Positions 1-64,000 of a stretch of 64,000 nucleotides of DNA are shown here, piece after piece. Made by a program: the position numbers and the translations under genes. The DNA is from Toxorhynchites rutilus septentrionalis (Eukaryota > Arthropoda > Insecta > Diptera > Culicidae). Where the stretch lies: contig NC_073745.1 in assembly GCF_029784135.1 (NCBI RefSeq), positions 111,900,716 through 111,964,715 on the forward strand. The letters are read 5' to 3'. The notes under the pieces are model-generated. The model was not told where the DNA came from, searched no databases, and saw only the letters and a list, made by a program, of their open reading frames with translations. Positions within the stretch are counted from its first letter, which is position 1. The number at the start of each line of letters is the position of its first letter.

Positions 1-1330
1 CTTTTCAAACAAATATTGGTCATAACTCTTCACTTCAAAGCAACCGATCGCCGAAAGAGCGTTTTAAGACTTTCTCCACATTACTTAAACACCGGGTAAA
101 ATGGATGTGTCATGTGGCTTTTGTTATTGCACCGCTCGCACCCAACAAGTGCTCCCAAAGTGCCTGCGTGGTTACTGAACGGAGAATATGGATTCCGAAC
201 CCCAAGAGTGTCTGTCGGGTTCACAGGTGTAAATTTGCATGGGGTCGTATCGTTGATATTAATCATAATAGCAGCTTCAAACAGCATTCCTTGACCTGCC
301 ACTGACCATTTCTATTTCATATAAACGAGGTATTCTGAAATCAAATACTGTAGACAAATCACTCGTAAGATAATGAAAAGTCGCCTTACTACTAAAGAAT
401 TAAAAATGGCATATCGACCAGTTCCGTCTTCGCGATGACAGTACTGATTTCAATACGATTTTTATCTGTTTTATCTCAAAACAAATTAGCTGTGAAGTTT
501 CCAATAAAGTCGAAGCAAAATACATAACTTATCAGTGCAAAATATTCATCTGCTGTTGGCAATGTAGGTTTCGATCCTAAAAACAAATGTTTAATTCATT
601 GAATCGGTAGGAACCAATGCTAAAATTGAAGCGAGATGATAAATAAAGCAAAGGTTATCTCAGATAAACACCCCACTATCTATCCATCCTTCCATTTCCT
701 CAATCGGAGCGACGAATCGGCACCGGCTTCCAATGAAAAGCACACACACGAAAAAAAGCATTTGGATACGATAAGATACATCTCCGCCCATAAACGCTGC
801 ACTCTATCGGTGTGCACATAATTAACTCAACCGCGAGATAAAACCCCGGACCATATTTGGATGGGGGGTTTCGGAACAACCGACCGATCGCAGGATTTAT
901 TCGATTTATAAAAGCTCCGGTAACACCCCGTTCGAAGTCTGCGCGGAACAGAATCGAGCGGCTGCCGGTCCTTCTGTTTGCGGGTCCAACCTTTGCTGGT
1001 GTTTCGGTTCCGTTTATTTGTTTATTGATATCTCCATATAATTATATCATTAAATTAATTGGATTCGAAACACCGACCATTGTTGACTATGTTTTTTTTT
1101 GGCTTCTGACTGCCACTTCCATCAATTTTTGCTGCCACTCGTAAGGGCATCATTGCATTATGAGTCGTATGGAATTGTGACCACTGTCAGTGGTCAAAAC
1201 GGAATCGTTGTTCTTGAGAACGTGGTTGCAAACCGCCACCATTACCAGCTCAGTTTTAGAATTCTGTATAAAGTCCAATTATTGTCCCGTTAATTCACCC
1301 GTTATTGGTGCTTTATGATTTTTTAAGTAA
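1..1330. other. No gene recognised
   Basis: AT-rich sequence with only short chance open frames. No zinc finger, homeobox, transposase or reverse transcriptase motif was seen. It is probably intronic DNA of the knirps-family gene, by inference from the exon at 43210-43287. Confidence 0.5.
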
Positions 1331-1339
1331 TGTAGAAGA

Positions 1340-1418
1340 ATGACGAAAATGAGAATTGAACTCGTGATCTTGAGCGTGAGAGGTACGGATGTTACCACTA
1401 CGCCAAATCGCCTCCTTG
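1340..1418 (-). mobile_element. tRNA-derived SINE head (fragment)
   Basis: Read on the minus strand, this has a box-A-like motif TGGCGTAGTGGTAACAT (1389-1405) and a box-B-like motif GAGTTCAATTC (1353-1363) at tRNA-like spacing. A cloverleaf acceptor stem is not evident and the sequence runs on into ordinary AT-rich DNA. It is therefore called a tRNA-derived SINE piece rather than a tRNA gene. Confidence 0.55.
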
Positions 1419-2207
1419 AAGTAAAAAAAATAAAAAATAACGAGGTTTAAGAGCGCTACAAAAGTTTTTTTTTAAATAAAACAAAAACGGGTTTGGATAT
1501 CAATGAAATTATTTATCCATGTGAAAGTATATTTGATGCCATTATGTATGGAACGTGATTTCTTTTGCATGGCCACCACGGGCACGCTTGCAGAAGTCCA
1601 GACGCTAAACCCAATTTTCGACGGTTTTTCAATCATAAATCGGCCGATACTGCTGCAATTTCACGTTCGATATTCATACGAAGTTCATCAATCGTCGCTG
1701 GCTTGTTGGCATAGACCATAGACTTGACGTAACCCCACAGGAAATAGTCTAACGGCGTCAAATCGCACGACAGAGGCGGCCAATTGAATGGACTATTTCG
1801 TGAGGTAACACTAATCTAATAAATCAATTTTGAAATTTGCTGTGAGTCAAGCGCCGTCCTATTGAAACCACATATTGTCCAAGTCCATATCATTCAATTC
1901 GGGCCAAAAATATTCGGCTTTCAATGAGTGGTAGCGATTCCCATTCAAAGTAACGTGCCGGTCTTGATCATCACGGAAGAAGTACGGCCCAATGACACCA
2001 CTGGACCATCAACACGCACCAAGCCGTATTGTTTTCGGGATGTAATGGTGACTCATGGGGTACGTGTGGATTGCTGCCTGACCAATAACGCTCATTTTGC
2101 TCATTGACGAAGCCATTCAGCCAGAATGAGCCTCATCGCTGAAGATGATTTTTCGATGAAAATGCGGATCATTTTCAAGATGTTGGTCAGCCCAATTTAC
2201 GAACATA

Positions 2208-3115
2208 GGGGAAGTGAGGGCATAGTGGTCACCCTAAGGAATATGCACATTTTCAGCGTTCACATACCGCTTCAATTCCCGTTTTTCGAAGAATATTATA
2301 GTTCAACTCATTGTTGTTCAAGATAGCAAACGGCTTTTACTTTTAAAATTCAAAATAGTACATTTTTCATCATTAGAAAAAAAGGTGAAATCGAACTTTT
2401 TTTTCTGCTTGGAGGTAAAGTGGTCACTCGCACATATCAAGCTAAATGGAATAGATTTATGCGTTTTTTTCGCCCAAATTTGTTCAAATCACCTCTGATA
2501 TAGGTAGGTACATGTATAGAATAAGCTCCACCTAGAGTCTCAATTTAAATTTTATCGTGTATACAAAAACGAAGTAACAAATACATTACGTTCCGCATAA
2601 AGAGGCTTGGTTTAGTTGGAGTGGCATATTTTTCCAGGATCAAAGCCTTCAAAGACAAAAGGAACTTCTTCAAAAGCAGAATGTGATGTGGTATATCAGC
2701 TTCAGTAAACAGAACATTGTAAGTCCACTTTGCCCCCAAACATTAAAGTAATTTCTATGTTAAATAATCGATGAGATTGAACAAAATATCTGTTTACCTC
2801 TCCTAGAATAGGTGAATAGTTGTCCAATCTGATGATTTGTCCAACATATCTGATTGAATAAACTAAATTTCACGAGAAATTCCTTAGATACCATGCGCAC
2901 AGAACTACGGCCGAATGGCTATCGAGAGAGCAATTTATGTTTTAATTCTTATTTTGACATTTTGACAGCTCTACTGAAGTACAGGGTGACTCAAAAGTCA
3001 TTAAATTCTCCAAACATAAGGTGACTACCAATACGGTTTCAATAGTCAATAGTTATACTACCAAACAAGCAGGTGACCATTTTACCCCCCATGACCAATT
3101 TGCCCCCACTACCCC
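2208..3115. mobile_element. MITE with TA target duplication, inside the mariner transposase
   Basis: The ends are inverted repeats: GGGGAAGTGAGGGCATAGTG at the left, and GGGGTAGTGGGGGCAAATTG as the reverse complement of the right end. TA flanks both sides (2206-2207 and 3116-3117). Removing the element with one TA rejoins the transposase reading frame. It has no coding capacity, so it is a non-autonomous element that probably uses a Tc1/mariner-type transposase, judging from the TA target. Confidence 0.82.
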
Positions 3116-3513
3116 TACGACGCTTCTGGTGGTTATGCAGCTTCAGTTCTTGCGTCAATTTGATCTTGTAAGGATAAAGGCCAAGATCTTTTCGCAAAAT
3201 TCGCCACAACGACGTCACCGAGATGGTTGTGTCCCATTCACCCGAATACCATTTACCCGAAAACGTTTACAACATCGAATGCAACATTTACCCGAATGGA
3301 ATGCTTACCCGAAAGAAGAAGGAAGAATTTTGACAAATTACATTTTGAGTTTTTTCGAATCTCCTGTTAAGTAAATTACGAATTAAAATTAAAAATTGTA
3401 ATGAGGAAATTCTAAAAAAATGTTGAAGACTTCGCTGTCATTTTTGAAAATTAGTGTAAGCACAATTGCCGTCTTCTTTCCTTTCCTTATTGCTCTTTAA
3501 GGCCAAGAGATTA

Positions 3514-3905
3514 CACTGAAGTCGCTTTTTATGCGTTTTTTTACGCGGATTTTGAAATTTACGCGTTTTTTTCTAAAGCGGCATGAATCAGCCGCATAAA
3601 AATTCAATATGCTAATTGATGTGACTTTTCACGAAATACGTTTGTATTGTATCACTGAGAAATAAAAAGAGATACATATATCATGATTGTAGCATACATA
3701 AAAATTCAGGTAATCAATTGTTAGAATATGGGTTGCCTTTTAAACTAATAATTCACTGTTTGTTAGATTTTTACACAGATTTTGAAAATTACCCGGTTTA
3801 TTTTCACGTGGATTTTGAAATTTACGCGTTTTTTTCACGCGGTTTTCTTTTACGCGGTTTCTGCTTACGCGTCACGTATTCCCCGCGTAAAAAGCGACTT
3901 CACTC
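3514..3905. mobile_element. Short inverted-repeat MITE nested in the foldback element
   Basis: The left end reads CACTGAAGTCGCTTTTTATG and the right-end complement GAGTGAAGTCGCTTTTTACG, each flanked by TTA (3511-3513, 3906-3908). Internal copies of TTTTGAAATTTACGCG repeat. The TTA target suits PIF/Harbinger-type mobilisation, though this is only a suggestion. Confidence 0.65.
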
Positions 3906-4040
3906 TTAACATAAAAAAAATTGAATGTAAATGTGAATAGAATAGATGAGAAAAAAATTTTACTTACGTATTTACCACCGCAGCGCAGTTTTTATCATGA
4001 ATTTATTTTTTCGTGACGAAAGTTATTCTGAAATCAATAC

Positions 4041-4350
4041 AATGGGGGCGAAGTCCCCATTTGACTAGGATAAGAAACCGAGGCGGCACCAAGCCATCGA
4101 GGTGACGCAATCCGAGTCAGCCGCTGACCCGCCTCTCGCAGTCAAACCTACGTTCCACCGATTGCCCGGTTTATTTGAAACATAGGAGACGATCCATTAG
4201 TCAGGTTTGTCAGTTTGCCCGGTTAATCATGCATGTCATGCATTTTTATTGTCTGGTTGTAAACGTGATGCACCAGATAAACGTATGCGGCCAACTCGGA
4301 TGAAACCGTCTCGGTTCCTTGTCCTCGTTAGATGGGGACTTCACCCATTA
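4041..4350. mobile_element. Short inverted-repeat MITE nested in the foldback element
   Basis: The two ends share GAAGTCCCCAT (left) and GTGAAGTCCCCAT (right-end complement), and the similarity continues to the ACCGAG motifs about 30 bp inward. GC content is higher than the surroundings. No open frame is present. Confidence 0.6.
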
Positions 4351-4705
4351 TAGTGATCCCAGAATTAATTTCATTGTGAGAAAATAAAGTCATAATCAAA
4401 ATTGCACTTCAGTTCCATAATACGTGTGTACCAAAATTGGCAGCTTTCTTTTAAGTAAACGGGCTGCGTCATCCATATAAATGGATAAACTTCATAATAC
4501 GTTATAAATCTACATTCTTTCACTTTTCATTATTTTGAAAAGGATTTCATTCAACGCTACTATTTCTCAAATTACACTAACCACGAAAAATATTGTTTGA
4601 ATGAAAATGAACGATCGGGACAAATATGATCTTTATATAATACTGTTCAGAAATAAATGTACAAATACTTCCTAATAATAAAATTTGCGTATTTATTCGA
4701 ATATA

Positions 4706-4925
4706 TTCTTCTTCCGGGTAAGTGTTGCATTCGGGTAAATGTTGCATTTGGGTAAATGTTGCATTTGGGTAAATGTGGCATTCGGGTAAATGTCAGTTCG
4801 GGTAAATGTTACATTCGGGTAGCTGTCGCATTCGGGTATTCGTTACATTCGTGTGAGTGGAATTCGGTTGAATGTCTTTCGGGTAACTGTCTTTTGGGTG
4901 AGTGGGTTTCGGGTAAATGCGACAT
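4706..4925 (+). repeat. Minisatellite of about 17-bp CATTCGGGTAAATGTTG units
   Basis: At least ten degenerate units of about 15-18 bp run head to tail, with the core TTCGGGTAAATG. A shorter inverted set lies at 3237-3330. Together they are the arms of the surrounding foldback element. Confidence 0.85.
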
Positions 4926-5455
4926 AATCACAGAGATGCCCAACGCCTAAGAACGACGTAAGAAAGACTTATTTGGGTCTTCCTCAATTGATGCGCTAGC
5001 GGCAGCAATATTCTCGACACTACGGGCCCTTCTTTGTCTCACTGGCACGAGAACATTTTGTACTGTGCCTGTGGATTCAAATTCTCCTACTAGACGCTCA
5101 ATTGTTAATCTGGCAGGACGGTTATGATGACCATAAATTGGATGTAGCGCTCTTAAAGTTGAGGTCATTGACTCCGAATTTCGGTAGTAAATTTTAATAA
5201 TCTCGACCCGTTGTTGGATCGTATATCTTTCCATGATGAAGTGACAAACCTTACTGAAAAGAAACGTCAAGAAAGCGGCAAAAAATATGGCGTCGTTTGC
5301 TGTCCCTTTTGCAGCGTCCCTATTGAAATGCCCTTTACTTTAAAATCTACTCGTGCACCCAATATTCATAAAATATTATATTATCTATTATGCATTAGCA
5401 GTAAATTGCTTTCAGTCTTTTAGTAGTAATATTTTGCGTAGTAGTAATATCGGAA

Positions 5456-6375
5456 AACTGACCTCAAAGCAGCATTCGACAAGGTTGATCGTAGTATACT
5501 TCAGGCCAAACTAGCACCTTTTTCAACTTTTCTCTGAAATAAAAGTTCGTTAAATGGCTTCGCTCTTATTTCCTCGCTAGAAAACTAACAGTCAAAATCG
5601 GCTCTTGCACCTCAACCTGGTTTGAACGCAGCTCCGGAGTTCCTCAAGGTAGCAATTTGGAACCAGTGCACTCATCAATGATGCCATCGTGTATCTTACA
5701 CTCTAATACACTGTCGAAGTATTAAGTCGAGTTCAAACAAATCGAGATCTCGGTGTTTTTCCACTACAAAGACATCATTGACCAGGCTCGTCGTCAATTG
5801 GGATTTGTAAGCAAATTGAGCAGAGAATTCAGGGGCCCTTACACACTGAGATGCTAGTATTTGTGTTGGGTTCGGTCGTTTTTAGAAACCGCCTCATTAA
5901 TATGGGACCATTATCATGGCACTGTGGCTGCTCGCATCGAATCAATTCAGGGAAGGTTCGTCAGATTCGCCCTACGTCGCCTGCCATGGAATGATCCGCT
6001 GAATTTGCCACCGTACGAAAGTCGATGTCAGCTGATAGCGTTAGAAACGCTGAAGCAAAGGCAGAAACTGGCTATGGCAATATTCATCGCCCGACTCCTT
6101 GTCGCCGAAATTGCAAATCGCCATTAATGTATCCTTCCTCGCTCTCATTTTTTTCGACTGCCGTTTAAACATTGAGACTACTCCCTCCACGAACCAATAC
6201 GTTCAAAGATGGAATGCTTTAACGATGTTTCCCATTTGTTTGACTTCAATATCACGATTGACGAATTTAAAAGTAGCATTATGTGTTTCGTGTTTAGATG
6301 TGTTTAGATTTACTACACTATTGTTGATTGAGACATACTAGTCGAATGAAATATAATAATTTAAAAACAAAAAAA
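5456..6375 (+). pseudogene. Jockey-like non-LTR reverse transcriptase fragments
   Basis: Broken frames show non-LTR reverse transcriptase motifs in order: TDLKAAFDKVD (5456 on), then WLRSYFLARKLTV, then SGVPQGSNLEP near 5640. A deletion follows; the YxDD catalytic motif was not found. From about 5780 the C-terminal thumb-type region appears: DQARRQLGFVSKLSREF, FVRFALRRLPWNDPL, SRCQLIALETL and HLFDFNITIDEF. A short A-rich tail follows near 6365. Several frameshifts and the internal deletion make it a dead copy. The same C-terminal type recurs at 8353-8952 (minus) and 16692-17003. Confidence 0.85.
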
Positions 6376-8352
6376 AAAACTTTAACTACCGCTTTGGAGG
6401 ACTTTTTTTGACAGCATTCAAGACATAAAAATGAATTCGCTGCGTGAAAGAAGACAATTCCTAAATACAATTAACGGTGTAACCGATAAATTCAATTAAA
6501 TTGTATAAGCATTGTACCAATATTTTCCGCTATATTCAATAAAAGTGTAATTTCATTCTCTATCTTGACAACCGAAACGAACTCACGTGTTTTTATTTTC
6601 TCTGCAGTTTCGCACAAATAAAAATTGTTCGTTAGATAAAGTGTAATGCTTCAAATAGGAACTATTTTGAAGCCGATGATATAAATTAAGATGATAAATA
6701 AATCTTTTTCTTTGAAAACATATATTCCCGGTATTTACAATTCATTAATAAATAACGAAATTATAATATATTGTTCAATATATTCAATAGCAGTAAACAG
6801 CTTATTGCCCCGAAGAAATATATTACGCAATGTCTACTTGTCACAACATCCGAGAACACGACAACATTATCCCACCCAATATCAACACTGTCATCAATTT
6901 GCGATCACAACACGCCGTTGGAACACGCCATTATCTGTTTCTTTACATAACCCGAGAGCCCACATCAGCTTGTCAAAAACAATTAAAGCCCGGTCCCGAA
7001 ATCCGCTTTGTCCGGCATCAGCCTCCGGTGATCTCTTATAATCTCTGTACTCTCGATAAACAACAAATCTCCTCAAGTACACCGCACCAAAGTAAACCTT
7101 TCATCATCCGTCCGCCGTCGACCGCTGTGGATATGGCTGCCTGCCATGGTCGATGACACTTTGTTTGATGGATTACAGAAAAAAAAACCCTAGGTACACA
7201 CAGGCCCGTACCGCTCATTCCGTCCACCACATCGTCTCGTTTGCCCACCTGTGCGCGCGGTGGTATGGTCCATGCTACCGGTTTAGGTTTGGGAAGGCCC
7301 CGCACTAGTTTGGCTACTTGAATTAAAACTATGAAATCATCGGTTTGTGTTTGAGGATCACGCCAACCCCGTACGGCTTAAAACATACCACCGCGATCTC
7401 TTCAGCGCGCAGGGTTGTGCGTCGTCTTCTTTTAATGGCAGCCGCGCGCTCGCGTTGAACGCGGGTAGATCGCTAAACCAGCGCACAATTTATCAAAATT
7501 TGGGTTAATACAATCCCAAGGCGTAATGGAACGAAGAACGGTCGGTGCACAGAAGGCAGAAGCCCACAGGAGACAGTGGCGGTCGGCGGAGGGGGCGACA
7601 AAAGGTAGCCCATGAACCTACAAATTAAATTAGGAGGGAAGCGAAATTAAATCTCATTAATCACATATGCGTACAGACAGAGGCGGCCTTACGGTATATA
7701 ACTATAAAAATCATCATCCAGATTAACGAGGGCCGCGAGAGGAGATTAAGTGCGCACAAGTGGATTGTGTGTATAATTGGGGTTAGCCGGGAGTGAGAGT
7801 TGGGGCCCAGTATAATAAGATGAATGGTTGGTGATGTTCTATTGAGTGGCTTAAATAACTGAGAAAATATATCGGCTCGAGTTGTTGGAAATATCGCAAA
7901 ACATAACAACGGCAGACATTTTGGCGAAATGGGCCGCACATAACCGCGGCTCGGAATGATCTTCAACCTGCTAATAAAAAAAATTGAACAATTAAGTGAT
8001 TAATGGTGACATTGTGTTGCTGTTTTTAATGTTTCGTGCTTAGAGGGGTGATATATTGTTGTTCGAAGGAAGAAATTTTAGTACCCGTTAGACAAAATCG
8101 TCAATCTTTCCGCAATTTTATATTTGGTGAATAATTGCCATTAAAACATTATTGAAGATTTCTTTTGATAAAAACTTACACTATATAGAACTTCTCGGAA
8201 GCTTCCCTTCTGCAGCTAATCGATGAAGAATTTGCCATGCGCATCCCAAAAAAACGGAGGCTAAAAACTTCCCGGCCGGCCGTTTGCCTTTTGCCGGTTT
8301 GGCAGGTTTCGTGGCTTGTCAGCCACGCTGCAGATTGCCTATTGCACTCAGG
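6376..8352. other. No gene recognised; partly unique sequence
   Basis: Open frames here, such as 6691-7041 and 7661-7966, show no known domain and no codon-level sign of coding. The stretch 7180-7660 is more GC-rich than its surroundings and has no repeat signature. It is a fair candidate for conserved regulatory DNA, but this cannot be judged from one sequence. Confidence 0.4.
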
Positions 8353-8952
8353 AGTTTATTTGTTTATTTGTTTGAGTTTAAATTCATCTGACAACATCGT
8401 CTTAATGAAACAAAATACTTATAACTAGTTAAAAACACATTAATACATGACATTAAGCACATTAGAATTCTCGATCCTGTTTCTGAAGCGTTGTGACGGT
8501 TCTCCGAAATCAAATAAAATGTTCTACTAATGAAAATGTCCTTATCATTCCCGTTATCGGTTCATGATGACCAAACGTTGAACGATGCGGGAACGGTTGC
8601 AGCAAATACGAGGATCGTAGGATTCATCACACATTAGTTTGGCAACGAAAGTGGCTTGTTGAATACGCCTACGACATTCAAGCGTATCCAGATTCAGTAA
8701 TCGACATTTAGCTATATATGACGGCAGATTCCGTGGATCACGCCAAGGGAGATGCCTGAGCGCTCAACGGATGAAGCGTTTCTGAATTCGATCAATCCTG
8801 ATGCTCCACATGTGCTGGTAAGTGTTCCAAACTACCGATACGGTATCAAGAATTGGCCTTACAAGAGAACAGTAGAGTGACTTCAGGCAATAAGAATCGG
8901 TGAAGTCCCTAGATATTATTGAAATGAACCCAAGCTGACGATTAGCTCTAGT
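8353..8952 (-). pseudogene. Jockey-like reverse transcriptase C-terminus with 3' UTR
   Basis: On the minus strand this reads ANRQLGFISIISRDFTD, then SLVRPILDTVSVVW, RIQKRFIRCALRHLPWRDP and CRLLNLDTLECRRR. The 3' UTR contains CATTAAGACGATGTTGTCAG and ends in repeats of AAATAAAC. The same UTR and tail occur at 16940-17003, so both belong to one family. The 5' side is cut off and abuts the mariner relic at about 8953. Confidence 0.85.
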
Positions 8953-9640
8953 GATCAGTGTGGTAATGGATCCACATTTCATTCATTGTCACAAAACGTC
9001 GAAAGAAGTCCACTTGAATACGCTTCAACAACGCCAAACCGGCTGTTGAATCATTAACGCGCCGCTGTTTTTGGTCGACGGTCAGCAAACGCGGCACCCA
9101 TCGCGCGGATGGCTTTTTCATGTCCAAAATGTCGTACAAGCTGTATCTCACTCATTCTTTTGACATGCCTACGGCCTCAGCTAACACGCGTAATTTACTT
9201 TACGATCGTTCGAAACGAGTTGTTTTACGATTTCTGGATTCGTAGCCTCTTTTGGCCTTCCAGAGTGAGGTGCATTTGCGGTGCTTGTACGATCAATTGT
9301 ACATTCATTAAACCACCGATAAACTGTTATTCTCGAAGGAGCAGAAGTGGAAGAACATTTCGTCAACCACTGCATTGATCGTTCAGAAGTTATCAAATCG
9401 AAACACAATGTTTGATCAAAATACGATATTCATCTTTTTTCCATTCTCTATACGCTACGCTACATTCACTACATTCTCTCAGGTAGTGACACTTAAACAA
9501 CTGTAGTTTCTGAACAAATATACGAAATGTTATAAAACTTCACACATAAGTTAGTGACAGATGAACCTCTCGAAATGAATCTTGTTAATTTTTAGTGGTG
9601 TCATCTGTCGAAAAATCCCGGGACTTTTTAGCCATTGTAA
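8953..9640 (-). pseudogene. irritans-like mariner transposase relic
   Basis: On the minus strand, from about 9444: KKDEYRILIKHCVSI, then SAPSRITVYRWFNE, SGRPKEATNPEIVKQL, KKPSARWVPRLLTVDQKQRR and RRFVTMNEMWIHYHT. These are successive motifs of the mariner N-terminus and the first catalytic region. Upstream, at about 9600-9640, the element-end motif TCCCGGGACTTTTT resembles irritans-type mariner termini. Frameshifts and stops are present, and the 3' half is missing where the reverse transcriptase fragment begins. Confidence 0.85.
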
Positions 9641-10362
9641 CCAAAGTGGAATTGCAATATCTTAAAAAATTACACTATAAAAATCATGTTTCATTTTCTC
9701 AGTAAATACAGAGATAAAAATAAAAATTATTATTCTTCTAGAAATACGGTGTAGTTCAATTCAATAATACAGGGTGGTGAATTTTTTAGAAAATTTAGCT
9801 TCTGAAGATTGTCGTTATGGAAGGAATGCAATCAACGAGTAAATAATTTCAAGAACGAAGATTCCAGGATTGAAGACAAGACAAAAAGGTTCGAGAACGA
9901 AAAGTTTGAAGAATTACTTGTCATAGACTGTGGATTGTAAATAAAAAGAAGAAACTTCGCAAGTAGTTTTGCTTTATTCCTTTCGATGTCGAACAAACTG
10001 TTGACGATATTTTGGAATACCTTGAGGATACTATAAACTCGACTGTGAAATGCACGAAAATGGTTCCTGGAGGAAATGATCATGAACTTTCGTTCGTATA
10101 TCTAAAGGTACTGGTATCGGATGATCTAGCTAGTACTACAGAAGACTCCTCTTATTGGCCCGATTGAGTTGAGGTGTGAGAATTTCAACCAAGAACGGCA
10201 AACGCTGAACAATGAACTTTAATCAATTACTAGCTAATCCGCCAAACGTTGTTCTGCCATAAAATTATTCCTAGTGAATATGTTCGTTGTTTAATAAAAT
10301 ATAACTAATGTATATTGAATGAGTAATTGATCAATAGAGGGAACTGGAATTTTCGAGGAAAT
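9641..10362. other. No gene recognised
   Basis: AT-rich sequence with short chance frames only. No terminal repeats or protein motifs were identified. Confidence 0.4.
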
Positions 10363-10373
10363 ACACTATCGAT

Positions 10374-10706
10374 AATAACGAACACCCGGCATGATAATGT
10401 GAGACGCTAACTACTCGGCCACGGGTGCACTTACCGTGGCCGAGTGGTTAGCGTCTCACATTATCATGCCGGGTGTTCGGGTTCGATTCCCGTTCTGGCC
10501 GGGAGATTTTTTGTCAGAGAAATTTCCTTCGACTTGCACTGCGGTCACGCGTATTCTAGAGCTTGCCCCTCGGAATACATTCAAGGCGTGTTATTTGGCT
10601 TCTCAAATCTCAACTAAGTATTAATAAGTGACGCTAGTTAATGCATACGTTGAGATGGCAAAAGTTCCACAAGAAACGTTAACGCCATTCAATAAGAAGA
10701 AGAAGA
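10374..10706 (+). mobile_element. tRNA-derived SINE with inverted head duplication
   Basis: The head has box A TGGCCGAGTGGTTAGCG (10437-10453) and box B GGTTCGATTCC (10480-10490). A unique body follows, then an AAGAAGAAGAAG tail. The insert is bounded by an exact 11-bp target duplication, ACACTATCGAT, at 10363-10373 and 10707-10717. Between the left target copy and the SINE head lies an inverted copy of the first 46 bases of the head, so the duplication was inserted together with the SINE. Box A and box B look intact, so Pol III could in principle use them; activity is not shown. Confidence 0.88.
10379..10479. repeat. 46-bp inverted repeat hairpin at the SINE head
   Basis: Arms 10379-10424 and 10434-10479 are inverted copies with one clear mismatch (TAG versus TGG within box A) around a 9-nt spacer. 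A transcript of this stretch would fold into a long hairpin. Confidence 0.92.
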
Positions 10707-10717
10707 ACACTATCGAT

Positions 10718-11475
10718 TTCTTTATTTGTGTCGATTAACTAAACTAAGAATGTACACATGAGATAATCCCCGCTTTTTTAACAATGGGAAAGGCTGTGTC
10801 GGCATTGCTCATGATAGTTTCTCGCAAGTGAATGTATTCTTTCTCACGCCGCTTCTGTTGATTGTGTTGTACAAATAGCAATCGTAATTCTACGTTGAGA
10901 CGGTGAACATTAGGAACGTTAGGAACGTTATTACCATTGAAGAAACAAGTTAGTATCAACGTAAATAAAATTTGAGGTTATATATATTTCCAAGTTTGAG
11001 GAAAAAAACACAAAAAAAAAATTTATTCGGAAAAAAATATTTTATTTTCTGCACAGGGCCACTCTTTTCGGTGTAAAACATACAGTAATGGCGAGTACCC
11101 TAGCGGTATCATATAGTGTTTACAACCTATTCCCATGCGTACCAAGTTTTTTGTGCATAATTTCATAAAAATCGGTCAGGCCGTTTCAGAGCAGTTCAAC
11201 CACGAAGAACGAGACATGATTATTGATTTTAGGGTAAATGATCTTGGTTTGTCCGATTTAGTGTGTGTTACCGCGATCACCTTTCGGACTTTGGGAATCA
11301 GTGCCTTCGATTTGGAGATTGGAACGAAACAACTTTATTCTCCTTCGAGTATAATGTAACGATATTCGGAGTGATGAAAACTGTTGTATATTTGACCTTC
11401 CAATGTAGACTAAGACCGATTTGCCTATTCCTATCGGTTTTATATCGTAAAGCGGTGGGTAACACAATAGAAAAA
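10718..11475. other. No gene recognised
   Basis: AT-rich. The segment near 11140-11220 (AAAAATCGGTCAGGCCGTTTC) looks like a dispersed insect repeat, but it could not be assigned to a family. Confidence 0.35.
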
Positions 11476-12062
11476 TGTTCGTGAGCCTTTGATAAAGATC
11501 GGCAGATCACAACCGGATGCTGCGATGGGCTGCGAAGAATGATATGTTAGAAAGAGTATACTATCTAGACCTATTCGAGTAGTCTGGCTCGTCCATTAAC
11601 TACGCGTTGTGTGAACATACCGGCCACCGTGAGAAAGGCGTCTTTTTAACTGAAACATATCTACTATCCTTTGGTGGCAGATGCCGATCTATCGATTAAC
11701 TATATAAACGTTCCCTACATCTATTCTATAAAATATTAAGGATTGGAATTCACTTCATTGCATTATGCTTTAATGTTGTTCTGACGTCACTGCTGGAATG
11801 CTCTGCTCCACCTCCGTATGTATGCATGATCATGCTGCGTCTGATGTCGTCTTCGGTTGTATACTCATCGTCGGTCTGGTACGGCCTTGACCGTTCGCGT
11901 TTTCGAGATCACATCCATCTGATAGAAAAATGTTCGTGAGCCTTTGATAAAGATCGGCAGATCACAACCGGATGCTGCGAAGAATGATACGGTAGAAAGA
12001 GTATGCTATCTAGACCTATTCGAGTAGTCTGGCTCGTCCATTAACTACGCGTTGCGTGAACA
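11476..12062 (+). repeat. 132/142-bp direct repeat, possible miniature LTR element
   Basis: Copy A (11476-11617) and copy B (11931-12062) are near identical. Copy A has 10 extra bases, GATGGGCTGC. Each starts TGTTCG and ends GTGAACA, so the ends form a short TGTTC/GAACA inverted pair like LTR boundaries. A 313-bp interior lacks a reading frame. No matching 5-bp target duplication is seen. The shared AATAGAAAAA/GATAGAAAAA before both copies argues that the repeat may extend further left. A TRIM-type element or a simple segmental duplication are both possible. Confidence 0.6.
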
Positions 12063-12633
12063 GTGTGTTTTCACGCAACTTTTACAAATCTATTTGTCTT
12101 CATGAAAATCACATATAATCAATACGAGTTTGAGTTTGTTGAAAAACCCCAAGTCTCTAGTTTCTAATACTACAATAAGACGTTGAAATTATTCAAATTT
12201 TTATGTTTTTTAACGATTTTCCTCAAAGAGAAATTATGATCTTGGTCTGTCCACATCTGATCGTGGTTTGTTCGGTTTTAGAAATCACCATTTTTGAATG
12301 AAAAAATTCGAATTTTAACTTTTTTTTTTTAATTTAAATAGATGTTACATTCATTATTACTTGAATTTACTGTCATCATATTGATCCATTCATAACTTTC
12401 TTTCTTCAGAATATTTCCTTATTTTGGGCATTTTAAAAGTGTTCAGCTCAACACACTCAACACTAGACTTTCCGAGATCTCACACAACACCCAAAAGAGA
12501 CAGTGTGCTTCGCGTTATCCAGTCTCGCATCTTACAAAGTCATTGGGAGCTGTTTGCAACAAATGAGCGAAGCAGAAGGCAGCCGAGCAACTTTTTGTGC
12601 GCGCTTAAATTTCGAGAGACGAGTATCAATTTT

Positions 12634-12649
12634 GACGTAGGATTACGTC
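12634..12649 (+). repeat. GACGTAG-family end motif (isolated)
   Basis: GACGTAGGATTACGTC follows a T run (TTTT) and matches the 5' terminal palindrome of the family described at 17035, 31283 and 33697. No partner 3' hairpin was found nearby, so this may be a truncated copy. Confidence 0.5.
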
Positions 12650-12839
12650 TTTCGGGAACATATTGGTGAAAATCGACAAAAAGTAACATTGGACAAATAT
12701 GCGTAGAACGGCAATACTCCTCTTGAAAACACAAATGAATTGAAGAATTTCTCCTGAAAATTTACAAAAAAAAATCTATCCAAATTATTTAAATAAGCTC
12801 CCGATAAATCAAGAAATAATCAATTTAGAGCACGTTATC

Positions 12840-13560
12840 TTATCCAAATTCACCCCGCCGCAAAATTATAACCTAGAACGACGCATAAAGCAGCGCCCAG
12901 TACATCGTTAGGATTGTTATTAATCCCACATTTGCATAAACGAACAACACACGCTGCTATCGAATTATGCTGTCGACCCGCAATCAATAGCGATTATAAT
13001 CCCATTAAAAGGGTCCCCCAAAGACGCAACCTGTTGCTCTAATTTCATTAACCCTCATCCGCGGGCGCAACATTAGCATATTTTGTCTCAATGTAACCAT
13101 ATTCCTGTAGCGAAAAAACTCTCGACTAGAGCCGATTCGTCTCGCTGTCAGCCGTGAACGTGCCTTTCAAGCTTGGCATTTCCACTCGATGATTGCTTTA
13201 TTTACACTTAGTTATGCTCGTGCTCCTATTATTCGTTTTACCACCATCAACATCGTCGTTGACGACGTTGCCTTTCGTGGACCGTGGTGGTGCAGCTCGA
13301 GCCAACCCGGCACGGTATCATTTAGTGGGAACCCTGCGCGGTTATGTGCTGATCGGCTGGTAAGCCCAACCGACAGCACTGCTACCAGCCGAAGTGTAGC
13401 AGAAGTCGCTGATTTATCCCGTAGCTCCGATCATTATCCCTAACCTGTCTTCGGGCCGCTCTCACACAGTGGCTCATGCCGTGTGCCCGGTGGCAACCGC
13501 AATTATTTGTTTTGAACTACTTTCCAGCAGCGGCTCCAAGCGACGCTTGAATAAATATAT
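12840..13560. other. Unique GC-richer block, candidate regulatory DNA
   Basis: No repeat signature and no convincing coding frame. It contains TTATTAATCCCA and TTATAATCCCATT, which include the TAATCC core known for Bicoid/Orthodenticle-type K50 homeodomains. Knirps-family genes are classical targets of such inputs in flies. The link is inference from two short motifs. Confidence 0.3.
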
Positions 13561-15111
13561 TCAAATTAGTTCAATTAAACCGCTATAGATTGCTGTTATG
13601 CCTAATAATAGACAATCAACGAGGTGATGATGATAATAATGATGGCTCGATGGGAACCATATCTGGACTGGGGCTCTGAATGGGTGAGGTGGTTTTTTAT
13701 GTTTCTGGCCGCAGTTCACTAGCGCGCTAGCGCTGCAATCATTCCATTTATGAAGTACAAATGGAGTATTTCTGGCGGCGGCGGCGGAAAAGTACACAGT
13801 AATTCCTCTGATCAATGCTTCTTGTACTTTGGGCTTCAAGCCATACGGACCGAATATAAAGGATCTAATTAATGGCACTTGTTGGTACTCGACTTTTATG
13901 TAGGTCTGCGTAATAGGAAATTAACTGTATGATTGATGCTATTCTTCAGAGCTGGTCAAATATTGACACCATCTATCACATCACGTGCACGGCTCATTAG
14001 AAATTATGGCTTTGAAAGTCGTTTGTGTCGAAAGATAATGAGGAAGAACTATCTCTTCATACTTCTCTGGAATAATCTCAGTGTTATATTCTATCGATTG
14101 ATAATGTACAAATAGGCTTTTCGATTGCCAAAGGTAATCAAACGGTAAACTATTCAAATTTATAATTATCAGTCGAAGATTAATGGCCAATGGAATAACG
14201 GTAATTTTTGTTGATATACATGTTTGATGTTCGTTGATGAGGATGATTCACAAACGTGGTCTATATCCCTACAAATAATGTAAGCTATCGTAATTTGGTA
14301 CAGTTTCTCCAATTTTTTTTCAAAGTCGAATTTGGCGTGCAAGTAAAAACTACAAACTGAGCATGTTTCGAAAAAAATATATTAATCATAATTATAAAAA
14401 TTAAACTTAATTGTGTACTGTCATGCATTAGATTGCGTGAACTTCAGCCTTGCAAAATTGTACGCAATGTTTGAAATGACAATCAATTTCATCATAACAC
14501 AGCACATGGCCTACAACAAGCAACAAATAAAAAAAAATTAAAAGTCCATAATTTAGTACAAAGTCAAGCGACAATTGGTGTAGAACAACTGCACATTCTC
14601 TGATCATACGCTCCAATCATTCCAAAATGATTTTTTTTTTAAGATATGATCTGGATGATTATCGTCGAAAATAAGTATATTCATAATTTGGACAGCGAAC
14701 AATCAGAACAATTGCAGTTATAATGGTCACACTTTCTTCTTCACACTGTGATTGAAGTTCTTACCTTCATTTCTATTATTTTATGTTTAAATAATTAAAG
14801 TAACCTCTTTTATTGCTTTATTTGTTCATTGCTAATATAAAAGTTAACTGAAAACTGTGGCCAGCTATTATACTGTAATCAATCTTTAGAGAGCAACCTA
14901 TATCCAATACTGGCAATTTACGTGTGCTTTTTACGACTCTATTCTGAAGAGTTTCATCTACTTAAATAAGATGTTGTTTATAAATAATTGCAATGCATCT
15001 ATATAATGTTTAAATGAAAAGACAATTAAACTTTTTTTTATTATTAATGTACATTCTATTGGAAGAAAATCAATGTGGGAGTAGATAGAGTAAATTGTTG
15101 CATCAGTTTGT
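13561..15111. other. No gene recognised
   Basis: AT-rich and apparently unique. Open frames such as 13561-13878 (minus) have no recognisable domain. Confidence 0.4.
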
Positions 15112-16386
15112 ATAGCCTTTCCATGCCAAACCGATATAGTGGTTCTCAGATTTTCGTCAAAAGTGGTAGTTTTGTTCTTTATCGCAAATTATGAGACCCG
15201 TATTTTTTTATTTTTTCGTTAGGGTGACCATTTCCATTTTAGGGTGGTCCAAAAAAAACCATTTTCCGCATTTTTGCCAAAAATGACTTTCTTCAAAAAT
15301 TCATGACTTTTGAACTACTAGACCGATTCAGATGATCGACATATCAAATTGAAGCCAATCACCTGGTCTTTTATACTATACCTGCTGAAAATTTGAATTC
15401 TGCTCTCGTTATTATTGATTGTATTCGTTTTTTATTGTTTTCATGGTCACGGAACCAAAAGCGCTAGAGTTGTTTTATATTTTTTCTGGAAAGCTGAGGA
15501 TTTTTCATATAACATATCTTGAAATCAGGGAGGTGTTTTTTTTCGTTTTTGAGTTATGATTTTTCAAAATTAACCGATGGTCCAAAAAATAATGTTTTTC
15601 CCATTTTTTACACTACAAAAAATCATAACTTTTGATCTACTAGACCGATTCAGATGATCGACATATCAAATTAAAGCCAATGAGCTGGTCTTGTTTGAAA
15701 AAATATTACACTCCGAAAAAATATAGATTTTGTTTTCATAATTATCGATTATATATATTTTTTATTGCTTACATCGTTTCGGGAACAAGGGCGCCAGTTT
15801 TCGTTCAATATTTCTATGTGACTAGACTGGATGTATGTGACTATAATTCAATTAATTGGCAAGTGTGTTATTTTTTTTTTTTTCAAAAAAGGCTAGCTAG
15901 TAGGCTTTAATTTGACATGCTGATCATCTGAATCGGTCCAGTAGTTCAAACGTAATAATTTTTTGACAAAAGTCATTTTTGGGAAAAAAGGGAAAAATGA
16001 TTTTTTGGACCATCGGGTAAATTTGAAAAATCATAACTCAAAAACGGAAAAAAAGCCTCCCTGGTTTCGAGATATGTTATGTGAAAAATCCTCAGCTTTC
16101 CAGAAAAAATATAAAAAACTATAGCGCCTTTGGTCCCGAGACCATGAAAACTATAAAAAACAAATACAATCATTAATAACGAAACCAAAATTAAAATTTT
16201 GTGCAACACTGGTCTGCCAACTCTGGCTTTTCAAGAAAGATCAGCTAATTGGCTTTAATTTGATGTATTGATCATTTAAATCGGCTCTGTAGTTCAAAAG
16301 TTATGAATTTTTGGAAAAAAGACAAAATTTTCACATCCCACGAAAATCTGAGAACAACTATATCGGTTTGCCATGAAATGGCTTTA
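15112..16386. mobile_element. Large foldback element
   Basis: Two arms of about 500-600 bp (about 15112-15720 and 15890-16386) are imperfect inverted copies. The outer ends are TTCCATGCCAAACCGATATA at the left and ATTTCATGGCAAACCGATAT as the complement of the right. Shared internal blocks include CCGATTCAGATGATCGACAT. No transposase is present. A truncated relative lies at 48829-49247. Confidence 0.8.
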
Positions 16387-16691
16387 TATATATAATAAAA
16401 TAAGTAAAAAAAAACGTTTTAAGTTAAACGGTTTAATTGTGATTAAACATAACAATGTACTAAAAGCTAGAAAATAATTGGGCAAGTAGCAGTTAGCAGT
16501 TATCACACCTCTCCTCCAGTAGTCAAGGGCATTGATTAGACTAAAATAAAATCGTGGCACATATGATGACGTGATGAATGAAAATCCAGCGAGCCCCACG
16601 ATTTTATTTTAGTCTTATCAATGCCCTAGACTGCTAACTGATACTTGCCTAATTATTTTCTAGCTTTTTGTACATTGTTATGTTCAATCAC

Positions 16692-17003
16692 TTGCTCCAG
16701 AAAATGAACTTTCGCGCTCCCAGTAGAATTCTACGATCCAACCGCTTGCACAACGTTCATCGTATGGTCAACATGAGCCGGTCACGGAAATTATTAGAAC
16801 CTTTTCATCCGTAGAGCAATTTTATGACTTTGGAGAATCATCACTACACTTCAGAAACCGAATTGAGAATCCCGATGTGTTTAATGTTATGTTTTAATGT
16901 TATGTTTCCATGTTTTTGTTCGACTATTTTACAACTTTTTATTCATTAAGACGATGTTGTCAGATGAATGTTATATCTAAACAAATGAACAAATAAACAA
17001 ATC
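16692..17003 (+). mobile_element. 5'-truncated Jockey-like non-LTR insertion
   Basis: The translation reads MNFRAPSRILRSNRLHNVHR, then EQFYDFGESSLHFRNRI, matching the extreme C-terminus of Jockey-type reverse transcriptases. The 3' UTR with CATTAAGACGATGTTGTCAG and the AACAAATAAACAAA tail match 8353-8470. AATCAC on both sides is a probable target duplication and restores the palindrome arm when removed. Confidence 0.8.
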
Positions 17004-17034
17004 ACAATTAAACCGTTCAACTTAAAAAGTTTTT

Positions 17035-18990
17035 GACGTAGAACTACGTCTTTCATTAAGGGTGTCAAATCAGAAAACAGGTCACGTGTTTATGAAATAA
17101 AGTTAACGTTAATAACTATTTTTGCCGCGAACGGATTTTGGCATACTAAACGAATCGGAAATTCCGTAAGATTTGTTTATTATGCCATACATTAGAATCC
17201 CCTTGTTAGTAAATGGTTAAAATTCATGAAAACTTTAAGTGTTTCTATTTTCTCATACATTTGTTCTGTCCATTTGAGTGCTTTCCCGAACAGAGCCATC
17301 AATAACGAGCAACTTATCGACGACCAACGGAGGGGAAATCGTAGGATTTAAAGTCTCCGTGAACAAAGGAAAAGTAGAAGAATGAAGGGGAATACTTGCC
17401 AAGAATATAAAAAGTGGATCTCGCTGAGGCAAACTTTCATTCGGCATCGGACTGTTGAGCAATCCAGTTCATTTGGATGGATCCAGTGGTAATCCAACTT
17501 GGAAATCGTCGTTTGATTTTTCTGTTCGTTTTTCGCGTTATTCGTATCGTGTGTTCTTCTTTCCGCGTCATAAATTGGACGCTTCGCGTAGTGTGCGATG
17601 AGCAAGAAGAAGAGGAAGGCAGGCTCGAGCCCTGCAAAAAACGAACGCATTGCCAGGGGCAATAAAATTTCGAGGTAATCGTCATCTAATTATGCACACG
17701 GTGTTGGTGCAGTGAAAAGCGCTCGCACTGAACCGAGCCTTCGCGAATGTGACACCGCACCGAACAACAGCGAAGTAGGCGATTTCGGCGCGTCGGTCGA
17801 AAATGTAAACGCCCAGGCAGCAACCAAAATCAAGCTCCCCCTGATGGTGAAGGCGGTCACTCTTGACAAACTCATCAGCGAATTCGCATCGATGGGTGTT
17901 ACAGCAGAGTACAAGCTGTGTGGAATAATTCGGTCTTTTTCCAAACAGTTAACATTGTTTATTTTCCGTCTCCATAAGGGCTTCGTTTGTGCCATTGAGA
18001 ATGCATCAATGCATTAAACTGACGTTATGGCGAAGCAGACGTTAAGGTTGTGCACCAAAAAATCATTTGGGTATACTAAGCATCTTGAATATCTTACTGG
18101 AATGTTATTTGGGTTCGCGTGCCAGTCGCAAAACTGCCTTCAACTAGGATTGCATTTGCGCTAATATTGATCATAATAAAGCATTGCTACTGTTTTACAA
18201 AAAGATTTTATTTCTCTTGTTTAGTCATCAAGAAAATAAATGTTCTGGAATTTTGTATGTGATTAGGTTTCGCTTGCCAGTAGCAAAACTTCCTCCACTA
18301 AGGGAGACAGCTGCGCTTATCTCGAGCATGAGAAAGTAATGCAACTCTTTTCGAGGCCAGTAATATGAACAGAAGCGTTTCTTTTGAGAATAGCGCAAAA
18401 TGATGAGAAATGTTTATATTGCTAGTAGTTTCAAGCCACCAATGTATGGCTCTGTATGCATGCTATGGTGAACGCTTGTTTGGCGCTTGGTTTACGCTTA
18501 GTTTGTACGAACGATATCTAGAGGTGCGATTCCTTTGAGGCAATACTAAATAACATTTAGTATGATATTTGATACTTGCAAGTGTTGTCATTGTTGTTGT
18601 TTACATGCGGTGCCAAAGATATATTGATGTAGTTATGAGATATGGAATAATGGTGCTGGTGCAACATGTATATAATCGACTGTAGCCGAGTCTATGTCAA
18701 TTTCGAAAAAGGCCACCGGAATAGCCTTCGAGGTAAATTTTCAATGCATTGACATGAAATAAATTGCGACATACGATTGTTTTGCGAGGGCAAGAATGAA
18801 TCATCAATCAATTATCGTCAACTGATTCTACAATGAAAAAATCATTTCAGAGATTATTCTACTAAGTAGTTGTTTCTAAAATTTCACAGCATTATTGAAT
18901 AATATCCGAAGGTATAAACAAGCGACTTATATAAAATAACAGCGTAGTTCTACGTCAACAATGCGGTCGTATCTAGGACACAACCTCCTA
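17035..18990 (+). mobile_element. GACGTAG-family element (copy 1), Helentron/HINE-like
   Basis: The 5' end is the palindrome GACGTAGAACTACGTC (17035-17050) directly after a T run. Near the 3' end is the inverted motif CGTAGTTCTACGTC (18943-18956), then a hairpin (18965-18985) with arms GGTCGTATC and GACACAACC around TAG, then CTCCTATAA and a T run. The flanks rejoin as a continuous T tract within the palindromic element. The first 300 bp match 31283-31605, and the 3' part matches 41055-41643. A TATA-like TATAAAAAG sits at 17406. The asymmetric ends and T-T insertion resemble Helentrons; this is inferred. Confidence 0.75.
17598..18017 (+). pseudogene. Gag-like peptide fragments within copy 1
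   Basis: A short basic peptide (MSKKKRKAGSSPAKNERIAR, from 17598) ends at a donor-like GAG/GTAATC (17675). After an acceptor-like GGTGCAG (17712), a second open stretch reads LPLMVKAVTLDKLISEFASM and GVTAEYKLCGI. The second part resembles the nucleic-acid-binding gag-type region of insect retrotransposons, from memory of the family only. Joining at the apparent splice sites does not keep frame, so the copy looks decayed. It may be a captured gene piece. Confidence 0.35.
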
Positions 18991-19015
18991 TAATTTTTTT
19001 ACTTATTTTATTTTC

Positions 19016-20025
19016 TAGTTTTTAGTACCTTTTCTGTTGCATAAGAATAGGGAGAGAGAGGCGAGTGCAGTCAACGAGTGCGGATGTGGTTTTCGGTTGT
19101 TCCGTTGTTTGTTTATTATGGTTTAATTTTACTCTGAGGAATCAGTGATGTGATGGAAAAAGTGATCTTTCTAAAATAATCCGAAGTAGTCGATTTTGTT
19201 TTTTTTTAGTAATGTGAAAAAATATAGAGAAGCTGTGCGTTAAAAGATCGATTTCTTGTTCGGTGATTCGGCGTGCTACGTCCATTTTTGTTTTATCTAG
19301 TGCATCGAAGCATGCGGTTATGTGTGTATGTGTAGCGCGGTGCAGTTTTCGGAGTGAATATTGTAGCGAGAGCGCGAGCGGTCGCATCGGAGGACGCTGA
19401 AGGCGATGCATTCGATAAGCTAAGTCCCTTTAACTTACCTTCTCTCTTTCTCTCAATATTCATGTTTCTCCATTTCCCTCTCTCTGCATATCTTACATTC
19501 CTTTATCGCGAATGCAATTGAATTGTCTCCCGTAAAAAAGATTCATTTGTATTTGTTCAAGTTAGCGTTAACGATCTGTATTTAATTCGTTTCTGCCTGT
19601 AGAGGAATGAGATTGCATGTCCAATCCATAATTTTCATAGGATTTGGTACAATTAGTTTGTAAAATTATGAAACAAGCGACGGCGCGATAATGGCTACAA
19701 ATATTTTAGGCCTGATTACTTATATGTTTTGTCAATGTAACCGTGTCGAGATGAAATTGCTCATTTTCTTTAGTTTTGCGGTCATCAATAATTACTTCAT
19801 TCCTATTTGTGGAAACAAATTTATGTGAGCACCTCATTTTGTACCGATTGTTGGGCAGTCGAACGAGGTCTCGGAGGTGTGTTATCACTGACGAAAAAAA
19901 TAAGTGCAATAACATTTTATTTTTGCAGCACAAATCGACATGCGTATTTGAGTACGATAATTGGTTCCAAATCCTTGACATCAGATTATGAACGAATACA
20001 GATTCAGTTTATACATTAATAATCC
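19016..20025. other. No gene recognised
   Basis: Probably unique sequence with CT-rich tracts near 19435-19500. Open frames at 19142-19411 and 19706-19981 (minus) show no domains. Confidence 0.35.
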
Positions 20026-20400
20026 GTCACAATTAGAGTTCGACAATGAGCTCGCTCGATGATTAACTGAATATATTGCCAGCCTGATTGATATTGCAGA
20101 ATTGTTTTTCGGTTACCATATCAGGTTTCCCAAAACCAACTCTCCTCTGTCGCAGTTGGAGTTCTATAAAGCGTACGCGTGATGAATAATGGAACATATA
20201 ACCGCTCAGATTGGTTTTTGAGGAGTGCTGAACATATTGCTGTGTCGATCGGAATAATCCTCTAGGTTACCTAGAAATAACACTAAGCCGTCGCGATTGG
20301 ATTTCGAAAAATACATCCGATAAATAATAGAATATGCAACCGATCCAATCCATTTTACAGGGTTTCCTTCAGGATACCTAAAAATCTTTGCTGTGTATTG
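20026..20400 (+). repeat. Degenerate tandem repeat, about 130-bp unit
   Basis: Three diverged units start near CCGTCACAATTAGAGTTCGA, GTCGCAGTTGGAGTTCTATA and GTCGCGATTGGATTTCGAAA. Each is followed by a GATnAATAATnGAAnATA-like block and by a TACCTAGA/TACCATA-like spacer. The units are old and uneven. Confidence 0.5.
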
Positions 20401-20699
20401 AGATATGTGATTTTCAGAATTTCGTTTTGTTGAGTAGTCGATAGTTCGTGTTCACATAATCACATCACTTACCACAGTGAATCCTGAATCTTACCTCTTC
20501 CCACTAACAACTATACCTTCCATGATAATCGCTAGGGAACCACGCTATAGAGGCGGCCCTTCTGGCCTTCGGGCGGTGATTATCATACTAATATTCCTTC
20601 CCTTTCCCTGGTGACTGTAAGGACGTGGCCGGCGTCGTTATTGACCATTTAAAGCTCGAATCAACGAGAATTGCACAACGAGAATGATTTGCTAGTCCC

Positions 20700-21362
20700 A
20701 AGCGTCATTCTGTTTGTTCTTTGCGCAATTTAGTTGGTTCAGGTCAATCACGGAGAGCAACTACGAAATGTACAATCTACCCAAGCTCAAGCTCATTATC
20801 TGTTGCATAAGAATATTTCTCTACAATAAAACCATTGTACTGTATTCTATCAGTCAAATAATTTCATTTGATACCGATATTGAGTGGATTGCAGAAAATA
20901 CATAGTGTGTTCTACAAGTCAAATTCGTTCGTTTGATACACATATCTCAATCATCCTTTTTCTTTGAGATGATATGAGATCAGCTATTTTGTAGCGGCGG
21001 CCAAATTGGGTTTTTCAAGATAAGTAGTTTTAAAATGACAGCAGAGATAAAGGTGTTTTATAAATTCGGTCAGTTCCTATTGGTCAAAGTTCTATCAATT
21101 TGGGACAACCCTACAGGCATACAAACATACATACAAACAGTTCAAGCTAAATAAAACCGTTTCATAAAGTAATTTGCTATTTTGTGATTGCGGCCATCTT
21201 GGATTTGGATTTTTCATGATCTGCTGTGATCTACTATTCAAGCCCTTTCATTTGATACTCACATTAATTGGGAATTGAGAAAATATGTAGCCCGCCATTT
21301 GGTAGTGGCAGCCATCTTGGATTTGCATTTTCATAAATAACTGTTTTCTACTAGTCAAGTCC
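20700..21362 (+). repeat. Dispersed repeat with GCGGCCATCTTGGATTT motifs
   Basis: Motifs such as GGCGGCCAAATTGGGTTTTT and GCAGCCATCTTGGATTTG repeat, with a run ATACAAACATACATACAAAC and then AAGCTAAATAAAACCGTTTC. The same order occurs at 47320-47675. It resembles the 3' end of an old retroelement, but no protein is preserved, so the class is unassigned. Confidence 0.55.
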
Positions 21363-21947
21363 TTTGGAGGTTTTTGGGGTGCAATAAATTATTCTGTGGT
21401 GGTTAGATAGTCCTCCCCCCTCTCTAAGGGGGGGCTGCAATACAAACGAAACACAAATGTCTGCATTACTCGAAAGTTAATCAAGCAAATGATACTAAAT
21501 TAGGCATATGGAGGTTTTAGGATACAATAAATGTTTTTACGGTCGTCAGACACTGCTCCTCTCTCTCTAAGGGGGGCCGCCATACAAATGAAACACAAAT
21601 TTCTGCATTACTCGAGAAATAATCAAGCAAATGGAGCCAAATTTAAGATGTGAGGGTTTTTGGGCATGAGAAATGTTCGTATAATGGTATGACACCCCTC
21701 CGTCCTCTGGAATGGACAGGGGGTCCCATAAAAATAATACACATATTTCAACAAAACATGACAATTGGAAATTTTCGGAAAACTCTGAAGGAAAAGGGGA
21801 AAATTCGAAAAATTCAATTCGCGTATGTTCTACAATTACATATTGACAAGCGTTGTTAGTTCATTTGATTTTTGCGCTAACGAAATTGATCTTCGTTCGG
21901 AAGTGTAAATGGATTTTATTGTGATAAAACGCACTCCTATATCGTCT
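21363..21947 (+). mobile_element. Helitron-type repeat fragment (5'-truncated)
   Basis: Tandem, diverged blocks of about 130 bp read ATACAAATGAAACACAAATT, TTCTGCATTACTCGA and TAAGGGGGGGCTGC. They match the interior of the Helitrons at 27647-28735 and 44038-44935. Confidence 0.65.
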
Positions 21948-22284
21948 TCTATCTATATAAATAAAAATGGATTACCGAATGTGTTGATAAAAACAAAACT
22001 CGAGAAAGGAATTGTCCGATTTAGGGCTGTCTCTATTCGATCATATTTTCTGTATCGAACATTATTCCATGTAACGGAGAAATATGTTATTTGCAAGTGG
22101 TTGAAAAACCTTGAACGAGAATTGTGTCTGAAATTAATCTGATAGTACTAGGAAGGGTAGATTAGAAGATCAATCAATGAACAGTTCTGCGATTGGACCC
22201 ATGAAAGTGCGCTTAGTAAGAAAACGTGGATGTGATAACGAAAAAAAATAATTTAGGCGGGACGAAGTTTGCCGGGTCAGCTAG
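21948..22284 (+). mobile_element. Short non-autonomous Helitron
   Basis: It begins TCTATCTATATAAATAAAAA (5' TC) and ends GCCGGGTCAGCTAG (22281-22284 CTAG) followed by T. A GC-rich hairpin (GGCGGGACGAAGTTTGCC) lies just before the terminus. These are canonical Helitron ends. Only 337 bp long, with no Rep/helicase. Confidence 0.8.
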
Positions 22285-22285
22285 T

Positions 22286-22463
22286 GGTATATATTATAAC
22301 ATATATCATAAGGGCGATTCTGCGTAATATGCATGTGAAAACACTTATTTTTCGTTACATTTTTCGTACAGTAACCCCCCTATATAGAAATCAAAGTAAC
22401 AAAGTAAAAGTAACAAAAAGTTTTTTGAATTGGCACCCTTAATGGAAGACGTAGTCCTACGTC
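22286..22463 (-). mobile_element. GACGTAG-family 5' end fragment
   Basis: GACGTAGTCCTACGTC at 22448-22463 is followed by AAAA on the plus strand (a T run in element sense). The adjoining TTGGCACCCTT matches the 5' region of the copies ending near 57572 and 60173. The far end is degraded against the Helitron at 22284. Confidence 0.55.
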
Positions 22464-22469
22464 AAAAGT

Positions 22470-25400
22470 TTTGGTTCCATAGTAGCTATCCCGGGTTAAA
22501 ACTAATTTCTTTTGTATAATTTTTACTGTTTTAGGTAACTGATATTTATAGAAACCCAGTAAAAAATCCTAATAGATGAATATACCGTAATGTATAACCA
22601 TATTTTTGTGTAAAGGACATTACAATTATTGACAATCGATTGTAACGCCTACAGAACGAAACAAATATTCGCGAAGCTTCGTTCCATATGAAATAAAGAT
22701 GAATCCATATGAAACATACTTCCACGGGCAGCAGCTCCACCATCCAACCTCTAAAATCTAGAACAAAACACGAGTACCAATCGCTCGTTGCAACAAACGT
22801 CACCAGTGTCATCTTCAAGAGCAAGGTTCTCACGTACGGTGACATTTCCGAAGCTGATCTAAGTGTTAAAATGGCAAAGTAATCGAGTCCACAGAGCGAG
22901 AGACACAAAACTACTTCTAATCCATGCAGTGGAATCATTCATCATTCATCACTTCCTACCCATCGTCTCCCCCCTCGCGATCTCCGGAGGCGGATCGACA
23001 ACAACAACGAAAACCCGGCGTCTGCCCCATTCAAGGCACTGAAACAGATTCGATCGATCAATGGATGCTGTTGCTCTGCTAACACTCGATTTGCCAGCGA
23101 ACGTGCTGGCTGTAGAGTTTGATCTTCATCACCCCCGTGCGGCGCACTCGCTGAACTGCACTCGTTAAGATGCGGGGCAACCTGATCCGCAATCATTCTT
23201 CCGAACTAAGTAAACAGTCATCTGCGAAGATTTTTTCCCATCGCACCCATCGCATCCGAGTCACTGTCATAGTCATAATCGACAGTTGAGTTGACTTCGC
23301 GACAGACTTCCGAAGTGGGCCGGGGAAGATCCATTCACTGCCGCTGCCGCTGGTGATCTGCTTTAATTCATCATCTTTTTCCCGCTCTCGCAATAGACCA
23401 TCGCCTAGCACCTGGGATCGTAATTGTCTGTTTTTCTCGCTCTTAAATACTTCCTCAATCAGTCTCCGTCGAAAGGTGGAGGAGGGAAACTAAGGCACCT
23501 TGAAGGAGCTGATCTCTTTCGATGTTTGGTGTCTGAAGCTGCAAAGTCCCGTACTTTTTCTTCCGCCGCACCGCGCGAATATTCGTTATTTATTCGAGGT
23601 GAGGCACAAAGGTAATGATTTTATAATTTTCTAAAAGATTGGGTCGCACCATACCGAGCGATTTCCGACCCGGAGCATTTGGCGCAACCCACACACGTGT
23701 CGACGAATCTGCTGGCAACGGTTCACAAGTTGCAAACCCACACACAGCATCGTTTTGCCCGAGGTGACGGGATCGAACGGAAAGGCAGCCGCAAAAAAAA
23801 GAGAACGAACCATCACGACATGATGAAGCTGCGATACAAATACGTCGTCGAACACGAAATAGGATTTTAATCTCATTTCTGCCTGTGATCTAATTAAATT
23901 TAATATAGAGCCATAAAGATGAACGGTTATAGCCCCATCACGAGCGGAGGCGATCAATAAACGGCAACTTCCCTACCGAAACGACGTGAATCATGTGTGT
24001 TGCTGTGTTTCAAAATCGCGACCTGTCATCATCATGTCGATGAAGTGAACGGGAACTCAAACAACTGTGGAGCGTTGTGCTTCGTCATCAACCCATGATG
24101 TCATTAGTAATTCTCTCGTGGAACACAATAATCCTTCATCGTTTCTAACATCAGCAGCAACTTTGTCATGTCCGATCATCTTTAACCTTATTCCCAACAA
24201 TTAGGCTTAGCAAGTTGGTCCAGCTACAGCGAAAATTGCTCTCATAAATTCTTATCGCCTTCCAATCAGCCGAGAGAGCCTCAATCCACATCGACCCCTC
24301 GGTTAAACGGCGCACTTTGCTCACCCACCAACAAAAAAAAAACGAACCCCAGGCCGTTGAGCATTTCCCAGCGTTTCGCGAATCGATCCCATTTAGTCGA
24401 ATGAGCACGCATAAATACGTTTATCGGTCTGGCGCGACCCGCCGCATCTGCTTGATCAAAAGCCTCAATTATTTCCCGATCTTACCTCGATCAATCGATA
24501 TACATGTCGACCTCTCGTAATACCGATCGCATCAGCCAATAAGTTCGCAAAATTACCGGAGAACAATGTGCGGGAATGTTGATAGTGCTTGCTCGTTGGG
24601 TGCTGCATTCCACCCGTCTCTCCTCATACTCTACCGCCTCCACTTCCGATCATAATTGACAATTTTGCCGAATTTCCTCTTCAGGCATCCGAAGGTACCC
24701 AAATTCTCTTCGAACAACCAAGCGGACCAGTTTCTCCTCATGCCGCAATCCGATGGTATCGGCGGCGGCAGCGGAAAACATATCGGAAATCGTAACCAAA
24801 CTCTTAATAAAGCTATAAATTTTTATGTTTACTCGAAAATATTACTTCGTAAGGATTTATGACCGTTTTACGATATGATTTGCTTGGGGTATTACGCTCT
24901 TCCCCCCTCCGGGGAGTATTCGGTCGATTTTCTCGCCTCTTGGAAACACTTCTGGAAAGCGTTGTTTTGTTTCGACTCGGCTCGGCAGATGGTTTCATGG
25001 GTGGAAAGTGTTGCCACCTTATCGAAAATATGCCCGGACAAGAAAATACACATTGTGTGTATTTTAAAATTTTTCTACATTCGTTGCCATACTGCCGTGA
25101 TCTCGCAAAGTGGCGCAAGTGCCAAAATTGACGCTTTTTCTTTTTATGTAATAGACCGATAAAGAATACCAAATCCTTTCAAACGACTGCGAAGTTTTAC
25201 AAAAATGTAAAAAATGACCCCGTAAAAGCTTAAAAACGGAGTGGCGCCATTTTCCTTTTAGTGTGTCGTAATTTGATTATGCTGCGATGTGATTTTTGAT
25301 TAGTTCTGATGGCATAGGATCGAACGAGCAGAGACAGCAAATTTCACATAGCAACATCTTCAGTAATGGACGTTTAGCACAATGAGAGTCACATGCCGTC

Positions 25401-25500
25401 TTTTATGTTTAAAAAAAACACTTTTCCGAAAGCTCTTCATGCCAAATATCTTAGTCAAAACAGTCGATCCCCATGCAGTGCTACATTTGTTATTTTAGAA
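22470..25500. other. Unique GC-richer block without recognised genes
   Basis: No repeat family or splice-bounded domain was recognised over about 3 kb, unlike most of the window. Open frames (22546-22938 minus, 24813-25172 minus, 24589-24795 plus) overlap one another and look like chance. The absence of transposons suggests constraint, as for regulatory DNA, but this is inference. Confidence 0.4.
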
Positions 25501-25529
25501 TTACAAATCATATACTTAATCCTTTCGTT

Positions 25530-25597
25530 ACGAGCGTCGTCTATAGACGACATCGGCGCGACGTTCTGTGTGTACGAGCGTCGTCTTTAGACGACAT
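25530..25597. repeat. Two palindromes GTCGTCTATAGACGAC-type
   Basis: TACGAGCGTCGTC, then TATAGACGACAT, is repeated about 45 bp later as TACGAGCGTCGTC, then TTTAGACGACAT. The core 16-mer GTCGTCTATAGACGAC is a perfect palindrome; the second copy has one change. The preceding CCTTTCGTTACG looks like the end of a DNA element. Confidence 0.7.
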
Positions 25598-25787
25598 GAA
25601 TTTCATACTGCTCTTCGATCACACCAGTGGCGGAGCACACTGCCGTAATGAAAGGGAAAAGCTCTGTTTAAAAGACGTCAAATATTTGAATTCATAAAAT
25701 CAAACACATCTCAAAAGAAAAAAAAAACATCCTAGATTGAAAAAACATCCTAGAAAAGAAAAAAAACATCCTAGATCCTAGAAAAAA

Positions 25788-27125
25788 AATGAGTGGGTTA
25801 TATCTATGATATAACCGCAAGGTTCACGTGGAACTACCTTAGCTTAGCAATCATTCGTTTGTATTGATTAAATTCTTGATTGAATGAAACAGTTTCCAAA
25901 TTCAATTGAGTTCAATATATTTGCTCTGTGAGTGAAAAAAATGAACAAATGCCGTGTAAAGTCAATTCATTTATTGTGATTGATTGTTCTTCGTTACAAG
26001 TAAATTTAATGACAGACCTTTTACGTTTGGTATGATGACTAGAACAAAATATATGTACGGAAGAATTATCAAACGTTTGATGAACCAGCCTAAGGCTGAA
26101 AATCTTTCCAATAAAGACAAAAAAAAATTATCAAACGATTATTTTATTTTACATTTCCCTCTGAAGTTTACATCCCAAAAGTGTACATACTTCTCGAATC
26201 TCGAATTTGCTTGAAACTGGGAAGTTCATTCGCTTCTAGTGGCTGCACGATTTTCCCAGGTTCCTAAGTTTATAAGATCATGTTAGGACAGACATATTCC
26301 ACTCTGCACAAAGGCAAGCGAGGACAAAAGTACTCGCAGTTTGCATTTATTTGCAGAGCCGATTTCCCCAGAAACCTCGGTTTTGAAGTCTGTGTTAGGG
26401 AAACACATTTCAATCGGAATAAAAATACCCCCGATTTGTATGAATTCGCAATGCCGATTTCCCCACGCTTCATGGATTTGAAGTCTGTGTTAGGGAAACA
26501 CATTCCAGTCGGAACAAAAATACCCCCGACTTGCATGAATTTGAAATACCGATTTCTCCAGGCACCTTGGTTTAGAAATATCTATTAGGGAACACATTTC
26601 GGTGGGAACAAAAGCTCCCCCTACTTTCGTGTGTTCTTTTTCTTCTTTTTGGTTTTAAGAGGGTTTAAACTTTTCAGTTCACTCGCCTCTAGGCTCTTTC
26701 GTGTGTTTGCAATGCCGATTTCGCTGCTTGGTTTTAAAGTCTGTGTTAGGGAACATTTTTCGATGAGAACAAAAGTCCCCCTACTTTCATGTATTTGCAA
26801 TGCCGATTTCCCCAAGGCTGCTTGGTTTTGATGGCTGTGTTAGGGAAACCGTAAATCGGGCCAATCAAAACGATGCAGTTAGGGCGTTTAGATAACGCCT
26901 AATATTTTACAGTTATTCAATTGTTTATCTAATGAAGAACAACATTTTGTTAGTTGCGATAGATGCGTAGAAATATTCCCTATCAAGTGATGCAAACATC
27001 TCTCCTATCCAGTACGAAATGTTCGAGCTATAAGCATTCGAAATCTTTCATTTTTTCCTGCATGTTCTGTGTTTAGGTTTTCATTTTCCCCTCCATATAT
27101 TGCGGTTAGACGTAGTCCCACGTCA
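25788..27125 (-). mobile_element. GACGTAG-family element (copy 3) with tandem repeats
   Basis: The 5' end is GACGTAGTCCCACGTC (27109-27124, seen on the plus strand) next to an A run. At the other end a perfect hairpin (25796-25816) has arms GGTTATATC and GATATAACC around TAT, followed by an inverted-motif remnant TTCACGTGGAACTA. It sits in a run of AAAACATCCTAG units that resumes on the right side (27126 on), so the insertion is clean. The interior carries about five 95-bp tandem units. Confidence 0.78.
26360..26850 (-). repeat. About 95-bp tandem repeat (five units) with an open frame
   Basis: Units share CGATTTCCCCA, GAAGTCTGTGTTAGGGAAAC and GGAACAAAAATACCCCCGAC. Most unit lengths are near multiples of three, so the minus strand stays open across units and reads repeated peptides such as FVPTGMCFPNTDFK and GEIGIAN. 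The same unit is found at 38815-39125, 51245-51425, 57040-57110 and 59690-59730. It is probably not a real protein. Confidence 0.8.
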
Positions 27126-27646
27126 AAAAACATCCTAGAGAACAAAATTCAAAACATCCTTGCATAAACTGTATTTGCTCTACATCGGATAATTTCGGAC
27201 GGCATTATCTTATTCAACACGGATGTTTTCAATTGCATTTTGAATTGGAAAAAATTGGTTCTGTCCAGAATAATTGAATCATTTGTTTGAGAAACCCCCT
27301 AAACGCCATTTTTATCAAAATTGACTTTTTGGCAGATTTTGAGTTCTTGGAGTTACCTACATAGACTATCAAAATTTCAGAAAAAGTTAGTTCTACGAAT
27401 AACCTTTAATTAGAAATGCAAATATTCGTTTGTTTGAGAAACCCATAACTCCATGTTTCTAAAGCACAAAGAATATTAAAGCGGGTGGCAGGCAAAGTCC
27501 CGTAGTACTTATCAAGTACTTTTCATATATTATGTAACGCAAAAAGTTTTTTAAAATATCCTCTATCTTCCTCCACAACGTATTTTTGTATTTCTTATGC
27601 ATTAAGAGTAAAACAAACAATACTCATACAACGCCCCTCCCTTCCG
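27126..27646. other. No gene recognised
   Basis: AT-rich with TTTGAGAAACCCC motifs that recur at 27285, 27435 and 28832, suggesting an unclassified dispersed repeat. Confidence 0.35.
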
Positions 27647-28735
27647 TCCCTATATATAAATGGATTTCTGTCTGTCTGTCTATCTGTCTGTCTTTCTGTC
27701 TGATTCTTATGGACTCGGAAACTACTGAACCGATCGACATTAAAATTGGTATGCAGGGGTTTTTGGGGTCGGGGAAGGTTCTTATGATATTTCCAGACCC
27801 TTCCCCCCTCTCTAATGGAGGGCTGTCATACAAATGAAACACAAATTTCTTTATTATTCGAGAGTTAAACAAGCAAATGAAACCAAATTTGGCATCTGGA
27901 GGTTTTATGGTGCAATAAATGTTATGTGCAATGTGCAATGTGGTTATACACTCCACCCCCCTCTTTAAGGGGGGGCTGCCATACAAATGAAACACAAATT
28001 TCTGCATTACTCGGGAATTAATCTAGTAAATGAAACCGAATAAGGCATATTGAGGTTTTAGGCTGCAATAAATGTTTCTATGGTGGTTAGACTCTCCACC
28101 CACATCTCAAATGGGGGGCTGCCATACAAATGAAGCATACATTTCTGCATTACTCGAGAATTATTCAAGCAAACGAAACCAAATTTGGCATGTGGAGGTT
28201 TTAGGATGCAATCAATGTTTCTATTGTGGCTCGACACTCCTCCTCCTTCTGTTAGAGTGGGCTGTCATACAAATGAAAAACAAATTCCTGCATAACTCGA
28301 AAACCATCAAACAAATGGAGCCAAATTCGGCATGTGAACATTTTAGGGGGCACGAAACGTTTCTATGGTGAATAGACACTCCTCCCCCTTCTCTAAGGGG
28401 AGAAGAGGGAAGGGGTCTGTCTTTATTTTATCATATTTTCTGTGTCAAACATTTATTCCATGTAACGGAGAAACATGTTATTTGCAAGTGGTTGAAAAAT
28501 CTTGAACGAGAATAGTGTCTGAAAATAATCTGATATTATAATGATGAGTTCTGGTAGAAGTACTAGGATTATTTTAATAAAAGGTAAATTCAACAGGGTC
28601 GATTAGAAGATCAATCAAAGAACAGTTCTGCGATTGGACTCATGAATTTGCGCTTAGTAAGAAAACGTGAATGTTTGAAGGTATTGATAACAAAAAACAA
28701 ATTTTTGGCGGGACGAAGTTTTCCGGGTCAGCTAG
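27647..28735 (+). mobile_element. Non-autonomous Helitron
   Basis: The 5' end TCCCTATATATAAATGGATT is followed by a TCTG-rich tract, and the 3' end is CCGGGTCAGCTAG (28732-28735), followed by T. The interior has four to five 120-140-bp repeats with ATGAAACACAAATTTCTGCA. No Rep/helicase gene is present. The same family occurs in minus orientation at 44038-44935. Confidence 0.82.
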
Positions 28736-30163
28736 TAACATATAAGTAGCCCCATTCTTACTTGGTATAAACATTATGAACATTTAAAATACATAAAATT
28801 TAATTGAATCACTTCAAAACCCTTTTTTGAGAAACCCCCTAAGTCCACAAAATTTGAACTAGTAATATTTTGAGCTTAACCTGTTATATTGATGAAGTAG
28901 TGGCCCCAAATAATACGAGGGTGGTTCAATAAATATGTTTCAGTGCCTCAGAAATCGCGGAAAAATAAAGTTAGGACAAAAAACAAGGCGATTTTCGTAA
29001 TCTTCGTTTTATTTTATATTTTTCTACATAATCACCGTAACGCTCGAGTCATTTTTCATAGGGTGGCACGAGTTTTTCTATTCCGAGCGCGAAGGGCGTA
29101 TCTACATCGTATAAAAATAACATTATTTTCACTATAAAGGAACGGTTAGATCTCGAGAAAAGCTAGTCCTGGGATAAAACGTTATATACAGTTTTTCATG
29201 TAGAATTTCCTGTAGATTCCATTATTTATGTTACTTTTTTTAAATGGTCACGATTTCACACAGTAGTTAAATTGTAAGGGCTTTCCAATAAAAATATTAA
29301 AATAAAATCGAGGAGAAGGGAGTGTGCTTTAAGATATAATTTTGTTTAATATTAAATTGATTTTTAAGAAAGATTTTTGAACAGAACATTTAAAACGTGA
29401 TTTTTCTCTAATGGTTCATTTATTTCCAACAACTTTGTCGAACATCATATTTTAATCAGACTTCTGCATTTTGAGTTACAGTTCTTTGAAAGAAAGATCA
29501 ATGATTTTGGATACGCCCTTTCAAAAAAACAGTCGTAATTAAAATTGGTCATATGGTAATGAAAATTGTGATTTTGGGTAGCTGCTCATTTGTACCAAGT
29601 TAAAAAAAATCGAAAAAAAATCGAAAATCGCGTCAAAATTTGTTGTTTTTCGGCTGATTTGGGGTGTAATTGCTCATTTAAAAAAACCATTTGCAGAAAA
29701 CACGTGCAAAAAAACCATTTGTTTTTTCAAGCGGTCGCTATTTTGTCTCTTTTCTTTCTGTTGTCCGAGGTTCATACAATGACAGCATCTTTACTGATCT
29801 AGAATCTGTTCGATTTTTTTTTGATTAGTGGAAGAGCTGCAAATATGTAGCCATGGCACAACTTTTTGTTTAATCCCCTCACTTCACCAGCTTGTTACTA
29901 TTCCAATTTTAAGTTTTTTTTTCTTGGTGTATTGTTAAAAGATAATAAAAGAAGAGCTCGAAATTCGTGCTACATACCCACTTAAAATAACGGATGGCAA
30001 CTGAAATTTTGGATTTTTTTTCGAGACCCCTATGCTCAACAACAAACGAGCTCAAAGAGAAATGAGAGTGTGTATGTGCTAGCTATCTCTCTCGTCTTTC
30101 TGATAGAATTTTTTGTTTTGTTTATGCTTGCTCATAGCGATCACCGATTTTTGAAATCGTTCA
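28736..30163. other. No gene recognised
   Basis: AT-rich sequence with chance frames only. No ends of known elements were identified. Confidence 0.35.
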
Positions 30164-31171
30164 TTAAGGTGAAGGTGGAAGGAAGCCATTGTAGTAGTTT
30201 AGGTATAACCACCTGTAAAAATGGGGTAATAGTGATTGTGAGAGAAGAACAAATCACACGTAAACAGATCAATTCACTTACCAGAATGTGTGGCGCTTCA
30301 GTGACACGAGTCATTGAATACATTTGAAAAAAATAACAATTCTATACTGAAGTAAAATGTATGAACGATGTGTTCCGATGAACAAATGCAAATATAAATA
30401 TATATAGAATGTTTATTTGCATATGAAGTAAAATTCTGATCATACGCGAGCGTAACATGAGCAAATTTATAACACATGCTAATTGGGACTCTTTTGGTAT
30501 TAACAAGATCTTCCGCACAGTAACTCGATTTTGATAATTCCTTAATATTTTCCTTCGTTGATCGTATTGTTTTCACATATCCACATTGGAGAGCCTTAAC
30601 CCTTCTCTTCGTTGGCCGAGGCATTTTGAATGAATGTAATACTTTTCCGTTTACTGTTTTTGAATGCATAGGCAGCCGTCGCAGTGTTCCGAGCTCTGCA
30701 ATACAATTTTACATACATTATAGACCCATTAAACGTTAAAATAATAATTGTTTTGATATCAACACAATTTTATTTTATTGATTTTCACGACATAAAACGC
30801 TATGACTCAGGAATATCATGTTATTGAGTGGTTTTTGTAGGTATTTCGATGATGTTGTCTGGCATCATTGTCGAAAAAATAACGATGCATTCACCAATAC
30901 AAACAAAGCCATTGCGGAGAATTGAAAAATGAAAATCTAACTTTCAGGGGACTAGCTTGAGTTTTCTGACAGCAGATGAAAATTTAATATCTTGTGAGTA
31001 ATCGATTAGAGTTTGGTTGATATTACTTGATGGGAAGTGTGCGAAAACGATCATTTTCTTCACACTGTTTCGCAAAATTATTGATTTTCGGGCGAGGGGT
31101 GAGGGAGGGAGATGAAAGAAATGAGCGCCATTGTGGCAGCCATTTGTGGCTTCTTTCCACCTCCACCTTAA
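30164..31171. mobile_element. Inverted-repeat DNA element flanked by TTAA
   Basis: The left end reads GGTGAAGGTGGAAGGAAGCC after TTAA (30164-30167). The right-end complement reads GGTGGAGGTGGAAAGAAGCC next to TTAA (31168-31171). A TTAA target is the hallmark of piggyBac elements; because TTAA is its own complement it could also be part of the terminal repeat. No piggyBac transposase is present. Confidence 0.65.
30298..30669 (-). CDS. Hypothetical basic peptide inside the TTAA element
   Basis: The longest frame inside the inverted-repeat element. From an internal Met it reads MPRPTKRRVKALQCGYVKTI, rich in Lys and Arg, then SSYCAEDLVNTKRVP. The C-terminal part is low in information (STYLE of AT-rich sequence: YIYICICS). 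I do not recognise it. It could be an N-terminal exon of an element-encoded or captured protein, or chance. No intact partner exon was identified. Confidence 0.2.
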   Translation of the reverse strand: MHSKTVNGKVLHSFKMPRPTKRRVKALQCGYVKTIRSTKENIKELSKSSYCAEDLVNTKRVPISMCYKFAHVTLAYDQNFTSYANKHSIYIYICICSSEHIVHTFYFSIELLFFSNVFNDSCH

Positions 31172-34100
31172 CGGTCATTAACTAATCGAATAATTTTTAG
31201 CTGTTCGTTATTCGATACGATCAATCGCCACACTGAGAGAAATAATTAATTAGACTAATTTGACCAATTTGTTAGAAATTTTGACGTAGAACTACGTTTT
31301 TCACTAAGGGTTCCTTATCAGAAAATAGGTCTCGTTTTAATGAAATGAAGTTAACGTTAATAACTATTTTTGCCGTGAACGAATTCTGGCGATTTATATA
31401 CCAAACGAATCGGAAATTCCCTAATATTTGTTTGATATGCCACACATTACAATCCCATAGTCTGTATATGGTTTAAAATGATGAAAATTGGAAGCATTCC
31501 GATTTCCTCATAACATTTGCTCTGTCCATTTGTGTGCTTTCCCGAACAGAGCTGTCAATAACGAACAACTTATCGACGAGCAACGAAGGGGAAATCGTAA
31601 GATATCAACTGTATGACACCCGCCATGTTTTTGATGCCAACATCTCAAACGTCAAAATTATTTGTTTTCTTCTTGTTTCCCGTTTTGTTCGTTTTATTTG
31701 TTTTGATTGACATAATCCGATCAGCTGTGAAAGTTTCGAACGAAGTTTCAATTGCCGAGTTTTGTGAAATTTATATCGTTGTCATAGATCGTGATAAGTG
31801 AATCGAAATGAAATGTTTCATATCTTCCTGTGGTAGTGATTTTCCCAAACATAAAAACGTGGATGGTACAGAAAATGAGTCGCTTTCCCTACACCGATTC
31901 CCCGAGGAAGTGGAACGACGTATCGCTTGGTTGCAGTCAATAGCGAATGCTGAGAATACGGCTTATGTTGTCGATGAGATTAATTTAAATGCGCATCGGG
32001 TGTGCTCGAAACACTTCCTCGATGCGGATTTTTATGTTTTGCATGGAAAAAGGCTGCTAAAAAAACTGCGATACCGGTTCTTTTTGGAAGTAATCACACT
32101 ACAGACGGAGATTTTGGAACGTATGTTGCAATACCTTTTCTATATTCATTTATGCTTTAAAATATTAATTATTCTTTATAGCGAATTTCATGATTCAGGA
32201 TTTGTTGATGTCAACGTATTAGATTTTTTTCCTGTCGTTGTCGAATTCCCCCCCGAAGATACAGGCGCACCGTCGTTGAAGCATGGATGGTATGTCGGTT
32301 TACTCTTTTATTTTCACTCTAAAAAGACCTCCATTTGCAGCGAACTTCAAAGTTCTGACGAAATTCGTGTACCGGATGTCAAAATGACTCCTGACGTTGG
32401 AGAGTCAACCGGCGAATCAAAATTGAAACGTAGAAGGTATTTTATTCCATATCTAAGGTTTCAATCACAGTATTACCTCGATATAACGCAATGTTTACCT
32501 GAGAGTATATTTAAAAAACTGCCAATACATAACAAAATGTAAATGAAAGTTGCCTAATATCGGGATTTGACTGTAGTAGATGAATAATACTAATCATATT
32601 GTATATTTATATATACATTACTAGGACCTTGAGATATGCCGGTGATATTAAAAATGAAGGAATAACACCCGAAGAAGCTCTTATTATTTTGCCCAAAGTA
32701 CAATCAAAGCTTTTACAATCTAGAAGAGCAATTAAATTATTAAGAAACGAAAACAAACGTATGAGAAATAAATGGAACAGCATGCAGGAACATTTAAACA
32801 ATATCGCATCGAAAAACTTCCCATCCGATGTAAGCAATTTTGCTCCACAGGTAAAAAAACCCTGGTTGGAATACTTGTGCAAAGTTAAACATTCCTATGA
32901 ATCTTTCAGCAATATTCATCCAATCAGGATGTATTCGAGGAATTGCACTTGCGACCGAAAAGTCACCCTCGTAGTGAAAACTTGCGTAACTTCGCGGCCA
33001 CACTTCATTTTCATTCCCCCAAGGCCTATTCATACGTTCGTAGCGCATTTAACGACACACTTCCACATCCTTGAACTATAGTTAGATGGTACGAAAGCCT
33101 CGACGGGAAGCCAGGAATTACGAAAGAAACATTAGACGTACTTCGGAAGAAGACCGCGGATATGAAGGAAAAAGGAAAACCTCTACTCGGTTATTTACTG
33201 ATGGACGAAATGGCCATTAGGAAACAGGTCATCTGGAATGAACAGACGTAAGAATTGGACGGAATAGTTCAGCACCATTGGATCCAAGGGACGGACACAG
33301 AATCGCTTCAACAAACTAATGCGGCAAAAGAGGCCCTAGTTTTTATGGTGTCAGGCATTCAGGATTCCTGGAAAAACCCAGTCGCTTACTTCCTTATCAA
33401 TTTGATGGCACAGTTACCAACATCGCGACAGCAAACGCTCAAGGGTGCAACATTCGTGCAAATTCTCGAACCTTGAAAACGTTCTTCCGAAATCCTGCAT
33501 CAGAAAACAATGTGTATGTGTTACTTGATGCAGTGCACATGCTTAAATTAGTGCGGAACACCTTACACTCACATAAGGTTTTGGTGTCGCAGAATGGTTA
33601 TGTGAAGTGGGAATATGTAGAGAAATTGAACGATAATCAAAACACCAGAAAAATTAAATTAGCACCCAAACTCACTAATCAGCACATTTTTTTTTTGACG
33701 TAGGACTACGTCTAACCGGAAGATATAGGGGGTGAAATGGAAATCTAGGCACTGAACAAGTAGGAAAAAATGCAAGATTTGGAACGCTTATAACTCGAGC
33801 ATTTCTCAATAGATCGCAAAGGTTTTTGCATCAATTGATAGGAAATATATCTACGCATCTATCATAACGAATAACATTTCATTTTTCTTGAGATAAATAA
33901 TTGAATAATTGTGAAATATCAAGCATTGTCCAAATACACTATGTGCCCATTTTTGATTGGTCCATTTTGTGCTCCTCAAATCGTACCGACCAAAACGGGC
34001 AACCAGAGCAGCAGCGAAATAGAATGAAGCACGATTGGAAAGGAAAAAGAAAAAAATGAGGGAAACATTGGTCGCAGTCTCACACATGCGTAATTCTCGA

Positions 34101-34214
34101 GCCAGCCAGTCAGCTTAAAAATCCCCTCTCCGCTGCCGTAACGATCATTCTTATCCGAACCGTACACCACATCGTTTCGCATCACCTCACATCAACAAAC
34201 CAACACAAGCAGCC

Positions 34215-34445
34215 ATGGTTGGATATGGCAAAGGAGGAAAAGTGAAGGGAAAGGCAAAATCCCGCTCGAACCGTGGTGGTCTGCAATTTCCCGTAGGTGT
34301 ATCCGCCAATTGCACCGGAAAAGGTAGCTAGGTCGAGCGCGTTAGTACCTGTGTACCAGTCCACCTAGCTGGCGTTATATAGTTTCGGCCGCCGGAGTGA
34401 TCGAGTTGGCTGGCAAAGCTGCTCGCGACGATAAGAAAACCTGCA
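34215..34445 (+). pseudogene. Histone H2A pseudogene, copy 1
   Basis: It begins ATGGTTGGATATGGCAAAGG and reads [20 protein letters not shown], then FPVG, the H2A N-terminal tail and first fold segment. A frameshift and an in-frame TAG follow near residue 38. The DNA then still matches the H2A core (ERV-APVYLA-region, then ELAGKAARDDKKT) to about 34445. Beyond that the 3' third is scrambled. Upstream, 33990-34214 looks like a histone leader. A histone 3' stem-loop lies at 34683-34698. It cannot make H2A. Confidence 0.88.
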
Positions 34446-35260
34446 TTCGGAACATAACACATTCGGTTCGGCGGACATCAAGACAACAGGCAGTTGCAGC
34501 GAATGGCGAGTGGCAAACGCAATCGCAAAACGGCATCAGGTAGCAGAAGAAAAAAGTTTGTTCTTTATACAAACTGCTTTGGTGGCAAATCCAGAACAAA
34601 GCGGCATCGAGGGCGTTCGAAATGGTTTTTTTCAAAACCACGAGTACTAAGTTTTCTAAATTGGAACCATTCCATAAAACAAGGCGCTTTTCAGGGCCAT
34701 TAAACCTTCCAAAAAAGAGTTTAGGAAATAAAGTTCAATGCTTTCTAAAACATTATCCAAAATAATAATAAAACACAAATTGATGTTTTCATAATTTGTT
34801 TGCCAGGATTTGATGAGTATGTGAATTTGGCAGTTGTTCTGAGCTTATTGATAGTTGGGGACTTTCCTGATTATTCAATTTCCACCAATTCTTAAATTGT
34901 TTCCAGATTGAAAGTACAGTAATCTACAATTAGTTCGACATTTAGCTAATTGGACGGACATGTAATGTGACTTATTTAGTTGGACATTTTTGTAAACATA
35001 GAGATCCAAATTATGATCACACATTGAAAGTCGACACTGTACCACTGTCATCGCAAATGTTCAATTACAGGTTAAAATTACCTCCAATCCGGCACTGAGT
35101 GGTGGTAATGCGACGTGCCATTGAATGTAATTTACTGTAAAATATGTCACAAGCTGGATGGGAAGAAATTTTCCAACTGTGAAAGCTGTGGCGAGTGACA
35201 ACAAATCGCTAAACAGGAAGGTTTAGCCGAACAAGATGGGGATATCGAGTGATAACAAAA
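34230..35260 (+). repeat. Direct duplication, unit 1 (1,031 bp)
   Basis: This segment is repeated almost base for base at 35551-36581, with an offset of 1,321 bp. The few differences include ACAAAGCGG versus ACAAGGCGG and GGAACC versus GGAATC. It spans the H2A relic, its stem-loop and downstream spacer, so it may be a remnant of tandem histone-cluster organisation or a duplication within the element. Confidence 0.92.
34683..34698 (+). terminator. Histone mRNA 3' stem-loop (H2A copy 1)
   Basis: GGCGCTTTTCAGGGCC has the 6-bp stem and TTTC loop of replication-dependent histone 3' ends, with one stem mismatch. A purine-rich AAAAAAGAG follows about 12 bp later, at the place of the U7-binding element. 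Confidence 0.85.
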
Positions 35261-35284
35261 TAATAAACTCTTTAGACTTTTTGT

Positions 35285-35300
35285 GATCCTGAAAAGGACC
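35285..35300 (-). terminator. Histone-type 3' stem-loop, minus strand
   Basis: The reverse complement is GGTCCTTTTCAGGATC, a 6-bp stem (one G-T pair) with a TTTC loop. It lies in the spacer between the two duplicated units. No coding remnant is recognised upstream on this strand, so it marks another lost histone gene in opposite orientation. Confidence 0.75.
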
Positions 35301-35460
35301 CTTTTTAGTCTGTATGTGAATCCAACGAGCGAACAAATCGTAATGAATGTATTTTTTTGCCATCGCTCCCTTTTAACGCTCATTCGTTCGTCTCGTTGGA
35401 CCCGCCCCTTTGGCTGAGTCTGCCGATTTGTCTCTATCCTGTGAGTGTGTACCGCTAGAG

Positions 35461-35467
35461 TATAAAA
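35461..35467 (+). promoter_or_regulatory. TATA box of a histone-type promoter relic
   Basis: TATAAAA is followed by CACGCGG. It lies about 85 bp before the truncated H2A copy 2, whose start codon has been replaced. The surrounding block is absent from copy 1, so it probably comes from a different histone gene. Confidence 0.5.
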
Positions 35468-35550
35468 CACGCGGACCCCAAAAAAATATCTTATTTTCTT
35501 TCAAACCGTAAACCCGTGTGGTTGTACGGCATCGGCATCGTGTACTCAAC

Positions 35551-35766
35551 AAAGGAGGAAAAGAGAAGGGAAAGGCAAAATCCCGCTCGAACCGTGGTGG
35601 TCTGCAATTTCCCGTAGGTGTATCCGCCAATTGCACCGGAAAAGGTAGCTAGGTCGAGCGCGTTAGTACCTGTGTACCAGTCCACCTAGCCGGCGTTATA
35701 TAGTTTCGGCCGCCGGAGTGATCGAGTTAGCTGGCAAAGCTGCTCGCGACGATAAGAAAACCTGCA
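35551..35766 (+). pseudogene. Histone H2A pseudogene, copy 2 (no start)
   Basis: Same as copy 1 from GKGGK onward, but without the ATG and first six codons. The sequence before AAAGGAGG differs completely. One early change makes KVKGK into KEKGK. It shares the same frameshift and TAG as copy 1, so the decay predates the duplication. Confidence 0.88.
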
Positions 35767-36003
35767 TTCGGAACATAACACATTCGGTTCGGCGGACATC
35801 AAGACAACAGGCAGTTGCAGCGAATGGCGAGTGGCAAACGCAATCGCAAAACGGCATCAGGTAGCAGAAGAAAAAAGTTTGTTCTTTATACAAACTGCTT
35901 TGGTGGCAAATCCAGAACAAGGCGGCATCGAGGGCGTTCGAAATGGTTTTTTTCAAAACCACGAGTACTAAGTTTTCTAAATTGGAATCATTCCATAAAA
36001 GAA

Positions 36004-36019
36004 GGCGCTTTTCAGGGCC
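36004..36019 (+). terminator. Histone mRNA 3' stem-loop (H2A copy 2)
   Basis: GGCGCTTTTCAGGGCC, identical to the loop in copy 1, including the single mismatch. Confidence 0.85.
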
Positions 36020-36594
36020 ATTAAACCTTCCAAAAAAGAGTTTAGGAAATAAAGTTCAATGCTTTCTAAAACATTATCCAAAATAATAATAAAACACAAA
36101 TTGATGTTTTCATAATTTGTTTGCCAGGATTTGATGAGTATGTGAATTTGGCAGTTGTTCTGAGCTTATTGATAGTTGGGGACTTTCCTGATTATTCAAT
36201 TTTCACCAATTCTTAAATTGTTTCCAGATTGAAAGTACAGTAATCTACAATTAGTTCGACATTTAGCTAATTGGACGGACATGTAATGTGACTTATTTAG
36301 TTGGACATTTTTGTAAACATAGAGATCCAAATTATGATCCCACATTGAAAGTCGACACTGTACCACTGTCATCGCAAATGTTCAATTACAGGTTAAAATT
36401 ATCTCCAATCCGGCACTGAGTGGTGGTAATGCGACGTGCCATTGAATGTAATTTACTGTAAAATATGTCACAAGCTGGATGGGAAGAAATTTTCCAACTG
36501 TGAAAGCTGTGGCGAGTGACAACAAATCGCTAAACAGGAAGGTTTAGCCGAACAAGATGGGAATATCGAGTGATAACAAAAACACAACACCAAA

Positions 36595-36610
36595 GGTTCT
36601 TTTCAGAACC
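36595..36610 (+). terminator. Perfect histone-type 3' stem-loop
   Basis: GGTTCTTTTCAGAACC pairs perfectly over 6 bp around TTTC. Its stem differs from the H2A loops, so it derives from another histone gene whose coding part is gone. Confidence 0.85.
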
Positions 36611-38557
36611 ATTAACATATTCATAAAGAGTAAACAGTAAACTAATCCATTTTTCAGGTAGATAGGTAGGTATTCACGTAGGTGAAGAAAATAAAACAAT
36701 ATATTTAAAATATATATTTAACAAAAGCTGTCCCCTTTGCATAGTCCTACGTCACTCCGGTTATGTCCCCGACATTACCCACTCGTCTTTTTAAATTCAA
36801 AGATGAATGTGTTTGGCTGTTCAAGTTTTGAGCAGTGGGTCGCTATGGCACTTGATAAATTACAAAACATAGATTCAGATTTTGTAGCTTGCGCAGCAAC
36901 CGTGGAATTTCTATCATTATTCAACGATCTATTCGACATCATGAATAGCATGGACGAAAACGCAAATCATTTTAAAAAACCATTGTCCACAGAGAATTTC
37001 GACCTTTATTGCGGCGCCTTCAACTACATCGAAGACTATATAAATAAACTAAAGCTACCGAATGGATCCGCTATTTTGCATGCGAAATGCAAAACCGGGT
37101 TTCTGGGCTTTCTAGTTAATTGAGAATGTTTCAAGGCCATTTATCAAATTTATGTGGAGGAAACCAAAGAACTGAATCATATTTTCACATATCGATTCAG
37201 CCAAGATCATCTAGAGCACTTCTTCGGAGCAATACGCTCGAAGAATGGATCGAACAATAACCCCAGCGCCGTTCAATTTCGAGCGAGCTATAAACGGTTA
37301 ATTGTGTACAATGAAATCAACACGATGAATATCCCAACTTTTGGTAATTTCCGAAGTTTCCACAACACCAAATATATGTTCGCAACAAATACCAGAAAAA
37401 GTATTCAGCCTTCCAAGGACACCAGCCGTTGAATCCACCCACTCCAGATCCACAAGTTCATCAAACAAATTATATCGATTTCATTGAAGACGCCGACCGC
37501 ACCGTTTCAATGGATATCCATTCTATAGAAGTGCTTCGAAAATTAATTAAGCAATTGGATTGCCAAACATGTTGTTTGATTGTAAATAATGACAATAAAG
37601 AATCCATCGTTTCCATCTGCAAGGCAACAGAGTATGAATTTACGGTAAGGTTCGTTCTATAAAGACAGATCAATTCTGAAATTTTATTTCCAGATCCTCG
37701 TTGGTAATCAACATAATGTTGATATTAACAAATACTATAATTTAACTACTTCGCACACAAAATGATTTCCTGTTCGAACTCTTCCGCGACCACCCAGAAC
37801 AAGCAAATGAGCACAAAAAGGCATTGATAAGACGAACCATTTTAATATACTTGGACATAAGACTGAAGCTCTACAGCAAAACATTTATCCCGTTCAAGCC
37901 AACAATAAGACAAAAATTTACAAAACTAATTTTATTTGAGGGGAACTATGTAATATGCGATCCAGAATGCAACCGGTAAGTTTATATTGTTACAAATAAA
38001 TAACAATACTAATAATGATTTCACGTCAGCTTACTTAGGGAACGATCATGAGTCAGAACCGGTAATATGATAATCTTTGTGTTACTACAGCATAACTACA
38101 TCATCGCGAGAATCATCTGTAATAGAGGTGCGTGCTGTTGAAATTCACCTTCTGACAATTATAAAACACAACTCAACTTTCGATTCTTTATTTGATAATT
38201 AATTAACTACTGTTCCCTTCAACTCTCTTTTATAGATCCAATTGAATACATCAACTAAAAGTATACAGCATCACCCTATCCGGGAAATCGATCAGATTAT
38301 CAGAACCCAAGCGTTGACAAGATAATAATACTCTATCGGTAAATGGTTCGATTAAAAAGATTAGCTAGTAACTAAAGAAATATTTTTTCTACAATGCTAT
38401 AATGTGGCGTTAGTGAAGATCATCAGCATTCTACATCCGAAAGAGAAATTTTGCTCATTATTTATCTGAAATTATAAAATTTATCTGAAATTATTATCTG
38501 TGCTTCTCTTAATTGTCATCATAAAACCGAAAACAATCGCTGATATTCCAGAAAAAA

Positions 38558-39402
38558 AATGGGTGGGTTATATCTATGATATCACCGCAAGGTTGACGTG
38601 AGATTACCTTAGCTTAGCAATCATTTGTTTGTATTGATTAAATTTTTGATTGAATGAAACAATTTGCGAATTCAATTGAATCCAATATATCTGCTTTGTG
38701 AGTAAAAAGATTGTATAATGCCATGTAGGATCAATTCATGCATTGTGATAGATTATGTTCTCCGTTACAAGTAAATTAAATGACAGTTCTTTTACGTTTG
38801 GTATGATGACATCTTGATTTTGAAGTCTGTGTTAGGCAAACATATTTCAGTCGGAACAAAAATGCCCCCGACTTACATGTATTTGCAATGCCAATTTCCT
38901 CACGCTCTTTGGATTTAAAGTATGTGTTAGGGAACCACATTTCAGCCGGAACAAAAATATCCCCGACTTTCATGTATTTGCAATGGAGGTTTCTCCAACG
39001 TTGCTTGGTTTTGAAGTCTGTGTTGGGGAACACATTTCGGTGAGAACAAAAGTCCCCATACTTCCATCTATTTGCAATGCTGATTTCCCCAAGGCTGCTT
39101 GGTTTTGATGGCTGTGTTGGTGAAACCGTAACCGGATCAATCAAAACGAGGCAGTTATTGCGTTTAGATAACGCTTAACATTTTACAATTATTCAATTGT
39201 TTATCTAATGAAAAATAACAGTTTTTTTTAATTGCGATAGAAACGTAGAAATATTCCCTATTATTTGATGCAAACATCATCCCGATCCAATAAGAAATGT
39301 TCGAGTTATAAGCACTCGGAATCTTTCATTTTTCCTGCATGTTCTGTGTTTAGGTTTTCATTTTACCCCCCATATACTCCGGTTAGACGTAGTCCCACGT
39401 CA
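38558..39402 (-). mobile_element. GACGTAG-family element (copy 4), inside the P element
   Basis: 5' end GACGTAGTCCCACGTC at 39386-39401; hairpin at 38566-38586 with arms GGTTATATC and GATATCACC around TAT (one mismatch). Both junctions lie in A runs (GAAAAAAAA and CAAAACAC). It is a shortened relative of copy 3 (25788-27125) with three of the 95-bp units. Confidence 0.78.
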
Positions 39403-41046
39403 AAACACACTTCTTATAGTCTCTCGCAGTCGACGGTAGCAGTAATTACTGAGAGATTCCGCCAAGTACATGAGGTCGAACTCTTTGTATCAATTACAAC
39501 ATTTCGTGTACGATCGTAACCAGCTGGACCTCTGCAGATTAGAAGAAAAAATAGTCATATTTTTCGATATTCTCGTTTTACTACAAACCCATATAATCCA
39601 AACATCGCTTTCCCTGATGTCTTTAGATGTTCACCTTCGGCAATTTTCATCATTCACCAAAAAAAAATATTGATGCTCTCCACTGTAGCCGATACATCTC
39701 CGAGGATAATCCGCACATAATCTACATTCAGCGAGATCATAATCCCGTAAGATTTATCTTCCGGCGACAACATCGTCTTACCCACCAGCGCTATATGTTG
39801 TTCCACGTATTATTGTCCACCAGTTTAGTCCGGGTTGCCGTCCCAGGTATCTGATAGCTACAGTCGCACCAAGACATGACATGATCATCCGGGCGGTGTT
39901 TTAAAAAAAGCCAGTTGTAAGCTTAGCGGAAAACATTTTAAATGTTGGGGATACTGCCAATTGAGAGAATATCGATAATTTAATTATATTATTCAAACAT
40001 TGGGCAATCGTTTACCCATCTACTACTGTACGTGTTTGACGTAACCCAGTAGAATAAGAATCACCACAATAGCAACACTCTTAGGATTCCATTCCGTCTG
40101 ATATGCTGTTCCCCGTGAGTACTGTGCGGACTGTGCGACTTTCCTGTGGTTCAACTTTCCTGCCTACAATAATGTACAATTAGTCACTTTCAAACAAAAT
40201 TGACGTTGGAAATATTTGCCTTGTCATACAACTGCTCCCTTTTGTCTGTACCTTCCTCCTATTCATAATCGTTTCCATTCATCCTTTAACGGTCACATTT
40301 TCGCCAAAAACACTTTTAACAAGCCAAAGAAGGCTACACCAGCGAGAACGCAAACCACCGGAGTATAAGGCAACATCAACCGAACCATCACCCCAACAAA
40401 GTAGACTGCACTTATAGCGTAAAAAATGACAAACACTCGCTCATCGTTAATCTTTTTGATTCATTAGCACGAACCAACAGATTATTATTATCAGACCATC
40501 AGCACTAATTCGAAAGGTATGTTTACAAAACACTAAAATATAATGAGAATCAACAGCTGTTTCAGTTGTCAACAATCTGACAGCGATTACCAATTTACCC
40601 ACGGGTATGACTAAAACGTCAAATCCCTCGTATTGCCAGTGTACCCAATATTGCTGCGGTTTACTGACATTTTGGTTCTATCAATTACTATTGTTTACAA
40701 CTCGGTCCGGTTATATAATCGAATAGTGGCTAACTTTAAATTCCATGTTAAATTTGAACACCTCCATGTGAAACCGAAATATGAAAATCGCTCATGCAGT
40801 TAAAAATAAAGCATACTATCTCCGTGATTTCAATGATTTCAATCCTCGTAAATGATATGTTAGTAAACAAATGACGCCATATTGATTTTGATTTTGGGTA
40901 GCCTATATTCAATTGATGTCTAACCCCTGAATTTACCACCATCTGACATATCGTGATGTCGATGATGAATTTTTTTAGCAGAGTGATAGTGAGATGGGCG
41001 GTGACTGTAGATAAAGCGAGATAGCGATAATCGTACCATACGGCTG
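39403..41046. other. P-element 3' region, no gene recognised
   Basis: Unique within the window. Short frames only (39265-39854, 40748-40942). It ends with the P-element terminal repeat. Confidence 0.4.
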
Positions 41047-41643
41047 TAAGATATAGTCTCCGTGAACAAAGGAAAAGAAGAAGAACGAAGGGGAATATTT
41101 GCCTAGAGTATAAACAGTGGATCTTACTGAGGGAAACTTCATTCAGTTACGCGTTCTTGTTTGGTGCGACCTCACGGCCCCGTGAGGCTAACGCCATATG
41201 AGCCTTGATAAAAATATATATTTTGGAAAAAAAAGTTATTCAATAAGTTATAATAAGTCATTAATTTATTTGGGTTCGCGGGTAGATAGAGTTTATTTCG
41301 CTTTTTTAGTCACCGAGGAGAAGTAAATGTCGTTCTGGAAGTTTGTATGTGATTTGGTTTCGCTTGCCAGCACCAACACTTTCTCCACTAAGGATGACAG
41401 CTGCGCGTATCTCGAGCATTTATTGTTCTGCAAGCACACGAATGAATCATCAAACAACTATCGTCAATTGATTCTACAATAAAAAAAAAACATTTCAGGA
41501 CGACCAGACCGGTAGAATGGTTATTCCAAAATTTTCGTAGCATTTTGAATTGATATCCGCAGTTATAAACAAGCGGCTTGAGTTAAACTACAGCGTAGTT
41601 CTACGTCAACAATGCGGTCGTGTCTTGAACACAACCTCCTATA

Positions 41644-43209
41644 TTTTTTTTATTTATTGACTCTATTAATTGTTTATGGAACCTCTGTCCAGATTTCTGC
41701 ATATTGTTCCCATGTTTGTATCGTAAGTCTTAACAGGAATTATCTGTGCTACATATACTCAATTTCTTTTAATGTGCAATAAATTAAGTAAAATTTGTCT
41801 AAAATGACCATTTTCGACACAAAATTCGCCGTGTTCAAAAAAAAGGAGAAAAAATATCTCAAGAACAAGTTTTGAAGATTTTCTATGCATGTTCCTCTAA
41901 GCTTGGGATTTTAAAACTTAGTTGAACTCTCAGTTTAATTGTGATTAAAACATGATTAGAACATTTCTCAAATAATCCTAATGTACACAAGAGAATACTT
42001 ATTCTACTAACCGTTTCTTCTTCCAACGAACCAAAAATGCTAGCACTGTGCCGGTATGCTTCACTCCAGAAGCCCGTTCAGCGCCATTCCTTCATATGAA
42101 CCGTTGTCATCGTCATTATCATCACCAAACTCATCTCATTTAAAGTTTTGTCCCATCGTCGCGACTTGTCACGTTGCGCTCCTCCATTGACTTCCACAAA
42201 TCCAGCCCCAACTACGGGATCGGTGCTGTCGAAACAAAGGAGTTCCCTCTGAACGACCGATCGATCGATATGTGTTATGTTACCAAATTATAGCACCGGG
42301 GAAGCGCTCCAAAGGAAACTTGCTCCGGTGCCTTATATTTTCGATAATTTAATAAGCGCATAAAACATGGCCGCAGTCGATGCCGAGCAGTGGCGGCGGT
42401 GGCGGTGGCGGTGCGATAATCGGGCCCTCAGCGCCTCCAATTCCGCGATCGTTTAGGCCGGGCAAACAACGGAATGAAGCCGTTTTGAAAACGTGCCAGT
42501 TAAATAATAATAATGCCATCAATGTTTATGAACTATCATTAGAGCGCGCAGGGAAAGAGGTGAAATAATTTTATAGTTATTGAAAGTTTTCACGTTATGA
42601 CTATTCCGATGGGAACCAGACCGGCTGGTTTCGGGTGCAGTGTTTCGAAAGCGAAAACCCGCGGGGGATAAAGGAACATTGTTGGCAGGGACCACGATGA
42701 CGCGCTGGTTCAATTTTGTTTTATGTCTTACTTTGTTTATTTTACCGTTGTTCGTGATGATGTAATCAATGTATCATTAGCTAATTACAAAAGATCGTAT
42801 TTTGGCTGGCGATAGCACAGGCTGCAAGGTTACTCGATGCACTAGTAGCACCCTTTTAAGTTAACTCCCCTTGAGCGAAGTGCTTGTGACATGAACCAAC
42901 AATGACAATTAGCGCGAATTTTATGGTGAAATTTTGGTGGAACAACTTTATTAGTCGTGTTTGCTTTGCCGTTGAGAGTAATTTCGTAATTATGCTCAGA
43001 AAACTTATGTGATAAAATCTCGAGTGATTCTTTATCTAGGGCAAGTACAAAATTACGGCTAATTTATTTTCAGTAACGGTCAACTTTTAAAATTTCCATT
43101 ATTTTATGACTTAAGGTTGGAAAATCTTCGAGTAAAAATCGAACACGTTGCTGGATAAGTATCTAAAGGACGTTTCAAAATATAGCTCGACTTCGAAAAC
43201 CAAACTCAC
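41644..43209. other. Intron sequence 3' of the knirps-family exon
   Basis: Largely unique, with a GC-rich GGCGGTGG tract near 42390-42415. On the minus strand this is the beginning of the first coding intron, just after the GTGAGT donor at 43204-43209. Unique blocks close to such an exon are plausible enhancer DNA. Confidence 0.45.
43204..43209 (-). promoter_or_regulatory. 5' splice donor of the knirps-family exon
   Basis: GTGAGT on the minus strand, directly after the AAG codon of CEGCK. It matches the consensus at all main positions. Confidence 0.9.
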
Positions 43210-43287
43210 CTTACACCCTTCGCAGGTGAACGCTCCGAAATGGAAACCGGCGGCCGGCTCACCGCACACCTTGCACTGTTGATTCAT
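43210..43287 (-). CDS. Knirps-family nuclear receptor, first coding exon (zinc finger 1)
   Basis: The 26-residue exon begins MNQQ and contains [16 protein letters not shown], then TCEGCK. This is the first C4 zinc finger of the DNA-binding domain with the P-box CEGCK, in the exact form typical of the insect NR0A group (knirps, knirps-related, eagle). These proteins are nuclear DNA-binding transcription factors without a ligand-binding domain. An acceptor TTGCAG lies directly before the ATG (43288-43293), so a 5' UTR exon must lie upstream at higher coordinates. The exon ends AAG, then GTGAGT (43204-43209), a good donor, as in fly knirps where the intron follows the same CEGCK. The next exon should begin SFFGR; none is seen in 1-43209. 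The paralogue (kni, knrl or eg) cannot be decided from this exon. Confidence 0.93.
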
Positions 43288-44037
43288 CTGCAAGTAGGAA
43301 GAAACAAAAATGCGTAAGAAAATTTAAATCGCCTCGAGTAACACCAACATTCCACTCCAAGAAGATCTCAGTTCACTCGATGAGCATAATGATAAAGTTA
43401 ATTTTAATTTAGCCAAGCGATACGCGCAAAAAAAAATAATAAAATTAAGCGAAATCCGCGCCAAAAAGGAAAAGTTGACCATCTTCTTCCCACCTAGGGC
43501 CTCGGAACGCCGTATTGAAATGATGGCGATGATAATAATTATAATAAAGCGAAGATGCTCCATGCCAGAGCGCATGTAATAAGCGAATAAAATCAGTTTA
43601 GTACCGACGTGACACCCTAGGTTGCAAAAAGCAATTGAAATACCCAACAACAACAAAAAAAATACAAAATTAAACATGGCGGAGGGTGGTCTTCTCACGG
43701 GGCTCCACGCAATGGGCTGCCCATTATTATGCCGTTGTGTGATAATTAATTACAAATAATGATAGCTGACGGCGTCGAAAATCAATAAACGAACTTTGGG
43801 ACCGATTGTGTAGCAATGAAGAGCCCATGTTTTCGAACACTAGAGACAACGCAATTACCGGTTACAATGATGCTTATAAACGAAGAAGCCTCAAACTGTG
43901 ACAGCGGTCTTTCGAAGAACATCAATATTCGCTGTAAACGAACCGGTGACGTTGCGGTTATAGCCATCGGCGAGAATCCACCCGTTCCAGCCAATCAGTC
44001 TCCTGATGATGCTGGGAAGAGAAATCTTTATTTCACA
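43288..44037. other. Sequence upstream of the knirps-family exon
   Basis: Probably the intron between a 5' UTR exon and the first coding exon. It is unique and AT-rich; the long minus-strand frame 43324-43698 (hydrophobic, low complexity) is considered chance. Confidence 0.45.
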
Positions 44038-44935
44038 CTAGTTGACCCGGCAAACTTCGTCCCGCCCAAAATTTGTTTTTTTGTTATCAATACCTTCAAA
44101 CATTCACGTTTTCTTATTATGAGCATGTGCATGGGTCCAATCGCAGAACTTTTCATTGATTGATCTTCTAATCGACCCCGTTGAATTCTGTATGGCAGCT
44201 CCACATTAGAGAGGGGGGGGGGGGGGGGGGTGAAGTGTCCAACCACCGTAACAACATTTTTTGCACCCTAAAACCTCCATATGCTTGATTAATTCTCGAG
44301 AAATGCAGAAAGTTGTGTTTCATTTGTATGGCAGCCCTACCTAAGAGAGGGGGAGGTGTATCTAACCACCATAGAAACATTGATTGCACCCTAAAACCTC
44401 CATATGCCTAATTTGGTTTCATTTGCTTGATTAATTCTCGAGTAATGTAGAAATTTGTGTTCAATTTGTATGGCAAACCCTACCCCCCCCCCCCCTCCCT
44501 TTAGAGAGGGGGGTGGAGAGTATAACCATCATAGAAACATTCATTGCAGCCTAAATCCCCAGTATGCCTAATTTGGTTTGATTTGATTGATTAATTCTCG
44601 CGTAATGCAGAAACTTGTGTTTTATTTGTATGGCAGCCCCCCCTAGGGGGGTGGAGACTTCAACCACCATAGAAACATTTATTACACCCTAAAATCCCCA
44701 TACGCCAAATTTCGTTTCATTTGCTTGATTATTTCCCGAGTACTGTAAAAATTTATGTTTAATTTGTATGGCAGCCCCCCTTTGGGGAAGGGGAGGGGTC
44801 TGAAACTATCACGAAAACCTTCCCCGGCCCCAAAAACCCCTACATACCAATTTTCATGTTGATCGACTCAGTAGTTTCCGAGTCCATAAGAATCAGACAG
44901 ACAGACAGAAATCCATTTTTATATATATAGATAGA
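44038..44935 (-). mobile_element. Non-autonomous Helitron
   Basis: The 5' end on the minus strand is TCTATCTATATATATAAAAA (ending at 44935), and the 3' end is CCGGGTCAACTAG (CTAG at 44038-44041). The interior has five repeats with ATTAATTCTCGAG and long G or C runs (21 Gs near 44210). No Rep/helicase. Confidence 0.85.
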
Positions 44936-46399
44936 TATAAAAGTAGTACAACTACAATATCCTACCATGACATTTTGCGAACGAAGTTTCTTGTAATATC
45001 ATAGGAAATATTAGCAATTGTTTGTTTAATTTTTGTTTCAAATATAAATACCATGATAAGTATGTCCTCAAATGTCCTCTCAAGAAACAGAAAAATGTTT
45101 CCATATGTATTCACCATTATTGGCACAAGTGGTCGGTGTTAAGTCAGACCGGACCATGTGACATTTTTATGATTTCGAAAAAAAACTAGCTTGAAGTGTT
45201 TTCGGTTAGAAACAATGAAGCTTTCATTTAATTTCCAAACCAATTAAAACAATCTGTAAATGGTGTGCTATGATTCTAAATGTCTACAAAAGATTAGGTA
45301 TCTTCACATTAAGTTAAATGTCTTTAAAATGTCTGAATCGACCCGATCCACCAACGATAGCTAAGGGATTTTATCACAATTTCAAACTAACAATTCAAAA
45401 CGCTTGATACTTGACAAACTACACGGCTGTCAACTCTGACAAAAACTGAAACATTGTTCATATCAGGCATCTCTGGTTTGAAACTAGAATATTCATACAC
45501 TTATCAAAAAATAGGGAAGCTAGATGTAAGAACGAAATCTCTGAGTCATCTTCGAACGACTTTGTGAAAAAATAACATATGGAGATGAAGTATACACAAT
45601 TTTTGAGCTTCTAGCTTTCCTACATTTTTTTTTTTTTGCTATTGTGTGTACGCCTGAAGGACAGAAGAACCGAGAAAGAGAGAACGATTCAAGTTACTCA
45701 CAACCTGAAATGCTTCTGATACATTTATTAAACCTACAATAGCTTTATGGAAAGATTGAATTTGATTATTACTGCAAAAATATCATTGAATGAAAGAGTT
45801 TACCCTTTTGTTTTAACAATCAATAAAGGGTGAAAAGATCAAAATTGGGTCTAGAACTGCGTGTAGTTTGATTAAAAAATGTTTCAAAAATCAACAAACT
45901 TTCCTGTCACAATCTTGTTACCGTTTGTATTATTAACTTCGTTATTCGTCATGTTTGTAATATTTGTATCAAATGTGTGAAAAAATGTGCCATAAAATAC
46001 GTCTACATTAGTTAGGGATACATTAAGTCAACAGTACACTTACATATTAAAGCCGGAAAAAAGGGAATGAATGCTGCGCGGAAATAGAGATGAGTGAAAA
46101 GATGAACAGTAATGGATAGATAGATAAAGGAACAGAGAGAGATATAAGAGAAAAAGCGAGAGAGAGAGAGAGAATATAGGACAGTGGAAATGATCACTAC
46201 AAGAAGTATTCATTTCCTGACCAGAGCGATAGTGAAGAGCAACTCACGTCACACGGAAAACTTAGTTTGAAAGTATATTTTTTATACCAAATTTAAAATA
46301 GTGGTAGAACACAATATCGTGTTTATTCTACATGAGAATCAGGTATTTATTTTAAAGATTCCTTCAGAAGGGAATATAAGGCTCTAAGTGTGACTTTTA
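44936..46399. other. No gene recognised
   Basis: AT-rich, with a GA microsatellite at about 46145-46175 and a poly-T tract near 45625. No protein motif was found. Confidence 0.4.
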
Positions 46400-46889
46400 A
46401 TTTCTCTCTGTGCGGTCAGGACCCGTTAATCTAGGATTGAAACGACATCATCTAATCCAACATCTCGTCACATCATTATCCCCGGAAAAATCAGTGAGTA
46501 GCGTGCGAGGAGTGTGCTAAGCAGCCGGCGAAGATTCCAACGAAACATACACGACATCGACACACACCCTCACAGAGTTGTACAGGTTAGGTAATAAAGA
46601 GGAAAAATTATATGTGCACTTTTTATTACACTTTCAATCCGAGCCTTGATCAGCTTTTCAGAAGAGCCGACCCTGAGAGCGATTGGCATCAAGCTCGAAC
46701 TTGCCCACATAAAAGAGGCCTTGAGAGCCCAACCTCAAAGGTTCCCGAGGCTCAGATCAGGAACCGAGATGTTGCGGGAGGTCCGTCTGACCCCGGAAGT
46801 AATAATCTGGACTTAAAAGAAAATAAGAAAAAAAAACTTTTCAATTTAAACGTTTTCGTTGTCATTGAACACAACAATAAAAAAAAAGC
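46400..46889 (+). other. Unclassified retroelement-like piece
   Basis: The stretch is more GC-rich, has AATAAAG near 46593, and an open frame from 46612 with SDWHQARTCPHKRGLE and RNRDVAGGPSDPGSN. The look is that of an LTR or leader region, but no LTR pair or primer-binding site could be fixed. It abuts the palindromic element at 46890. Confidence 0.25.
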
Positions 46890-47220
46890 TTGAAAATAGT
46901 TAGGCTAGTAGCAGTTATCACACTCCTTCTTTCATTAATTTAGGGCACTTCTAAGACTAAAATGAAATCATGGGACATATGATGAAACCACTAACTATAA
47001 AAAATGGAAACCCGACGTACCCAACGATTGTTTCAATCTCATCAATGCCCTAAACTAATGAAGGAAGGGGTGTGGCAACTGCTACTTGTCTAATTATTTT
47101 TTAGCTTATTTGTATTACTGGTCTGTTTAATCACAATGAATCCAAACAATAAAAAAAAATGTTTTTTTACTTATTTAATTTTCTAGTTCTTAGCACACTA
47201 TCTGTTTCCTGCGTATATTT
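46890..47220. mobile_element. Palindromic element (relative of 16388-16691)
   Basis: The arms share TAGTAGCAGTTATCACACTC and its inverse, AGGGCACT/AATGCCCT, and GACTAAAATGAAAT. The ends TTTTTTTACTTATTTAATTT match the far ends of the 16388-19015 element. Confidence 0.65.
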
Positions 47221-47319
47221 CTCTACAATAAATCAAATCAATAAACCATTTTTTTTAAACTTTTATTTCTTACTTAATTTTTTTCGATTTTCATTTTGTA
47301 CTCTATTCTATTCGTCAAA

Positions 47320-47675
47320 TCATTTCTTCTGATACCAAAAGAACGTTGTATTTATTACGAAGTTAAAAGTATAGAAAGTTGACCATTTTGTGGCGGCGAC
47401 TTCCTATGTCAAATCCATTCCTTCCATACACATATCCCAATATTTTATGTTTTTTTAAGATAATATGAAATCAGACATTTTGTAGTGGCGGTCGAATTGG
47501 GTTTTACAAGATCATGAAATACATAGTTGTATAAGTACAGCAGAGATTGAGGTGTGTAATCGATCAACAGGAAGGAAATTGGTTGTTAAACTTCTATTAA
47601 TATGGGACAACGCTATAGACAAACATGTTACAAACATACAAACATGTCAAGCTAAATGAAACCGTTTAACAAAGT
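47320..47675 (+). repeat. Dispersed repeat, second copy
   Basis: Same motif order as 20900-21170: GTGGCGGCGA, AATTGGGTTTT, ATACAAACATG and AAGCTAAATGAAACCGTTT. Confidence 0.55.
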
Positions 47676-48484
47676 GTGTGTTTGTGGTTCTCTCCTGTCG
47701 CAATGTCGTTTATCAAGCGGAAGTGAATTTATCAGTTCTTTTCAAAACTGTTCTTCCAAAAAAATCCGCTGTGAACATGCGAGTTCAAACGTTTAGAGGC
47801 GCGTTTGCAACTGAAAACTGCGAGCTACCGTTCTCGTGTTATCGTTCCAACAAACACAGTGATAAAATGTTGTTTGGTTGAGGCACCGCGTCGAATTTCA
47901 TGCCTTCTGGTGAGTTGTACTGATGAACCGAAATATAGGGCCCTATTCCAGAAAACGAGACGAGCAATTCGTCTCGCCTCGTCTCGGCTTCAATCACTGT
48001 CGAACCTAGCAAAATATCCTATTCCAGTACACGAGTTTCATTGAATTGTTTTATTTGGTAGACAGGAAAGACTTCTGTCACTTTTGCTCGGTATGATCAG
48101 TGGTGTCAGCTGTAAAGACATGTTTTTATATTGGGAAAAACATTTTATTGCATAGCAATAAACTTCGAAACATCTACGTACGATGATTGAAACGCATTAC
48201 ATAAAAATAAAAAATCAGTAGAATTTTTTAATATTTCGGCCAACTTGTGAATGAAAACAAAACATGTCTGTGAAACTTGATGTCAATAACAAAGTTGTGC
48301 TTCATGCATGCTGTAGTGCGTTGTCGAGCGATTTTTTCCTGAATATGATCAAAACAACTTCGGCTCAACAACGACACGCTGAACGCAATTTCAAGATCAA
48401 AAAATTTAAATAAACATCAAGACGGCAGATCGAAAATATTGTACAAGCGTCTTCAAACACACGAGTGATTCGAAGATTGCAAAT
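47676..48484. other. No gene recognised
   Basis: GGGCCCTATTCCAGAAA (47938 on) and a GTCTCG-rich inverted stretch follow. A similar GGGCCCTATTATAGAAAT is at 55276, so this may be a terminal motif of another DNA element. The partner end was not found. Confidence 0.35.
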
Positions 48485-48828
48485 TATGAGCTCTCGAGTT
48501 ATACAGAAATTTGTATTTCATTTTATGGCAGCTCCCCCATTAGAGAGGAGAAAGGAGTGTCGAACCACCATAGTAACATTTCTGGTCCCATGAAATCTCC
48601 ACATACCAAATTCGGTTCCATTTGCTTGAATAGTTTACAAGTTATGCAGAATGTTGTGTTTCATTTGTATGAGAGCCCTCCCTTTCAGAGGGGGGAGAGG
48701 AATCATTATAAGAACCTTTCCAGACCCCAAAAAAAAACCCTATATACAAATTTTCACGGTTCAGCAATTTCCAAATCCATGAGAATCAGACAGAAAGACA
48801 GATAGACAGAACTCCATTTTTATATATG
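48485..48828 (-). mobile_element. Helitron fragment
   Basis: It matches the 5' part of the 44038-44935 family (CCATTTTTATATATG, AGACAGACAG-type tract, ATACAAATGAAA repeats), but the 3' CTAG end is missing. Confidence 0.65.
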
Positions 48829-49247
48829 CAGCCATTTCATACCAAATCGATATAGCCTTTTGTCGAAAATCTGAGAACCAATTTTCGACAAAAGGGGCAG
48901 TTTCACTCTTTATCGCCAAATAGACCCATATTTTTATATGTTTTTATTAGAGTGCCCATTTCCAATTTAGGGTGGTTCGAAAAATTAAATTTTTCCACTT
49001 TTTTTTTTTTCCAAAAATGACATTTTTAAACTTTTGAACTACCCAACCGATCCAGATGATCGACATTTCAAATTAAAGCCAATGAGTCTTCCTTGGAAAA
49101 ACATTACACTTGCAAAAAATTTGGGTTTTGTTTTTGTGATTTTTTTTTAATAATAAAAAATATATTCTTTTTTTGCATAATATACCCAGAGAGGCCTTTT
49201 CCTTGCGTTTTTGAGTTCTGATTATGAAAAATTAACCGATGATCGAC
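48829..49247 (+). mobile_element. Truncated foldback arm
   Basis: GCCATTTCATACCAAATCGA, then CTACCCAACCGATCCAGATG, matches the left arm of the 15112-16386 element. Only one arm is present. Confidence 0.65.
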
Positions 49248-49507
49248 ATATGATAATCATTTCATTCGAAAGACAAAATGTCCACGAGTTATATTATTGA
49301 TAATTATTGACCCGAAAACTTGTTTCAATAGCTTTAAAATTGCTTAGAAAACAGGTTATTTAAACCGTATGTGAACTCGCATACGCTCTGGAAATCCATT
49401 GGGTTGATGCGACGATGTGAGATGAGGACGGTCGCACTCAGACGCCTATGCATTATGGTCTTCTTTTCCAATTTAATTTCTCTTCTGCAGTTGAACCGAA
49501 CGGATGG

Positions 49508-49515
49508 TTATAAAA
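49508..49515 (+). promoter_or_regulatory. TATA box of the H3 relic
   Basis: TTATAAAA lies about 60 bp before the H3-like sequence, with a pyrimidine-rich start region (CATTTCAATC) downstream. The placement matches insect histone genes. Confidence 0.55.
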
Positions 49516-49567
49516 CATGACGCTTCCTTTGCTTTCGATCATTTCAATCTCTACTCTCGCACCGTGA

Positions 49568-49935
49568 GGACTCGTTTGATTGGGACCAAACAGACAGCTC
49601 GTAAACCTATCGGTGGTAAGGCACCACGAAAGCAGCTCGGAAAAGCGCACCAGCCGCAGGAAGTGTGAAGAAGCCTTATCGCCACCGACCGGAAACAGTC
49701 GCTTTGCGTGAGATTCACCGCTATCAGAAGTCGACCGAATTGCTGATCCGCAAGCTACCTTTGTAGTGTTTGGTTCGTGGAATTGTCCAGGACTTCAAAA
49801 CCAACTTGCGCTTTTAAAGTTCCTCGGTTATGACACCGCAGGCCAATTTGTGTGCTATCCACGCAAAACGCGTCACATCCTGCCCGATGACATTCAGCTG
49901 GCCAGTTGTATTCAAGGAGCGTGCTATTACCTTAA
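49568..49935 (+). pseudogene. Histone H3 pseudogene
   Basis: Read in shifting frames: [17 protein letters not shown], then a deletion in the tail (KAAR missing), [27 protein letters not shown], an in-frame TAG, then DFKT-LR. A larger deletion removes the helix-2 region. The C-terminus resumes with KRVT, DIQLA and the last codons before a stop-like TAC. The ATG has been lost. The histone stem-loop follows at once. No functional H3 can come from it. Confidence 0.9.
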
Positions 49936-49940
49936 TCAAC

Positions 49941-49956
49941 GGCCCTTTTCAGGGAC
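49941..49956 (+). terminator. Histone mRNA 3' stem-loop (H3 relic)
   Basis: GGCCCTTTTCAGGGAC, a 6-bp stem with one mismatch at the base side and TTTC loop, directly after the H3 stop region. Confidence 0.85.
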
Positions 49957-50498
49957 ACCAAATTTATGGATTAGAGTTCTGAAAAGTTTTTGCAGGCCGA
50001 ACTGAAAGAAGAATTGGTGTAGTGGATATTATCGACGTGGATATTATATTACATATCAATATTTGTTTACGAATGCTACAATCGTTCGTCGTTATCGGGG
50101 GTTATTGGTATTTCCGAGGAGGAATCGATTCCCCCTTTTAGCGTTAATAATTTTTTTCTGGCTAAACGAAGTGGTATGATAATAAATTTATTCGAAAGAT
50201 GAAATGTCTAAGATTTATATGCTTGTTACTTATTTATTGCTAAGTCAACGTTAGTCCTACGTCCACATTGCGGTTATATGAAAGATACAACCCACTTCTA
50301 GTTTTTTAACTTTGAAAAATAATAACTCAAAAACGCTGTTTCCTCTCTGATTTTTGGATGTGTTATGTAAAAAAAAGTCACAGGAGGGTTGTGTCCGAGA
50401 CACGACCGCATAGTTGACGTAGGATTCCGTTAGGCTATCTGTTGAATTTGAATATGTTGGAAAAATTACATCGGTAAACTCTTTGATAATGATTTGGT

Positions 50499-50514
50499 GG
50501 CCCTGAAAAGGGCC
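50499..50514 (-). terminator. Perfect histone-type 3' stem-loop, minus strand
   Basis: The reverse complement is GGCCCTTTTCAGGGCC, perfect 6-bp stem, TTTC loop, with AACAAGAC before it. The coding part that should lie at higher coordinates is not recognisable. Confidence 0.85.
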
Positions 50515-51244
50515 GTCTTGTTTGGTTGTTCGGTATTGTTTGTTCACTCCACCAATGTTTACCGAGTTATTATGATGGTAAATGGTAAATAGTCGTTGGA
50601 TGGTGCGTATCAGATAAAAGATGCCGAAGTGGAACGAGATATGATGAAAACCGCCCTCTGTGATCCTAGACGAGACCCCTGTTATGTGTGGATGAAATAA
50701 AGAAAAAAAAACTCACCAATGTAATATAAGATAATTACTGTGCACAATTATCAATATTTCTCATCAGTAAAAACTTGTTATTTTAATATAATTAGAACAT
50801 ATTTGAAATGGAAAAGGTCATTTTCTTTTACAATTTTTTTCTTTCTGAGTGTTCATTCAAACCAATGCGAATTTTGATTGGACTAATAGTAACACAAAAT
50901 ACTACACTATATGTAGAGCATAATCACTTTTTCTAACATTTCATCACTTTTCTAATTTTTCTTGCCGTATAAACTTTCCTTGGGTGAAAATGAACACAAC
51001 AAAACAAACAGCTTAAACCGAACGATCCGTTCTCGAGCGGGAACACACCTTGGTTTTTATTTATGAAAATTGAAATAAATCGTTTCATATATCAAGTCAT
51101 TTTAACACAAATGCTACCATATAGAATTTTACACTAACACCAGTGCTAAATTTTTCACAATACACGATCAGTCAACATTAAAGTTCCAAATTTAAATTTT
51201 ATTTGCTAGAATTAATCGTATCACTCACCTTACTTGTAATATAA

Positions 51245-51425
51245 AAATGCCCCCGATTTGCATACTTGCATTTGCCATGCCGAGATTACCCAGGCACCTT
51301 GGTTTTGATGTCTCTGTTAGGGAACACTTTTCGGTGGGAACAAAAGCTCCTCCTACTTCCATGTATATGCAATGTCGATTTCCCCCAGGCAGCTTGGTTT
51401 TGATGTCTCTGTTAGGGAACCGGCG
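51245..51425 (-). repeat. About 95-bp tandem units (two)
   Basis: Same unit as 26360-26850 (TTTGATGTCTCTGTTAGGGA, GGGAACAAAAGCTCC). Confidence 0.75.
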
Positions 51426-51719
51426 CATGTGTCGTCAATTTCGACCAATTAAAAGAGGGTATTTCCGTTAGGATAGGGGTTGAGATTTTTTAATTGTTCG
51501 ATAGTTAGTTTCATAACATACATTATTTTCTTCAATATAAAAAATTGTTATGGAGTGCCGAAATCGATTGACGCAAAAATTTCATTAATCCATCATGAAA
51601 TGACTAAGTAATAAGCGTTTGAAACTGGACAATTTTCACAATGTGCTCGATTTTGCAAAATATTTATAAATTTGCAAACTGCAAAAAAAAAGTTCCGCCT
51701 GCTCATGAGAGCAAATAAA

Positions 51720-54330
51720 GGAACCGAATTGCGATCCGATTGGGTTCACATATGAACTAAATATGAACATTAATCATACTTTGGTCGCCATAACCAGCGC
51801 GACTTTCAACGCAAAATAAAAACGGTAAATCATAATAAGTACAAAAACATCGCGGAATCTGCAGAAATGAGTCACACCCAAAATATGGTATAACTGAATA
51901 GTTTCGCATGCGACGAGAAAAATAAACCTCTGACCATAAAAAAATGTTTCCAGCGACAATTAAATGCTATAATACATCCGTATTAACAATGTGGCATGCC
52001 TTCGAAGGTGGGATTGAACACGGCAGCACCGAAATCACATATTTTCGTACATGAAGATCGTGAGCTGAGAGATAAAGTATGGTTTTCGTTTGGCCTGTCG
52101 GCTGCTGCCTTCCGTGGCTGCTGATGCTGCTGTGGGTGGGGAGATTTCGCGCCTGCTGAACGATGTTCGATTTTATTTCTGTTGTGCATTTAATTCCGTC
52201 GTCGCGAAGAGATGGAACCGAATTCGTGCATATTCACGTGTTCGAAATGTTCAGCCGTAAAAACTCTGTACATTGAAAATGATGATTAACGAGATCATTA
52301 ATTTCTGTCGATTTTGTAACCGAGCAACCAATCCGCTACTCAGTATGGGGAAAGTTGCGAGGTATGTTTAAAATCGTTGAATATGCGTTGAATGGTGAGG
52401 TGACACTCCATAACACGATACGTTATGGAGTGATAAAATTAATCTCAATACAGGTAATGATATGCGTGTTGAAATGCCACCAAAGCAGATTCTGGCGGTT
52501 GGAAACTTCATGTATGTTCGTGATTAAAATGCGACTATTTACAATTTAAAAATGGGTAATTCAGAGGCTTGGTATAAATGTTGATCTCATCAAAAATGTG
52601 TTCACAGGTAGTCCCGAAACGAAAATACCTGTCCAAGCAGATGAGGCTCCGCGTTTTGCGTAACTTAATTTTCGAAAGCAGTTCGCGGGAAAAGGTCAAA
52701 AGAAAAATACCACGGGCATAAAAATGACTTCTGGCTGTCGTGACAAACTATACGCCGCCTTGGCCACTGAACCAAGTGGCATCTTCGCGAAAGACCCCTG
52801 AAGATAAGTATCTGCATTGGCTCTGCAGTTATCCGCGCTCAGAAAATCAGACTACAATTAACGCACGCCCCTGGCCATCGGAAAAGGCCATTGATTAATA
52901 TCGAAATTAATTATTCTTTCACTTTTTTGACCGCCTCGACGGTGGGTCCGTCCAGCGTTCAGAAGTAGCTGAAGATGATCTGATAATTGTTTAAATTGAA
53001 AAAAAGAAAAGAAAACCGAGACAGTTTACCCAGAATCGGGAAAAATATACAAACATTTTGTGACCCAGCGTATCAAACCCGGTGGGTAATCCTAAAAGCT
53101 TACCGCCAGCGACCGGATTTATGTCGGCTTTCTGTCACTTAATCGCAGTCGATTCGCTGGCGGTCTCGTTCGATAAAGGCTACCCACTTATCCAGTCGCG
53201 GGGTGCTGCATTTTGGCAGCCACAGCAGCACCATCGGTGTGTGTGATGTGATGAGGTTGATGAGGTTTGCAATTAAGATTTCACCGTAAGGGCGAACGAA
53301 CCGTTTAATGACGAAAGGGCCGATTAAGATACCAAATTTTGGGGCCGGGTGACACCGACCGACGAATGCTACCGCGAAGTAGATTGAATGGTTACTTTGC
53401 GTCTTCCTTTTAATGGCTCCGAATGAGGTGAAACATTTGCGAATTTAATCGCATCTCGAGGATAGATAATCGTAGACAGGAAACTATCAAAAGTCACACT
53501 TTGATAGTGATAGAAATCGTTTGATGCTAGGTGTTTCATCAACGTTTTCGTGGAAAAGATATGCTCCATTGATGAACCTTCGATTACCTGACCTTGTTCT
53601 TCCAGAAACTTTTTTTCTTTTTCGAAATCTGCAATTCGAGTGAAAATTTTCGTTCAAATCCATTCAAAATGAGGTAAATTAACGTATCAAAGACATTAAA
53701 TTTATTTTCCATTGAATTCAATAAAAAATTGACTGGACTGTTCATTCACGACATCATGATTATCCCGTAGGTCAATATAACATTTGAGGTAAATACTCAA
53801 CTAGCTTCATCAATTAATAATTGTTGGTGGAAGTTTTACCTACACCACTTTTCTTTTAACTTGCATAATTTGATATTTTTTTGATTTTTCGCTAATTTTT
53901 CTTGTTATTTATACTCTTAATCATAAAACGCCAATGTTTTATTTATTTTTTTCTATTGCTACTACCGTAGCCACCTCAAAAAAGACACAACCTTCAAATA
54001 CAGTAGCAGATATAATACACTGCATTTCACAACTATAGAACCACTCCATTTTTCTGAGTTTCCATAGATATGTATGAAGTCAGTTGAATTGAAGTATATA
54101 GTGTAGGATATAATAACTATCTTCATTTATTAGACTGGCCGTTTGAACTTTATAGTTCTGTCCAGACACGAAACATTCAAAAAACTAATATGCCAGTGTT
54201 TCATAACGATAGAAGCAGATGGAAAATATCTCACTTCTTTACAAAATTAACGCAAATTTGCATGAATTACAATAAGTTTCTAATTCGTAGGTCATCTTTA
54301 GTTCTCAATCAGTTCAAATAACACAAAAAA
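51720..54330. other. Unique block without recognised genes
   Basis: About 2.6 kb with no transposon signature, GC-richer between 52000 and 53400 (for example CCGCCTCGACGGTGGGTCCG). Frames such as 51983-52189 (minus) have no known domain. Likely non-coding host DNA; a 5' UTR exon or enhancer of the knirps-family gene may lie here, but none can be pinpointed. Confidence 0.4.
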
Positions 54331-54339
54331 ATAACAAAC

Positions 54340-56560
54340 CAAAAAATCGAGATAACTGTAATTGATGACGAGAAATGCAATTTTAAAACTTTTCAGTGAA
54401 TTTTCGTTTTTCAAAAAAACTCCAATTTTAACGTATGCGATACCAGTAAATGAAGTCCGAATGAGCTAATATTTTGCATAGGGTACGTTATCGTGTTAAT
54501 CAACATTTCGTAATGAGTTCCGAATGAAAAATTGCCCTAAACCATACTTTTCGTTTCGTATTCCAGGAAAAAAAACTCCCAGAGTGCCGATTTTTGACAA
54601 ATTTTTTTTATTCGATATTACACTAGACCTCGACGTTTCATGCCATTTTAAGACATTTGGCATCAATTTTTTTTTCGAAAACCCCGATTTCCTTTACTTT
54701 ACTTTTGGGTGATTTTTCGATTCTAAAAAAACTCAAACTTTGACCGCTTTGCGCCACTCTCCCTTATGTCCGATTGAGTTGATATTTTGTAGAGGGTGTT
54801 TTTTTTTTTGGGGGTGAATATTTTTATGGGGTAACTTTTTGAAATTCGAGATGACCATTTTCATTGGCACACTAACGCACACTGCACGCTATTTTATACG
54901 TGTGAGTCATTTTCGTGTACGATGAAAAAAAAATCTAGCTCACCTGTTTGTCAAACACGTTGAACTCAAACATAGATGCATGCAAACGATACATGGGAGG
55001 GGAGAGAGGAACGAATTCGTTCTGTGGGAAGTCACTTCAAAATGCGATGCAGACAATTTGACTGGGAAGAATGAAATGATATAGTCGAGTCGGTAGAGGG
55101 AGAGAGCGACTCAACGCCCGACTGGCTGTTTAGTAGTTTTGGCGGAGAAACTGCGTGAAGTAGCCAAAAGTCATTATGAACTGAATACGGGTATAGTCAG
55201 TCAGATAGTCAGCTGACTATACACAGCCTTGGTAGTGAGTTTATCTAACACAGAAAAAAATAATAACAAGATAATGGGCCCTATTATAGAAATCGAGGCG
55301 ATAAGAATTCAGTTTCCATCATCAAAAATCATCTAAAAATATCGACTTCGCACTCTGTTCTTCTATTTTTTTTGTCGAGTGGTTTTAACTTCTTTTTTTT
55401 ATTTGACGTTAACCTTCAATAATATGTCAGTGTAATTCTGTAAAAAAAGCAGAACAACTTAGTTATCAGCGTATTAAAAATGTCGAGATTCGTTCCGAAT
55501 AAAAATAGTTCGCGGCATTCGTTGCTTTTGTTTTTTCATTAGAAGATTGAAACGGTCGAAATACATCGTTTGCTAACGTTTATAACGTCATTTCGGCAAC
55601 TCTCAGCACAAAAAATCATACCATGAGATACTAAAACCGGTTGAAACGATGAATACAGATTCCTAACGACTACAAATGATAAATTCAAACTTCGTATTGA
55701 TTTGAAAAGAGCGAATTTTCATCTTTTTGCTTCAAAGGGACATGCATTTGCAGGGCAGCACTTTGACGAATATATAAATGTTGGAAAATGGATCGGCGAA
55801 TAGTTTTCATCGAATCAAAGAAGGTGTAATGTAAAGGAATCCAAAGTTAGGTTAAATGATGAGCGAAGTGTGTAGATTACTTCGAATAAAAATATGCTTA
55901 GGATGTCTCGAAAATTATATGTTTTCTTTTAAAATATCATACAATTTCAATTTATTATATCAATAATAAATAACTCTTATTATTGGATTAGCACAGCTAA
56001 ACTTAGTGCGGCGCTTGTCATACGGCAGATTCATATTGTATGTGTATTAGAGTTAAAAGTTACCCTATACAAAATGTTCACCACTTCGAAAATCCACCCT
56101 ATGCCAAATTTCAGTTCAATCGGACTTAAGGGAGAGTGGCGCAAAGCGGTCAAAGTTTGAGTTTTTTGAAAATCGAAAATCACCCAAGGGGAGAGTAAAG
56201 GAAATCGGGATTTAAAAAAAAAAGTTGATGCCAAATGTCTTGAAATTGCATGAAACGTCGAGATATAGTGTCATCTCGGAATACGAAACGAAAAATATGG
56301 TTTAGGGTGCCAATAATATTACTTATCTCGATTTTTCATTCGGAACTTGCAACGAAATGTTGATTAGCACGATAATATACCCTATGCAAAATATTAGCTC
56401 ATTCGGACTTCATTTACTGGTGCGCAGACGTTAAAATTTTAGTTTTTGAAAAACCGAAAAATCGCCGGAAATCGGAGTTAAAAAAAATGGTTGATGCCAA
56501 ATGTCTTAAAACTGCACTTCGAGATTTACAGTTATCTGAAAAAAATATTTTTGTCAAAAA
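54340..56560. mobile_element. Large inverted-repeat element
   Basis: Arms of about 500 bp (54340-54880 and 56070-56560) share, in opposite orientation, ATGAAGTCCGAATGAGCTAA, ATTTTGCATAGGGTA and ATCAACATTTCGT. The outer ends share GAGATAACTGTAA/GAGATTTACAGTTATC. The 1.2-kb interior has no transposase. A short relative is at 57575-57730. Confidence 0.7.
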
Positions 56561-56619
56561 TCGATTTTTAAGCGGAAAAACGACCAAGTGCCAAAAGACA
56601 TTTTTTTGACGAAAAATTG

Positions 56620-57572
56620 TAAGTGATATCTTGGATACGACCGCATATATTCGACGTCGAACTACGCAATTATATTATGCAATCCACTTATTTACCACTT
56701 CGATTTTAGAATGCATAGAATTGTTTGTAATAGATTATGTTCTTCGTTACAAATAAATTAGATGAATGTCCTTTTACGTTTGATATGATGCCTAGGACTA
56801 CCAAACTATGTGAACGGAAGAATTGTCAAACGATCATTGTATTTTACATTCCCCTCTGAAATTATTGCACATCTCATATTTACGTAGTTCTCGAACCGCG
56901 AAAGTTCATTCACCTCTAGTATCTGAAATGACGATTTTCCCAGGCTTCTAGGTTTAAAAGTACGTTTTACGGAAACATATTCTGGTCTGCACAACGACAA
57001 GCGAGTATTAAAGTACTCAACACCAAAAAATACCCCCGACTTGCATGAATATTTCCAATGCGGATTTCCACAGGTACATTGATCTTGAAGTCTGTGTTGG
57101 GGAAACCGTAAAACGGGCCAATCATAACTTGGCAGTAAGGGTGTTTAGATAACGCTTGACATTCAACAGTTGTTCAATTGTTCTTCTCATGAAAAATAAC
57201 ATTTTATTAATCATGATAGACGCGTAGAAATATTTCCTATCAATTGATGCAAACATCTTTCCGATCTGTTAAGAAATGTTCAAGTTATAAGCATTCGAAA
57301 TACGGGTAGGGTTAGCACACAAATCGGCAAAACAAATGTATAGTATAGTTCTTCCAATTTTCATGAATTTAAACCGTTTAGGGATTAGAAAATTGTAATG
57401 TATGGCATATCAAACAAATCCTAGAGAATTTGCGATTCGATTGGTATGTAAATCATGAGAATTCGTTCACGGTGAAAATAGTTATTAACGTTAACTTTAT
57501 TTCATAAAAACGTGACCTGTTTTCTGATTTGGCACCCTTCCTGAAAGACTACGAAAGACTAGTTCTACGTCA
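56620..57572 (-). mobile_element. GACGTAG-family element (copy 5)
   Basis: Hairpin remnant at 56622-56642 (GTGATATC, TTG, GATACGACC), inverted motif TTCGACGTCGAACTACGC, and the 5' palindrome remnant GACTAGTTCTACGTC (57557-57571). It carries about one 95-bp unit. The 5' 100 bp (GGCACCCTTCCTGAAAGA) match copies 1 and 2, while the middle matches copies 3 and 4. It is thus a chimera of two subtypes. Confidence 0.72.
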
Positions 57573-57574
57573 GA

Positions 57575-57730
57575 AAAAAATTCGAGATTACTGTAAATCC
57601 CCTAGAGTAATGCAATTTTAAAACATCTGGCACCAACTTTTTTTTTTAAAAAACTTCGATTTCGGTGATTTTTCGTTTTCGTAACTTTTTGAAATTCGAG
57701 ATGACCATTTTCATTGGCACCCTTGCAGCA
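57575..57730 (+). repeat. Fragment of the 54340-56560 inverted-repeat family
   Basis: TTCGAGATTACTGTAAATCC, then GAAATTCGAGATGACCATTT and TCATTGGCACCC, in the same order as both sides of the left arm at 54340-54880 but with the middle deleted. Confidence 0.6.
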
Positions 57731-58049
57731 CAGAGTGGGTACCGTTTTTTTACATTGTGAATCACTTCGCTGCGCGCTTGATCACAAAACACATACCTGC
57801 ATTTGGTTTTAAAATTTGTTTTTCCTGTTTTGTTTTTGTTTTATATTAGTCTGACTTTTATTATTAAACATTATTTAAGATTGTTATTATTTAGCATTAT
57901 TAACATTATTTATTATTCAACAATTCATTTGGCTTGTACTATCGCGAGTTGATCTTGAATGTGGACAGTGAGATTATATAGAAATATAATTAGCAATGCA
58001 TATCGCCGTATTCGTGACAAGCCGTATTTTTGCACTCCTGACTGTGGAA

Positions 58050-58320
58050 AGATTTATCAACTCTCACGAATGAACTGAAAACTACAGTCAATAACATAAT
58101 TGGTATTGAATTGCTCAACTTTAGATCTGAGGTGAAGCAAATAACTACAGCTACAGGAAGTTTACAAGAGTTTTTGTCAACTAAATTTAATGCTATTTCC
58201 GAAAACTTCCGAAACCTTCCGAAAGATTTGAAACTCAAAATTTACAACTTGAAGAAATCTTATTCTGCGTTAACTGATACGGTCCACAAACTTGAGTTGT
58301 ATTATGACAGAAAAAATGGT
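58050..58320 (+). pseudogene. Non-LTR ORF1-like coiled-coil fragment
   Basis: An open stretch reads LNFRSEVKQITTATGSLQEF, then LSTKFNAISENFRNL and LKKSYSALTDTVHKLE, with heptad-like spacing. This is the style of the coiled coil in gag-like ORF1 proteins of insect non-LTR elements. It is cut off at 58321 by the GACGTAG-family element. No reverse transcriptase follows. Confidence 0.4.
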
Positions 58321-58361
58321 AAGGGGTTGTATCTAGGATACGACCGCATGTCTTCGACGTA

Positions 58362-59635
58362 AAGGGTGTGTCACATCAAATTGCATCACGGAAAAAACGC
58401 TGTAGAAATTCGCCCAGTAGACCGATCCTTTTGAAAATTTTAGACAGTAAAATAAAAACTATTAAACAACTTTTGGCATTTTCTTTTTATTCATACTTCG
58501 AGCCCAAGCCCGTATGCTCGCACCTTCCTCTTTACCCCGTCCATAAGGTTCTGTACAACGTCAGGTTGTAGTTTTTTTTTTAACAGAAATCCATTTTCTC
58601 TTGAAGTCCGCCTCCGATTTGACAACTTTTGGGTTCTTCCGGAGGGCCTGCTTCATAATCGCCCAATATTTCTCTTTGGGCAAAGCTCCGGCGCGTTGGG
58701 CGGGTTCATTTCCTTTGGCACGAAGGTGACCCCGTTGGCTTCGTACCACTCCAACATGTCTTTTGAATAGTGGCACGAAGCGAGATCCGGCCAGAAGATG
58801 GTCGGGCCCTCGTGCTGCTTCAATAGTGGTAGTAAGCGCTTCTGTAGGCACTCCTTAAGGTAAACCTGCCCGTTTGCCGTGCCGGTCATCACGAAGGGGG
58901 CGCTCCGCTTTCCGCAAGAGCAGATCGCTTGCCACACCATGTACTTTTTGGCAAACTTGGATAGTTTCTGCTTGCGAATCTCCTCCGGAACGCTGAATTT
59001 GTCCTCTGCGAAGAAGAACAACAGGCCCGGCAGCTGACGAAAGTCCGCTTTGACGTAGGTTTCGTCGTCCATTACCAGGCAATGCGGCTTCGTCAGCATT
59101 TCAGTGTACAGCTTCCGGGCTCGCGTCTTCCCCACCATGTTTTGCCTTTCGTCGCGGTTAGGAGCCTTCTGAACCTTGTATGTACGCAGGCCCTCCCGCT
59201 GCTTGGTCCGCTGGACGAATGAACTTGACAAATTCAGCTTATTGGCGACATCCCGGACCGAACTTCTCGGATCACGTCTAAACTGCTTAACTACGCGCTT
59301 GTGATCTTTTTCACTGACGGAGCATCCATTTTTGCCGTTCTTCACCTTCCGGTCGATGGTTAGGTTCTCGAAGTATCGTTTTAGTACTCTGCTGACCGTG
59401 GATTGGACGATTCCCAGCATCTTACCGATGTCCCGATGTGTGCGCAGGATTAATTCACGACGCTCTTTTTCGTTCGACGACATTTTCCCAAATTTACGAA
59501 AAATTGACAGTGAAGCATGGCCAACGTGATCTATACACTCTTATCTGATTATAAGCAAAAGCTGAATATATAATTCCTAAAAATAAAATTTCTACAGCGT
59601 TTTTTCCGTGATGCAATTTGATGTGACACACCCTT
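58362..59635 (-). mobile_element. Tc1/mariner DD37E transposon (1,274 bp), nearly intact
   Basis: Perfect 49-bp terminal inverted repeats (58362-58410 and 59587-59635) begin AAGGGTGTGTCACATCAAAT. TA is duplicated at 58360-58361 and 59636-59637. The uninterrupted paralogous site is seen at 56653-56662. Identical terminal repeats suggest recent insertion. Confidence 0.93.
58561..59483 (-). pseudogene. DD37E (ITm) transposase with one frameshift
   Basis: From MSSNEKERRELILRTHRDIG (59483). An N-terminal helix-turn-helix pair (VQSTVSRVLKRYF; SVRDVANKLNLSSSFVQR) is followed by the catalytic core: LVMDDETYVKADF (first Asp), FWPDLASCHYSKDM (second Asp), and PELCPK-EKYW (Glu). 37 residues separate the second Asp from the Glu, the DD37E signature of the group known from mosquitoes. 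A single missing base near 58700 shifts the frame between PELCP and EKYW; the rest (AIMKQALRKNPKVVKSEADF) continues to about 58561. Length, about 305 residues with the shift bridged, is near usual. Otherwise undamaged, so the defect is recent or an assembly error. Confidence 0.93.
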
Positions 59636-60173
59636 TAGAACTACGCAATTATATTATGCAATCCACTTGTTTACCACGGAATTTCACAGGTACATCGATT
59701 TTGAAGTCTGTGTTGGGGGAAACCGTAAATTGGGTCAATCAAAACGAGGCAGTTAGGTCGATAACGCTTGACATTTTACAGTTATTCAATTGTTCATCTC
59801 ATGAAAAATAACGTTTTATTAATTGTGATAGACGCGTAGAAATATTTCCTATCAATTGATGCAAACATCTTTCCGTTCTGTTAAGAGATGTTATAGTTAT
59901 AAGTATTCGAAATACGGGTAGACTTAGCACACAAATCGGCAGAACAAATGTATGAGAAAAAGGAAGTTCTTCCAGTTTTCATAAATTTAAACCGTTTAGA
60001 GATTAGCGAATTGTTATCAAACAAATCTTAGAAAACTTCCGATTCGATTTGTATGTAAATCATGAGAATTCGTTCACAGTGAAAAAAGTTATTAACGTTA
60101 ACTTTATTTCATAAAAACGTGACCTGTTTTCTGATTTGGCACCCTTCCTGAAAGACGTAGTTCTACGTCAAAA

Positions 60174-60399
60174 AACCTGACAGTCCCCACCGCGAATCGT
60201 CATTATGATACACGACAAGCACAACACTTATAACGAAACCGAGCAACATCTAGCATTGATCAACAGCGTTTTTTAAGGACCGTCGCAATTCAATACTTTA
60301 GTCTCGCATATCAAATCGATAACCAGTACAAGTGTGTTTAGAGCAAAGCTGCGATTGCATCTGAAGACGAAAATTAACTCTTGTTTTTTATTGATTCGT
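60174..60399. other. No gene recognised
   Basis: Short unique spacer between the GACGTAG-family element and the non-LTR tail. Confidence 0.4.
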
Positions 60400-61090
60400 T
60401 TATTTTTACAGGCTCAGTTACTTAAGTTTAAAGGAGCCGAATTCTTAAATATAATTTTAAAACTATATATATATATATAAACAATTTTCTTACATCTATG
60501 GTTAGTAAGGTGGAAAACCGATTACTCGCGGTGTACTCGAGTTTAGGAGGGTGACATATTTTTAGGAGAAGGATGGGATATAAGGAAATTGTAACAATGT
60601 TGATGAACACTCATTTCATAAATCTATTCGTATATCTATAGTGTATTTACATTTCAACTTATTCTACTATTTATAGCAAGGGGACGAATTACCCGCAAAG
60701 GAAGGAAAGGAGGGTATAAGGATGTAGGGACAATCACACACGAAGATCTATAGCTTTAAGGAAAACATATATATGGGACATGTAATCAAGGTCTAACCGA
60801 GCCAACACATCTCTCACCGGCACATTGGGCTGTCTTTCTCGTGCCCGAAGGGAGTTTTCTAAATTCGATCTGGCGACCAGATACACTTCGCACGACCAAA
60901 CAATGTGCTCGATGTAGTGATAACCTTGGCCACAAACGCAGAGATTGCTGCTGGCAAGATTGAAACGAAAGAGTAGTGCATCTAACGAACAGTGATTGGA
61001 CATGAGTCGGGAGAAGGTGCGGATAAAGTCCCGAATCAAGTCTAGACTTTTGAACCACGGTTTGAGGCTAACCTTAGGGATAATCGAGTG
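60400..61090 (-). pseudogene. Non-LTR retrotransposon C-terminal fragment (post-RNase H zinc finger)
   Basis: The minus-strand frame 61039-60734 reads IRDFIRTFSRLMSNHCSLDA, then SNLCVCGQGYHYIEHIVWSC and RQPNVPVRDVLARLDL. The C-x-C-G-x5-H-x3-H...C pattern is the zinc-knuckle tail found after RNase H in I/LOA-type insect elements. The upstream protein is missing, so it is a 5'-truncated copy. The AT microsatellite near 60465 lies in the 3' UTR. Confidence 0.75.
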
Positions 61091-64000
61091 AAACCACCAT
61101 CTAACATAGATGTTTCAAAATATAAATGTAGACAGACTGACAGACAGACATAAATGTAGATAGACAGACAGTGTTATCTCTCCTTTTTTTCGTAATAATG
61201 ATTAGTTTATCTGTGCACTCTTTTTGGATCCCTTATTTATTAATTACATTTCACTGGGACCCAACAATATCAATTGTTATGTTTTGTATCTAACCTCTAA
61301 GCGTTGTAGTTTCCTGTGAAAAAAATGAGATCAACTCTAGGAAGCTCGAGTATGAGCTCCTTAGAGATGGGGGTGAGAGGAGGGTAACAAAAAGTCTAGA
61401 CAGATCAGTAAACAAAAATGCTTAATCAACCAATAGCAAAAAATCCACAAAGTTTGAGTGAATTACAAATGACCCTGAGGAGTAATATTTGGGGTTGAAT
61501 TGTAGATAAATTTTGTGAAAATATTTCTCCATCCACCCATTTTTATACAAGCGACTTCTCAAGCCGTGTTACAAAATTGTGCAAGCAAACAACCCCGAGC
61601 ACACCAAGTTGCTCATTGAAGGCACGTATCCGTACTCGAAAAGCTAAAATTATTTATGAATCTCTTACAACATAAACTATTTCCGCCCCAGTGCCCAGAA
61701 AATTGTTGCCGCTTGCGCAGCGCCGCGATACCATCTGTAATTCATTAAAATTCGCCTCATTTCGCACACATCTCCGACAGAATTTGCTACCGCCTGGCGG
61801 CACGATACGCAAATTCTGCATCTGGGTCGGAGCCGCCAAGGTGTACCATTGGTTCTTTTCCCCGAAAAAAAACGAAACAGAAAGACACCGCTCCCTGCAC
61901 AAATATCCAACTCGGGCGCAAAGTATTACTCCAAAGGGCTCATAAATACAAAGCTCAAAAGTCCTTGGGCAAATGATTTTGGCAGGCGGCGTGTACATAC
62001 ATACATACATATGCGGCGAGGACAATTTGCAAAATATCATGATTCGAGCCGCACAGAAAGACAATCTTGGAAAACGTGCTCCCCCCGGAAAGGGGATGAT
62101 AAGGGGTTCGGAGCGGCAGATTGCAACTGATGAATCCGATTGGAGGAAATGTTAAAATTTTTAATAAAGTCATTTATCAAGCTGAGCAGTCCGAACTCCG
62201 GCAGTTGCTGTTTTTTTTATTATTTATTCCTCGGGTACCGAAAACTGTCGATTTGGTCACGGTTGTGGAATGACCCAGGGCGCAACAAACAGCAAGTCGA
62301 AGATGCTCTACTTAAATTTTGAATTTATGTATTATTTTTTATTTCATTTGTGCGGTTCGCATCCTGCCTCCTCATCGCCCCAAGGAGTTGGTGATGAACC
62401 TCTCTCAAATCGATAGAACTAAACCTGAGGTCTCGGCGGTCGGACCCTGCTCCGAATTAAAAGATTGCTATTATTCATCTCACTGAGGCGATTGCAGATG
62501 CAAAGAGGAGGTGATTTTACTGTTAGCTCACGGTGAATTCTTAATGATCCCAACTGCAGTTCAATCGGGAATTACAGGCGAATTCCTTTGTGGTCGTACA
62601 TTAGTCTCAAATTATTTATTTTTATCTGGGAGGACTCCTTTATTCGGCTTGCGACGGTAGCCACGAAAAGGTTCGAAGAGCGTGAAAAGTTGCAAGATGT
62701 TGATTTTAATTAAGACTGACGGATCACATCAATCTCCTCAGCGTCTTTTTTTTCCTCACCAGCAGTCGATGCGCGAAAGTCGAAAGATCAATGATCCCTT
62801 TTTGGCAGCAGGAATGCACCTCAATCCACTTCAATCTGACTGACAAGTGGCGGTCAGCGATGATCAATGGGATTTGTGTTTTCACAAAACGCGCCAAAGG
62901 AAGGATGTGGGAATTTAAGTGCCATTGACGTGCAGAGAAATGAGATCGAATTGTTGCAAGGCTTGGAATGCAAGTGCGTCAGGAAAACAGCTCAAAACAG
63001 CTGCTCTTTTCTTCAGTGCAGATAATTGAAATTGCATTGAGACTGTATTATTTTAAAACAAATTTAAAATTTAATTTCCAACAACATCCATTATGCGGAG
63101 AAAAAATTGAAATTCCTCGCACTAATCCAATTTGTAATATCAATCACAATTACAACGAAAGGCTACCTCCCATGGGGACATCGAGTCGTTACTGCGTCGC
63201 ACATTCCCGTCCACAAATTACGATGCAGCCCTATTCTGAGCTGCATGCGCCCAGCCTCAGCGCATCAGCGCATCAGCGCAAACAACCAACCGACCGACCT
63301 GACAAATGCGCATCATTGATAGCGAGTGCTGGTCATGAATACTAATCAGTTCCGAGACCGAGATCTTTGTTGTTCTTACAACTTCGTGGTGAGCTCGGGG
63401 GTAACTCGAGGGGTACCTGTTGCAGTGGGTATGATTACTTTTTGTTCACCCAATTCAGTCTGGAGCCAGAGCGCAACTAGCGGTGCCAAGATTTCTCGAC
63501 AAATAGTGACAGTTTGCAGCAGACTGCATATTTTGTTTTTGCCAGTCCAAACATCTAGCTAACCGAGGGGACAAGCACCTGCAGCACAGGACCAAATCAG
63601 CTGTATGTACTCGTATGTGGTCTAGCTGGTAAATATTTATCGAGCGACTATTTTTGGTCGATACACGCGCGCCCATTTCGAACTGGCCACCGGTTTGCAG
63701 ATGGCATAGGGAGCACCGATTATGCGGTCCCTTTGGTTGCAAGCCTACGGCAGCAACCTCGGTTCGCTAGCCCGATCTTAGCGCTCAATGTAATCAAATG
63801 GTGACGATCAGAGGGCATGGCTCGGAATTGGTGCGCTCAGCATCTGCTGTGGTCGATATGGCGACAGCGCGTGATACAAACCCCGCCGGGGAGGTTTATT
63901 AACATGAACGGTTGCATTTTGCGCCTACCAAAAACGTTCGCAAATTTATTCCTATTTTCAACGCTACAACGCAATCAGTGTTGCCGGCTGGGCAGATATC
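61091..64000. other. Unique block without recognised genes
   Basis: Few repeats (a GACAGACAGA tract near 61137-61170). From 61640 the sequence is GC-richer and free of transposon motifs. Overlapping frames on both strands (61654-62130, 62968-63345, 63455-63742) have no domains. It may hold promoter, 5' UTR or enhancer DNA of the knirps-family gene, to judge only from position and lack of repeats. Confidence 0.4.

Follow-up and report, generated by a model that had tools for sequence, protein, structure and literature searches.

Helentrons and their non-autonomous counterparts, the HINEs, are recognized by their ends: a palindromic subterminal repeat (subTIR) of 12–15 bp lies about 2–4 nt from the 5′ terminus, the T run being counted in the element; an inverted subTIR, identical over at least 11 bp, lies about 38–60 bp from the 3′ terminus; a palindrome of 5–10 bp lies 8–35 bp from the 3′ terminus; and insertion occurs at T-rich targets, leaving the target site unchanged (Thomas, Vadnagara and Pritham, 2014; PMC4067079). 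According to the same source, gene fragments are rare in the HINEs studied and absent from the mite families (PMC4067079). The closest described system is Helentron-Cq-32A of Culex quinquefasciatus, in which fragments of H4 and H1 occur in eight copies (Thomas, Vadnagara and Pritham, 2014; PMC4067079). Among the literature matches listed, judged from titles and the beginnings of abstracts, no other paper on histone capture by Helitrons or Helentrons appeared, and searches for Helitrons in Toxorhynchites, or for Helitron together with Aedes aegypti and histone H2A, found none.

Here we describe a bounded insertion at 33697–36787 of a 64-kb stretch of Toxorhynchites DNA (hereafter the window), delimited by a palindromic subterminal repeat, its inverted partner, a 3′ hairpin and T runs. 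The element (the H2A element) is inserted into a transposase frame. The 5′ part of the host, a P-element-type gene encoding THAP and transposase, spans 31808–33686 (+ strand), with the THAP domain (Pfam PF05485, E = 3.5e-10) in 31808–32110. Positions 2–51 of the PF21788 profile (TNP-like GTP-binding insertion domain; TNP-like_GBD) match just 5′ of the element, in 33461–33688 (E = 2.1e-13), and positions 55–119 match just 3′ of it (E = 1.3e-9), the P-element frame resuming at profile position 55 in 36788–37120 (+) and ending at an in-frame stop at 37121–37123. We take both THAP and PF21788 to be P-element-type domains. With the element removed, the flanks form one open frame at 4, 7, 10 or 13 T among the 13 counts tried (3–15), and the transposase frame does not join when all 15 T now present are kept. 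Upstream, 31808–33696 contains stops in all three frames, introns not being modelled. A PDB search with the two transposase flanks returned no P-element chain, its matches lying at E = 0.11 or above.

The termini follow the published description of Helentron-type ends. A run of 10 T (33687–33696, +), part target and possibly part element, is directly followed by the 16-bp palindromic subTIR GACGTAGGACTACGTC (33697–33712, +), which folds into a 6-bp hairpin (z = −3.8, DNA fold against shuffles). The 3′ subTIR, the inverted repeat TAGTCCTACGTC at 36742–36753 (+), is an exact 12-base inverted partner of 33697–33708 and an incomplete palindrome on its own; it lies 34 bp from 36787, or 39 bp with the T run, at the lower edge of the published range. 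The 3′ hairpin ATGTC-CCC-GACAT (36763–36775, +), with a 5-bp stem 12 bp from 36787, folds weakly (DNA fold z = −1.4, not significant) and so is not strong evidence by itself. A run of five T follows (36788–36792, +), giving T-rich flanks of 10 and 5 T, the joined frame being open at some T counts only. In a search with an nhmmer model of Helentron-type 3′ ends, the H2A-element end scores 42.6 bits, below seven of the eight other such ends; the model includes this end. Judged by its ends, the element is best classified as a HINE, that is, a non-autonomous Helentron. The ends of Helitrons are 5′ TC and 3′ CTRR; unlike in canonical Helitrons as generally portrayed, neither these ends nor an insertion between A and T is seen here, and the ends are Helentron-type. 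The element does share gene-fragment capture with the canonical Helitrons of maize and bats (PMC4067079). With DINE-1/INE-1 and other HINEs it shares a non-autonomous nature, short subterminal repeats, a 3′ palindrome and T-rich insertion; the DINE-1 subTIRs are described as non-palindromic, however, whereas the 5′ subTIR here is palindromic, a property it shares with those of the mite, Culex and Helentron-41 families (PMC4067079).

Between these ends lie two H2A relics. The first (34215–34447, +; tblastn E = 1.6e-17) is broken by a stop codon and a frame change, and its first 38 amino acids match H2A chains of the PDB (best E = 4.1e-10); the second (35551–35768; tblastn E = 2.3e-15) lies in the second copy of a duplicated unit, and the next-best H2A match anywhere in the window has a tblastn E of 1.7. 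The two copies of the unit, 34229–35260 (+) and 35550–36581 (+), align without gaps and show 10 differences in 1,032 bp (99.0% identity). The decay of H2A preceded this duplication, and the stop codon and frame change are identical in both relics. The sequence at 33970–34214 (+), placed ahead of the H2A start, may be a piece of the H2A 5′ flank or promoter, and the spacer at 35306–35549 (+), in which a TATAAAA-like motif was picked out by eye near 35461, is possibly another histone promoter. Within the element, H1, H2B and H3 gave no tblastn match up to E = 5, and no intact reading frame was seen (frames of at least 95 aa were listed, none of them histone). Two weak tblastn matches to H4 (E = 0.079 and 1.6) both fall on the H2A start and were rejected.

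The Rfam model of the histone 3′ stem-loop finds six occurrences in the element, five on the + strand and one on the − strand, of which only 36590–36634 (+; 39.5 bits; AAAGAG downstream) reaches the gathering score; the other five score 20.3–24.5 bits. These are a weak stem-loop at 34619–34664 (+; 24.5 bits), at which no U7-type motif was found; 34678–34723 (+; 24.0 bits), with AAAGAG downstream; 35260–35305 (−; 23.9 bits), with AAAGAG downstream and an unrecognisable source gene; and 35940–35985 (+) and 35999–36044 (+; 20.3 bits), which are duplicates of the first two through the repeat of the 1,032-bp unit. An AAAGAG-type motif lies 11–16 nt downstream of four of the six, one of these four being a duplicate. 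A simple stem pattern recovers the five + strand stem-loops and misses the − strand one, whose folding does not exceed that of shuffled sequences (z = −0.7, DNA parameters). The first-pass annotation had read the locus as a mobile element of Helentron type that had captured histone pieces and sits within a P-element transposase, with clean ends after and before T runs in the coding frame and, between them, two H2A relics and four histone 3′ stem-loops in both orientations. The bounded insertion, the split PF21788 domain, GACGTAGGACTACGTC with its inverted partner and hairpin, and the H2A matches all agree with that description, and the Helentron type is supported by the ends; the presence of both orientations also stands, and the number of stem-loops is corrected from four to six.

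The full 5′ end was found in three copies, all within the window: the H2A element, A2 (25777–27131, −) and A3 (38547–39408, −). The 5′ module common to the three (33697–33969, +; blastn) is 78% identical over 278 bp to A2 and 78% over 273 bp to A3, and the 5′ start is T-flanked in A2 and A3 likewise. Both sister copies contain 95-bp tandem repeats, as reported for other HINEs and for some copies of Helentron-Cq-32A (PMC4067079). Neither has a stem-loop or DNA similarity to the histone cargo; tblastn for histones gave no match in A3 and, in A2, only a low-complexity H2B match (E = 1.6, 26665–26624). Since A2 and A3 are without convincing histone sequence, the capture belongs to the 33697–36787 copy. 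Beyond about 33970 the similarity of the H2A element to A2 and A3 is not above that of shuffles, and its last 60 bp are 60% identical to A2 and 57% to A3, against 89% between A2 and A3; this stop in homology, together with so divergent a terminus, fits the chimaera expected of read-through or patch repair. The stretch 33970–34110 was also considered as a diverged 95-bp repeat and rejected, its score being reached by 95 (A2), 46 (A3) and 253 (the E2 element, described below) of 300 shuffles.

We therefore consider it highly probable that a HINE copied histone DNA by read-through or patching, that decay and tandem duplication followed, and that the composite came to lie inside a P-element-type transposase. 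An element whose 5′ end is that of the A family would have been copied as single-stranded DNA by a rolling-circle process, with Rep/helicase/endonuclease presumably supplied from elsewhere. Copying would have run on, or a break would have been patched, through replication-dependent histone gene DNA, so that the element acquired part of an H2A gene, one or more further histone 3′ ends of opposite orientation and a 3′ terminus belonging to a different subfamily. Had a complete element been read through, its former 3′ end would be expected upstream of the cargo; none is seen there, which calls for a truncated parent or for patch repair. The captured H2A would then have decayed before about 1.3 kb of the element became tandemly duplicated, and the composite, its capture presumably predating its insertion, would have settled in the T run of the transposase gene, the histone pieces being probably passengers with no coding function. 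The element might instead have captured nothing itself, a histone piece having been added to a pre-existing HINE in some other way, for instance as a retrocopy or by ectopic repair. Repair could make an interior as patchy and internally duplicated as this one, but the cargo includes a 5′ flank and sequence beyond the stem-loops (judged by eye), both of which a processed transcript would lack, and the 3′ end differs from that of the A2/A3 subfamily; we regard this route as improbable.

An H3 relic and two additional stem-loops occur at a second Helentron-type locus, 49.2–51.6 kb. The relic (49585–49918, +), in a locus that we call H3el, has stops and an internal gap; tblastn gives E = 7e-35 for 49626–49886, 1.8e-5 for 49585–49638 and 1.1 for 49877–49918 alone, and Pfam found no histone family in its first 26 amino acids. 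It is followed by a stem-loop at 49936–49981 (+; 26.5 bits, below the gathering score) and, 301 bp from where that stem-loop starts, by the Helentron-type 3′ end of H3el (50242–50309, +; nhmmer E = 1e-16). Facing it is the 3′ end of E2 (50369–50438, −; nhmmer E = 1e-17), both E values coming from the model built from eight ends that include these two, and just inside the E2 end is a stem-loop at 50475–50519 (−; 30.9 bits, below the gathering score). A divergent version of the 5′ module of the A family (51443–51636, −; nhmmer E = 1.8e-8, 5′ model positions 77–273), in which the terminal palindrome was not found, probably belongs to the E2 element. A single histone capture common to the three loci was considered and rejected, similarity between the H2A element and the H3el and E2 loci being confined to the stem-loop stretch and the element modules.

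This second locus bears on whether the histone pieces are cargo at all, or host DNA, a decayed orphan piece of a histone cluster hit by a Helentron or its ends. The occurrence of histone pieces in both orientations is reminiscent of a cluster fragment, and at 49.2–51.6 kb the H3 relic and the opposite stem-loop face each other like convergent histone genes. At 33697–36787, however, the two outer flanks are parts of one transposase domain that join in frame, which places every piece of histone DNA found there within the insertion. The orphan cluster is thus disfavoured at that site and, very unlikely as an account of the H2A element, is still a candidate for the 49.2–51.6 kb locus.

Across the window, three of nine Helentron-type 3′ ends have a stem-loop on the same strand within about 300 bp (76, 141 and 301 bp, measured from the start of the stem-loop to the end model), and no stem-loop is near the other six. 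We give hardly any credence to a functional cargo, in which a histone promoter and 3′-end signals yield S-phase, non-polyadenylated transcripts that aid movement of the family: those three ends and the H4 and H1 pieces carried by Culex Helentrons (PMC4067079) would suit it, but six ends are without a stem-loop, two of the three that have one are separated by about 60 bp and may stem from a single event, and H2A and H3 are broken, with no intact frame seen in the element.

Histone capture by a mosquito Helentron is already known: Helentron-Cq-32A was reported with H4 and H1 (PMC4067079), and the H2A element is a further case of it. As described there, Helentron-Cq-32A and HINE-Cq-32A.1 share with the present element membership of a mosquito Helentron family, palindromic subTIRs, a 3′ stem loop and a T-rich target, and the histone gene fragments of Helentron-Cq-32A are likewise broken by stops, frameshifts and indels (PMC4067079). 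The Culex cargo, as published, is H4 and H1 (H15) in eight copies, whereas here it is H2A, with a tandem duplication, in the one copy seen. Unlike Helentron-Cq-32A, the H2A element has no coding frame for transposition, and the likeness is drawn from the published description rather than from sequence; the main text of PMC4067079, whose Culex sequences are in supplements, has no match to ACGTC or GACGT. The first-pass suggestion of a hitherto undescribed family in which histone fragments recur lacks support in that form, given that A2 and A3 show no convincing histone sequence and that the Culex case was published in 2014 (PMC4067079). Its looser form, a repeated association with histones, has some support in that the H3el and E2 3′ ends also adjoin histone 3′ ends. 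It is conceivable, though doubtful, that uptake of replication-dependent histone DNA is a recurrent, or an ancestral, trait of mosquito Helentrons, with 3′-end signals kept near the terminus, either because S-phase-active multicopy clusters are a preferred template or because the signals help the element. Such a reading would span H4 and H1 in Culex, and H2A, H3 and unassigned histone 3′ ends in the window.

We found one case in print of a Helentron that had captured histone sequence, and the window extends the list of genes to H2A and probably H3; the host is Toxorhynchites, not Culex. Taken as a single decayed copy, the element is ordinary transposon debris; if a genome-wide histone bias were true, S-phase template availability would become testable as a basis of capture by rolling-circle transposons. 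The 5′ end had 0 matches in IMG/VR, and 11 stretches of bacterial records recovered with a shorter 5′ pattern in prokaryote genomes were judged to be chance; within the window, the GACGTAGGACTACGTC motif recurs after T runs at other sites.

The histone-bearing insertion at 33697-36787 (the H2A element) is a second case of histone capture by a Helentron, and its cargo comes from other histone genes than the H4 and H1 fragments in Helentron-Cq-32A of Culex quinquefasciatus (PMC4067079). The first-pass annotation knew of no description of a family that repeatedly carries histone fragments; that part falls to the published Culex case, while the H2A and H3 pieces do represent other histone genes, and we found no later report of Helentron histone capture in a literature search mostly outside subscription papers. 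The element is 3,091 bp long and lies between T runs (33687-33696 and 36788-36792). It starts with the palindrome GACGTAGGACTACGTC, whose exact 12-base inverted partner, TAGTCCTACGTC, lies near the 3' end and is followed by the hairpin ATGTC-CCC-GACAT and a short tail with a final ACTCGTC. In the 3' subterminal inverted repeat (subTIR) the palindrome is incomplete, and this subTIR sits at the lower edge of the distance stated in PMC4067079. That paper gives palindromic subTIRs, a 3' palindrome and T-rich targets without target site change as traits of Helentrons and their non-autonomous HINEs, with tandem repeats in some copies, and the H2A element fits those traits that could be checked in the window.

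The insertion splits the Pfam domain PF21788 (TNP-like, GTP-binding insertion domain), with profile positions 2-51 on its left and 55-119 on its right; the flanks thus belong to a single domain. Further upstream is a THAP domain (31808-32110), and THAP together with PF21788 is the composition of P-element-type transposases; PDB searches with both flanks returned no P-element chain. The T runs, the subTIR pair and the split domain bear out the earlier claim of an element with clean ends inside a P-element coding frame. When 3-15 T were tried, the flanks joined in one open frame without the insertion at 4, 7, 10 or 13 T; with the present 15 T they do not. The transposase looks decayed because of an in-frame stop (37121-37123) and stops in every frame upstream, read without an intron model.

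With fly-type histone queries, tblastn recovers the two H2A relics noted between the element ends, one with E 1.6e-17 (34215-34447) and the other with E 2.3e-15 (35551-35768); the next-best H2A match anywhere in the window has E 1.7. In a PDB search the first 38 residues of the first relic hit H2A chains, at best with E 4.1e-10. Within the element H1, H2B and H3 gave no tblastn match, and H4 only weak ones on the H2A start (E 0.079 and 1.6). The relics are one duplicated unit: its copies, 34229-35260 and 35550-36581, align gap-free over 1,032 positions with 10 differences, and an identical stop and frame change occur in both, so the damage predates the duplication. The tandem arrangement itself may be an assembly error. 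A cmscan of 33000-37500 finds six histone stem-loops, five on the + strand and one on the - strand, which upholds both orientations but raises the count from the four first noted; one of the six passes the gathering score (Rfam's acceptance threshold). Four, one being a duplicate of another, are followed after 11-16 nt by an AAAGAG-type motif, at the place of the U7-binding element. The - strand stem-loop is the least sure: its fold does not stand out from those of shuffled sequences (z -0.7), and it escaped a search with a simple stem pattern.

Two other copies, A2 (25777-27131, - strand) and A3 (38547-39408, - strand), share the full 5' end of the H2A element and contain 95-bp tandem repeats. 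Neither contains a stem-loop in the cmscan of the window, and their DNA lacks similarity to the histone cargo; a single low-complexity H2B match in A2 (tblastn, E 1.6) is taken as chance. Recognisable histone DNA is present in one of three copies with this 5' end, which does not support a family repeatedly carrying histone pieces, all counts being from one 64-kb window. The 95-bp repeat is common to three Helentron-type copies (26359-26613, 38813-39124 and about 51240-51420) and was not detected in the H2A element. A near-identical subTIR starts other families at 12634, 17035, 22463, 31283 and 60169, and another family has a damaged palindrome near 57576.

Similarity of the H2A element to A2 and A3 stops near 33970, beyond which scores against their repeats are also attained in 95 (A2) and 46 (A3) shuffles out of 300, and its last 60 bp are 60% identical to A2 and 57% to A3 (A2 versus A3, 89%). 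Because of this early end and diverged terminus, it looks like a chimaera in which histone DNA lies between an A-family start and a terminator of another kind. For host DNA, PMC4067079 gives two possible routes, end bypass and composite rolling-circle transposition. No old 3' end is seen inside the H2A element, though simple bypass would leave one, so the histone DNA would have been gained either through end bypass by a parent that was already truncated or through patch repair.

In the window cmscan lists eight stem-loops with E values of up to 5, and each of them belongs either to the H2A element or to a second locus. There an H3 relic containing stops (49585-49918, + strand) matches in tblastn at 49626-49886 (E 7e-35), at 49585-49638 (E 1.8e-5) and in a final stretch that reaches 49918 (E 1.1), followed by a stem-loop below the gathering score (49936-49981, + strand) and, about 300 bp after it, a Helentron-type 3' end (50242-50309, + strand); no 5' end was found for the H3-bearing element. 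Arranged tail to tail with it is E2, a Helentron-type element (50369-51636, - strand) with a facing 3' end (50369-50438, - strand), a stem-loop, GGCCCTTTTCAGGGCC, 37 bp inside (50475-50519, - strand; below the gathering score) and, probably part of it, a diverged A-family 5' module (51443-51636, - strand). Its stem-loop is canonical-looking, its source gene not recognisable. An 80% direct repeat flanks the H3 relic (49249-49308 and 50175-50234) and may show where captured DNA begins and ends. The second locus may be a piece of an old histone cluster. The segment 50138-50221 has 67% similarity to 60101-60018, which lies in a different Helentron family.

A 3'-end model built from eight window ends returns nine at E 3e-8 or better, one of them new, the remaining matches having E >= 0.01. 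For three of the nine, a stem-loop on the same strand lies no more than about 300 bp away (76, 141 and 301 bp), and two of these three, about 60 bp apart, may be one event.

Elsewhere, a hairpin region (10390-10468) matching four microRNA families far below gathering scores is probably an inverted-repeat element. Identical 51-bp inverted repeats (58360-58410 and 59587-59637) bound a transposase unit (58360-59637, - strand) inside a Helentron-type element, also on the - strand, that runs from near 60174 (5' end) to 58363-58305 (3' end); Pfam support for Tc1/mariner is weak in its frame (58656-59537), whose two best matches are Toxorhynchites rutilus proteins (92% and 91%).
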